Both the position numbers and the translations under genes were made by a program. Below are positions 1-34,276 of a stretch of 34,276 bases of DNA, piece after piece. This DNA comes from Angelakisella sp. GTDB lineage: Bacteria > Bacillota > Clostridia > Oscillospirales > Ruminococcaceae. The stretch spans positions 1 to 34,276 of the forward strand of contig JAAWEO010000003.1 in assembly GCA_022794295.1 (NCBI GenBank), written 5' to 3'. The notes below the pieces were generated by a model. It did no database searches and was not told the DNA's origin. It saw nothing but the letters and a program-made list of their open reading frames with translations. How positions within the stretch are numbered: position 1 is the first letter of the stretch; every line of letters starts with the position of its first letter.

Positions 1-443
1 GCCTGCTTCATCTCCTTGGAGCGCAGGTTGGCCTGGGTGAGCATCTCGGTGGCCTTGGCGGTGGACTGGGCCGAGAGCTCGTTGGAGCGGGCGGTGGCCT
101 GGGCCACCATGTCCGCCGCCTTCTGGCTGGCCTCGCTGAGCATCGCCATCCCCTTGGCGTTTGCCTGGCGGACGATGGCGTCGTTGTCCACCAGGGCCTT
201 GGCCCGTTCCTCCGCCTTGCGGATCAGGTCCTCCGCCTCCTGCTTAGCCATGGAGAGGATCTCGTTGCGGTCCGCCACCACTGCCCGGGCCTGCTTGATC
301 TCCGAGGGGATGTTGAGGCGGATATCGTCGATCAGGTCCCGGATGCGCTCGGCATCTACCATACATTTGCTGGTAAGGGGCAGGGTCACAGCGCCTTCCA
401 GCACCTCGTCCAGCTCGTTGAGGATGGATTCCAAATTTGCCAT
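1..443 (-). CDS. Coiled-coil protein upstream-partner of coaD, C-terminus cut by window edge
   Basis: Only the first 147 codons lie in the window. The start ATG at 441-443 follows AAGGAGG with 7 bases between. The protein opens MANLESILNELDEVLEGA and then becomes a long run rich in Ala, Lys, Glu, Gln and Arg (for example EAEDLIRKAEERAKALVD around residues 80-97). It has no membrane segment or signal peptide, as expected of an extended cytoplasmic coiled coil. It lies 19 bp downstream of coaD and reads the same way, so it is probably co-transcribed. Clostridial genes in this position are often labelled 'ATPase' or F-type subunit-b/DivIVA-like, but I see no Walker motif. The real function is unknown; a scaffold or division role is only a guess from the coiled coil. 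Confidence 0.8.
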   Translation of the reverse strand, partial: MANLESILNELDEVLEGAVTLPLTSKCMVDAERIRDLIDDIRLNIPSEIKQARAVVADRNEILSMAKQEAEDLIRKAEERAKALVDNDAIVRQANAKGMAMLSEASQKAADMVAQATARSNELSAQSTAKATEMLTQANLRSKEMKQ

Positions 444-462
444 TATGCTGCCTCCTTATGTT

Positions 463-957
463 TCAACTCTGTCCTTGGGTAAGCTTTCTGTGGATCTGCT
501 CGTAGACGCAGGGGGGCACAAACCCGGTGATATCCCCACCCAGCCCGCCCACCTGGCGGACGATGCTGGAGGAGAGGTACAGGTTCCGGGAGCTGGTGGT
601 GAGGAAGATGGTCTCGCACTCCGGCAGAAGCTGGCGGTTGGTAAGGGACATCTGAAACTCGTACTCAAAGTCAGAGACTGCCCGCAGGCCCTTGACAATG
701 GCCGCCGCCCCCACCTGCTGGATGTAATTGACCAAAAGGCCGCTGTGGGAATCCACCTCCACGTTGGGAAGGCCCTCTGCCTCCACCACCCTGCGGATCA
801 TCTCCACCCGCTCGCCGGTGGTAAAAAAATTGTGCTTTTCCTGGTTGGCAGCCACCAGCACGATCACCCTGTCAAAGATGCCGCTGGCCCGCTTCACAAT
901 ATCCATGTGTCCGTTGGTAATGGGGTCGAAGCTCCCCGGACATACCACTGTTTTCAT
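463..957 (-). CDS. coaD: Phosphopantetheine adenylyltransferase (CoaD)
   Basis: CoaD transfers AMP from ATP to 4'-phosphopantetheine, giving dephospho-CoA, the penultimate step of coenzyme A synthesis in the cytoplasm. The 164-residue product is the usual family length. The N-terminus carries the nucleotidyltransferase motif CPGSFDPITNGHMD (residues 6-19), with the HxGH-type histidine at 17. Further on are KGLRAVSDFEYEFQMS and the C-terminal YLSSSIVRQVGGLGGDI, both characteristic of CoaD. The start ATG at 957 has only a poor upstream purine run, without a clean AGGAGG. The gene follows rsmD, a very common pairing in Firmicutes, but here a MITE-like element occupies the spacer between them. 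Confidence 0.97.
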   Translation of the reverse strand: MKTVVCPGSFDPITNGHMDIVKRASGIFDRVIVLVAANQEKHNFFTTGERVEMIRRVVEAEGLPNVEVDSHSGLLVNYIQQVGAAAIVKGLRAVSDFEYEFQMSLTNRQLLPECETIFLTTSSRNLYLSSSIVRQVGGLGGDITGFVPPCVYEQIHRKLTQGQS

Positions 958-1005
958 TTCTTTTTCCGTCCCGTCTGCCGCTCTTTTTCCCTGCGGCGTT
1001 TTTGC

Positions 1006-1101
1006 TAGGGCGCGTCCCTAAAATCGGGGTGCCTGGACTTTTCGCAAGCACTTTCTCCTTGTAGAAAAAGACAAGTGCCAAGACTTTTGGGACATGCCCT
1101 A
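1006..1101. mobile_element. MITE-like element with imperfect terminal inverted repeats and TA ends
   Basis: A 96-bp stretch between rsmD and coaD begins TAGGGCGCGTCCCTAAAATC, and its other end, read on the opposite strand, is TAGGGCATGTCCCAAAAGTC. That is 16 matches in 20. Both ends carry TA, fitting the TA target duplication of IS630/Tc1-mariner-type elements, and the centre has no ORF. One end recurs at 13112-13137, so this sequence is dispersed and not a local hairpin. It may be a non-autonomous element moved by a transposase elsewhere in the genome; an alternative is a REP-like palindromic repeat. Confidence 0.55.
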
Positions 1102-1109
1102 GGGCCGTC

Positions 1110-1664
1110 CTACAGCCCCTCCTCCTCTGTCGGGCGGCGGTACAAGGTGAGCAGGATCTTGCCGTAGCGGTAGCTTTTTTTCACCCGGAACTCCCCCACC
1201 TGCTCCGGAAGGGGCTCCTTTACCCGGGTCTCGCAGAGGATGGCCCCCCCGGGGCTCATCTTCCCCACCAAAAGGGGAAGGGCCTCCTGGACCAGGCCCT
1301 TGTCATAGGGGGGGTCCAAAAGGGCGATGTCGAAAACCTCGTTGGTGGAGCGCAGAAAGGCGGCAAAGTCCATGGCCGCCACCCGGGAGGCCTTGGCAAG
1401 GCCGGTGTGCTGGAGGTTCTGCCGGGTGATGTTCTGGGATTCCCGGGAGCTGTCCACAAAGACGCAGCCCCTGGCCCCCCGGCTGAGGGCCTCGATCCCC
1501 AGCTGCCCCGAACCGGCGAACAGGTCCAGGACATTGGCCCCCTCGATCTCGAACTGAAGGATGCTGAACATAGCCTCCTTCACCATGTCGGTGGTGGGCC
1601 GCACGTCCAGCCCCTCCAAAGCTGCCAGCTTCCGCCCCCTGGCGGTCCCGGTGATCACTCTCAA
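1110..1664 (-). CDS. rsmD: 16S rRNA (guanine-N2)-methyltransferase RsmD
   Basis: RsmD methylates G966 of 16S rRNA (E. coli numbering) during 30S assembly, using S-adenosylmethionine. The product is 184 residues. It opens LRVITGTARGRKL, has the family segment RPTTDMVKEAMFSIL, the SAM-binding motif DLFAGSGQLGIEALSRGA, and the catalytic DPPY in ALLDPPYDKG. I place the start at the TTG at 1662-1664, because GGAGG lies 8 bases upstream and family members begin at this 'MR(V/I)I(T/A)G' position. A TTG five codons further upstream overlaps the ribosome-binding site and is unlikely. A sigma-A promoter lies just upstream, overlapping the end of uvrC. Confidence 0.95.
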   Translation of the reverse strand: MRVITGTARGRKLAALEGLDVRPTTDMVKEAMFSILQFEIEGANVLDLFAGSGQLGIEALSRGARGCVFVDSSRESQNITRQNLQHTGLAKASRVAAMDFAAFLRSTNEVFDIALLDPPYDKGLVQEALPLLVGKMSPGGAILCETRVKEPLPEQVGEFRVKKSYRYGKILLTLYRRPTEEEGL

Positions 1665-1702
1665 ATTGTTTTCCTCCAAAAAATACGGTATCGTTACCCT
1701 TT

Positions 1703-1731
1703 ATTATTGATGATTTTCCCGTTTCTGTCAA
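1703..1731 (-). promoter_or_regulatory. Sigma-A promoter for rsmD, overlapping the uvrC stop codon
   Basis: On the minus strand, TTGACA (1726-1731) is followed after 17 bases by AATAAT (1703-1708), which is 6/6 and 5/6 to consensus. The -35 box covers the uvrC stop codon at 1728-1730. rsmD can therefore be transcribed independently even though uvrC lies directly upstream. Confidence 0.75.
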
Positions 1732-3638
1732 TCTTTTTCTTCCGGATTTCCAGAAATTTCCCCATCTGGGGCGGGGTCCTCTCCCCTCTCCTCCCCGTGG
1801 AGGGCCTCATAAAGCCTTCGGGCTGCGGGCAGGGTCATCCCCTTCACCTTTGCCAGCTCCTCCGGGGAGGCTGCGGCAATGGCCTTCCAGGTTTTAAAGT
1901 GGCGGTACAGGGCGGCGGCCCTGGTCTGGCCGATCCCCTCCACCTCCAGCAGGCGGGTGTTCACCGAGCCCTTCTGGTGGCTCTTTCTGGAAAACTCGAT
2001 GCTGTACCGGTGGACCTCGTCCTGGATACCGGTGACAAAGGCAAAGACCCCCCGGTTGGCGCTGATGGCGATCTCCCCGTTCTGGGAGGTGATGGCCCGG
2101 GTGCGGTGGCGGCTGTCCTTGACCATGCCGAACACCGGGATCTTCATCCCGCACCGTGCCAGGACCGCCTCCGCCACCGCCACATGGTTCGCCCCTCCGT
2201 CAATGAGCCACAGGTCAGGGAGGCGCTCAAAGCCATCGGGCTTCCCCTCTCCGGGGTTCTGCCGGTGCTCCAGGTAGTGGGCCATCCGCCGGGAGAGCAT
2301 CTGGTCCATGGCGGCGTAGTCGTCGGGCTGGGCCTGGTCCCGGATGGTAAAACGCTTGTAATTCTTCCGCAGGGGGCGGCCGTTTTCATAGACCACCATC
2401 CCCCCCACAATGGTCTGCCCGCCAAAGTTGGAAATATCATAGGCCTCGATGTAGGCCGGGGGCTTTTCCATCCCCAGCAGGAGGCCCAGCTCCCCCACCG
2501 CTGTCATCTCCCGGCCGGTGCGCCGGGTGCGGGTTGCCAGGGCCTGGGCGGCGTTGTTCTGGGCCATTTCGATCAGGCGCAGGGGCTGCCCCCGGGCGGG
2601 CACCGTAATGGTCAGCTTCTTCCCCCGGTCCTCGGTGATCAGCTGGGCCAGCAGCTCCTGGTCGGGGACGGGGCGGTCCAGAAACAGCTCCGAGGGGCCA
2701 TCCCGGCGGCCCATATAGTAGCTGAGGATAAACTCCCCCTGAACGTTCTCGATGCTTTCGAAGCAGTCAAAGGTGAAATCCAGCTTGTCCCGCAGGCGGC
2801 CCTCCCGAAAGACCAGCACCGAAAGATAGATGGTATCGGTCCCCTGGACCGCCGCCACCACATCCAGGCTTTTGTGGTTATAGGCCATCACCTTCTGCTG
2901 CTGGACGATGCGCTCCATGGCCCGGATGCGGTCCCGGTACCGGGCGGCCCGCTCGAAGTCCAGCTCCTCCGCCGCCTGCTCCATCTTTTTGGTGAGGGCC
3001 TCCACCGTCTGGCCGCCCCCTCCCTTAACAAAGGCCAGGGCCTCCTCAAAGACCTCGGCGTACTGCTCCGGGGTGATCTTCCCGGTACAGACCCCCATAC
3101 ACTGCTTGATATGGTAGCTGAGGCAGGGCCGGGCCTTACCGCAGTCCTCCGGGAACCGCCTGGTACAGGTGGGCAGAAGAAAGGCCTTGTTGGCCTCCTC
3201 CACCGTCTGCTTTACCACCATGGACGAGGTATAGGGTCCCAGGTAGGTGTAGTCCTTTTCCGTCTTTTGCATCTCGAAGGTGATACGGGGGTAGGCCCCC
3301 GGGGAGATGCCCACATAAAAATACCCCTTGGCGTCCTTCAAAAGGATATTATACTTTGGGGTGTGAAGCTTGATCAGGCTGGCCTCCAGCACCAGGGCCT
3401 CGAATTCGCTGTCGGTGACGATGTAGTCGAAATCCCGGACATTTTCCACCATACGGTAGACCTTGGCCTGGTGCCGGTCCACCGACCGGAAGTAGGAGGA
3501 CACCCGGTTTTTCAGGGACTTGGCCTTGCCGATATAAATAATCTGGCTCTTGGCGTCCTTCATAATATAGACCCCGGGCTCCTGGGGAAGGAGCTTCGTC
3601 CGCTGGTGGAGGGTCTCCACGATCTCCATATTCATCAT
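1728..3638 (-). CDS. uvrC: Excinuclease ABC subunit C (UvrC)
   Basis: UvrC makes both incisions in nucleotide excision repair after UvrAB has loaded on damaged DNA. The 636-residue product has the expected layout: an N-terminal GIY-YIG nuclease (EPGVYIMKDAKSQIIYIGKA, about residues 20-39), a UVR helix pair that binds UvrB (KKMEQAAEELDFERAARYRD, near residue 215), the RNase H-like C-terminal nuclease (AYDISNFGGQTIVGGMV), and helix-hairpin-helix motifs at the end (LEVEGIGQTRAAALYRHF and LAKVKGMTLPAARRLYEAL). The start at 3638 follows TAAGGAGG by 8 bases. The reading frame stays open 30 codons further upstream, but that extension contains the ribosome-binding site and is not family sequence. A second ATG at 3635 is possible. 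Confidence 0.97.
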   Translation of the reverse strand: MMNMEIVETLHQRTKLLPQEPGVYIMKDAKSQIIYIGKAKSLKNRVSSYFRSVDRHQAKVYRMVENVRDFDYIVTDSEFEALVLEASLIKLHTPKYNILLKDAKGYFYVGISPGAYPRITFEMQKTEKDYTYLGPYTSSMVVKQTVEEANKAFLLPTCTRRFPEDCGKARPCLSYHIKQCMGVCTGKITPEQYAEVFEEALAFVKGGGGQTVEALTKKMEQAAEELDFERAARYRDRIRAMERIVQQQKVMAYNHKSLDVVAAVQGTDTIYLSVLVFREGRLRDKLDFTFDCFESIENVQGEFILSYYMGRRDGPSELFLDRPVPDQELLAQLITEDRGKKLTITVPARGQPLRLIEMAQNNAAQALATRTRRTGREMTAVGELGLLLGMEKPPAYIEAYDISNFGGQTIVGGMVVYENGRPLRKNYKRFTIRDQAQPDDYAAMDQMLSRRMAHYLEHRQNPGEGKPDGFERLPDLWLIDGGANHVAVAEAVLARCGMKIPVFGMVKDSRHRTRAITSQNGEIAISANRGVFAFVTGIQDEVHRYSIEFSRKSHQKGSVNTRLLEVEGIGQTRAAALYRHFKTWKAIAAASPEELAKVKGMTLPAARRLYEALHGEERGEDPAPDGEISGNPEEKD

Positions 3639-3814
3639 CCGGGGTACCTCCTTATGGGACACAGAAAAGCCCGGAGCGCCTTCTCTGCGCTCCAGGCCCT
3701 TTTCTTTGACATTGGGCTCTGGTTTCATTATACCGGTTTTGGGTGCTTTTTACAAGACCCCTCTTTTTTTGGGGGGCTGTGCTTGGGGGCCGCCTGGGGG
3801 CGGCCTGTAGAGGG

Positions 3815-3849
3815 TCGAATGGACCGGCCTTATGGGCCGGTCCATTCGA
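3815..3849. repeat. Perfect 15-bp inverted repeat
   Basis: The arms TCGAATGGACCGGCC (3815-3829) and its exact complement (3835-3849) flank a 5-base loop. There is no T-run on either side, so this is not a typical intrinsic terminator. Confidence 0.8.
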
Positions 3850-3863
3850 GGGGGGGCGGTTGT

Positions 3864-3893
3864 TGCAAAACACCCCACTGGGGTGTATTTGCA
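3864..3893. repeat. Inverted repeat with one bulge
   Basis: TGCAAAACACCCC (3864-3876) pairs with GGGGTGTATTTGCA (3880-3893), leaving a single bulged base. It is the second in a row of hairpins in this gene-free stretch. Confidence 0.7.
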
Positions 3894-3922
3894 GGTTGGT
3901 TGGGTGCGGGGCGAGCAGGCTT

Positions 3923-3955
3923 CTCCTTTCTTTTTTTCTTTCAAAAAGAAAGGAG
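3923..3955. repeat. 13-bp A/T-rich inverted repeat
   Basis: CTCCTTTCTTTTT (3923-3935) is exactly complementary to AAAAAGAAAGGAG (3943-3955), with a 7-base loop. The arms hold anti-Shine-Dalgarno and Shine-Dalgarno-like sequence, but no ORF with family character follows. Confidence 0.75.
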
Positions 3956-4168
3956 CAAAGAAAAATGCGCCCTCCGGTAAGATGCGGGGGAATTTCGCCT
4001 GTTGCGACGGGCGACCAGGGCGCCGCCCTGGACCTGCCACCCTTTGAAAAGGGTGGACCTAAACTTTAGACCCTACGGGAGGTTGTGCGAGGCGAAAGGC
4101 GGTACCTGGAGTCTTGGGCTGACAGGAGTCACCTCCATCCAGCCTGTCAACGGTAGGGGAATCGTTTC

Positions 4169-4277
4169 GCCCTGTGCTCGTCAGGACTCCAGGCACCCAC
4201 TATCCCTTTCGCACACCGTTAAGGCGCGTTAGCGCCGGGTAAGGTCTGAGGGTCTGTCAGCGGCCATCAGGCCGCCG
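4169..4277 (-). repeat. Structured intergenic repeat, copy A
   Basis: Read on the minus strand, this copy aligns with 31482-31579 over about 100 bases. It has a first hairpin GCGGCC-tgat-GGCCGC, then GACCC...TACCCG, a second hairpin GGCGC-taac-GCGCC followed by TTAACG and TGTGCG, then TGCCTGGAGTC and finally GGGC. Relative to the other copy, the second hairpin has one exchanged base pair and a different loop. Its motif CGGGTAAGGT (plus strand) matches the CGGATAAGGT end of the copies at 33.9-34.3 kb. Confidence 0.7.
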
Positions 4278-4292
4278 GGGAGGGTGGAAAAA

Positions 4293-4631
4293 TTAGCAGA
4301 TGTCGTAGAGGCGGCGGTTGCAGTACATTTGGCTCTCGGGGACGCCTTCCGGGTAGGCGGTCAGCAGCTTCAGGGAGTAAAGGTCACAGGTGGTCTCTGC
4401 GTTGGTGCAGGGGTCCAGCAGCACAAAAAAGCTGTTCCCTACGCTTTTCAGAAGCCCCGATACGGTAATGGTCTCCCCGGTGCCGATCAGAAAGCGGCAG
4501 ACCACAAACCGCCCGATGGCCTTGCAGATCCGCTCCTGAAGGGTCTTGGGGTCGATCTCCCGGGGCTCCATACCCTCCACCGCTGCAATGGGCAGGGTCA
4601 CCTCCGGCATATTAGATGGCTGTGCAGACAT
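4293..4631 (-). CDS. Small hypothetical protein, 112 residues
   Basis: The start ATG at 4631 follows AAGGAG by 10 bases, and codon use matches its neighbours, so this is a real gene. The product begins MSAQPSNMPEVTLPIAAV and is soluble, without signal peptide or membrane segment. Its middle looks beta-rich (GETITVSGLLKSVGNSFFVL), followed by LDPCTNAETTCDLYSLKLL and the C-terminal MYCNRRLYDIC with several cysteines. The pattern of a short beta-barrel followed by 'LLDP...' faintly recalls small spore-coat proteins such as GerQ. This is a weak resemblance, not an assignment. It reads in the same direction as the lipoprotein gene 84 bp upstream. I do not recognise the family. Confidence 0.75.
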   Translation of the reverse strand: MSAQPSNMPEVTLPIAAVEGMEPREIDPKTLQERICKAIGRFVVCRFLIGTGETITVSGLLKSVGNSFFVLLDPCTNAETTCDLYSLKLLTAYPEGVPESQMYCNRRLYDIC

Positions 4632-4715
4632 TGCACATCAACTCCTTTTTGGATGGACTACGACCCCACGGGGAGCCGTATGCCCTATCCTATGCCGCAG
4701 ACAGGGGGAAGGTGT

Positions 4716-5771
4716 TCAGGCCAGGTCTATGGTCAGCAGAAACGCCAGGTCCTCGCTCTCCTCCCCATTGAAGATGACCCTCGCCTCCTCCTCCCCAAAC
4801 TGGACGGTGAACCAGCTGCCAATGTAGGTGACGCAGAAAAGCTGCTGCCCTTCCCCGCCGTAGGCGAGGATGGTGACACCGCCGCCGGTGACCGGGTCCT
4901 CCTTGGTCTCCGGGGGGTACAGGGTCACCTGGGCGCTTTGCAGCAGGGTCCGGATCTGTCCCTCGATGGGCACCGGCAGCTCCCCCGGTCCGGCGCCGGT
5001 GCGGCAGACCGCCAGGCGGTTGATCTCCGCGGTTTGGATCAGGCTGTACCAGCGGTCCAGGTCAGCCTGGGTGCCGTAGCTCCCCTTCAGCAGGGGACCC
5101 GCCAGCCGTTCATCCTCCATGGAGATCACTTCCCCGGGGTCCAGGCCAAAGAAGGGGGAATCGCTGCGGTACTTTTCCAGGGAGGGCAGGTCCAGGTTCA
5201 TCCTTTCCCCGTTAAAAATATAGTTGGAGCTTTTTTCCTCGGTAAAAAAGCTCACCATAAACCAGAAGCCATCGTAACCGACCTCCAGCAGCTCCTTCCC
5301 CTCCCGGTCATAAATCCCTATCCCATAGGTCCCCCCGGTAGCGGGGTTTTCCATCCTCTCGAAAAACTCCGGCTGGGCAGCTTCCAGGGCCCGGAGAATC
5401 TCCAGCTCCGTCTCCACCGGAAGCTCCGCTTCCACATCGGTCCAATCGCAGGCTGTCAGGTAGGAGATATCTGCTGTCCCCAGCAGGGCCTTGAACTCCG
5501 CCAGCTCCTTTTCGGTGCCCAGCTCCCAGGAATAGGGCCTTTCCTCGCTCCTTTCCGGCCGGTCATAGGGCAGCACCTTCCCCGGCTGTAAATCCCACTC
5601 CCGTTCCGGCTGGGAGGCCGGCTCCTGGGAAGATGCCTCCGGGGCAGGCTCCGCACCGGAGGACGGGCTTTCGGGCTGTGTCTCCGGGGCGGAGGGGGTC
5701 TCCCCTCCCCCGCAGGCGGTCAGGGAGAGGACCAGGACGGCGGCCAGCAGGAAAACCATCAGCTTTTTCAT
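4716..5771 (-). CDS. Lipoprotein with an internally duplicated domain, function unknown
   Basis: The 351-residue product has a lipoprotein signal peptide (MKKLMVFLLAAVLVLSLTAC, lipid-accepting Cys20) and a Pro/Ser/Glu/Ala-rich tether to about residue 58. Two copies of one domain follow, at about 97-190 and 244-338. Both share the order TA(D/E)I..L, C, ELPV, an E..I helix, AQ, P.TGG, an I..Y..EG strand pair, V.Y.G.WF.V.F..EE and IFNGE. It should sit on the outer face of the membrane. Start ATG at 5771 follows GAAAGGAG; the frame is open for another 47 codons upstream, but those codons precede the signal peptide. The domain is not one I recognise. It is the last of three lipoprotein genes in a row, so they may share a cell-surface setting, though each is likely a separate unit. 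Confidence 0.85.
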   Translation of the reverse strand: MKKLMVFLLAAVLVLSLTACGGGETPSAPETQPESPSSGAEPAPEASSQEPASQPEREWDLQPGKVLPYDRPERSEERPYSWELGTEKELAEFKALLGTADISYLTACDWTDVEAELPVETELEILRALEAAQPEFFERMENPATGGTYGIGIYDREGKELLEVGYDGFWFMVSFFTEEKSSNYIFNGERMNLDLPSLEKYRSDSPFFGLDPGEVISMEDERLAGPLLKGSYGTQADLDRWYSLIQTAEINRLAVCRTGAGPGELPVPIEGQIRTLLQSAQVTLYPPETKEDPVTGGGVTILAYGGEGQQLFCVTYIGSWFTVQFGEEEARVIFNGEESEDLAFLLTIDLA

Positions 5772-5866
5772 AGGGACAGCTCCTTTCTGTTCTGCGTAAG
5801 GTACAATTTTCATATATCCCTTTAAAGGATAGTGGCGAAAAACGCCGCTTTTATTGCAGAGAACAG

Positions 5867-5900
5867 AAAAAACCTTCCCGCCCGAAAACGGGAGGGAAGG
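5867..5900 (-). terminator. Intrinsic terminator after the serine hydrolase gene
   Basis: On the minus strand CCTTCCCTCCCG and CGGGCGGGAAGG form a 12-bp stem (one G-T pair) with a TTTT loop, at 5873-5900. A run of six T follows (5867-5872). It lies just after the stop of the gene ending at 5909, so the downstream lipoprotein gene is probably a separate unit. Confidence 0.85.
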
Positions 5901-5908
5901 CTTTTGGA

Positions 5909-7081
5909 TCAAGCTTCTTCCGGAATGCAGGCTGCCAGCACATAGTCGGTAAAGTAGGGGCGGGCGGCGTAGCTGTCATGGGGGCCAACGCAGGTGATCA
6001 CCGTCACCAGCTCCAGCTCCGGCACCACAAAGATATACTGGCCCCAGGCCCCGAAGGCGTGGTAGGCGTCATACTGGGCCGCCCCGTGGGGGGCCTGATA
6101 GGTGCCGAAGGCGTTGACCCCATAGGGGCGGATCCACCACTGGTAGCCGTACTGCCCGGTGCTGCCCCCGGGGCCGGGGTTCTGGACCAAGGTGGACTCT
6201 GCCACCCAGTCCGCCGGGACCAGCTGCTCCCCCTTCCAGACGCCCCCCTGAAGGTAGAGCTGGCCGAACCGGGCGGCGTCCCGGGCGCTGATCACCACCC
6301 CGTTGCCCCCATCGGCAATGCCCTGGGGGTCGGTGCCCCAGGTGATGGTCTCCATACCCAGGGGGTCAAAAAGGTTCTCCTTGCCGTATTCCAACAGGGG
6401 CTTCCCGGTGGCCGCCTCCAGGGCCGCCGCCAAAAGGTGGGTGTTGCCGGTGCTGTAGTTGAAAAGCTGCCCCGGCTGCGCCGCCTGGTCCCGGCCCAGG
6501 ATGTACTCCACCCAGTTCCCGGCGGAACGAAACTCCTGCCAGTTGCTGTACCCGCCCCCCCACTCGTACCACTCCAGGCCGGAGGTCTGGGTGAGAAGGT
6601 GCCGGAGGGTCAGCTCCCTTTTGGTCCCCGGGAGCTCCTCCACCTGGGGGAGATAGCGGGACAGAGGGTCCTCCACCCCGCCCAGATACCCCTGGTCTAT
6701 GGCGATGCCCACAAGGGCGCCGGTAAAGGATTTGGAGCAGGAATGGATCTCGAATACCGTGTTTTCGTCATAGTCCCCGGCGTAGTATTCGTCCACAAGG
6801 ACCCCGTCCCTGACGATCACCATGGCGGAGATGGGGGAGGCAGGCAGCACCCTGTGGAGGTCCTCCAGCACCGCCGGGTCCATCCGGTGGTTTTCCGGGG
6901 CGTCAACGGTCCAGCTGTTGTCCGGCTCCGGCTCCGGCAGGGGTTCCGGCTCCGGGGCGGGGGATCCGGCAGAGGGGGCGGGCGGCTCCGGGGCGGAGGC
7001 ACCGGAAACCGGCGCCTTTGGGGAGCAGGCGGCAAGGGTCAGCAGCACCGCCAGAAGCAGGGCAAGGATACGGCAATTCAC
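5909..7081 (-). CDS. Beta-lactamase-fold serine hydrolase lipoprotein (class C / penicillin-binding family)
   Basis: This is a 390-residue surface lipoprotein of the serine beta-lactamase/DD-peptidase superfamily (PF00144). A signal peptide ends in LTLAAC (Cys19), and a Pro/Glu/Ala-rich tether runs to about residue 55. The catalytic motif SCSK (Ser114, Lys117) is followed by NYSTGNTHLL (Tyr209), the usual YxN position with Thr in place of Asn, and by a C-terminal HAFGAWGQYIFVVPE block. Family members include peptidases, esterases and non-antibiotic hydrolases, so antibiotic resistance should not be inferred. I chose the GTG at 7081 because AAAGGA lies 9 bases upstream and the signal peptide starts there. 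A GTG at 7120 and an ATG at 7117 give 12-13 more residues with a weaker site. Confidence 0.88.
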   Translation of the reverse strand: MNCRILALLLAVLLTLAACSPKAPVSGASAPEPPAPSAGSPAPEPEPLPEPEPDNSWTVDAPENHRMDPAVLEDLHRVLPASPISAMVIVRDGVLVDEYYAGDYDENTVFEIHSCSKSFTGALVGIAIDQGYLGGVEDPLSRYLPQVEELPGTKRELTLRHLLTQTSGLEWYEWGGGYSNWQEFRSAGNWVEYILGRDQAAQPGQLFNYSTGNTHLLAAALEAATGKPLLEYGKENLFDPLGMETITWGTDPQGIADGGNGVVISARDAARFGQLYLQGGVWKGEQLVPADWVAESTLVQNPGPGGSTGQYGYQWWIRPYGVNAFGTYQAPHGAAQYDAYHAFGAWGQYIFVVPELELVTVITCVGPHDSYAARPYFTDYVLAACIPEEA

Positions 7082-7142
7082 GGAACAACATCCTTTCGTT
7101 TTGGTCTGTCTGGTCATCACCTGGGGATCCCTCGTTCCCCTT

Positions 7143-8087
7143 TTACCCCTCGTCGGCGGGGCCGTAGCCCCCCAGGCCGAACACCGGGGGCACCGTGTTG
7201 AGGGTCATGGGGGGAAGGGGGCCGTTTTTGGCCTCCCAGGCGGCCAGCTCCTCCGCGGCCTCCCCCTTCAGGAGGGAAAGGTTGGGGAAGGTCTCCGGGA
7301 ACACCGTCTCCTGGGGGGGAGGGAGATCCCGGGGGCAGACGGGGGTGAGCCAGTCCCTTTGGAGCTTCTCCTGCTGCTCCGGGGGAAGGAGGCCGGAATC
7401 CACCAGATTCTGCCCCCACCGGTGGGTGGCCAAAAGGCTATTGTCCCCCCGGAGGAAATACTTGTACCGCACCCTCCCCCGGCGGGAGATGTTGTCCTCC
7501 AGCTGGCTGTCCAGGTGGTACCAGGTCCCGTCGATCTCCACCACAGTCCAGGCATGGTCCACCAGGTTCCCCTCCACTGAGAAGGTGAGGCCGGGGACAT
7601 ACTGGGCCCGGAGACCCATCTCCCGGAGAAGCAGGGTGAGGGCGGCGGCGTAGTCCTCGCAGGTCCCAATCCCGAACCGCAGGGGGCTGAGGGCCCGCTG
7701 CTCCAGGTAGGGGATGGGCTCCTCCCCTCCCCCGTGGATCCGCCAAAGCTCCAGGCCGATGGGCTCCTCGAAGGAGGTGCTCCGGATCATGTAGTCAAAG
7801 GCGGCCTTGGCCCGGTCGTACTGGCTCATGCCCGGGGAAACAAGACCGGCGGCGGTCTCCTCCACCAGCTGGCGGAGATAGGGGTGCAGGGCCTCCTCCC
7901 GGGGCCCTGCCGGCTCCGTTGGCTTCTCCGGTTCCTCCGGTGAGGGCGGCGGGTCCTCCGGAGCCGGGGCCGAAAGCCCTTCCCCCGGGAGCTCCCCCGG
8001 GGCCTGCCCCTCCCCTTCCCCGGCGGCAAGGCCGCAGCCTGCCAGCAGCAATGCCAGCACCAGGGCGGCTGCCTGTTTCTGTTTCAT
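7143..8087 (-). CDS. Transglutaminase-like lipoprotein
   Basis: The 314-residue product has a lipobox signal peptide (LALLLAGC, Cys18), a Gly/Glu/Pro-rich tether to about residue 65, and a transglutaminase-like (papain-fold, PF01841) domain. The catalytic triad is visible as GTCEDYAAA (Cys143), VDHAWTVVEIDG (His178) and WYHLDSQ (Asp193). In bacteria such domains act as peptidases or cross-linking enzymes at the cell surface; the substrate here is unknown. The ATG at 8087 follows GGGAG by 10 bases. A GTG three codons upstream lies on top of the ribosome-binding site and is less likely. The gene ends 61 bp before the serine hydrolase start, so the two may be co-transcribed. Confidence 0.9.
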   Translation of the reverse strand: MKQKQAAALVLALLLAGCGLAAGEGEGQAPGELPGEGLSAPAPEDPPPSPEEPEKPTEPAGPREEALHPYLRQLVEETAAGLVSPGMSQYDRAKAAFDYMIRSTSFEEPIGLELWRIHGGGEEPIPYLEQRALSPLRFGIGTCEDYAAALTLLLREMGLRAQYVPGLTFSVEGNLVDHAWTVVEIDGTWYHLDSQLEDNISRRGRVRYKYFLRGDNSLLATHRWGQNLVDSGLLPPEQQEKLQRDWLTPVCPRDLPPPQETVFPETFPNLSLLKGEAAEELAAWEAKNGPLPPMTLNTVPPVFGLGGYGPADEG

Positions 8088-8190
8088 CTGCTTCACTCTC
8101 CCTTCCCATCCGCTATTTTATATGCTGGAGTGGGCTCCATGGCAAGAAGGAGCCTGTAAAAATTTTGTGAATTTCTTTCACCGGGGACAG

Positions 8191-8222
8191 AAAAGCCCTC
8201 CGGAGGGAACCCCCTTCCGGAG
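8191..8222 (-). terminator. Probable intrinsic terminator after the split-barrel/TerD fusion gene
   Basis: On the minus strand CTCCGGAAGG and the facing CCCTCCGGAG form a stem (8199-8222), followed by GGCTTTTCTG. It lies about 15 bp past the stop at 8237 and would close the ltaE-mnmA-fusion operon. The T-run is short. Confidence 0.6.
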
Positions 8223-8236
8223 AGCAGGATGCAGCA

Positions 8237-9424
8237 TCATTCCAGCCACCGCTCCAGGCCAAAGACGGAGAACAGGGCGGTGGCCTGCCAGGCCTCCCAG
8301 GCCGCGTCACAGGGGGCGGTGAGGCGCCAGCCCCCGCCGGGAAGGCGGCGAAGCCTTGCGGCCAGGGCGCTTCCCTGCCCCTGCCAGGCTCCGGCCAGGG
8401 CGCCCCGGGCCAGGGGGGTCCCGGCTGCGTCCTCCACCGTCAGCTCCACGGCGGCCAGCTGCCCCAGGTGGTGGCCCCGGCTGTCCCCCTCGTACACCGA
8501 AAGGAGAAGGGCCACCTCCCCCCAGGGCTCCCCAAGGGCGGGCAGGTCCACCTGGCAGCGTTCCTCCCCCGGCCTCCCCAAGCGGTCGTCCCCCAGGTGG
8601 GTGACAGCGCCGCTCCGGTCGGTCTTCTGGTTGTAAAAGGCCAGGTCATACCGGCGCCGCAGCCTGCCCTCCCCGTCCAGGACCAGGGCAAGGACATCGC
8701 AGTCCAGCTCCGGCGGTCCCTGCCAGCGGAAGGTGAGGGTGAGCGGGGCATCGGGCAGAAGGACCTCCCCCAGGGGCTCCAACGGAGCCAGGGGGACGGG
8801 GGGCTCCCGGTTTCCCGGCCCTTCCCCGACCTTCCGGTTAAAAAACCAGCTGTAATCAAAGGGCCCCTGGGGGCCGGTCCTGATCTGCTCCGGGGTGGGA
8901 AAGGGGACCTGGGCGGCGTCTGTAAAGGGGATCTCCGCCTTGGCGGTGACCCGGTCCCAGGGGCACTCCACCAGGTACAGGTCCAGAAAGGCGTAGTGGG
9001 GGACGCTGAACTGGGTGGGCCTTCTGCCGTTGTGCCGCAGAATGGCCTGGATCCCCCTGCCGTGGCAGCTGTCCCGCCCCTGGCGGGAGACCCGGCGGAT
9101 GATGCCGTTTGCCATAACAGAGCGGTAGTCGTGGATCTCCCCCAGATAGGGGTCGTTGGGGCGGTTCTGGAAGGCGCTGAAGGTGAGGGACACCCAGGGC
9201 TCCCCCTGCCAGAGCTCCGCCTTGCGGCCCTCCCGGGCGCAGTGGAGAAAGACCCGGAGAGCGTCCTCTGTCACCTCGTAGCCATAGGAGAGGGGGACCA
9301 CATAGGGACACTCCCCGTCGTTGCAGCCCACGTGGACAATGGGGATCATATCCAGCATGGCGGCGATCAGGGCCCTGTCGTGGATCTGGTGCTCGAACTT
9401 GCGCATAGGGATGCTGCCGATCAT
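8237..9424 (-). CDS. Flavin split-barrel (NimA/PNPOx-like) domain fused to a TerD domain
   Basis: The 395-residue product joins two domains. Residues 1-165 resemble the pyridoxamine-phosphate-oxidase-like/NimA flavin-binding family: MRKFEHQIHDRALIAAMLD, then YVVPLSYGYE (41-50), FLHCAREGRK (59-68) and YRSVMANGIIRRV (100-112), where FMN would be held. Residues about 225-395 match TerD, the Ca2+-binding tellurite/stress protein: LDCDVLALVLDGEGRL, FYNQKTDRSGAVTHLGDD (263-280), QVDLPAL, LLLSVYEG and GGGWRL. The acidic residues of the Ca2+ site are mostly kept. A Pro-rich linker joins the halves. The start ATG overlaps the mnmA stop as ATGA, with GAGGAGG 7 bases upstream, so translation is coupled to mnmA. 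Reductase or sensor roles are conceivable; no function is proven. Confidence 0.88.
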   Translation of the reverse strand: MIGSIPMRKFEHQIHDRALIAAMLDMIPIVHVGCNDGECPYVVPLSYGYEVTEDALRVFLHCAREGRKAELWQGEPWVSLTFSAFQNRPNDPYLGEIHDYRSVMANGIIRRVSRQGRDSCHGRGIQAILRHNGRRPTQFSVPHYAFLDLYLVECPWDRVTAKAEIPFTDAAQVPFPTPEQIRTGPQGPFDYSWFFNRKVGEGPGNREPPVPLAPLEPLGEVLLPDAPLTLTFRWQGPPELDCDVLALVLDGEGRLRRRYDLAFYNQKTDRSGAVTHLGDDRLGRPGEERCQVDLPALGEPWGEVALLLSVYEGDSRGHHLGQLAAVELTVEDAAGTPLARGALAGAWQGQGSALAARLRRLPGGGWRLTAPCDAAWEAWQATALFSVFGLERWLE

Positions 9425-10512
9425 TCCGCTTCCTCCTCTGTTCCGGTGATGACGCCGCCGCAGGCCACCAGATCCCCAATGTACAGGACCAGGGTCTGGC
9501 CGGGGGTGACTGCCCGCTGGGGCTCCCGGAACCACAGGCGGAGCTTCCCGTCGGAGGTGAAAAGGGCCTCCCCGGGGGCCATGGCCTGGGAGTGGCGGAT
9601 CCGGGCCATGACCGGGGTGAGCTTCTCAAATTCCTCCTGGGGGAAGGAGACGAAGTTCACCGCCTCTGCAATGACCTTGCGGCTGTAAAGGCGGGATTCC
9701 CCGGCGGACAGGGTGACGGTGTTTTCCTTTGGGTCGATAGCCAGGACGAACATGGGCCGGCCCAGGGCGATGCCCAGGCCCTTCCGCTGGCCGATGGTGT
9801 AGCAACCGATGCCCCGGTGCTCCCCCAGGGGGTTCCCCGCCTCGTCCACAAACTGCCCCCGGGGCTGGGGGCAGCCGGTATGGCGCTCCAGAAAGGCGGT
9901 GTAGTCCCCGTCGGGGATAAAGCAGACATCCTGACTGTCCTTCTTTTTCGCCACCGGCAGGCCGCTTTGGGCGGCGAAGGCCCGGATCTCCTCCTTGGTG
10001 TAGTCCCCGCAGGGGAGAAGCAGGCGGGAGAGCTGGTCCCGGGTCACCGAGCTGAGAAAATAGCTCTGGTCCTTTTTGGGGTCCTTCCCCTGGGCCAGGA
10101 GGTGCCGCCCTGTTTTCAGCTCCCGGAGGGCCCGGGCGTAGTGGCCGGTGGCGATGTACTCCGCCCCCAGCTCCTCCGCGGCCCGGCAGAGGGCGGCGAA
10201 CTTCATCCGGCGGTTGCAGAGGATGCAGGGGTTTGGGGTGCGCCCCCGGAGGTATTCCGCCGCAAAGGGCTCCACTACCTCCCGGGCAAACCTCTCCCGG
10301 CAGTCGAGCACGTAGTGGGGGATGCCCAGAACACGGCAGACCTCCCGGGCGTCTTGGATGCCATCGGGGCCGCAGGACCGGGGGACGCTTTCTGCTTCCT
10401 CCCACAGCCGCAGGGTGACACCCACTGCCTCGTACCCCTCCCGCTGGAGGAGCCAGGCGGCAGCGGAGCTGTCCACCCCGCCGCTCATTCCTACCAGGAC
10501 CTTTTTCTTCAT
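9421..10512 (-). CDS. mnmA: tRNA 2-thiouridylase MnmA
   Basis: MnmA adenylates and thiolates U34 of the tRNAs for Lys, Glu and Gln, taking sulfur from a persulfide relay. The 363-residue product has the PP-loop ATP site SGGVDSS (residues 10-16), the first catalytic cysteine in NPCILCNRRMKF (Cys99) and the persulfide cysteine in SQDVCFIP (Cys197), close to Cys102 and Cys199 of E. coli MnmA. The C-terminal beta-barrel is complete. The ATG at 10512 follows GAAGGA by 9 bases; a start 6 codons further upstream would overlap the small membrane-protein gene. It lies 5 bp after that gene and overlaps the following fusion gene by 4 bp, placing it mid-operon. Confidence 0.96.
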   Translation of the reverse strand: MKKKVLVGMSGGVDSSAAAWLLQREGYEAVGVTLRLWEEAESVPRSCGPDGIQDAREVCRVLGIPHYVLDCRERFAREVVEPFAAEYLRGRTPNPCILCNRRMKFAALCRAAEELGAEYIATGHYARALRELKTGRHLLAQGKDPKKDQSYFLSSVTRDQLSRLLLPCGDYTKEEIRAFAAQSGLPVAKKKDSQDVCFIPDGDYTAFLERHTGCPQPRGQFVDEAGNPLGEHRGIGCYTIGQRKGLGIALGRPMFVLAIDPKENTVTLSAGESRLYSRKVIAEAVNFVSFPQEEFEKLTPVMARIRHSQAMAPGEALFTSDGKLRLWFREPQRAVTPGQTLVLYIGDLVACGGVITGTEEEAE

Positions 10513-10517
10513 GACTT

Positions 10518-10658
10518 TTATTCCTTCCATAGAAGGCCGGCGGCGGCAAGGCAGAGCCCTGCCCCGCCGCCGATCCAGCCAAAAAAGCTGCTGCTGCCGG
10601 CGGCGATCCCTGCCAGGATCACCGCCATGCCAAAGAGCTCCAGACGGATCCCCTTCAC
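10518..10658 (-). CDS. 46-residue membrane peptide between ltaE and mnmA
   Basis: A GTG start at 10656-10658 overlaps the ltaE stop (GTGA) and has GGAGG 10 bases upstream inside ltaE. The product begins (M)[20 protein letters not shown] and continues [20 protein letters not shown] before ending LLWKE. It is one long or two short hydrophobic helices with glycine-rich turns, a plausible inner-membrane hairpin. It fills the gap to mnmA almost exactly (5 bp left), and both junctions look translationally coupled, which supports a real gene. The family is not recognised and the function unknown. Confidence 0.7.
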
Positions 10659-11683
10659 TTCAGGAGCTCCTCCAGGCAGTCCGCCACATAGGCCAGGTCC
10701 TCCCGGGTGACGTCATGGTTGGTGACAAAGCGCAGCTCCCCGGCGGAGATGCCGTTGATCTTAATGCCCTTTTCCAGCAGCTTGGCGGGAAGGGCCTCGA
10801 TGACCTCCATGGGGTGGTCCAGGGTGAAGAACACCATGTTGATCTGGATGCCATCCTCCTTGACATGGAGGCCGGGGATCTTAGCCAGGCGCTGGCGGAG
10901 CCAGGCGGCATTCTCGTGGTCGGCCACCAGCTGGGCGGGCATCTCGGTAAGGGCCAGGATACCGGCGGCGGCCAGGATGCCGCACTGGCGCATCCCGCCC
11001 CCCAGGATCTTCCGGTTCTTCCGGGCCCGGGCGATGAACTCCCTGCTGCCTGCCAGAATGGAGCCCACCGGGGCGCAGAGGCCCTTGGAGAGGCAGAACA
11101 TCACCGAATCGGTGTACCTTGTGACCTGGGCGGCGGGGACCCCCAGGGCGGCGGCGGCGTTAAAGAGCCGGGCGCCATCCATATGGACGTTCAGGCCGCG
11201 GGCCTTGGCGGTGCTGTAGACCTTTTCCATCACGTCCAGGGGGACCACCTTGCCGGTAGCCAGGGCGTTTTCGATGCAAAGGAGGGTGGTGGGAGGACAG
11301 TGGATATCCTCCTCCCGGATGGCCTTTTCCAGCAGGCCGGGATAGATGACGTCGTCCTGGCTGTCCACCACGTTGAGAATGACCCCGGAGAGGACCGCGG
11401 CGGCCCCCACCTCGTGGACAAAGATATGGGAGTTGCGTCCGCAGATGACATCGTCCCCCCGCTTTGTGTGGGTCATAATAGCCAGCTGGTTGCCCATGGT
11501 GCCGGAGGGCACAAAGAGGGCGGCCTCCTTGCCGGCCATTTCCGCCGCCAGGGCCTCCAGGCGGTTGACAGTGGGGTCGTCGCCGTAAACATCATCCCCC
11601 ACGGGGGCCTCGGCCATAGCCCGGCGCATTTCAGGGGTGGGCTGGGTGACGGTGTCGCTGCGAATGTCGATGATCTTGTTCAT
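10655..11683 (-). CDS. ltaE: Low-specificity L-threonine aldolase (PLP enzyme)
   Basis: The enzyme cleaves L-threonine or L-allo-threonine to glycine and acetaldehyde with pyridoxal phosphate. The 342-residue product matches the family in length and has [16 protein letters not shown] at the start, the glycine-rich [12 protein letters not shown] (57-68), the PLP-stacking HEVGAAAVL (90-98), the cofactor-binding aspartate in [11 protein letters not shown] (167-177), and the Schiff-base lysine in [13 protein letters not shown] (Lys200). The ATG at 11683 is preceded by AGGAGG with 10 bases between. It is the first gene of the unit ltaE, small membrane peptide, mnmA, fusion gene. Beta-hydroxy amino acids other than threonine may also be substrates. 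Confidence 0.95.
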
Positions 11684-11743
11684 AGTAGGGATACCTCCTG
11701 TTTTTTATGGGCAGCTGCCGGTATTGGCAGCTGTTTGGCATGT

Positions 11744-12370
11744 TCATCGGGACCTGCTGTCCCATTGCCGCTGCATCCTGGAAAGCAGCTTCACTATCCC
11801 GGCCCGGTTTTTTGCTGACTTCATATAGGCCGGGAGCCGGTCGGACTGGGTGCGCATCCCGCTCCCCTCCAGGTGTCCGGCAGGGGCGGCGCGAAGGTCC
11901 GCCGACAGGTAATCGATAAGGTATTGCAGGTGCTCCCGGTTAAGGGCCCACACCAGCTTCCCCCGGAATTCCCCCCGGAAGTAGAGGGGATAGCCGAAAT
12001 ACGGGTCCCTCCCCTGGCGGACCTCCCCCAGGACCAGGGGCGGGGGCTCCTTGGGGGCGGAGACCTCCCCCAGGACGAAGCCGCCGCACCAGGGGCATTT
12101 CACCCGCACCCTTGGGCCGCGGACCTTCTTTGCCGGCACATAGACCCGGAAGTACCTGCCGCTGGCGGCACACTGCCCGGTCACCGCCAGGGTGTGGTCT
12201 CCATCCGCCGGGGCCTGGCTCTTAAAATGGCAGGAGCCGCAGCAGAACACCGCCCGGTGCTGCTCCCTTTCCAGGCAGACGGTGCCTGCTCCGCCGCACC
12301 GGGGGCAGACCACGGTGACCCCGGTAAAGGGCGGAAAGGCATGGTAGGGCAGGTCACAGTATCGCTTCAT
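11744..12370 (-). CDS. Zinc-ribbon protein, function unknown
   Basis: The 208-residue product has two or three zinc-ribbon modules: VCPRCGGAGTVC near residues 21-32, FCCGSCHF near 42-49, and KCPWCGGFVLGEV near 91-103. The C-terminal half has FGYPLYFRGEFRGKLVWALN, with alternating aromatic and charged residues, and ends in a basic stretch. There is no signal peptide or membrane segment. The ATG at 12370 has a GGGGTGG element just upstream; a GTG three codons earlier overlaps that element. Proteins of this shape are often annotated 'TFIIB-type zinc ribbon-containing'; that names the fold only. It sits between ltaE and the cat-like gene, all on the minus strand, with spacers of 60 and 33 bp. Confidence 0.82.
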   Translation of the reverse strand: MKRYCDLPYHAFPPFTGVTVVCPRCGGAGTVCLEREQHRAVFCCGSCHFKSQAPADGDHTLAVTGQCAASGRYFRVYVPAKKVRGPRVRVKCPWCGGFVLGEVSAPKEPPPLVLGEVRQGRDPYFGYPLYFRGEFRGKLVWALNREHLQYLIDYLSADLRAAPAGHLEGSGMRTQSDRLPAYMKSAKNRAGIVKLLSRMQRQWDSRSR

Positions 12371-12403
12371 ATCCGCCACCCCGTTTTTTCAGATTTGCCG
12401 TGT

Positions 12404-13039
12404 TCATCCGGCGCCAGCTTCATTAAAGGATGATATTTTTTCTTGCAGCAGCTCCGCAAACCTTCCCACATGGTACCCATCGCAAACCGCGTGGTGCACC
12501 TGGATCGCAAGGGGCAGCGTCCTTACGCCGCCGGTATCGGAGAACCTTCCCATGGTAAATATGGGGAGAAGATAGTTCCCCTGGCTGGCGATATTGATAT
12601 CAAAGGCGGTGAAAGAGAGCCATGGCACCATTGAAACATCGAAGCTATTGGGGGGCCTATTGGGCTTCGGCGCGAATTTCAGGGAGGAAGAATATTCCGC
12701 GGCATCCGCTTCGTAGGCCCTCCGGAATTCACCGTAATCGGAACCGGCCTCTGTCCATATCCCGGAAAAGGTCTTGCTCTCCCGGTTGAAAACGGTGTAG
12801 GCCGGGTGCATCCGGTCATAAATGCCAAGGCCCTCCGCCGTGAGAGCGGTGCGGAACTCCGGCATCTGATTGACGGTCCGGGTCAGCAGCCAAAGCATTG
12901 CGGGATAGAGCCGCTCCCCCTTCAGCCTTGTGATATCCAGGGAAACGGTGGCCGAGTAGGTGCACCGGACCTCGTTGATAAAGTGCAGGTAAAGCTCCTT
13001 GCGTTCCCAGGTCTCCAGATCGATCCGGGTAAATGTCAT
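12404..13039 (-). CDS. cat: Type A chloramphenicol O-acetyltransferase-like protein
   Basis: Enzymes of this family move acetyl from acetyl-CoA to the 3-hydroxyl of chloramphenicol. The 211-residue product matches CAT throughout: CTYSATVSLDIT (26-37), LYPAMLW, PEFRTALTAEGLGIYD (60-75), the serine region FDVSMVPWLSFTAFDIN (133-149), YLLPIFTMGRF, and the catalytic block QVHHAVCDGYHVGRF (180-194) with His183 and Asp187. From memory it looks closest to the CatP/CatQ group of clostridia. All active-site residues appear intact, so activity is plausible, but resistance is not shown. The ATG overlaps the stop of a 10-codon leader ORF, and AAAGGAG lies 10 bases upstream. No transposon genes flank it, though part of a MITE-like repeat lies about 70 bp upstream. 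Confidence 0.92.
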   Translation of the reverse strand: MTFTRIDLETWERKELYLHFINEVRCTYSATVSLDITRLKGERLYPAMLWLLTRTVNQMPEFRTALTAEGLGIYDRMHPAYTVFNRESKTFSGIWTEAGSDYGEFRRAYEADAAEYSSSLKFAPKPNRPPNSFDVSMVPWLSFTAFDINIASQGNYLLPIFTMGRFSDTGGVRTLPLAIQVHHAVCDGYHVGRFAELLQEKISSFNEAGAG

Positions 13040-13068
13040 AGCTTCTCCGCTCCTTTTGCAGTCTCCAT
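13036..13068 (-). CDS. Possible leader peptide (10 residues) upstream of the cat gene
   Basis: On the minus strand AGGAGG (13073-13078) stands 4 bases before an ATG at 13068 that opens METAKGAEKL. Its TGA stop overlaps the cat ATG as ATGA. The cat ribosome-binding site lies inside the leader ORF. Short leader ORFs control several Gram-positive cat genes by translational attenuation, but no strong hairpin hiding the cat site is evident here, so simple coupling is equally likely. Confidence 0.45.
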   Translation of the reverse strand: METAKGAEKL

Positions 13069-13111
13069 ATGACCTCCTGTTTTCATCATCTTAATCTCTG
13101 CCGGTAAAGTC

Positions 13112-13137
13112 CTTGGGCGTGTCCCAAAAGTCTTGGC
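13112..13137 (+). repeat. Solo end of the MITE-like element
   Basis: The sequence GGGCGTGTCCCAAAAGTC plus TTGGC matches, with two or three differences, the minus-strand right end of the element at 1006-1101. No matching inverted partner is visible nearby, so this is a single end or a decayed copy. It lies between the divergent cat-like and LUD-domain genes. Confidence 0.55.
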
Positions 13138-13152
13138 CCCGCCTGGTCCGAT

Positions 13153-13181
13153 TTGAAAACCCCTTCCGTTTGTGATATACT
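13153..13181 (+). promoter_or_regulatory. Sigma-A promoter for the LUD-domain gene
   Basis: TTGAAA (13153-13158), a 17-base spacer and TATACT (13176-13181) lie 30 bp before the start codon at 13212. The match is 5/6 at each box. Confidence 0.75.
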
Positions 13182-13211
13182 GGAGCAAAACACCGAAGGG
13201 AGCGTTGTGAC

Positions 13212-13850
13212 ATGGATAAAAATGTAAGAACCGCCCGGATGGCCACATTGGAGCGGGTGGCAAAGGCCCTGGGGGAAAACCGCATGGAGGCCCGGGTGGT
13301 GGAAAGCCGGGAGGAGCTCCTGGAGATCCTCCGGGGGATGCTGGGCAAGGGGGATTCCATTGCCAGCGGAGGCTCGGTGACCCTGGAGGAAACCGGGGTC
13401 AAGGACCTTCTCTCCTGCGGGGACTACGACTTCTACGCCCGGGGACGGGTGGATGAAGCGGGGGAGCCGGTGGACGTTTTCCGGGCCGCCTTCTCCTGTG
13501 ACTGGTACTTCTCCAGCTCCAACGCCATCACCGAGGACGGGCAGCTGTACAACGTGGACGGCAACGCCAACCGGGTGGCGGCCCTTTGCTTTGGGCCGAG
13601 GAAGGTCATTATCATCGCCGGGTACAACAAGGTGGTCAGAAACCTCCACGCCGCGGCAGAGCGGGTGAAGGCCATCGCCGCCCCCATTAACTGCATCCGC
13701 CTGGAGCGGAAAACCCCCTGCGCCATCACCGGCCGCTGCGGGGACTGCAAGAGCCCCGACCACATCTGCTGCGACCGGGTGATCCACGGCTACCAGCGGG
13801 ACCCGGAGCGGATCAAGGTGTTCCTGCTGCCGGAGGACCTGGGCTACTGA
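13212..13850 (+). CDS. LUD-domain (LutC/YkgG-type) protein
   Basis: The 212-residue product fits the LUD family (PF02589): GDSIASGGSVTLEETGVKDL (about 47-66), FRAAFSCDWYFSSSNAITED (91-110), NVDGNANRVAALCFGPRKVI and IAGYNKVVRNLHAAAERV (136-153). The family includes LutC, part of an L-lactate oxidation complex, but single LUD genes also occur alone. No lutA or lutB is present in this window, so a lactate role is not supported by context. The C-terminus has a cysteine set, CAITGRCGDCKSPDHICC (170-187), that could hold a metal centre and is common in the clostridial stand-alone form. It has its own promoter and an intrinsic terminator, so it is a single-gene unit divergent from the cat-like gene. 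Confidence 0.9.
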   Translation: MDKNVRTARMATLERVAKALGENRMEARVVESREELLEILRGMLGKGDSIASGGSVTLEETGVKDLLSCGDYDFYARGRVDEAGEPVDVFRAAFSCDWYFSSSNAITEDGQLYNVDGNANRVAALCFGPRKVIIIAGYNKVVRNLHAAAERVKAIAAPINCIRLERKTPCAITGRCGDCKSPDHICCDRVIHGYQRDPERIKVFLLPEDLGY

Positions 13851-13871
13851 TCAAGGCCGGAAAACCCGCTG

Positions 13872-13902
13872 TCCCCCTCCCCTTGGGGAGGGGGATTTTT
13901 TT
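13872..13902 (+). terminator. Intrinsic terminator after the LUD-domain gene
   Basis: TCCCCCTCCCC and GGGGAGGGGGA form an 11-bp stem with a two-base TT loop (13872-13895), followed by seven T. It lies 22 bp after the stop codon. Confidence 0.9.
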
Positions 13903-13991
13903 GCGGGTATGGGGATGGCGGGGGGCGGACCCGCATCCGACCGGGAGGTCTCTCCCGGCCGCGCTGCCATTTCGCCGCATCCCCGCGAGCT

Positions 13992-15065
13992 TTATGTTAC
14001 AGGGAACGGTCCCGCTGCCGCCTCCAGGAGGGGGCTGGACCAATCGGTCTCATAGTCCCCCCGGCACTGTTCCGAGCAGAGAAAAAGGCGGTCTCCCCTT
14101 TTGCAGGTCAGGGGGGCCAGGTCAAGGACCGCCTCCCCGTCCGGACATTCCGGCGCGGCCAGGGTCCGGCAGTGGCGCACGGTCCCCTTTTCACTGGCGA
14201 TAATGGCGGTAATCCTCTCCCCCGGGCCGGTCCGGGCGTTCCGGTAGGGGATGGTGAGAAGGCTGCCGGTTTGGGTCACCGGACCCACGGCAAAGTCCTT
14301 CCGGCTGTGGTCCAGGAGGGTCAGCTTCCAGCCGCCGGTGACCGGAGTGGTAAAGAGCACCCGGCCGGGGTCCAGGTTCACCGCCGGGCGGGCATACTGG
14401 CGGCTGTCGCTGGCGGCCAGCTGAAGCCCGCCCCCCATGGTGATGCCCGCGGCGATCTCCGCCTGGCCCCTGTAGTTCCGGGTCCCGCGATAGGAGCGGG
14501 TCCACCAATGCTTTTCCACATACTTCTGCTTGTTCTTGAAGCCGTAGCCCTCGTTTTCCGCCTCCTGGGCGGAAAGGAAAAACACCCGGTCCCCCTCCAG
14601 GATGCCGGGGGCGGCCGGGATGGGGCAGGAGGACCAGCCCACCGGGGGATATTCCCTGTCGCTTTTGCTGGTGTAAAGGAGAGCGTCCCGCTCCGGGGGG
14701 GAAAGGCAGTCCTCCAGAAAGCGGCCGCACCACCGGCGGGCGGCGCTCTGCCGCCAAAGGGCGGCGGGGTCCTCGGTTTCCGGCTCGGTGTCCTCCTCGT
14801 AGAAGCGAAGGTCAAAGTTCTTTTCGATGCCCCCCTGGAAACGGGTCCCCAAAAGGACCTGGGTCACAAGGAGCAGGGCGGAGCCGGTGTGAGGCTCCCC
14901 GGCGGCGGTTTGGTATTCCCCGCCGTTTCCCTCCCGGGAGAGGACCCGCCAGGGGATGGGGTCTCCGTTGGCGGTGCCCATCCACAGGTCATCCCGGGGG
15001 CGTTTTCCCGGGACGGCAAGGGCGGCGGCGCCCAGGGTCATGGCAGGCGGTCTTTGAAACAGCAT
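13992..15065 (-). CDS. DUF6273-like domain protein, function unknown
   Basis: The 357-residue product has no signal peptide or membrane segment. Its layout recalls the DUF6273 domain of Firmicutes surface and repeat proteins: IPWRVLSREGN (36-46), ALLLVTQVLLG, an 'S..R.W...FLEDCLSPPERDALL' stretch, VFFLSAQEAENEGYGF, and HWWTRSYRGTRNYRGQ. The 'WRVL ... FLLS..EA ... WWLRS' order is the family signature; the domain name is my recollection and should be checked. The C-terminal third (GGWKLTLLDHSRKDFAVG onward, then CKRGDRLFLCSEQC) looks beta-rich and may be a second domain. ATG at 15065 follows AAGGAG by 6-7 bases. It lies 25 bp after the unknown gene that follows murJ and is probably the last gene of that unit. 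Confidence 0.78.
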   Translation of the reverse strand: MLFQRPPAMTLGAAALAVPGKRPRDDLWMGTANGDPIPWRVLSREGNGGEYQTAAGEPHTGSALLLVTQVLLGTRFQGGIEKNFDLRFYEEDTEPETEDPAALWRQSAARRWCGRFLEDCLSPPERDALLYTSKSDREYPPVGWSSCPIPAAPGILEGDRVFFLSAQEAENEGYGFKNKQKYVEKHWWTRSYRGTRNYRGQAEIAAGITMGGGLQLAASDSRQYARPAVNLDPGRVLFTTPVTGGWKLTLLDHSRKDFAVGPVTQTGSLLTIPYRNARTGPGERITAIIASEKGTVRHCRTLAAPECPDGEAVLDLAPLTCKRGDRLFLCSEQCRGDYETDWSSPLLEAAAGPFPVT

Positions 15066-15090
15066 GGCGTTCTCCTTCCTTGATAGATCG

Positions 15091-15546
15091 CTAAAACAGG
15101 CAGACCTGCCTTTCGGTCGGGGAAAAAGATGACGGGGTGAGTTCCGGCAGCTCCTCCCAGATCATCGGGGGGATCCCGTCGGGGAACTGGATGAGGCTGT
15201 TTTCGTGGTGGCCGCGCATGGCGCTGGGGGAGGGCTGGATGCGAAAGGCGGTAAAAAAGCACAGAACCTTGGAGCGGCAGGCCTGCACCGAATCCAGCAG
15301 GAGCCGGGATTGCTCCATCAAGGCGATGTGGTGGTATTCCTGCCCCATGGGGATCTCGCTTTCCGCGTAGGAATGGTGAAAATACAGGCTGTTTTCCGCC
15401 GACCGGCAATTCCGGAAAACCTCACAGGCGGCGGGAAAGAAGACGCCGTATCGGGCGATGTTTTCCTCCATATCCGGGAGCAGCGTATCCTGGACAAACT
15501 GCTGCGGGTACCGGCCCAACAGGATTAAGCGGTTTTCTTCCTTCAT
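15091..15546 (-). CDS. Hypothetical protein, 151 residues, downstream of murJ
   Basis: The product begins MKEENRLILLGRYPQQFVQD and is soluble, with several His and Cys residues (YFHHSYAESEIPMGQEYHH near residues 55-73; CEVF, CRSAE, CRSK). No known motif was recognised. I chose the ATG at 15546 because GGGGTG lies 6 bases upstream. An ATG at 15552 and a GTG at 15555 in the same frame sit too close to that site. It starts 15 bp after the murJ stop and ends 25 bp before the DUF6273-like gene, so all three are probably one transcript. Confidence 0.72.
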   Translation of the reverse strand: MKEENRLILLGRYPQQFVQDTLLPDMEENIARYGVFFPAACEVFRNCRSAENSLYFHHSYAESEIPMGQEYHHIALMEQSRLLLDSVQACRSKVLCFFTAFRIQPSPSAMRGHHENSLIQFPDGIPPMIWEELPELTPSSFSPTERQVCLF

Positions 15547-15561
15547 CGTCATCACCCCGGT

Positions 15562-17100
15562 TCAGGACGGCATGAACCGTTCCAGGAGGCCCACCACCAG
15601 CACCCCCATCTCCCGGGTGCGCAGAAGGACGTTGAGCAGGGCATACACCAGGGCGCCGGTGAAGGCGGCCAGGAAGAAGGAAACGGCCACCGACTCCAGC
15701 TGCCGGTACAAAAGCCCGTAAAGGGGGTAGGCGGTCAGGCACATCCCCGCCGTAGCCAGGGACATCTTCACCAGGCTGGCAAAGATGCGCCCCAGGCCCA
15801 GGGGGCCAATGCGCTGGCGGAGAATGAGAAGGAGCATCACCAGGGTGATCCCCCCGGAGATGGTGGTAGCCAGGGCCAGGCCCTTGTGAGCCATGGGCTC
15901 AATAAGCAGCAGGTTCAGGCCGATGTTGATGAAGATGGCAAGGATGGAATTGACGGTGGGGGTGACGGTGTCCTCGATGGCGTAAAAGAGGTTGAGGGTC
16001 ACCTCCTTGATGCTGAAAAAGATCAGGCCGATGGAGTAGAAGGCCACCACCTCGGCGGTGCGCTGGGTGTCGTAGGCGGTAAAGGCCCCCCGCTGGAACA
16101 GCATCTCCACGATCTGCCTGGAAAAGAGGATGACCCCGGCGGAGATGGGCAGCACCATCAGGGACATAAGGCCCACACTGCGGGCAAAGGTACGCTTGAG
16201 CTTTCGGGTGCTTTTCATGGCGGAAAGGCGGCTCATTTGGGGGAAAACGGCGGTGGTCACCGAAATGACGAACACCGCTGTGACAAAGCCCACCACCCGG
16301 TTGCCGTAGCTGAGGGCGGAGACGCTCCCCTCCGGCAGAAGGGAGGCGATGGTCCTGTCGATCATGGTGTTCAGCTCGGTGATGGCCTTGCCCAGAAAGA
16401 TGGGGATAACGGTGAGCACCAGGCGGCGGATCTCCGGGGTGCCGAAGTCGAAGGAGGGGCGATAGGAAAAGTGGTGCCGTTTGGAGGCCAGGTAGAGCAT
16501 CAGGAAGGAGGCGAAGTACCCGGCCACCACCCCCCAGCCCAGAACAGACTGGCCGTGCTCCACCGAAAGGAACATAGAGGCGATCACGCAGATATTCAGG
16601 GGAACGCTTACCATGCCCACGGCAAAGTAGCTGCCGTGGAGCTGGAGGAACCCCTGAAGGATAAAGTAGACCCCAATAAAGACCAGGGAGAGGATGATCA
16701 CCTGGGCCAGGGCAACGGCGATCTCCAGGGCCTCCCCCTCGAAGCCCATGGCGAACAGCTTGACAATGGGCCTTTTCAGCAGCTGGAACACCCCGGTGAT
16801 CACCAGGGAGATCAGGATCACCATGGTGATCACCGTGTCGGTAAAGCCCCGCAGGCGCCTGGGGTTTTCCTGGCGGATACGGGAATAGCTGGAGATGTAG
16901 CTGGTGAGCATGGCCGAGCCGATCCCTGCAAAGATGATGGTGGGGATAGAGAAGGCCACGAAGTAGGCGTCGCTTACCGGGCTGGCCCCGTAGACATAGG
17001 CCAGGGACATCTCCCGGCCGAAGCCCAGGGCCTTGGCAAAGGCGGTGGTAAAGATCAGGATAACTGTATAGGAGGCGGTGCTGCCTCTTTTTTTTGCCAC
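15562..17100 (-). CDS. murJ: Lipid II flippase MurJ (MviN family)
   Basis: MurJ turns lipid-linked peptidoglycan precursors from the inner to the outer face of the membrane. The 512-residue product has the expected long run of about 14 hydrophobic helices and MurJ family segments: FTTAFAKALGFGREMSLAYVYG near the N-terminus, SDAYFVAFSIPTIIFAGIGS, the substrate-pocket stretch DRTIASLLPEGSVSALSYGN and the FSIKEVTLNLFYAIEDTVTP segment. The GTG at 17100 is preceded by AGGAGG with 10 bases between; a TTG two codons earlier leaves only 4 bases and is less likely. It follows lepB by 46 bp and precedes two unknown genes. MurJ-type proteins also occur as exporters of other lipid-linked sugars; nothing here suggests that. 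Confidence 0.95.
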   Translation of the reverse strand: MAKKRGSTASYTVILIFTTAFAKALGFGREMSLAYVYGASPVSDAYFVAFSIPTIIFAGIGSAMLTSYISSYSRIRQENPRRLRGFTDTVITMVILISLVITGVFQLLKRPIVKLFAMGFEGEALEIAVALAQVIILSLVFIGVYFILQGFLQLHGSYFAVGMVSVPLNICVIASMFLSVEHGQSVLGWGVVAGYFASFLMLYLASKRHHFSYRPSFDFGTPEIRRLVLTVIPIFLGKAITELNTMIDRTIASLLPEGSVSALSYGNRVVGFVTAVFVISVTTAVFPQMSRLSAMKSTRKLKRTFARSVGLMSLMVLPISAGVILFSRQIVEMLFQRGAFTAYDTQRTAEVVAFYSIGLIFFSIKEVTLNLFYAIEDTVTPTVNSILAIFINIGLNLLLIEPMAHKGLALATTISGGITLVMLLLILRQRIGPLGLGRIFASLVKMSLATAGMCLTAYPLYGLLYRQLESVAVSFFLAAFTGALVYALLNVLLRTREMGVLVVGLLERFMPS

Positions 17101-17146
17101 CGGCAACCCGCCTCCTTGCTCTTACGTTATCGTGAAAGGCCCTGGG

Positions 17147-17743
17147 CTAATGGAGCACCCCGAAATTCTTCACCGGCCAGAGGGTGAACCGGGCCTTGCC
17201 GGTGATCTTTTCCCCGGGGATATAGGGCTGCTCCCACATCCGGGCGTCATTGGAGCCTGCGCGGTTGTCCCCCAGGAACAGGTAGTGGCCCTCCGGGACC
17301 TGGAACTCGGCGGAGCGGGCGGAGGGGTAAAAGACATAGTCCTCCTCCACGGGCTCCCCGTTCAGGGTCATCCTGCCCCGGGAATCCAGCACGATGTGGT
17401 CCCCCGGAAGACCCACCAGGCGCTTGACCAGGGTCAGGTCCAGCTCGTCCGATTCAAAGACCACAATGTCCCCCCGCTGGAGGTTTTCCGGCTGGTGGAC
17501 CCGGGTGGCAAACAGAACGCTGGCCTTGTCGATGGTGGGGAGCATGGAGCCGCTGGGCACAATGACAAAAAAGAAAAGAAACCGGATGACAAAAAGAAGG
17601 ACCAGGATCTCCAGCCCGAAGGGGACGACCCACTCCCGCACAAATTTGCGGAGCCTTTTTCTGCGCAGCTCCCCGGTGGTCTCCCACACCAGTTCCTCCG
17701 AGGGGTTCTTCGGCTGTTGGTTTTCCATTCGTTCCTGTTCCAT
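17147..17743 (-). CDS. lepB: Signal peptidase I
   Basis: The enzyme removes signal peptides from secreted proteins at the outer face of the membrane. The 198-residue product has a cytoplasmic N-terminus, one membrane helix (about 41-62), the catalytic serine motif PSGSMLPT (Ser66), the lysine motif VKRLVGLPGD (Lys107) and the GDNR box (158-161), all typical of the Ser-Lys family with one membrane segment as in Bacillus SipS. The ATG at 17743 follows AGGGAGG by 9 bases; the ATG at 17728 is a weaker choice. A sigma-A promoter lies at 17809-17837 and an 18-bp palindrome lies in the 5' leader. murJ follows. Confidence 0.96.
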   Translation of the reverse strand: MEQERMENQQPKNPSEELVWETTGELRRKRLRKFVREWVVPFGLEILVLLFVIRFLFFFVIVPSGSMLPTIDKASVLFATRVHQPENLQRGDIVVFESDELDLTLVKRLVGLPGDHIVLDSRGRMTLNGEPVEEDYVFYPSARSAEFQVPEGHYLFLGDNRAGSNDARMWEQPYIPGEKITGKARFTLWPVKNFGVLH

Positions 17744-17768
17744 TGGCGGCTGCCTCCCTGTTGATATT

Positions 17769-17786
17769 CCGGGAAATATTTCCCGG
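17769..17786. promoter_or_regulatory. Perfect 18-bp palindrome in the lepB leader, possible operator
   Basis: CCGGGAAATATTTCCCGG is self-complementary without a gap. It lies about 20 bp downstream of the -10 box and 25 bp before the lepB start codon, a fitting place for a repressor or an RNA hairpin. No T-run follows. Confidence 0.5.
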
Positions 17787-17808
17787 GGAATCTTTCCCAT
17801 GGTTCTTT

Positions 17809-17837
17809 ATTATACCCGATTCCGGCCCCGGGTACAA
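17809..17837 (-). promoter_or_regulatory. Sigma-A promoter for lepB
   Basis: On the minus strand TTGTAC (17832-17837), 17 bases, then TATAAT (17809-17814). The -10 box is perfect and the -35 box is 4/6. Confidence 0.75.
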
Positions 17838-17839
17838 GT

Positions 17840-17876
17840 AAAAGTTCCGCCCGGGATCAAAAAGTCCGGGCGGAAC
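17840..17876 (-). terminator. Intrinsic terminator after deoB
   Basis: On the minus strand GTTCCGCCCGG pairs exactly with CCGGGCGGAAC (17844-17876; 11 bp, 11-base loop), followed by TTTTACTT. It lies 15 bp after the deoB stop and separates deoB from lepB. Confidence 0.85.
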
Positions 17877-17891
17877 CAGCTGGCGGGCAGA

Positions 17892-19070
17892 TTATTTCAT
17901 GATCTCGGAAAGGAAGCTCGTCCCCATCCCCTCTGTCCTGACACCCAGGTAATCGGCAACGGTGGCGGCAATGTGGGCGTAGGTATCCCGGGTGCCCAGG
18001 TTGGCCCCGGCCCGGATCCCCCGTCCCCAGGCCACCATGGGCACATGCTCCCGGGAGTGGTCGGTGCTGGGGGTGGAGGGGTCACAGCCGTGGTCGGCGG
18101 TGATGATCAGCAGGTCCTCCTCCCGGAGAAGGGGCATCAGCTCCCCCAGCTGGCGGTCAAACTCGGTGAGGGCGTTGGCGTAGCCGTCCACGTTGTTCCG
18201 GTGGCCGAAGACCATGTCAAAATCCACCAGGTTTACAAAGCAGAGGCCGTTAAAATCCCGCTGGGCATAGGCGAAGGTCTTTTCCATCCCGTCGGCGTTG
18301 GACTTGGTGCGGACATACTCGGTGATGCCCCTTCCGGCAAAGATGTCGTTGATCTTCCCCACCCCGATGCAGTCCAGGCCCGCGGCCGAAACGGCGTCCA
18401 GCAGGGTGGGGGCCGGGGGCTGGAGGGAGTAGTCATGGCGGTTGGCGGTGCGGGTAAAATCGGGAAAGGTCCCCACAAAGGGCCGGGCGATGACCCGCCC
18501 CACCCCGTGCTCCCCGGTGAGCAGCTCCCGGGCGATCTCGCAGCAGCGGTACAGCTCCGGGACCGGGACCACCTCCTCGTGGGCGGCGATCTGAAAGACG
18601 CTGTCGGCGGAGGTATAGACGATCAGCTTCCCTGTCTCCATATGCTCCCGGCCGTAGTCCACCAGCAGCTGGGTGCCGGAGTAGGGCCTGTTGCAAAGGT
18701 ACCCCCGGCCGGTGCGTCGGCAGAGCTCCTCCAGGAGCTCCTGGGGAAAGCCCTCCGGGTAGGTGGGAAGGGGCTTTGGGGAAATGACCCCGGAGATCTC
18801 CCAGTGGCCGATGGTGGTGTCCTTCCCCTTGGAGGCCTCCGCCAGGCGGGCCACCGCCCCAGCGGGGCGCTCCACCGGGGTGCCGCAGCCCACCCCCTCT
18901 ATGTTGAAGATCCCCAGCTCCCGCAGGTTGGGGATGTCCAGCTTCTCCGACCGGGTGCAGGCAGCCAGGGTGTTGCTTCCGGCGTCCCCGTATTCGGCGG
19001 AGTCGGGCATCTCCCCGATCCCCACACTGTCCAGAACAATAAGAAACACTCGGCGGTCCTTAACGCCCAT
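17892..19070 (-). CDS. deoB: Phosphopentomutase (DeoB)
   Basis: DeoB interconverts ribose-1-phosphate (or deoxyribose-1-phosphate) and the 5-phosphate, feeding sugar from nucleosides into central metabolism. The 392-residue product has the usual length. The alkaline-phosphatase-superfamily metal site is seen in VFLIVLDSVGIGEMPDSAEY (Asp14), KGKDTTIGHWEISG, LVDFDMVFGHRNNVDGYA and IITADHGCDPSTPSTDHSRE, where the last set supplies Asp/His ligands. The ATG at 19070 follows GGAAGGGA. It is divergent from the nucleoside transporter and hydrolase genes, which fits a shared salvage role. Free ribose from hydrolases would need a kinase before joining the same pool; none is in the window. Confidence 0.97.
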   Translation of the reverse strand: MGVKDRRVFLIVLDSVGIGEMPDSAEYGDAGSNTLAACTRSEKLDIPNLRELGIFNIEGVGCGTPVERPAGAVARLAEASKGKDTTIGHWEISGVISPKPLPTYPEGFPQELLEELCRRTGRGYLCNRPYSGTQLLVDYGREHMETGKLIVYTSADSVFQIAAHEEVVPVPELYRCCEIARELLTGEHGVGRVIARPFVGTFPDFTRTANRHDYSLQPPAPTLLDAVSAAGLDCIGVGKINDIFAGRGITEYVRTKSNADGMEKTFAYAQRDFNGLCFVNLVDFDMVFGHRNNVDGYANALTEFDRQLGELMPLLREEDLLIITADHGCDPSTPSTDHSREHVPMVAWGRGIRAGANLGTRDTYAHIAATVADYLGVRTEGMGTSFLSEIMK

Positions 19071-19568
19071 TCACGTTCCCTTCCTTTCATGATCAAATAG
19101 ACCTGACGTACAAAACGGCTTTGCCGGCCGCCTTCCCCGGGGGACGGGGGGCGGGACCCTTTTGTGCAGCCGCTTATTCAGAAGCATTTTACCACACCGG
19201 GCGGGATTTTTCCAGGCCGGAGGCAAATTTTTGTACAAGCTATACATTTGTCCCACTATAGTATTGTGGGAAGTGCCAAAATTACCTTCTGATCTTCCGG
19301 CGGGCCAACGGGAAAAGGCGGCAAAAATCCCCTGGTTTCCGGCCAGACATCTAATAAATAGCAACAGTTTTCTTCTTCCCTTTCTGTAAAAAACAGGCTT
19401 TTTGACGAAAGTGGTGATTGACAGACGGGAGAAAGAAGGGTAAAATAATAGTGTTCCCAGAAGGGGAGATTTTATTCCATTCCCTTCCCCCCTTTTGTAC
19501 GGACAAAATGAGCGGGCCCGGCCCCCTTTGAGGGAGAACGGTCCGCGAAGCTGAAAGGGAGAAAAAAC
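19071..19568. other. Divergent regulatory region between deoB and the nucleoside importer
   Basis: About 500 bp without a gene, noticeably less GC-rich than its surroundings. It contains the promoter for the importer (listed separately), and CCCAC...GTGGG around 19252-19270 with an A/T core, a possible operator. Near 19230-19262 lie TTGTAC and TATAC/CTATAG elements that could serve a promoter in either direction, but I could not fix a deoB promoter. No purine riboswitch consensus was seen in the importer leader. Confidence 0.5.
19418..19446 (+). promoter_or_regulatory. Sigma-A promoter for the nucleoside importer operon
   Basis: TTGACA (19418-19423), a 17-base spacer and TAAAAT (19441-19446): 6/6 and 5/6 to consensus. 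The leader is about 115 bases. Confidence 0.8.
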
Positions 19569-20681
19569 ATGAAGAAAAAGTATCTTTCTATCCTTCTCGC
19601 CGCCCTGATGGTCCTTACCCTGATGGCGGGCTGCGGCGGCGGCAATGGCGCCAACAGTGGCAGCAATGGCGGCGAAGGCGGCCCCCTGAAGGTCGCCAAC
19701 ATCGTCAACGGCAACCTGGGGGACAAGTCCTTCTTCGATTCCTGCGAGGCCGGCCTGAAGAAGCTCCAGGACGAAGGTCTTATCACCTACAAAACCTTTG
19801 AGCTGGGGGCCACCGACGCCGACCAGCCCAAGTGGGTCTCCACCCTGGACGAGCTTTCCGCCGACGGCGAGTATGACCTCATCGTCTGCGGCACCTACCA
19901 GATGGACGCCTACCTGAACGATTGCGCCGCAAAATACCCCGATCAGAAGTATTTCATCTACGACGCCGAGGTGGCCCAGCCCAACGTAGCCAGCATCACC
20001 TTTAAGCAGAACGACCTGGGCTACCTGGTGGGCACCGCCGCCGCTCTCATGACCTCCTCCGATATGGAGAAGATCAACCCCGAGAAGGTCATCGGCTTTG
20101 TGGGCGGCGAGGACGGTCCCGTTATCAACGACTTCCTGGTCGGCTTCATCCAGGGTGCCCAGGCGGCCGACCCCGAGGTAAAGATCGACAGCCAGTACGT
20201 GGGTAACTTCTACGACACCGGCAGGGGCAAGGAGATCGCCAATGTTATGGTGAATAACAAGTGTGATGTGATCTGGGGCGTTGCCGGCGGCGCCGGCAAC
20301 GGGGCGGCTGAAGCCGCCGCCGAGCACGGCATTTGGTTCATCGGCGTCGACTCCGACCAGGAGGCCACCTTCTCCGCTTCCCAGCCCCAGATGGCCGCTG
20401 CCACCATCTTCTCCGGCCTGAAGAACTGCGGCGACGGCATCATCTACATGGTGGACCAGCTTAACGCCGGTACCATCCAGTGGGGCAAGACCACCCAGCT
20501 GGGTATTGCCGAGGGCGGCGTTGGCCTGACCAGCGGCGGCAACTTCCAGAAGCTCCCCGACAACATCAAAAAGGCCCTGGACGAGGTCGCCCCCAAGGTC
20601 ACCTCCGGCGAGATCAAGGTGGACACCGCCTTTGACGAGTCCTTTGACGTTAAGGGTCTGCGCGATTCCGTCCGTCCCTGA
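19569..20681 (+). CDS. BMP-family nucleoside-binding lipoprotein of an ABC importer
   Basis: This is the extracytoplasmic substrate-binding part of a nucleoside importer (BmpA/PnrA type; B. subtilis NupN is the equivalent). The 370-residue product has a lipoprotein signal peptide ending LTLMAGC (Cys22), a Gly/Asn/Ser tether, then the BMP fold: GNLGDKSFFDSCEAGLKKL, YDLIVCGTYQMDAYLNDCAA, KNDLGYLVG-type stretch FKQNDLGYLVGTAAALM, and IGFVGGEDGPVINDFLVGF. The later VIWGVAGGAGNGAAEAAAEH and FIGVDSDQEATF are the ligand-contact segments of the family. AAAGGGAG stands 6-7 bases before the ATG. The three membrane and ATPase genes follow. A terminator-like hairpin after the gene should raise its level over theirs. 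Confidence 0.95.
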   Translation: MKKKYLSILLAALMVLTLMAGCGGGNGANSGSNGGEGGPLKVANIVNGNLGDKSFFDSCEAGLKKLQDEGLITYKTFELGATDADQPKWVSTLDELSADGEYDLIVCGTYQMDAYLNDCAAKYPDQKYFIYDAEVAQPNVASITFKQNDLGYLVGTAAALMTSSDMEKINPEKVIGFVGGEDGPVINDFLVGFIQGAQAADPEVKIDSQYVGNFYDTGRGKEIANVMVNNKCDVIWGVAGGAGNGAAEAAAEHGIWFIGVDSDQEATFSASQPQMAAATIFSGLKNCGDGIIYMVDQLNAGTIQWGKTTQLGIAEGGVGLTSGGNFQKLPDNIKKALDEVAPKVTSGEIKVDTAFDESFDVKGLRDSVRP

Positions 20682-20717
20682 CCGTCCAGCAGGCACTGAC
20701 ACAGGCTGAAAAAACGC

Positions 20718-20752
20718 GGGGGGAGCCGTCGCTGTGCGGCTCTCCCCTTTTT
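20718..20752 (+). terminator. Partial terminator between binding protein and ATPase genes
   Basis: GGGGGGAGCCG and CGGCTCTCCCC form a stem with one G-T pair and an 8-base loop, followed by TTTTT. It sits 36 bp after the binding-protein stop and before the ATPase gene, which has no obvious promoter of its own. Read-through would give more binding protein than membrane components. Confidence 0.75.
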
Positions 20753-20808
20753 CAAAAACCCCCGCCTGCGGGCGGGCAAAACCGGGTTTGAGAGGAGGAA
20801 GCGATTCT

Positions 20809-22368
20809 ATGGAGGATACCATCCTTGCCGTTCAGATGAAGGGGATCACCAAGGTCTACCCCAACGGCATCGCGGCAAACCAAGGCGTCGACTTCAACGT
20901 TCGCAGGGGCGAGATCCACGCCCTGATGGGGGAAAACGGCGCGGGCAAATCCACACTGATGAAAATGCTGTTCGGGCTGGAGCAGCCCACCGAGGGGGAG
21001 ATCGTCATCAACGGGGAGACGGTGAGCCTCACCTCCCCCACCGTGGCCATCTCCAAGGGGATCGGGATGGTCCACCAGCACTTTATGCTGGTGCCCTCCC
21101 TGACGGTGGCGGAAAACATCGTCCTGGGCATGGAGCCCACCAGGGGGATGTTCATCGACTACGCCGAGGCGGTGCGCATCACCGAGGAATTTTCCCAGCG
21201 GTACAACCTCCATGTGGAGCCCCACGCCAAGGTGATGGATATCCCCGTGGGGATGAAGCAGAAGGTGGAGATCCTCAAGGCCCTGGTCCGGGGGGCCAAG
21301 ATCCTGATCCTGGACGAGCCCACCGCCGTGCTCACCAGCCAGGAGACCGCCGAGCTCTTTAAGGAGCTGATCCACTTTAAGGAGCAGGGGCACACTATTA
21401 TCTTCATCTCCCACAAGCTAAAGGAGATCAAGCAGATCACCGACCGCATGACCATTATGCGGGGCGGCAAATCCATGGGGGTTTTTAACACCGCCGATGT
21501 TTCGGAGCAGGATATCTCCCGCCTGATGGTGGGCCGTGACGTGGTGCTGAAGGTGGAAAAGGAAAAGGCCCAGCCCACGGACACCGTCCTGCGGGTGGAG
21601 GACATCCACTACGAAAACGAGTACGGCAAGAAGATGCTCAACGGGGTCTCCTTCACCGTCCGCCGTGGGGAGATCCTGGGCATTGCCGGGGTGGAGGGCA
21701 ACGGCCAGCGGGAGCTGGTGAGCATGCTCTTTGACATGGTCCCCCCGGACGCCGGGACCATCACTGTGGAGGGCCAGACCGTCACCGGGGCGGGCCAGCG
21801 GAGGATCCGGGACATGGGGGTCTCCCACATCCCCGAGGACCGGATGACCTACGGCGCGGCGGGCACCGCCTCCATTGAGGAGAACCTGATCTCTGACCGG
21901 TTTGAAAAGCCCGCCTTCCACAAGGGGGTCCTCTTTGACATGGAGGCCATCCACCGGGAGAGCGACCAGCTGATCCGGGACTACCTGATCCTTTGCCGCA
22001 GCGGCAAGCAGCAGGTGAAGATGCTCTCCGGCGGCAACATCCAGAAGGTGGTGGTGGCCCGGGAGTTCTCCTGCGGGCCCAAGCTGATCATCGCTGACCA
22101 GCCCACCCGGGGCATCGACGTGGGCGCCACCGAGTTCATCCGCCGGAAGCTGGTGGAGCTGAGCCGGGAGGGGGCCGCCGTGCTGCTGGTCTCCGCCGAC
22201 CTGAACGAGGTAATGGAGCTTTCCGACAGCCTGATGGTGTTCTGCGGCGGCGAGATCGCGGCCTACTTTGAAGACACCTCTGCCCTGACTGACGAGGAGA
22301 TGGGCGAGTATATGCTCGGCCTGAAGCGCCAGTCCCCGGAGGAGATAAGGAGGGCTTTCCATGAATAA
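20809..22368 (+). CDS. Nucleoside ABC importer, double ATPase subunit (NupO/RbsA type)
   Basis: The 519-residue cytoplasmic protein has two ATP-binding domains. The first has Walker A GENGAGKST (41-49), Walker B ILILDEPTAVLT and a degenerate signature (PVGMKQKVEILKAL). The second has a degenerate Walker A (GVEGNGQREL), a good signature LSGGNIQKVVVARE and Walker B LIIADQPTRGID. This asymmetry is normal for sugar and nucleoside importers of the RbsA/MglA/NupO group. The ATG at 20809 has GAGGAGG 9-10 bases upstream; 25 upstream codons in frame span the ribosome-binding site and are excluded. It overlaps the next gene by 8 bp. Confidence 0.96.
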   Translation: MEDTILAVQMKGITKVYPNGIAANQGVDFNVRRGEIHALMGENGAGKSTLMKMLFGLEQPTEGEIVINGETVSLTSPTVAISKGIGMVHQHFMLVPSLTVAENIVLGMEPTRGMFIDYAEAVRITEEFSQRYNLHVEPHAKVMDIPVGMKQKVEILKALVRGAKILILDEPTAVLTSQETAELFKELIHFKEQGHTIIFISHKLKEIKQITDRMTIMRGGKSMGVFNTADVSEQDISRLMVGRDVVLKVEKEKAQPTDTVLRVEDIHYENEYGKKMLNGVSFTVRRGEILGIAGVEGNGQRELVSMLFDMVPPDAGTITVEGQTVTGAGQRRIRDMGVSHIPEDRMTYGAAGTASIEENLISDRFEKPAFHKGVLFDMEAIHRESDQLIRDYLILCRSGKQQVKMLSGGNIQKVVVAREFSCGPKLIIADQPTRGIDVGATEFIRRKLVELSREGAAVLLVSADLNEVMELSDSLMVFCGGEIAAYFEDTSALTDEEMGEYMLGLKRQSPEEIRRAFHE

Positions 22369-23452
22369 AAACATGAAGTTCGAGATCGTCCGGGGGGCAG
22401 CCTCTGTTCTGCTGGCCCTGGCGGTGGCAATGATCTTTATCTTCATCATCAGCGACACCCCCTTCGAGGCCCTGTATTACCTGATCATCGGGCCCTTTAC
22501 CAAGGTCCGGTACCTGTGGCTGATCCTGGAGCGGATGATCCCCATTATCTTCACCGGCCTGGGGGTCTGCGTCATGTTCCAGGCCAACCAGTTCAACCTG
22601 GCGGGAGAGGGCACCCTTTTCTTCGGCGGTCTGGTGGCGGCGGCCGTTGCCATCTACCTCCCCATGCCCCCGGTGCTGCACATCATTGCCGCCATTGTCA
22701 TCGCCTCGGTGGTGGCGGCGGCGGCCATGCTGATCCCGGCCCTGCTGAAAACCAGGCTGGGGGCCAGCGAAATGGTCTCCTCCCTGATGCTCAACTACAT
22801 CCTGCTGCAGCTGGGGGTCTACATCCTGAACTGGCACATGGCGGACCGCACCCAGGGCGCCACCATGTCCCACCAGTTCCTGGACACCGCCCGCATCCCC
22901 GCCCTGGTCCAGCGGACCAACCTCAGCTGGGGCATTGTCGTCGCCCTGGTGATGACGGTGCTGGTCTACCTGTTTATGTACCGCACCAAGTGGGGCTACG
23001 CCATCCGCATGGTGGGCCAGAACCAGAGCTTCGCCAAGTACTCCGGCATCAAGGTGGCCGCCACTGTCGTTCTCTGCCAGGTGATCGGCGGGCTGCTCTC
23101 CGGCATGGGGGGCGCCGTGGAGATCCTGGGGTACTTTGACCGCTTTAAGTGGCGGCAGCTGCCCGGGTATGGCTGGGACGGTGTCACCATTGCCATCCTT
23201 GCCAAAAACAACCCCCTCTTTATCCCCCTGGCAGCCTTCTTCATGTCCTACCTGAAGCAGGGCTGCAACCTGATGCAGCTGAACACCGACGTCCCCGCCG
23301 AGATGCTCAGCATTATCCAGGCGGTGATCTTCCTGTTCTTTGCCGCCGAGCAGTTCCTGAGCAAGTACCGCCAGAGGCTGGTGGTCAAGGGCGCCAAGGA
23401 GGAGCTGGCGGAGCAGAAAGCCGCCGGTGCGCAGAAAGGAGCTGAGGCGTAA
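22361..23452 (+). CDS. Nucleoside ABC importer permease 1 (NupP type)
   Basis: The 363-residue product is an integral membrane protein of the BPD_transp_2 family (as RbsC, NupP). It begins MNKNMKFEIVRGAASVLLAL and has eight to ten hydrophobic helices, with family segments FTGLGVCVMFQANQFNLAGE (about 62-81) and GYAIRMVGQNQSFAKYSGIK, the cytoplasmic coupling loop that contacts the ATPase. The last 25 residues are a charged tail. It overlaps the ATPase gene by 8 bp and the next permease by one base, so the three are translationally coupled. Confidence 0.95.
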   Translation: MNKNMKFEIVRGAASVLLALAVAMIFIFIISDTPFEALYYLIIGPFTKVRYLWLILERMIPIIFTGLGVCVMFQANQFNLAGEGTLFFGGLVAAAVAIYLPMPPVLHIIAAIVIASVVAAAAMLIPALLKTRLGASEMVSSLMLNYILLQLGVYILNWHMADRTQGATMSHQFLDTARIPALVQRTNLSWGIVVALVMTVLVYLFMYRTKWGYAIRMVGQNQSFAKYSGIKVAATVVLCQVIGGLLSGMGGAVEILGYFDRFKWRQLPGYGWDGVTIAILAKNNPLFIPLAAFFMSYLKQGCNLMQLNTDVPAEMLSIIQAVIFLFFAAEQFLSKYRQRLVVKGAKEELAEQKAAGAQKGAEA

Positions 23453-24384
23453 TGAAAATGCTGACCGATATTTTTGGCATTATTTTTACCGAAGCCTTTG
23501 CCTTTTCCATCTTCCGCATCACCACCCCCATCCTCTTTGCCGCCCTGGCGGCGGTGGTGGCCGACCGGGCCGGTGTCACCAACATCGGTCTGGAGGGAAT
23601 CATGATGATCTCCGCCCTGACAGGGGTCATCTTCTCCGCCTGGACCCAAAGCGCCTGGATCGGCCTTTTGTGCGCCATCCTCCTTGGAATGGCTACCGCC
23701 CTGATGATCGGCTTCTTTGCCCTGAAGCTTAAGACCGACATCATCCTGGCCGGTATCGCGGTGAACATGCTGGGCAGCGGCGGCACGGTGTTCTTTATGT
23801 ACCTGGCCTCCGGCGACCGGGGATATTCCGCCAACCTGGCCAGCAAGGTGATGCCCACCGTCAACATCCCCGGCCTGCAAAGCATCCCCGTGCTGGGGGG
23901 AATCCTCTCCGGCCACAACATCCTCACCTACCTGGCCTTTGCCGCGGTGCTGCTGGTGTGGGTGCTGCTGTACAAGACCCCCATGGGCCTCCAGATCCGG
24001 GCGGTGGGCGAAAGCCCCAACGCCGCCGACTCTGTGGGCGTCAGCGTCAACCGCATCAAGTACATCGCCCTGGGCATCTCCGGTGCTCTGGCGGGTCTGG
24101 GCGGCGCCTTTATGTCCATGGGCTACATGTCCAGCTTTAACACCGGCATGACCGCCGGACGGGGCTTTATCGCCCTGGCTGCCGAGGCCATGGGCCGCGG
24201 GGAGCCCATCGGGACCATGCTCACCTCCCTGCTCTTTGGCTTTGCCGATGCCCTGGCAAACAACATGCAGAGCCTGGGCCTGCCCCAGGAGCTGGTGGCA
24301 ATGACCCCCTATGTCTTTACCATTGTGGGCCTGGCTGCCTACGCCGCCAGCACCCTGAAGAAGAACCGGAAGAAGCTGGAGTGA
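23452..24384 (+). CDS. Nucleoside ABC importer permease 2 (NupQ type)
   Basis: The 310-residue membrane protein is the second channel half of the importer. It has the family segments ADRAGVTNIGLEGIMMISAL (about 40-59), TDIILAGIAVNMLGSGGTVF, the coupling loop GLQIRAVGESPNAADSVGVS and GRGFIALAAEAMGRGEPIGT near the C-terminus. The ATG shares its first base with the end of the stop codon of permease 1. It is followed by an 84-bp spacer holding a GGGCCCG/CGGGCCC hairpin (24416-24445) with only a weak T-run, so the genes downstream are probably still read at a reduced level. Confidence 0.95.
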   Translation: MKMLTDIFGIIFTEAFAFSIFRITTPILFAALAAVVADRAGVTNIGLEGIMMISALTGVIFSAWTQSAWIGLLCAILLGMATALMIGFFALKLKTDIILAGIAVNMLGSGGTVFFMYLASGDRGYSANLASKVMPTVNIPGLQSIPVLGGILSGHNILTYLAFAAVLLVWVLLYKTPMGLQIRAVGESPNAADSVGVSVNRIKYIALGISGALAGLGGAFMSMGYMSSFNTGMTAGRGFIALAAEAMGRGEPIGTMLTSLLFGFADALANNMQSLGLPQELVAMTPYVFTIVGLAAYAASTLKKNRKKLE

Positions 24385-24468
24385 TCCCTCTCCCCTGCCC
24401 TTCCCCTGCAATTCCGGGCCCGTCCTCCCTGTGCTGGGCGGGCCCTTGCCTTTGAAAGGAGAACCCCC

Positions 24469-24810
24469 ATGGACTTTGAAAAGAAGATCGCCCCCTTTTT
24501 CTGGGTGGAGCATGACTCCAGCGTCTCGGTCTGCCTCACAGTGGGAGAATACCTCCAGGAGGTATTTGACACCCGGGCCGGGGAGGGCTTTGAGGGCAGC
24601 GGCTACGACTGGGAAAGTCTGGCCCGGGTCTTTCTTGCCCAACAGTGTCCCCATCTGGAGTCGGAGATCGGCTTTGACCCGGAAGGAAGTATGTTCTGCG
24701 CCTACTCCAAAAACCGGGAGGCCCTGAAGGAGTTCATCCTCCTTTTTAAGGCCGCCTGCGAGGACCGGGCGCTGATCCTGGACCTGTTCCGGCAGGCCGA
24801 GCTGGACTGA
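24469..24810 (+). CDS. Imm51-like immunity protein (orphan)
   Basis: The 113-residue soluble protein starts MDFEKKIAPFFWVEHDSSVS; GAAAGGAG lies about 8 bases before the ATG. The stretch EGFEGSGYDWESLARVFL (about 39-56), then FDPEGSMFCAYSKNREALKE (66-85) and the C-terminal CEDRALILDLFRQAELD resemble what I recall of the Imm51 family (PF15595) of polymorphic-toxin immunity proteins. No toxin with a polymorphic-toxin architecture is next to it. It sits between the importer and the nucleoside hydrolases, with a 22-bp gap to the next gene. It could be a stand-alone immunity gene against toxins of neighbours, or a domesticated protein. The family call needs a profile search. Confidence 0.65.
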   Translation: MDFEKKIAPFFWVEHDSSVSVCLTVGEYLQEVFDTRAGEGFEGSGYDWESLARVFLAQQCPHLESEIGFDPEGSMFCAYSKNREALKEFILLFKAACEDRALILDLFRQAELD

Positions 24811-24832
24811 CCGAAAGAAAGGAAGTGCCCCT

Positions 24833-25774
24833 ATGACAAAGCCCATTCCCGTCATCCTGGACGGCGACCCCGGCCACGATGACGCCATCGCCTGGGTGCT
24901 GGCTAAGGCGAGCCCCTGCCTGGATATCCGGGCGGTGACCTCGGTGTGCGGCAACCAGACCATCGAAAAGACCACCTACAACGCCCGGCGGATCATGGCC
25001 CTGATCGGGCTGGATGTGCCGGTAGCTAAGGGGGACCCCCGTCCCCTTCTGGCCGAGCCCATTATCGCCCCGGTGGTCCACGGCCAGTCCGGCCTGGACG
25101 GTCCTCCCCTGCCGGAGCCTGCCGGGGAGCTGAGCCCCCTTTCCGCCGTGGAGCTGATGGCCCAGATCATCGCTGACAGCGAGGAGCCTGTGACCATTGT
25201 CCCCACCGGTCCCCTGACCAACGTGGCAAAGCTGCTGCTGGCCCACCCGGACCTGAAGCCCAAGATCGCCCATATCTCCCTGATGGGGGGCGGCGTTAAA
25301 ATGGGCAACTGGACCCCTGCCGCCGAATTCAACATACTGGTGGACCCCCACGCCGCCCGGCTGGTGTTCCGCTCCGGCATCCCCATTACCATGGCGGGGC
25401 TGGATGTCACCGAAAAGGCGCTGGTCTGCCCCGATGACTTCCGGCGTATCCGGGAGGTGGGCAACCCGGTGGCGGTGACGGTGGCAGACTGGCTGGAGTT
25501 CTTCTACCAGTTCCACAAGACCATGGATTACCCCGGCGCCCCCATCCACGATGCGGTGGCGGTGGCAGCCCTGGTGAAGCCGGAGATCCTCACCAAGCGG
25601 GAGATGTACGTGGACGTGGAGACCGGCGGCGACTACTGCGCAGGCTGCACCGTGGGGGACTGGTACGGCACCGGCGGCCACAAGCCCAACGCCACCGTCC
25701 TTTTGGACATTGACCGGGAGGCCTTTGTGGACCTTTTGGTGGAGGCGGTAAAGACCTATGGGGAGGTACGATAA
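24833..25774 (+). CDS. Inosine/uridine-preferring nucleoside hydrolase 1
   Basis: The enzyme splits ribonucleosides into base and ribose. The 313-residue product has the Ca2+-binding DGDPGHDDA (10-18), the family segments SVCGNQTIEKTTYNARRIM, IVPTGPLTNVAKLLLAHPDL and SLMGGGVKMGNWTPAAEFNI, then VDPHAARLVF and the catalytic histidine context APIHDAVAVAAL. All metal and catalytic positions look intact. AAAGGAAG precedes the ATG. It is one of two tandem paralogues downstream of the nucleoside importer, which strongly suggests that imported nucleosides are cleaved at once. Base preference cannot be told from sequence alone. Confidence 0.95.
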   Translation: MTKPIPVILDGDPGHDDAIAWVLAKASPCLDIRAVTSVCGNQTIEKTTYNARRIMALIGLDVPVAKGDPRPLLAEPIIAPVVHGQSGLDGPPLPEPAGELSPLSAVELMAQIIADSEEPVTIVPTGPLTNVAKLLLAHPDLKPKIAHISLMGGGVKMGNWTPAAEFNILVDPHAARLVFRSGIPITMAGLDVTEKALVCPDDFRRIREVGNPVAVTVADWLEFFYQFHKTMDYPGAPIHDAVAVAALVKPEILTKREMYVDVETGGDYCAGCTVGDWYGTGGHKPNATVLLDIDREAFVDLLVEAVKTYGEVR

Positions 25775-25775
25775 C

Positions 25776-26702
25776 ATGAGCGAAAAAAGGATCCCGGTGA
25801 TCATCGACTGTGACCCTGGCTGCGACGACACCGCCGCCCTGCTGCTGGCCTTCCGGTGCCCGGAGCTGGACGTCCGGGGGATCACCACCGTATCCGGCAA
25901 TGTGCCCCTGGATAAGACCACCTACAATGCCCTGCGGGTGGCGGAGGCCATTGGCACCGATGTCCGTGTCTGCCCCGGGGCGGACCGTCCCATGTTCCGG
26001 GAGGCGGTCTACGCCCCCCATGTCCACGGGGAGGACGGACTGCTGGGCATCCCCCTCCCTGCCCCCAAAAGGAAGGCCTCCTTCTACAAGGCCTGGGACT
26101 TTATCTACGAGGAAGCGGCGGCCCAGGAGGGAGAGCTGGAGATCATCGCCGTGGGGCCCCTGACCAACCTGGCCATCGCCCTGGCGGCCCACAACGACCT
26201 GGCGGGGATGATCAAGCGCATTGTCATCATGGGGGGCGCCGCCCAGGGGGGAAACGTCACCCCCTGCGCCGAGTTTAACATCTATGTGGACCCGGAGGCC
26301 GCCGGCATGGTGATGAAGTCGGGCATCCCCCTTTGCGTCTGCGGTCTGGATGTGACATTAAAGGCCTATTTGACAGCGGCGGAGATCGGGGAGATCAAGG
26401 CCCTGGGCACCCCCCAGGCGGAGCTCTTTGCGGCGGTGACCGAGCAGAACTGCGAAAAGGTCTTTTGTCCCCAGGGCGCTCCCCTTCACGACCCGGCGGC
26501 GGTGCTTTTTGCCGCGGACAGCAGCTATTTCACCGTTCAGCGGTGCTGGATGGGGGTGGAGACCACCGGCACCATCACCCGGGGAAAGACGGTGACCGAC
26601 TGCTGGTCCGACGCCCAGAAGGACCCCAATGTGGAGCTGGTGCTGGATGTGGACCGGGAACGGTTTGCCAAGACGGTGAAGCGGCTCATGGAACGGTACT
26701 GA
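25776..26702 (+). CDS. Inosine/uridine-preferring nucleoside hydrolase 2
   Basis: A second nucleoside hydrolase of 308 residues. It has DCDPGCDDT (10-18) in place of the DGDPGHDDA of its neighbour, TVSGNVPLDKTTYNALRVAE, AVGPLTNLAIALAAHNDLAG, IVIMGGAAQGGNVTPCAEFN and APLHDPAAVLF with the catalytic histidine. The two proteins are clearly homologous but far from identical, so this is an old duplication or separate acquisition and probably a split of substrate range. The ATG at 25776 follows GGGGAGG by 9 bases and starts one base after the stop of the first hydrolase, so they are coupled. Six in-frame codons upstream are excluded. Confidence 0.95.
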   Translation: MSEKRIPVIIDCDPGCDDTAALLLAFRCPELDVRGITTVSGNVPLDKTTYNALRVAEAIGTDVRVCPGADRPMFREAVYAPHVHGEDGLLGIPLPAPKRKASFYKAWDFIYEEAAAQEGELEIIAVGPLTNLAIALAAHNDLAGMIKRIVIMGGAAQGGNVTPCAEFNIYVDPEAAGMVMKSGIPLCVCGLDVTLKAYLTAAEIGEIKALGTPQAELFAAVTEQNCEKVFCPQGAPLHDPAAVLFAADSSYFTVQRCWMGVETTGTITRGKTVTDCWSDAQKDPNVELVLDVDRERFAKTVKRLMERY

Positions 26703-26775
26703 TCCCCCTCCCCGGGGGACTGGGGGGGCATTTGTAAACATTTCGGGAATATCTTCTGTTTTCTCCCCCGGGCTC

Positions 26776-26804
26776 TTGTTTTCTTCCCCGAAATGGGTTA
26801 CAAT
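26776..26804 (+). promoter_or_regulatory. Sigma-A promoter for ireB
   Basis: TTGTTT (26776-26781), 17 bases, then TACAAT (26799-26804), about 62 bases before the ireB start. The -35 box is 4/6 and the -10 box 5/6. Confidence 0.7.
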
Positions 26805-26866
26805 AAAGGCACCGGCGGCGGGGGCTGTCCCTCCCCCCGGAAAAACGAGGAAACGGGGGTCAGACA

Positions 26867-27121
26867 ATGGCTTCGCATGAACCGACCATCTCCTTCTCCA
26901 TCGCAGAGGATCGGGAAAAGGAAGTAAAGAAAATCCTCACCACGGTGTATGAAGCCCTGCGTCAGAAGGGTTATAACCCCATCAACCAGATCGTAGGGTA
27001 TATCCTCTCTGAGGACCCCACCTACATCACCACCTACAACAACGCCCGCAGCCTGATCCGGCACATCGACCGGGACGAGCTGCTGCAAATGCTCCTGAAG
27101 TCCTATCTCCACGTTCAATAA
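26867..27121 (+). CDS. ireB: IreB family regulatory phosphoprotein (UPF0297)
   Basis: The 84-residue product is a full-length member of the IreB family: [20 protein letters not shown], then [40 protein letters not shown] and [12 protein letters not shown]. In Enterococcus faecalis, IreB is phosphorylated by the PASTA kinase IreK and tunes cell-wall antibiotic tolerance. The kinase is not in this window. IreB often sits with ruvX/yrrK and DUF1292 genes in Firmicutes; here it is separate, with its own promoter and terminator. The start follows a GA-rich stretch (AACGAGGAAACGGGGG) with only a moderate ribosome-binding site. Confidence 0.95.
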
Positions 27122-27140
27122 GAAGCGCCTGAAAAGGCCC

Positions 27141-27170
27141 GCGCCGCTCTTTTCGGGCGGCGCTTTTCTT
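27141..27170 (+). terminator. Intrinsic terminator after ireB
   Basis: GCGCCGC and GCGGCGC form a 7-bp stem (27141-27163) followed by TTTTCTT. It lies 20 bp after the ireB stop. Confidence 0.8.
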
Positions 27171-27196
27171 ACAACACGGGTCAGGAGGTTTTATTT

Positions 27197-27376
27197 ATGG
27201 GACTGTTTGACCGCTTTGGAAAAGGGTGGCCGGGAAAGGAGCCGAAGCTGCCGCCCCCGCCGCCGGTGGAGGAAAACACCGCCGCCAAGCTCCTTTTTAC
27301 CCGGCGGGAAATCCCCCCGGAGGAGGAGGCTGTCTTCAAGCAGTCGGACCAGCGGCTGATGATCATTGGAGGATGA
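27197..27376 (+). CDS. Small protein, 59 residues, coupled to tag
   Basis: AGGAGG stands about 8 bases before an ATG at 27197. The product begins MGLFDRFGKGWPGKEPKLPP, has a run of prolines (PPPPP), then VEENTAAKLLFTRREIPPEE, and ends VFKQSDQRLMIIGG. It is soluble and partly disordered. The GGAGG for the next gene, tag, lies within its last codons, and the stop is 3 bp before the tag ATG, so the two are coupled. The family is not recognised. The clear ribosome-binding site, tight spacing and clean frame support a real gene. Confidence 0.68.
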   Translation: MGLFDRFGKGWPGKEPKLPPPPPVEENTAAKLLFTRREIPPEEEAVFKQSDQRLMIIGG

Positions 27377-27379
27377 CAC

Positions 27380-27934
27380 ATGACAGAACCAAACCGATGC
27401 ACCTGGTGCAACCTGGAAAATCCCCTTTCTGTACACTACCACGACCAGGAGTGGGGCGTCCCCTGCCACGACGACCGTCGGCTCTTTGAGCTGCTGGTGC
27501 TGGAAAGCTTTCAGGCGGGGCTCTCCTGGGAGACCATCCTCAACAAGCGGGAGGCCTTCCGCAGGGCCTTTGACGGGTTCGACCCGGAGAAGGTACAGGG
27601 GTATGGCCCGGAGAAAACAGCGGCCCTGATGGCCGACCCCGGCATTGTCCGGAACCGGAAAAAGATCGAGGCCGCTATTGGGAATGCCGGGCGGTTTCTC
27701 GCCATTGCCGGGGAGTGGGGGTCCTTTGACCAATATCTGTGGCATTTTACCCGGGGAGAAACCATTTATGACACCAGCATCCCTCCCCTTCCCCTTTCCC
27801 GGGAGATCGCCCGGGACCTGAAGGGCCGCGGGATGAAATTCCTGGGGGAGACCACCGTCCACGCCTTTTTACAGGCAGCGGGGGTCATCTGCGCCCACGG
27901 GGAGGAATGCTATCTGGGGAGGGCTGCAAGGTGA
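27380..27934 (+). CDS. tag: DNA-3-methyladenine glycosylase I
   Basis: Tag removes 3-methyladenine from alkylated DNA, the first step of base excision repair. The 184-residue product aligns along its length with the family: NRCTWCN at the N-terminus with zinc ligands, HYHDQEWGVPCHDDRRLFEL (19-38), LESFQAGLSWETILNKREAF (41-60), GIVRNRKKIEAAIGNA (88-103), and RGMKFLGETTVHAFLQAAG followed by the C-terminal zinc ligands in CAHGEECY. It is translationally linked to the 59-residue gene just upstream. Confidence 0.95.
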   Translation: MTEPNRCTWCNLENPLSVHYHDQEWGVPCHDDRRLFELLVLESFQAGLSWETILNKREAFRRAFDGFDPEKVQGYGPEKTAALMADPGIVRNRKKIEAAIGNAGRFLAIAGEWGSFDQYLWHFTRGETIYDTSIPPLPLSREIARDLKGRGMKFLGETTVHAFLQAAGVICAHGEECYLGRAAR

Positions 27935-28083
27935 AAAATGCGTGCAGCCCCTCTCCTTCTACCTTCTCCGCCTGGGGGTGATCCTCTGCTGCGGGGCCAG
28001 GGCGGGCTCTCCTTCCGGTAGCTGGCCCGGGGGAACGAAAGGGGCGGGAGGCGGGGGCTTTTCCCCCGCCCCGGAAAAAAAAC

Positions 28084-28112
28084 TGGTCTTTTCCGCCCCG
28101 GTGTGCTATAAT
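28084..28112 (+). promoter_or_regulatory. Extended -10 promoter for darA-holB
   Basis: A perfect TATAAT (28107-28112) is preceded by TGC (extended -10). The -35 position, 17 bases upstream, has TGGTCT and is weak. The leader is about 67 bases and includes GC-rich hairpins (gcccggcccgccggg). Confidence 0.7.
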
Positions 28113-28185
28113 AAGCCCAGACAAACAAAAGCCCCGGCCCGCCGGGGGTAAATTGCCGGGCTACCGGCAGAGGGAGGACTTTACC

Positions 28186-28509
28186 ATGAAAATGATCCTG
28201 GCCATTGTGTCCAATGACGATAGCTCCAACGTGTCCCGGCAGCTGACCCGGGAGCGGTATTCGGTGACCCGCCTGGCTACCACCGGCGGCTTCCTGATGT
28301 CGGGGAACACCACCCTGCTTATCGGCGTGGAGGACGAGAAGGTGGACAACGTGATCGAGATCATCTCCAGCAATTCCCGCAAGCGCACCAAGATGGTCCC
28401 CTCCACCGCCTCCTTCAGCGCAGGGATGTACGCCGGTATGCCGGTGCAGGTCACCGTGGGGGGCGCCACCATCTTTGTGATGAATGTAGAGCGGTTCGAG
28501 AAGGTTTGA
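28186..28509 (+). CDS. darA: Cyclic-di-AMP receptor DarA/PstA (PII-like)
   Basis: The 107-residue protein belongs to the CBM_PstA/DUF970 family of PII-like trimers that bind c-di-AMP. It has MKMILAIVSNDDSSNVSRQL at the start, RYSVTRLATTGGFLMSGNTT (about 25-44, the nucleotide-binding loop region), LLIGVEDEKVDNVIEII, and the C-terminal GGATIFVMNVERFEKV. AGGGAGG stands 8 bases before the ATG at 28186; the frame stays open 11 codons further, but those contain the ribosome-binding site. The stop overlaps the holB ATG by one base. The darA-holB-ricT order is conserved in Firmicutes, often with tmk before darA; tmk is absent here. Confidence 0.95.
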   Translation: MKMILAIVSNDDSSNVSRQLTRERYSVTRLATTGGFLMSGNTTLLIGVEDEKVDNVIEIISSNSRKRTKMVPSTASFSAGMYAGMPVQVTVGGATIFVMNVERFEKV

Positions 28510-29429
28510 TGAACAGGGAAAAACGCCTGCCCCCCCTGCCCCGCCCCCTGGACGAAATGGCCCGGGAGGGCCGCCTGCCCCACAGCATCTGCCTGGAGGG
28601 CGAGCCGGGAAGCGGCCGCACCGCCCTGGCTATGGCCCTGGCGGGGGCGGTCCTCTGCGAGCGCTCCCAGGGGGAGATGTGCGGGGAGTGCCTCTCCTGC
28701 CGCAAGGTGCTGGCGGGGGCCCACAGCGACGTGATCCTGGTCAACGGCCGCGAGGAGCCGGAGCGCTTTAAGGTGGAGCCCCTGCGGGAGCTGCGGGCCA
28801 GCGCCTACGTGGGCCCCAGCGAGGGCCGGGCCAAGGTGTTTATCCTGGCGGAGGCCCAGCTCCTTTTGCGGGACGCCCAAAGCATCCTGCTGAAGGTGAT
28901 CGAGGAACCCCCGGAGGACACCTGCTTTATTCTGACCTGTGACAACAAGTTCCGCCTGCTGCCCACCATCCTGTCCCGGGTGACCACCGTCCCCCTGCGC
29001 CCCCTGACGGTGGCGGACTGCGCCGCCCTCCTGGGGGAGCGGTACCCCAAAAAGGGGGCGGAGGAATGCCGTGAGGCCGCCCTGCTGGCGGCGGGAGCCC
29101 CCGGGGAGGGGGAGCGGATCCTGACCCACCCCCAAACGGCGAAGCGGGCCAGGGACGCCCGGTGCCTGATCGAGGCCCTGACCGCCAGGGACGCCTACAG
29201 GGCCATAGCGGCGGCGGTCCCCCATGAAAAGACCCGGCAGGAGTACACCCTGTTCCTGGAGGCCGCCCTGCGCCTGTCCATGCTGCCGGAGCTGCGGCAG
29301 GAGCTGGGGCTTTCCCCGGGGAGGGCCGCCCTGCTCCACCGGCGCTTCCAGGAGGCGGCGGAGCAGAACCGCATGTACGGCTACCTGCCCCTGCTGACCT
29401 CCCTGCTGTGCCGGATGACCAGGGAATAA
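28509..29429 (+). CDS. holB: DNA polymerase III delta-prime subunit (HolB)
   Basis: HolB is part of the clamp loader that places the sliding clamp on DNA. The 306-residue product has an AAA+ fold: GEPGSGRTAL (31-40) at the Walker A site, where the usual lysine is arginine as expected for a subunit that need not hydrolyse ATP; a zinc site from Cys50, Cys58, Cys61 and Cys64 (MCGECLSC); EAQLLLRDAQSILLKVIEEP; and LLPTILSRVTTVPL, the region of the SRC motif, here without the cysteine. The ATG at 28509 follows the darA stop directly. GAGAAGG upstream serves as ribosome-binding site. Confidence 0.93.
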   Translation: MNREKRLPPLPRPLDEMAREGRLPHSICLEGEPGSGRTALAMALAGAVLCERSQGEMCGECLSCRKVLAGAHSDVILVNGREEPERFKVEPLRELRASAYVGPSEGRAKVFILAEAQLLLRDAQSILLKVIEEPPEDTCFILTCDNKFRLLPTILSRVTTVPLRPLTVADCAALLGERYPKKGAEECREAALLAAGAPGEGERILTHPQTAKRARDARCLIEALTARDAYRAIAAAVPHEKTRQEYTLFLEAALRLSMLPELRQELGLSPGRAALLHRRFQEAAEQNRMYGYLPLLTSLLCRMTRE

Positions 29430-29475
29430 TCCGGGGACAAACGGGGAAATTTGATCAATAAAAACGGAGGTTTCC

Positions 29476-30351
29476 ATGGCGGAAATAGTCGGTGTAAGAT
29501 TTAAGGAAGTCGGAAAGATTTATTACTTTGACCCCTGCGGCAGGGAGTACGGCCTTGGCTGCCAGGTGATCGTGGAGACTGCCCGGGGGGTGGAATCGGG
29601 CATTGTTGCCATCCCCAACCGGGAGGTGGAGGACGAGACCATTGTAAAGCCCCTGAAAAAGGTGGTGCGCACCGCCAACAAGGACGACCTGCGGCGGATG
29701 GAGGAAAACCGCCAGAAGGAGAAGCGGGCCTACCGCATCTGTCAGGAGAAGATCGCCGCCAACAAGCTGGAGATGAAGCTGGTGGGGGTGGAATACGCCT
29801 TTGACAACACCAAGATCCTCTTTTACTTTACCGCCGATGGCCGTGTGGACTTCCGGGAGCTGGTGAAGGACCTGGCCTCGGTATTCCGCACCCGCATCGA
29901 GCTGCGGCAGATCGGGGTCCGGGACGAGGCCAAGATGCTAGGGGGCCTGGGCATCTGCGGGCGGCCCTTCTGCTGTTCCTCCTTTTTGGGGGAGTTCCAG
30001 CCGGTATCCATCAAGATGGCAAAGGAGCAGGGGCTCTCCCTGAACCCCACCAAGATCTCCGGCACCTGCGGCCGCCTGATGTGCTGCCTGAAGTACGAGC
30101 AGCCCGCCTATGAGGAGCTGCTGCGCACCACCCCCCGGGCGGGCGCTGTGGTGAACACCCCCGAGGGCCGGGGGGTGGTGCGGGAGGTCACCCTTCTCAC
30201 CGGCCAGCTGAAGGTGGACCTCCAGGCCAGCGGCGAGGGGGTGCTGACCCCCTTCCACAAATCGGAGGTCCGGGTGATCCGGGACGGGAGCCGCCAGGGG
30301 GGCCGCCGGGAGGACCCGGAGGAGGAAAAGCAGAAAAATACCCCGGACTGA
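29476..30351 (+). CDS. ricT: RicT / PSP1 family regulatory protein (YaaT)
   Basis: In B. subtilis RicT (YaaT) forms a complex with RicA and RicF that carries two [4Fe-4S] clusters and promotes RNase Y-dependent mRNA processing, competence and sporulation. The 291-residue product has the PSP1 domain (MAEIVGVRFKEVGKIYYFDP), the helix RRMEENRQKEKRAYRICQEK, ELVKDLASVFRTRIELRQIG and two cysteine groups, GICGRPFCCSSFL and GTCGRLMCCLKYE, typical of the family. It ends in a charged tail. AAACGGAGG precedes the ATG by 6-7 bases. Its place after holB is the classical one. Confidence 0.94.
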   Translation: MAEIVGVRFKEVGKIYYFDPCGREYGLGCQVIVETARGVESGIVAIPNREVEDETIVKPLKKVVRTANKDDLRRMEENRQKEKRAYRICQEKIAANKLEMKLVGVEYAFDNTKILFYFTADGRVDFRELVKDLASVFRTRIELRQIGVRDEAKMLGGLGICGRPFCCSSFLGEFQPVSIKMAKEQGLSLNPTKISGTCGRLMCCLKYEQPAYEELLRTTPRAGAVVNTPEGRGVVREVTLLTGQLKVDLQASGEGVLTPFHKSEVRVIRDGSRQGGRREDPEEEKQKNTPD

Positions 30352-30354
30352 AAA

Positions 30355-30389
30355 AAACCAGTTGCATTTTTTCTGGTTTATGCTACAAT
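30355..30389 (+). promoter_or_regulatory. Promoter for the ferredoxin gene, overlapped by an inverted repeat
   Basis: TTGCAT (30362-30367), 16 bases and an extended -10 TGCTACAAT with TACAAT at 30384-30389. AAACCAG (30355-30361) and CTGGTTT (30373-30379) form an inverted repeat enclosing the -35 box, just after the ricT stop. It may act as a weak terminator for ricT or as an operator. Confidence 0.7.
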
Positions 30390-30392
30390 TAG

Positions 30393-30611
<219 letters not shown>

Positions 30612-30631
30612 GGATTCCCAAAAGCCTGCTC

Positions 30632-30669
30632 AAAGCGCCGCCTTCTTCCCGGGAGGCGGCGCTTTTCTC
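30632..30669 (+). terminator. Intrinsic terminator after the ferredoxin gene
   Basis: AAAGCGCCGCC and GGCGGCGCTTT form an 11-bp stem (30632-30665), followed by TCTC. It ends exactly where the -35 box of the next promoter begins. Confidence 0.85.
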
Positions 30670-30698
30670 TTGACATTTGCGCCCCAAGAATTTATACT
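30670..30698 (+). promoter_or_regulatory. Strong sigma-A promoter for the bactofilin gene
   Basis: TTGACA (30670-30675), a 17-base spacer and TATACT (30693-30698): 6/6 and 5/6 to consensus. The leader is about 165 bases and holds an inverted repeat TGCCGG...CCGGCA near 30830-30847. Confidence 0.85.
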
Positions 30699-30871
30699 TA
30701 AAGGGTATCAGGAAAAAAACGGCCTGTACCAGAGCCTTCCGGGAACGGGCCCCTCATACCGCGCCTTTGGGCGGCGGGAATGAGACGGGGCGGCAGAGGG
30801 CAGCCCCGATATGCGCAACGGGCGTTTTGCCGGTGTTCTGCCGGCATTAGTATCAGAAAGGAGAACGCAAA

Positions 30872-31459
30872 ATGGCTATGTTCAAGAAGAACCGGAATCT
30901 GGGCGGCATCATCCAGGTGGGGGATAATGACGAGGATATCCTGGAAACCGGGGCTCCCCAGGACGATATGGTCACGCCGGAGGCTGTGCCTGTAAAAGAG
31001 GATGTATGGGATACCGACGACGACAAGGCCGCCAAGCGGGAGGTGCAGGAGCAGTCCACCGTCATTGGCAAGGCAGCCCTGATCACCGGGGACCTGACCG
31101 CCAAGGGGCCCATCACCGTGGCCGGGACCATCCAGGGGAACATCGAGTGTGAAAGCAAGGTGTGCATCCAGGGGGAGGTCATCGGCAACATCACCGCCAA
31201 GGGGCTGCTGGTCACCGGCGGCGGAAAGGTGCGGGGAAACATCGTCTCCACCACCGACCTGGTGCTCCAGGCGGGCTCCGCCGTGGAGGGGGACATGCAG
31301 GCCGCCGAGATGACCCTGGAGGGCTCCATCACCGGCAACCTCAGCTGCGCCGGGAACCTCAGTCTGGGGGCCAAGAGCGTGGTCACCGGGGATATCTCCA
31401 CCAAGGACATCACCACCACCCTGGGCGCCCACATCAACGGCCGCGTAGAAATGAAATAA
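30872..31459 (+). CDS. Bactofilin (polymer-forming cytoskeletal protein)
   Basis: Bactofilins form membrane-associated filaments that place cell-wall enzymes and help shape cells. The 195-residue protein has a charged N-terminal tail (MAMFKKNRNLGGIIQVGDND to about residue 58), then the right-handed beta-helix (DUF583/PF04519) with short repeats such as STVIGKAALITGDLTAKGPI, TVAGTIQGNIECESKVCIQG, LVTGGGKVRGNIVSTTDLVL and LSLGAKSVVTGDISTKDITT. AGAAAGGAG stands 8-9 bases before the ATG. A shared 14-base repeat flanks the gene on both sides. Confidence 0.94.
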   Translation: MAMFKKNRNLGGIIQVGDNDEDILETGAPQDDMVTPEAVPVKEDVWDTDDDKAAKREVQEQSTVIGKAALITGDLTAKGPITVAGTIQGNIECESKVCIQGEVIGNITAKGLLVTGGGKVRGNIVSTTDLVLQAGSAVEGDMQAAEMTLEGSITGNLSCAGNLSLGAKSVVTGDISTKDITTTLGAHINGRVEMK

Positions 31460-31481
31460 CAGACCCTAAGACCCTACCCGC

Positions 31482-31579
31482 CGGCGGCCCGGTGGCCGCT
31501 GACGGACCCTACCCGCCGCTTCGCGGCTTAACGCTGTGCGGGGCTTGGCTTCTGCCTGGAGTCTTGGGCGGCAGAGGGC
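31482..31579 (+). repeat. Structured intergenic repeat, copy B
   Basis: Aligned with copy A (4169-4277, minus strand) for about 100 bases: hairpin GCGGCC-cggt-GGCCGC, GACCC-TACCCG, hairpin GCCGC-ttc-GCGGC followed by TTAACG and TGTGCGG, then TGCCTGGAGTC and GAGGGC. It lies just after the bactofilin stop. The second hairpin is the one that recurs, as its complement, at 33951-33965. Confidence 0.7.
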
Positions 31580-31667
31580 ACGGCGATATAGCCTCCCTTT
31601 TTCGGGCTGGGGAGCGGGACGGGGTAATTTTTCCGGGGGACCGGATCACAACAAAGAAACCTTAGGT

Positions 31668-31708
31668 AGCGGCAGGATCGCCTTTGCTGGCGTCCGCCGC
31701 TTCTTTTT
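31668..31708 (+). terminator. Terminator-like hairpin in the tex leader, possible attenuator
   Basis: AGCGGCAGGATCGCC (31668-31682) and GGCGTCCGCCGCT (31689-31701) form an imperfect stem, followed by TCTTTTTG. It ends two bases before the tex ribosome-binding site (AAAGGAGAG). The stem has mismatches, so confidence is modest. Confidence 0.5.
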
Positions 31709-31724
31709 GAAAGGAGAGACAGAC

Positions 31725-33899
31725 ATGGAGCTTGTCAAGCGCCTAGCCGCGGAGCTTTCCCTGGGGGAAAAGCAGGTGGAGGCGGTGGTGGCCCTCATCG
31801 ACCAGGGGAACACCATCCCCTTTATTGCCCGGTACCGCAAGGAGGCCACCGGCAGCATGGAGGACACCGTCCTGCGGGAGCTGGACGACAGGCTGCGGTA
31901 CCTGCGCAGCCTGGAGAAGCGCAAGGAGGAGGTGCTCTCCTCCATAGAGGAGCAGGGAAAGCTGACGCCGGAGCTTGGCGAGGCCATTGCCGCCGCCCAG
32001 ACCCTGGCGGTGGTGGAGGACCTCTACCGCCCCTACAAGCAGAAGCGCCGCACCCGTGCCAGCATCGCCCGGGAGCGGGGGCTGGAGCCCCTGGCAGCGG
32101 CGATCCGGGCCCAGGACACCCTGGCAGACCCCCTGGTCATGGCCAGGGCCTATGTGGACGGGGAGAAGGGTGTGGACACCCCCGAGGCCGCTTTACAGGG
32201 GGCCCAGGATATTATTGCCGAGGACCTTTCTGACGACGCGGACCTGCGGGGGGAGCTGCGGCGGCTGATCCAGCGGGAGGGGCTGATCGTGGCTGCCGCC
32301 GCCGGTCCCAACAAGGAGGATTCCGGCACCTACGCCATGTACGCCGATTTTTCCGAGGCGGTGAGCCGCATCGCCCCCCACCGGGTGCTGGCCATCAACC
32401 GCGGGGTAAAGGAGGGGGCCCTCCGGGCCGGTCTGGAGCTGGACGAGGAGAAGGCCGCCGGGCTGATCTGCCGCAGGGTGGTCACCGCCAAAAACCCCTG
32501 CGCCAGGGCGGTGGAGGCCGCTGCCCGGGACAGCTGGAAGCGCCTCATTGCCCCCTCCATGGAAAACGAGACCTTTTCCTCCCTGTTCGAAACCGCCAGC
32601 GAGCAGGCCATCAAGGTGTTCGGGGAGAACCTGCACCACCTGCTGATGCAGCCCCCGGTGAAGGACCGGGTGGTGCTGGGGCTGGACCCCGGCTACCGCA
32701 ACGGCTGCAAGCTGGCGGTGGTAGATGGCAGCGGCAAGGTGCTGGACACCGCCGTGATCTACCCCACCCAGCCCTACAACCGGGTTGCGGAGGCCAAAAG
32801 GAAGCTCACTGACCTGATCAGGAGCCACCAGGTGACGGTGATCTCCATCGGCAACGGCACCGCCAGCCGTGAATCAGAGCAGCTGGTGGCGGAGCTGATC
32901 CGGGAGCTGGGGCCGGACTGGCAGCCCGCTGTCTCCTACCTGGTGGTCAGCGAGGCCGGGGCCTCGGTATACTCCGCCAGCAAGCTGGCAAGCGAGGAAT
33001 TCCCCCAGTTTGACGTAAACCTGCGCAGCGCCGTTTCCATTGCCCGGCGGCTCCAGGACCCCCTGGCGGAGCTGGTCAAGATCGACCCCAAGGCCATCGG
33101 CATTGGGCAGTACCAGCACGACATGCCTCCGGCCCGGCTGGAAAGCGCCCTGGGGGGCGTGGTGGAAAACTGCGTCAACTGGGTGGGGGTAGACCTGAAC
33201 ACCGCCAGCAGCAGCCTGCTGGGGTACGTGGCGGGGATCAACGGGACCATCGCCAAAAACATCGTGGCCTACCGGGAGGAAAACGGCGCCTTTACCGCCC
33301 GCAGCCAGCTGCTGAAGGTGCCCAAGCTGGGCAAGAAAACCTATGAGCAGTGTGCCGGATTTCTGCGCATCCCCGGGGCGAAGAACCCCTTGGACGCTAC
33401 CGCGGTCCACCCGGAAAGCTACGCCGCCGCCAAGGCCCTGCTGGAGGAATGCGGCCGCAGCCTAAGCGACGTGGGGACCCCCGCCCTCCGGGAGCTGGCC
33501 GCCCAGGCAGAGGCCAAGGGCCTGCCGGAGCTGGCCGCCCGCCTGGGGGTAGGAGAGCCCACCATCCGGGATATGATCGAGGAGCTGCTGAAGCCCGGCC
33601 GCGACCCCCGGGACCAGCTCCCCCCTCCCCTCCTGCGCACCGACGTCATGAGCCTTTCCGACCTGAAGCCGGAAATGGTCCTCACCGGCACCGTCCGGAA
33701 CGTCCTGGACTTCGGCGCCTTCGTGGATATCGGCGTCCACGAGGATGGCCTGGTGCACATCAGCCAGCTTGCCGACAAATTTGTCAAGCACCCCAGCCAG
33801 GTGGTAAAGGTAGGCGACATCGTAACCGTAAAAGTCCTAGAAATAGACCCCCGCCGCAAACGCATCTCCCTGACCATGAAAGGCCTGAACCAAAAATAA
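31725..33899 (+). CDS. tex: Tex-family RNA-binding transcriptional accessory protein
   Basis: Tex is a conserved nucleic-acid-binding protein, essential or virulence-linked in some species, whose exact role is unsettled. The 724-residue product is full length. In order it has the N-terminal helical Tex domain (ELSLGEKQVEAVVALIDQGN, then PFIARYRKEATGSMEDTVLR), the YqgF/RNase H-like core (VVLGLDPGYRNGCKLAVVDG, near residue 318), helix-hairpin-helix motifs (LLKVPKLGKKTYEQCAGFLR, near 530) and a C-terminal S1 RNA-binding domain (GTVRNVLDFGAFVDIGVHED, from about 650). The ATG at 31725 follows AAAGGAG by 7-8 bases; 63 in-frame codons upstream cover the hairpin and repeat B and are not coding. Confidence 0.96.
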   Translation: MELVKRLAAELSLGEKQVEAVVALIDQGNTIPFIARYRKEATGSMEDTVLRELDDRLRYLRSLEKRKEEVLSSIEEQGKLTPELGEAIAAAQTLAVVEDLYRPYKQKRRTRASIARERGLEPLAAAIRAQDTLADPLVMARAYVDGEKGVDTPEAALQGAQDIIAEDLSDDADLRGELRRLIQREGLIVAAAAGPNKEDSGTYAMYADFSEAVSRIAPHRVLAINRGVKEGALRAGLELDEEKAAGLICRRVVTAKNPCARAVEAAARDSWKRLIAPSMENETFSSLFETASEQAIKVFGENLHHLLMQPPVKDRVVLGLDPGYRNGCKLAVVDGSGKVLDTAVIYPTQPYNRVAEAKRKLTDLIRSHQVTVISIGNGTASRESEQLVAELIRELGPDWQPAVSYLVVSEAGASVYSASKLASEEFPQFDVNLRSAVSIARRLQDPLAELVKIDPKAIGIGQYQHDMPPARLESALGGVVENCVNWVGVDLNTASSSLLGYVAGINGTIAKNIVAYREENGAFTARSQLLKVPKLGKKTYEQCAGFLRIPGAKNPLDATAVHPESYAAAKALLEECGRSLSDVGTPALRELAAQAEAKGLPELAARLGVGEPTIRDMIEELLKPGRDPRDQLPPPLLRTDVMSLSDLKPEMVLTGTVRNVLDFGAFVDIGVHEDGLVHISQLADKFVKHPSQVVKVGDIVTVKVLEIDPRRKRISLTMKGLNQK

Positions 33900-33933
33900 C
33901 CCCCCACCGCCGCCTACCACCCCCCTCACTCCC

Positions 33934-33999
33934 CCGGCCCGCAGGCCCTTAGCCGCGAAGCGGCTCCGATTTTCGCCGCAGCGAAAATCACCTTATCCG
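33934..33999 (-). repeat. Structured intergenic repeat, copy C
   Basis: On the plus strand: CGGCCCGCAGGCC, then hairpin AGCCGC-gaa-GCGGCT (33951-33965), TCC, hairpin GATTTTCGC-cgca-GCGAAAATC (33968-33989) and ACCTTATCCG. The order matches copy D base for base outside the stems. Read on the minus strand, its first hairpin matches copy B. Confidence 0.75.
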
Positions 34000-34211
34000 G
34001 CCAACGAGCCTCCGGCCGCCAAAGCCCGGACGCTAGTAATCGGCAGCACATTTTTATGGCGCCACCTAGCCCAGCCGCCTGGCGCTATCAGTAGGAAAAT
34101 ACAGGTAATAGATCAAGGTACTGCCCACAACGGACCTCCAAACCGTGTGTGAGATCAGGCGGCCCCGTGGGTCAACTGCCCAAGGCCGGAGCCTTTGGCC
34201 GCCACCCAAAC

Positions 34212-34276
34212 CCCGGCCCGCAGGCCACTTGCCCGAAGGGCTCCGCTTTTTTCCGCAGAAAAAAGCACCTTATCCG
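34212..34276 (-). repeat. Structured intergenic repeat, copy D
   Basis: On the plus strand: CGGCCCGCAGGCC, hairpin GCCC-gaa-GGGC (34231-34241), TCC, hairpin GCTTTTTTC-cgca-GAAAAAAGC (34245-34266), and CACCTTATCCG at the window end. Loops and flanks equal copy C; the stems differ but still pair perfectly. Confidence 0.75.

Follow-up and report, generated by a model that had tools for sequence, protein, structure and literature searches.

Repeat copies in the window

The stretch of DNA that was analysed (34,276 nt, hereafter the window) corresponds to contig C124 in a draft genome of Angelakisella sp. with 2.39 Mb in 307 contigs and a completeness of 86%. The UvrC protein of this genome is 83–85% identical to those of Angelakisella sp. 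ABMPRH_154_5_1 and Oscillospiraceae S33_Bin3, and 69% identical to that of A. massiliensis. Repeats were found in gene-free DNA at several points of the window: copy A lies on the minus strand between the gene of a 112-aa protein and uvrC, copy B lies on the plus strand behind a bactofilin gene, and the repeat stretch of C and D begins directly behind the tex stop codon.

A first-pass annotation, made from the letters of the window, had aligned about 100 bases of A (4277–4169, minus strand) with B (31482–31579, plus strand) and had proposed a dispersed, structured, gene-free repeat family. We reproduced the alignment as stated. The Smith–Waterman score of A against B was 100, whereas 200 dinucleotide-preserving shuffles averaged 24 and did not exceed 42. 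The similarity of A and B thus stood, whereas the size of the unit did not: the full element at A is a non-coding chain of ~490 nt with about nine hairpins (window ~4276–3788, minus strand), and the aligned part of A is only its 5′ part.

Copy A (3788–4276) is full-length, and all of the following features are read on the minus strand. It begins with the head module GGCGGCCTGATGGCCGCTGACAGACCC (4250–4276), an optional hairpin which is missing or tandemly repeated in other copies and whose TGA codons terminate some of the upstream ORFs. The core (4068–4249), delimited by a 33-copy alignment and its helices, is an imperfect palindrome of ~190 nt with the inverted ends AGACCCTAC and GTAGGGTCT and the inner arms TGCCTGGAGTC (4195–4185) and GACTCCAGG (4113–4105). 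It includes the second hairpin of the first-pass annotation, GGCGC/GCGCC (4223–4236), for which a swapped base pair had been claimed. The swap is real: of the 33 full copies, 20 have C-G and 12 have G-C at this pair, and 28 have C-G and 5 have U-A at the adjoining one, so the stem shows compensatory exchanges among copies.

Behind the core, AAAGTTTAGG (4058–4067) marks the start of an arm of three hairpins that recurs across the order; its AAAGTTT is invariant in an alignment of 24 arms. Hairpin 1 (4037–4056) combines the invariant loop TTTTCAAA with a stem that varies in a compensatory manner. Hairpin 2 (CCAGGGCGGCGCCCTGG, 4015–4031) and hairpin 3 (TCGCCC..GGCGA with the loop CGCA, 3995–4014) entered the same covariation test of 24 arms. 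A T-rich hairpin region (3923–3972) follows, in some copies a possible, weak intrinsic terminator. The alignment of full copies then gives the hairpins TGCAAATACACCCC AGT GGGGTGTTTTGCA (3864–3893) and TCGAATGGACCGGCC CATAA GGCCGGTCCATTCGA (3815–3849), and the last hairpin AGGCCGCCCCCAGGCGGCC (3788–3806) is where the similarity between copies ends. Aligned full copies share the ~190-nt core from CAGACCC to GTAGGGTCT and then ~300 nt more, closing with AGGCCGCCCCCAGGCGGCC; in the 8 full copies this right-hand part is 86–96% identical. A fold of the 462-nt element body as single-stranded DNA gave z = −10.7. The inverted ends of the core are present in the own-genome element, for which we saw no clear terminal inverted repeat (TIR) of the whole element.

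Copy B (31460–31614, plus strand) starts directly past the bactofilin stop codon (31459) and is truncated and rearranged. Its first ~60 nt correspond to the 5′ end of the element, after which the sequence continues in the other arm of the palindrome (core positions 24–57, in opposite orientation). As the 5′ end is kept and the sequence then switches into the other arm, B is not a simple copy.

Copy number and subfamilies

A BLASTN search of the own genome, which the first-pass annotation had suggested as a check, returned many further copies. Copy A matched at least 44 places, mostly at 77–87% identity, a lower bound as the best 40 of 187 first-look candidates were scored, and copy B matched at least 56 places. 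An exact scan with the core box GACTCCAGGCANYC found 108 places in the own genome and 0 for the reversed control. In the congeners the same box occurred 19 times each in G001 and G003 and once each in G006 and G009, and the exact scan did not find it in the other five congeners searched. Both sister species have their own diverged sets of the element.

Since the region is both GC-rich and palindromic, one may ask if A and B resemble each other by chance. We give this reading practically no credence: no shuffled sequence came near the observed alignment score, the 108 core boxes stand against none in the control, and similarity among the copies spans 190–500 nt at about 77–96% identity, including the ~300 nt beyond the core. 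The copy number and the position outside genes support the proposed dispersed family.

There is also a second subfamily that shares the right part of the core and differs in the other half. Copies also enlarge by tandem duplication of the head and by recombination, and therefore not every copy needs to be the product of a transposition. In the relative G001 (L062, L081) the interior of the element contains a hairpin module CCTCCCT...GAGGGAGG, a further mosaic piece. Many contigs of the own genome (e.g. C152) end within copies, and these repeats are apparently one of the main reasons why the assembly is fragmented.

C, D and other repeats

C and D had been regarded as relatives of A and B on the basis of the second hairpin and of a common CGG(A/G)TAAGGT end. 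This kinship proved wrong. In the comparison with the A/B core the hairpin link reduces to one 14-nt palindrome, present in C only, and the CGG(A/G)TAAGGT link is owed to a base at which A deviates from the family consensus, CGGGTAGGGT. The stretch 33890–34276 matches a different set of sequences: the genome holds at least 43 large copies, some of them in tandem, and their unit measures ~265–277 nt. Given the different copy set, the single shared palindrome and the aberrant link base in A, we assign C and D to a separate repeat family.

Two other repeats were observed in the window. A 27-nt inverted repeat (GCCAAGACTTTTGGGACATGCCCTAGG) at 1077–1103 and 13111–13137 is 93% complementary, lies near gene ends and is possibly another dispersed repeat. 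A GC-rich repeat of 41 nt at 26805–26845 and 28038–28078 is 76% identical between its two copies, which are 1.2 kb apart.

Placement behind genes and insertion sites

We determined the placement of the element at 50 sites, with nested sub-copies merged, using heuristic gene calls from a simple, purpose-built codon-model caller. At 34 of the 50 sites the gene 5′ of the element was in sense (one-sided binomial p = 0.008), and 16 copies were antisense or lay near gene starts. At 27 sites a sense stop codon was located within ~50 nt of the element, and roughly a dozen of these sites have an ORF that terminates within the element itself.

The cysK gene illustrates the latter case. In four congeners it ends with STPLF, a few codons and a stop, and a clear terminator hairpin lies behind it in three of them. 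In the own genome (L021:572-1516 / L216) the native last codons and the stop are lost; the frame enters the element after residue ~309 and ends inside it with STPTRR, the stop codon being supplied by the element. As the sequence behind the own cysK differs from that in G001 and G003, the site may also mark a rearrangement.

The A site provides an empty counterpart. In Angelakisella sp. ABMPRH_154_5_1 and Oscillospiraceae S33_Bin3 the 112-aa gene is likewise followed by uvrC; ~20 nt and the uvrC promoter separate the two genes, and the element is absent. The promoter-like site adjoining the insertion in the window (3727–3755, minus strand) is conserved in these two sister species. In principle the absence of the element there could be a loss.

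We found no target-site duplication (TSD) in the own genome; the best flank repeats scored 7–10, no better than mismatched pairs. In the relatives G105 and G196 (L143, L144, L160, L181) some elements with the AAAGTTT arm have direct repeats of ~11–38 nt on either side, which are whole or partial terminator hairpins and differ from site to site; those at L143, L144 and L160 measure 16–38 nt and are whole hairpins.

One way to read the placement is that the element has been domesticated as a boundary, with selection keeping those copies that stop read-through into the next gene. The sense position behind stop codons would agree with this, as would the A site, where the upstream gene is separated from the uvrC promoter. 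However, the 16 copies that are antisense or near gene starts do not fit, the sites differ between species and the terminator signal is weak, and we consider such a role highly doubtful.

A three-hairpin arm across the order

A pattern scan for the arm of AAAGTTT and hairpins found it in 18 of 219 genomes of the family, representing 13 of 126 genera, and 0 times when the pattern was reversed. It also occurred in three more families of the order (four in total), again with a reversed control of 0 throughout. The own genome (G000) has 59 arms, G156 has 58, and G229, G139 and G529 have 25–26 each.

In hairpin 1 of the arm the loop TTTTCAAA is kept on nine different, fully complementary stems, and for this stem the 3′ arm lay outside the search pattern. 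Across the three hairpins of 24 arms 94.9% of the cells were paired, compared to 80.6 ± 1.1% in shuffled data. We counted 66 two-sided changes, against 18.7 ± 3.3 in the shuffled data and at most 10 with the partners slid, in a test where the structure was read from the same sequences; related sequences inflate the cell counts, so the independent events number fewer than 66. One-sided changes were almost absent (4 cells) and one-sided G-U changes very few.

In the relative G229 (L195-L197), complete elements of 744–798 nt without an ORF carry the ~95-nt arm at either end in inverted orientation and enclose another inverted pair, GGCGCAATTCACAT / ATGTGAATTGCGCC. In G240 the elements measure 282–357 nt and have the ends AAAGTTTAGG/CCTAAACTTT. 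The whole element has clear inverted ends in G229 and G240; in the own-genome copy they are not clear.

We also considered phage or plasmid cargo, and rejected it as the full element had no match in phages or plasmids. Two first viral pattern matches resemble ordinary low-GC coding sequence, and the arm pattern occurred in only 3 viral contigs. Two unannotated phage records from human faeces matched part of the arm.

DNA palindromes or RNA structure

The hairpins could be conserved either as RNA or as DNA. If the element were a structured 3′-UTR RNA, it would be co-transcribed with the upstream gene and act as a terminator, an RNA-stability element or a small RNA. The sense orientation of the upstream genes and the short distance to their stop codons both agree with this, as does the RNA fold of the core (z = −5.8). 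At cysK the element stands where the congeners have a terminator hairpin, and L027 has terminator-like T-rich hairpins in the sense direction. RNA pairing should, however, favour wobble cells on one strand. With the helices of the own-genome core chosen regardless of strand, we counted 72 G-T and 80 A-C cells, that is no strand preference, and we rejected an RNA-level constraint of this kind. The scarcity of one-sided G-U changes in the arm also speaks against an RNA, terminator-like sites hardly exceeded the shuffled counts, and the A site in the sister species manages without the element. The first-pass annotation knew of no named family with this layout, and in agreement Rfam returned no family at the gathering threshold and two sub-threshold matches far below the gathering scores. 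Overall we judge a functional 3′-UTR RNA to be unlikely. A hammerhead-like reading of CTGACGA...GAAAC in copy A was dropped, as no cleavage-site triplet was seen in A.

The compensatory stems, the few one-sided changes and the balance of G-T and A-C cells together favour palindromes at the DNA level over an RNA fold. Judged from the aligned sequences, hairpins kept as DNA palindromes would fit better than an RNA fold. Palindromes that are exact at this level with almost no one-sided intermediates would suggest a hairpin-templated correction of the two arms.

Comparison with known systems

Among the described repeats one close comparison is with REP/BIME/REPIN sequences (PMC3733652), which are likewise high-copy, palindromic, intergenic, built from mosaic modules and placed behind genes. 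GTAG- and CGTC-tagged REPs are palindromes of 20–40 nt that lie mostly downstream of coding regions and sometimes give an ORF its stop codon (PMC3733652). The present element could accordingly be a system of this type moved by a RAYT (Y1, HUH) transposase, or a derivative of IS200/IS605. It shares with the GTAG-tagged REPs the occasional supply of stop codons, it lacks a TSD in the own genome, and its relatives have inverted hairpin arms. The layout differs, though: the unit has ~490 nt instead of 20–40 nt, with a core of ~190 nt, about nine hairpins and an arm with invariant loops, and its GTAG stands at the core end and not directly at a short hairpin, so that neither the size nor the tag is that of a REP. 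The REP paper (PMC3733652) contains none of the words Clostridi-, Ruminococc-, Faecalibacterium and Firmicutes.

The enzyme searches weighed further against this origin. There was no Y1_Tnp match in the own genome (in the 86% complete assembly), nor in G139, G170 and G240, which are 96–99% complete and have 25, 12 and 20 arm copies, respectively. G002, on the other hand, had 15 Y1 matches and zero copies of the element. With Y1 absent from several carriers and frequent in a genome free of copies, a RAYT or IS200 origin is very improbable. The Y1_Tnp search thus linked no transposase to the element family.

Integron attC sites were rejected as well, since the ends are CAGACCC / GGGTCT or AGGCGGCC and not GTTRRRY / RYYYAAC. 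An integron cassette array is equally inappropriate: A and B point in opposite directions, and the 27 kb that separate them hold ordinary genes.

Bacterial MITEs such as BOX, RUP and SPRITE of pneumococcus (reviewed in PMC10969869) are another parallel. Like the present element they are short, non-coding, multi-copy, dispersed, intergenic and strongly folded, and the inverted arms in G229 and G240 add to the likeness; the own genome differs by the lack of a TSD and by element ends that are not simple TIRs. The element also falls into the general class of folded intergenic repeats covered by a survey of stem-loop-containing repeats, with 92 families in 40 genomes (PMC2267715). In the parts of that survey consulted the clostridia named are Clostridium perfringens and C. 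tetani, and nothing there corresponded to the present family. The open-licence papers searched contained no published description of the family, an absence that is weak evidence.

A probable non-autonomous mobile element

We conclude that A and B are probably copies of a dispersed, non-autonomous DNA element of a mobile type (MITE/BIME-like), with hairpins kept as DNA palindromes. As the arm recurs across the order, the element gives the impression of a small mobile DNA family that has not been described before, and not of a chance pattern. This reading builds on the observed copy number, boundaries, empty sites, placement, compensatory stems and inverted arms in the relatives; we infer active transposition, recognition through the hairpins and an enzyme other than a Y1 transposase. 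The element would have spread in its own species as new copies entered the short gaps that follow genes, and its arm (AAAGTTT-hp1-hp2-hp3) would be a lineage-specific version of the order-wide arm. An enzyme acting in trans may recognise the arm by its invariant loops (TTTTCAAA and CGCA) and the AAAGTTT box, and the same enzyme would then insert the new copy. Selection against copies in promoters or gene bodies may explain why they accumulate behind stop codons. Only tentatively do we extend the proposal to an order-wide superfamily of non-coding mobile elements with a conserved three-hairpin, invariant-loop arm, moved by a non-Y1 enzyme that reads folded single strands or cruciforms; we would regard this as possible rather than probable.

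For the genome itself the consequences are twofold: the copies re-write the 3′ ends of genes, stop codons included, and they probably explain why the assembly breaks at so many places. The covariation of the arm provides a precise handle for finding the enzyme. Should the arm be mobilised by a single enzyme throughout an order of gut bacteria, this would be a new hairpin-acting route of DNA mobility in genomes without known hairpin transposases.

Follow-up and report, generated by a model that had tools for sequence, protein, structure and literature searches.

A rare protein joining a Nim/Anf3-like split barrel to a divergent TerD-like domain in Angelakisella

What might a protein do that carries a split barrel of the NimA/PNPOx kind and a TerD domain in a single reading frame, and does its place directly behind the tRNA thiolation gene mnmA tell us anything about its role? 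The questions are raised by a gene on contig JAAWEO010000003.1 of Angelakisella sp., within a stretch of 34,276 nucleotides that was analysed as a whole (henceforth the window). An original prediction, made from the letters of this DNA, had proposed such a fusion, had supposed it to be undescribed and had tentatively tied it to tRNA thiolation or sulfur chemistry. Both kinds of domain are familiar by themselves. No account of them joined turned up in the literature searched, coverage of which is partial (subscription papers, including the NMR work on calcium binding by TerD, lie mostly outside it), and to that extent the fusion does appear undescribed, although it may already sit in protein databases under generic names.

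The gene and its two domains

The features of the locus are as follows.

8237..9424, minus strand: coding sequence of the fusion protein (395 aa and stop), with a homologous ORF in nine other genomes
8915..9424, minus strand: N-terminal split-barrel domain (PF12900, Nim/Anf3-like), residues 1–170, from Pfam, fold and alignment to relatives of known structure
8759..8914, minus strand: variable linker, residues 171–222, 29–48% identical across Angelakisella, dN/dS 0.45–0.95
8240..8758, minus strand: C-terminal TerD-like domain (PF02342), residues 223–395, from Pfam, fold and residue comparison
9421..10530, minus strand: mnmA (tRNA 2-thiouridine synthase), upstream of the fusion gene; NF001138, 410 bits against a cut-off of 284
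9432..9437, minus strand: Shine-Dalgarno sequence AGGAGG of the fusion gene, within the 3' end of mnmA
8185..8225, minus strand: probable intrinsic terminator 3' of the fusion gene, hairpin CTCTCCGGAAGGGGGTTCCCTCCGGAGGG followed by CTTTTCT

Reading of the window's ORFs puts the fusion at 8240–9424 on the minus strand, with its ATG at 9424 and its stop codon at 8237–8239. The overlap with mnmA that had been taken for translational coupling is real, the stop of mnmA and the start of the fusion gene sharing an ATGA at 9421–9424, and the fusion gene has a Shine-Dalgarno sequence of its own besides. Because a terminator-like hairpin lies directly behind it (GC-rich, with a folding energy of -31 kcal/mol for a 90-base stretch, and absent from the list of a simple consensus terminator scan), the operon that includes mnmA probably ends with the fusion gene. 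Elsewhere in the window, the ORF at 1407–3980 and other long plus-strand ORFs run antisense, at up to 857 aa, opposite real genes, among them a uvrC-like gene (1728–3728); these are apparently a product of high third-position GC and not genes.

A Pfam search placed Pyridox_ox_2 (PF12900) at residues 17–118 (38.8 bits, cut-off 27) and TerD (PF02342) at residues 233–370 (64.8 bits, cut-off 25.3). We aligned 11 full-length fusion proteins from 10 genomes, several of them incomplete bins, and all 11 matched both families. An AlphaFold2 model built from six sequences is of moderate confidence (mean pLDDT 71.9, pTM 0.53) and its domain interface is unreliable; in fold comparison its N-half matched split barrels (2fg9, Z 12.6; 2hti, Z 12.4) and its C-half TerD structures (3ibz, Z 15.3; 2kxt, Z 12.8). 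By a score above cut-off and a split-barrel fold at Z 12–13 the N-half belongs to the Pyridox_ox_2 superfamily, and by a score above cut-off and the TerD beta-sandwich fold the C-half belongs to the TerD superfamily. Profile searches and structure prediction, both proposed with the original prediction, thus uphold its central claim, and the coordinates it gave for the gene are exact. An assembly frameshift artificially joining two genes, the hazard it had named, is rejected, as the identical single-ORF layout recurs in nine other genomes that were assembled independently.

A putative heme/flavin site in the N-terminal half

The best relatives of the N-half with solved structures are BtNimB (2fg9, E 9e-21), BH0577, a flavin-nucleotide-binding protein (2hti, 2.5e-15), and Anf3 (6rk0, 2.7e-7). 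One residue stands out in the alignment with them.

9242..9244, minus strand: codon of His61, which lines up with the histidine that ligates heme in Anf3 (His70) and in BtNimB (His50)

H61 is invariant across the 11 fusions and 33 stand-alone relatives; its partners in the alignments, by chain numbering, are His69 in 2fg9 and His72 in 6rk0. The former we take to be His50 of BtNimB, going by the paper's numbering and assuming the usual kind of tag, here of 19 residues. For 6rk0 the offset of 2 was checked on Tyr103-Asn104-Phe105-Asn106 (PMC6579470), which fall at chain positions 105–108. According to a study of C. difficile NimB, the histidines of Anf3 and BtNimB are homologous heme-ligand positions, and the corresponding His55Ala mutant of CdNimB lost heme-dependent resistance and had lowered nitroreductase activity (PMC10338468). 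In Anf3, Arg21 and Lys170 hold the heme propionates (PMC6579470). Their counterparts by register, R8 and K162, are both invariant in the fusions and are probable propionate ligands, on an alignment that is weak or extrapolated at these points (the segment joining K162 to Lys170 is low-scoring). Among the residues universal in the stand-alone relatives, P44, G48, H61, G66 and G107 are kept in 11/11 fusions and K68 in 10/11. The proximal heme histidine typical of Anf3/NimB-type proteins is present as the invariant H61, and the NimA/PNPOx-like label can be narrowed: the N-half is predicted to be of the Nim-Anf3 heme/flavin type and to bind both heme and flavin.

What such a site would act upon is a separate matter. 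Just past the heme-water loop, H98, D99 and R101 are invariant in the fusions, the residues of Anf3 at these places being Cys, Asn and Arg; since the loop around the axial water of Anf3 is replaced, the substrate of the fusion may differ from that of Anf3. Nor can reduction of nitroimidazoles be assumed, given that the N-half scores far below the NimABCDEF equivalog cut-offs (15.3 bits against 260 for NF000261, 13.3 bits against 270 for NF000262).

The best reading of the protein, to which we give an even chance, is that of a reductase that uses heme and flavin to act on small electrophiles and carries a TerD-like domain as an accessory. The Nim/Anf3-type split barrel would bind flavin and heme, with H61 as the predicted proximal ligand and R8 and K162 at the propionates, and electrons would pass from reduced nicotinamide or another donor to the flavin, on to the heme and finally to a small electrophile, which might be O2 or a xenobiotic of the nitroaromatic or a similar kind. 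Most likely the TerD-like beta-sandwich would not be a second enzyme and would instead tune or place the reductase through binding of a metal ion or a partner. The data show the architecture, its single origin, the conservation of residues at the cofactor site and that these genomes yielded no other TerD; the binding of heme and flavin, the reductase activity, the class of substrate and the part played by the TerD-like domain are what we infer here. A role in xenobiotic or redox stress would fit with the TetR regulator found beside some copies of the gene (see below) and with the rise in TerD synthesis that metronidazole causes in C. difficile (PMC6262375).

We consider it unlikely, if credible, that the protein is instead a non-enzymatic redox or heme sensor, its split barrel binding flavin or heme and its TerD-like domain signalling to a protein or membrane. 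HutZ, PaiB and others among the fold matches are PNPOx-like split barrels known as heme or flavin binders but not clearly as reductases, TerD proteins are associated with stress and catalysis is not known for them, and the conserved WxE tail at the C-terminus of the TerD half could serve docking. However, the structures nearest to the N-half are BtNimB, the flavin-nucleotide-binding protein and Anf3, of which the NimB-type proteins and Anf3 are enzymes, and in the loci compared no conserved signalling partner is encoded near the fusion gene.

A divergent TerD-like domain

Returning to the reductase reading, its accessory half was set against 53 stand-alone TerDs taken from the fetched loci. 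Of the TerD residues, the fusions retain D241 and D243 (the DxD motif), F263, D279, E288 and W366. The Asn following FYN has become Gln (266), the acidic loop is shorter (N to D at 280, D to G at 286, the next Asp variable) and the QxFG...N motif is lost, while RRY (257–259), W379 and W393-x-E395 are invariant residues of the fusions' own. The full acidic loop GDN...GxGDDE, found in 51–53 of the 53 stand-alone TerDs, is missing from the fusion, and by these residues its C-half is a TerD-superfamily domain of a divergent subtype, not a canonical TerD. With most of the canonical acidic loop gone, metal binding by this half is uncertain.

The fusion is the sole TerD detected in nine of the ten genomes, and in the tenth both TerDs are fusions. 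The other TerD paralogues that go with a ter (tellurite resistance) operon were therefore not found in these genomes and, by eye, TerC, TerB, TelA and other ter genes were not recognised within the window either. (Also by eye, a plus-strand run at 19569–26702 of the window, with a BMP-type lipoprotein, an ABC ATPase and a pair each of permeases and nucleoside-hydrolase-like genes, resembles an operon for nucleoside uptake and cleavage.) Some 26 of 297 genomes of the family have a TerD match of any kind, counted among the matches listed. Every TerD detected in the fusion-bearing genomes is a fusion, yet TerD is altogether absent from most of the related genomes, which argues for independence from ter paralogues and only weakly suggests that the fusion replaced stand-alone TerDs.

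These data also bear on the idea that the protein serves Ca2+-dependent stress defence led by its TerD half, as in resistance to tellurite or oxidants, with reducing power provided by the split barrel. The acidic-motif residues D241/D243, D279 and E288 are invariant, and induction of TerD by metronidazole in C. difficile (PMC6262375) brings TerD and Nim-type chemistry together in one stress. Against it, evolution is faster in the TerD half than in the N-half, the loop is shortened with the substitutions at 286, the following Asp and 266 just described, and a canonical TerD was not found in any genome with the fusion; all told, we think this rather improbable.

For the reductase with an accessory TerD-like domain, a further proposal is that this domain acts as a regulator, gated by a metal or a partner and built directly onto the enzyme, which we put forward tentatively and with low expectation. 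If true, it would be the first TerD-type domain covalently attached to an enzyme with predictable chemistry, and the stand-alone TerDs of stress operons would by implication work in trans, on redox enzymes or next to them. Stress and tellurite clusters widely contain TerD proteins, and their mechanism of detoxification is not known (PMC6262375); a fusion of single origin offers directly testable partner chemistry, and may give a handle on the function of TerD-type domains. It may also add a type of reductase to gut anaerobes, with a bearing on drug inactivation there. Its interest would be higher if the TerD part controls the enzyme.

Distribution, surroundings and relation to known systems

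Full-length fusions are present in 3 of 10 genomes of the genus; the other two proteins are 71% and 59% identical to that of the window, and both of their genomes carry the name Angelakisella in public records. A scan of 84,980 species genomes, queried with two N-terminal peptides only and hence a lower bound on the spread, brought further full-length copies at 43–49% identity in Candidatus Lachnoclostridium avicola, Candidatus Copromonas faecavium and a Bacillota bin from roe deer, in whose family 5 of 148 sampled genomes have the fusion, one of them twice. Apart from the window's own copy, none was found in the samples of its family (297 genomes), order (394), class (391) and phylum (338), nor, apart from that bin's own, in 397 genomes from the family of the Copromonas bin; the fusion is therefore rare and patchily distributed. 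Plasmids and phages gave partial TerD or Nim-like matches, none over more than 80% of the query, PADLOC gave no match to the protein, and the fetched loci (mostly about 1.5 kb on each side) held no split pair of a stand-alone N-half beside a stand-alone TerD.

In maximum-likelihood trees the fusions are monophyletic for both halves (bootstrap 73 for the N-half and 95 for the C-half), which fits a single old fusion event as the source of all copies. Their sister in the N-half tree is a stand-alone protein (L004), joined at bootstrap 96, and in the C-half tree they sit on a long stem. Pairwise dN/dS within Angelakisella is 0.23–0.37 for the N-half, 0.41–0.60 for the TerD half and 0.45–0.95 for the linker, and judged by these ratios both halves are under purifying selection. 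In Candidatus Lachnoclostridium stercorigallinarum (L043:2996-3154) an in-frame internal deletion has left about 50 residues of the gene, the first ~25 codons fused to the last ~29, at a site syntenic with the intact gene of L. avicola (L040). This remnant, together with high omega for the linker and moderate values for the TerD half, could speak for a relic on its way out, in which two domains came together by chance and do nothing jointly. That is very unlikely, however, as eleven intact copies span several families, both domains have omega below 1, and each half has invariant residues specific to the fusions.

The survey invited by the original prediction bore out the recurrence of the fusion and confined its mnmA linkage to the three Angelakisella species; in the seven other genomes the neighbours are unrelated. 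The gene lies 3' of an M18-type aminopeptidase gene in L071 and L072, between permease and HAD hydrolase genes in L040, and behind the gene of a membrane-MsrA protein in the roe-deer gut bin (L041). In L073 and L074, two species, a TetR regulator precedes it by about 11 nt in the same direction, an order that resembles a common arrangement of detoxification genes. In a congener without the fusion (G029, its mnmA sharing 68% identity with the window's, against 63% for the fusion carrier G298), a DUF3788 gene fills the slot behind mnmA (L082:2709-3119). From these varied surroundings and the L043 deletion, the fusion gene is dispensable and untied to MnmA, and we read its position behind mnmA as a local operon insertion rather than a functional tie. 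A partner factor for MnmA in tRNA thiolation or sulfur chemistry, for which the ATGA overlap in three Angelakisella species speaks, is accordingly rejected as extremely improbable on the seven genomes with other neighbours (M18 aminopeptidase, TetR, msrA, HAD or others), the DUF3788 gene in the slot, and the rarity of the fusion, whereas MnmA is nearly universal among bacteria.

Two neighbouring genes deserve mention in their own right. The MsrA (methionine sulfoxide reductase) directly upstream of the fusion at L041:3702-4922 has an N-terminal multi-helix, membrane-like segment. Near mnmA, the Angelakisella chromosome encodes a type A chloramphenicol acetyltransferase-like (CatA-like) protein (window 12404–13039, minus strand; PF00302, 239.5 bits; NF000491, 260.3 bits, slightly under the cut-off of 270).

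Among known systems, the Nim reductases (BtNimB 2fg9, C. difficile NimB, D. radiodurans NimA) share with the fusion the split-barrel fold, a PF12900-type domain, the proximal heme His (H61) and a GxK motif, and BtNimB is the closest solved sequence to its N-half. Unlike them, the fusion lies far under the equivalog cut-offs, has HDYR, VPHY and R134 of its own, and bears the extra TerD-like domain. Anf3 of Azotobacter (6rk0) and MSMEG_4975 (4ybn) are heme/FAD split barrels whose fold the N-half matches, and the Anf3 set of Arg21, His70 and Lys170 is apparently kept as R8, H61 and K162, in part by weak alignment; in contrast, identity over the structural alignment is about 18%, the Tyr-Asn-Phe-Asn loop of Anf3 at the heme water is not retained, and these proteins are without a TerD domain. 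With the TerDs of ter operons (2kxt of K. pneumoniae, for which Ca2+ binding is known from the PDB title, and 3ibz of S. coelicolor) and with chain 9a6r_B (SCP2), the fusion has in common PF02342, the beta-sandwich, the DxD, FYN and GD motifs and W366. It differs from them in the Gln after FYN, the shorter acidic loop, the lack of QxFG...N and of TerD paralogues, its RRY and W379/W393xE395 signature, and in being always attached to a split barrel.
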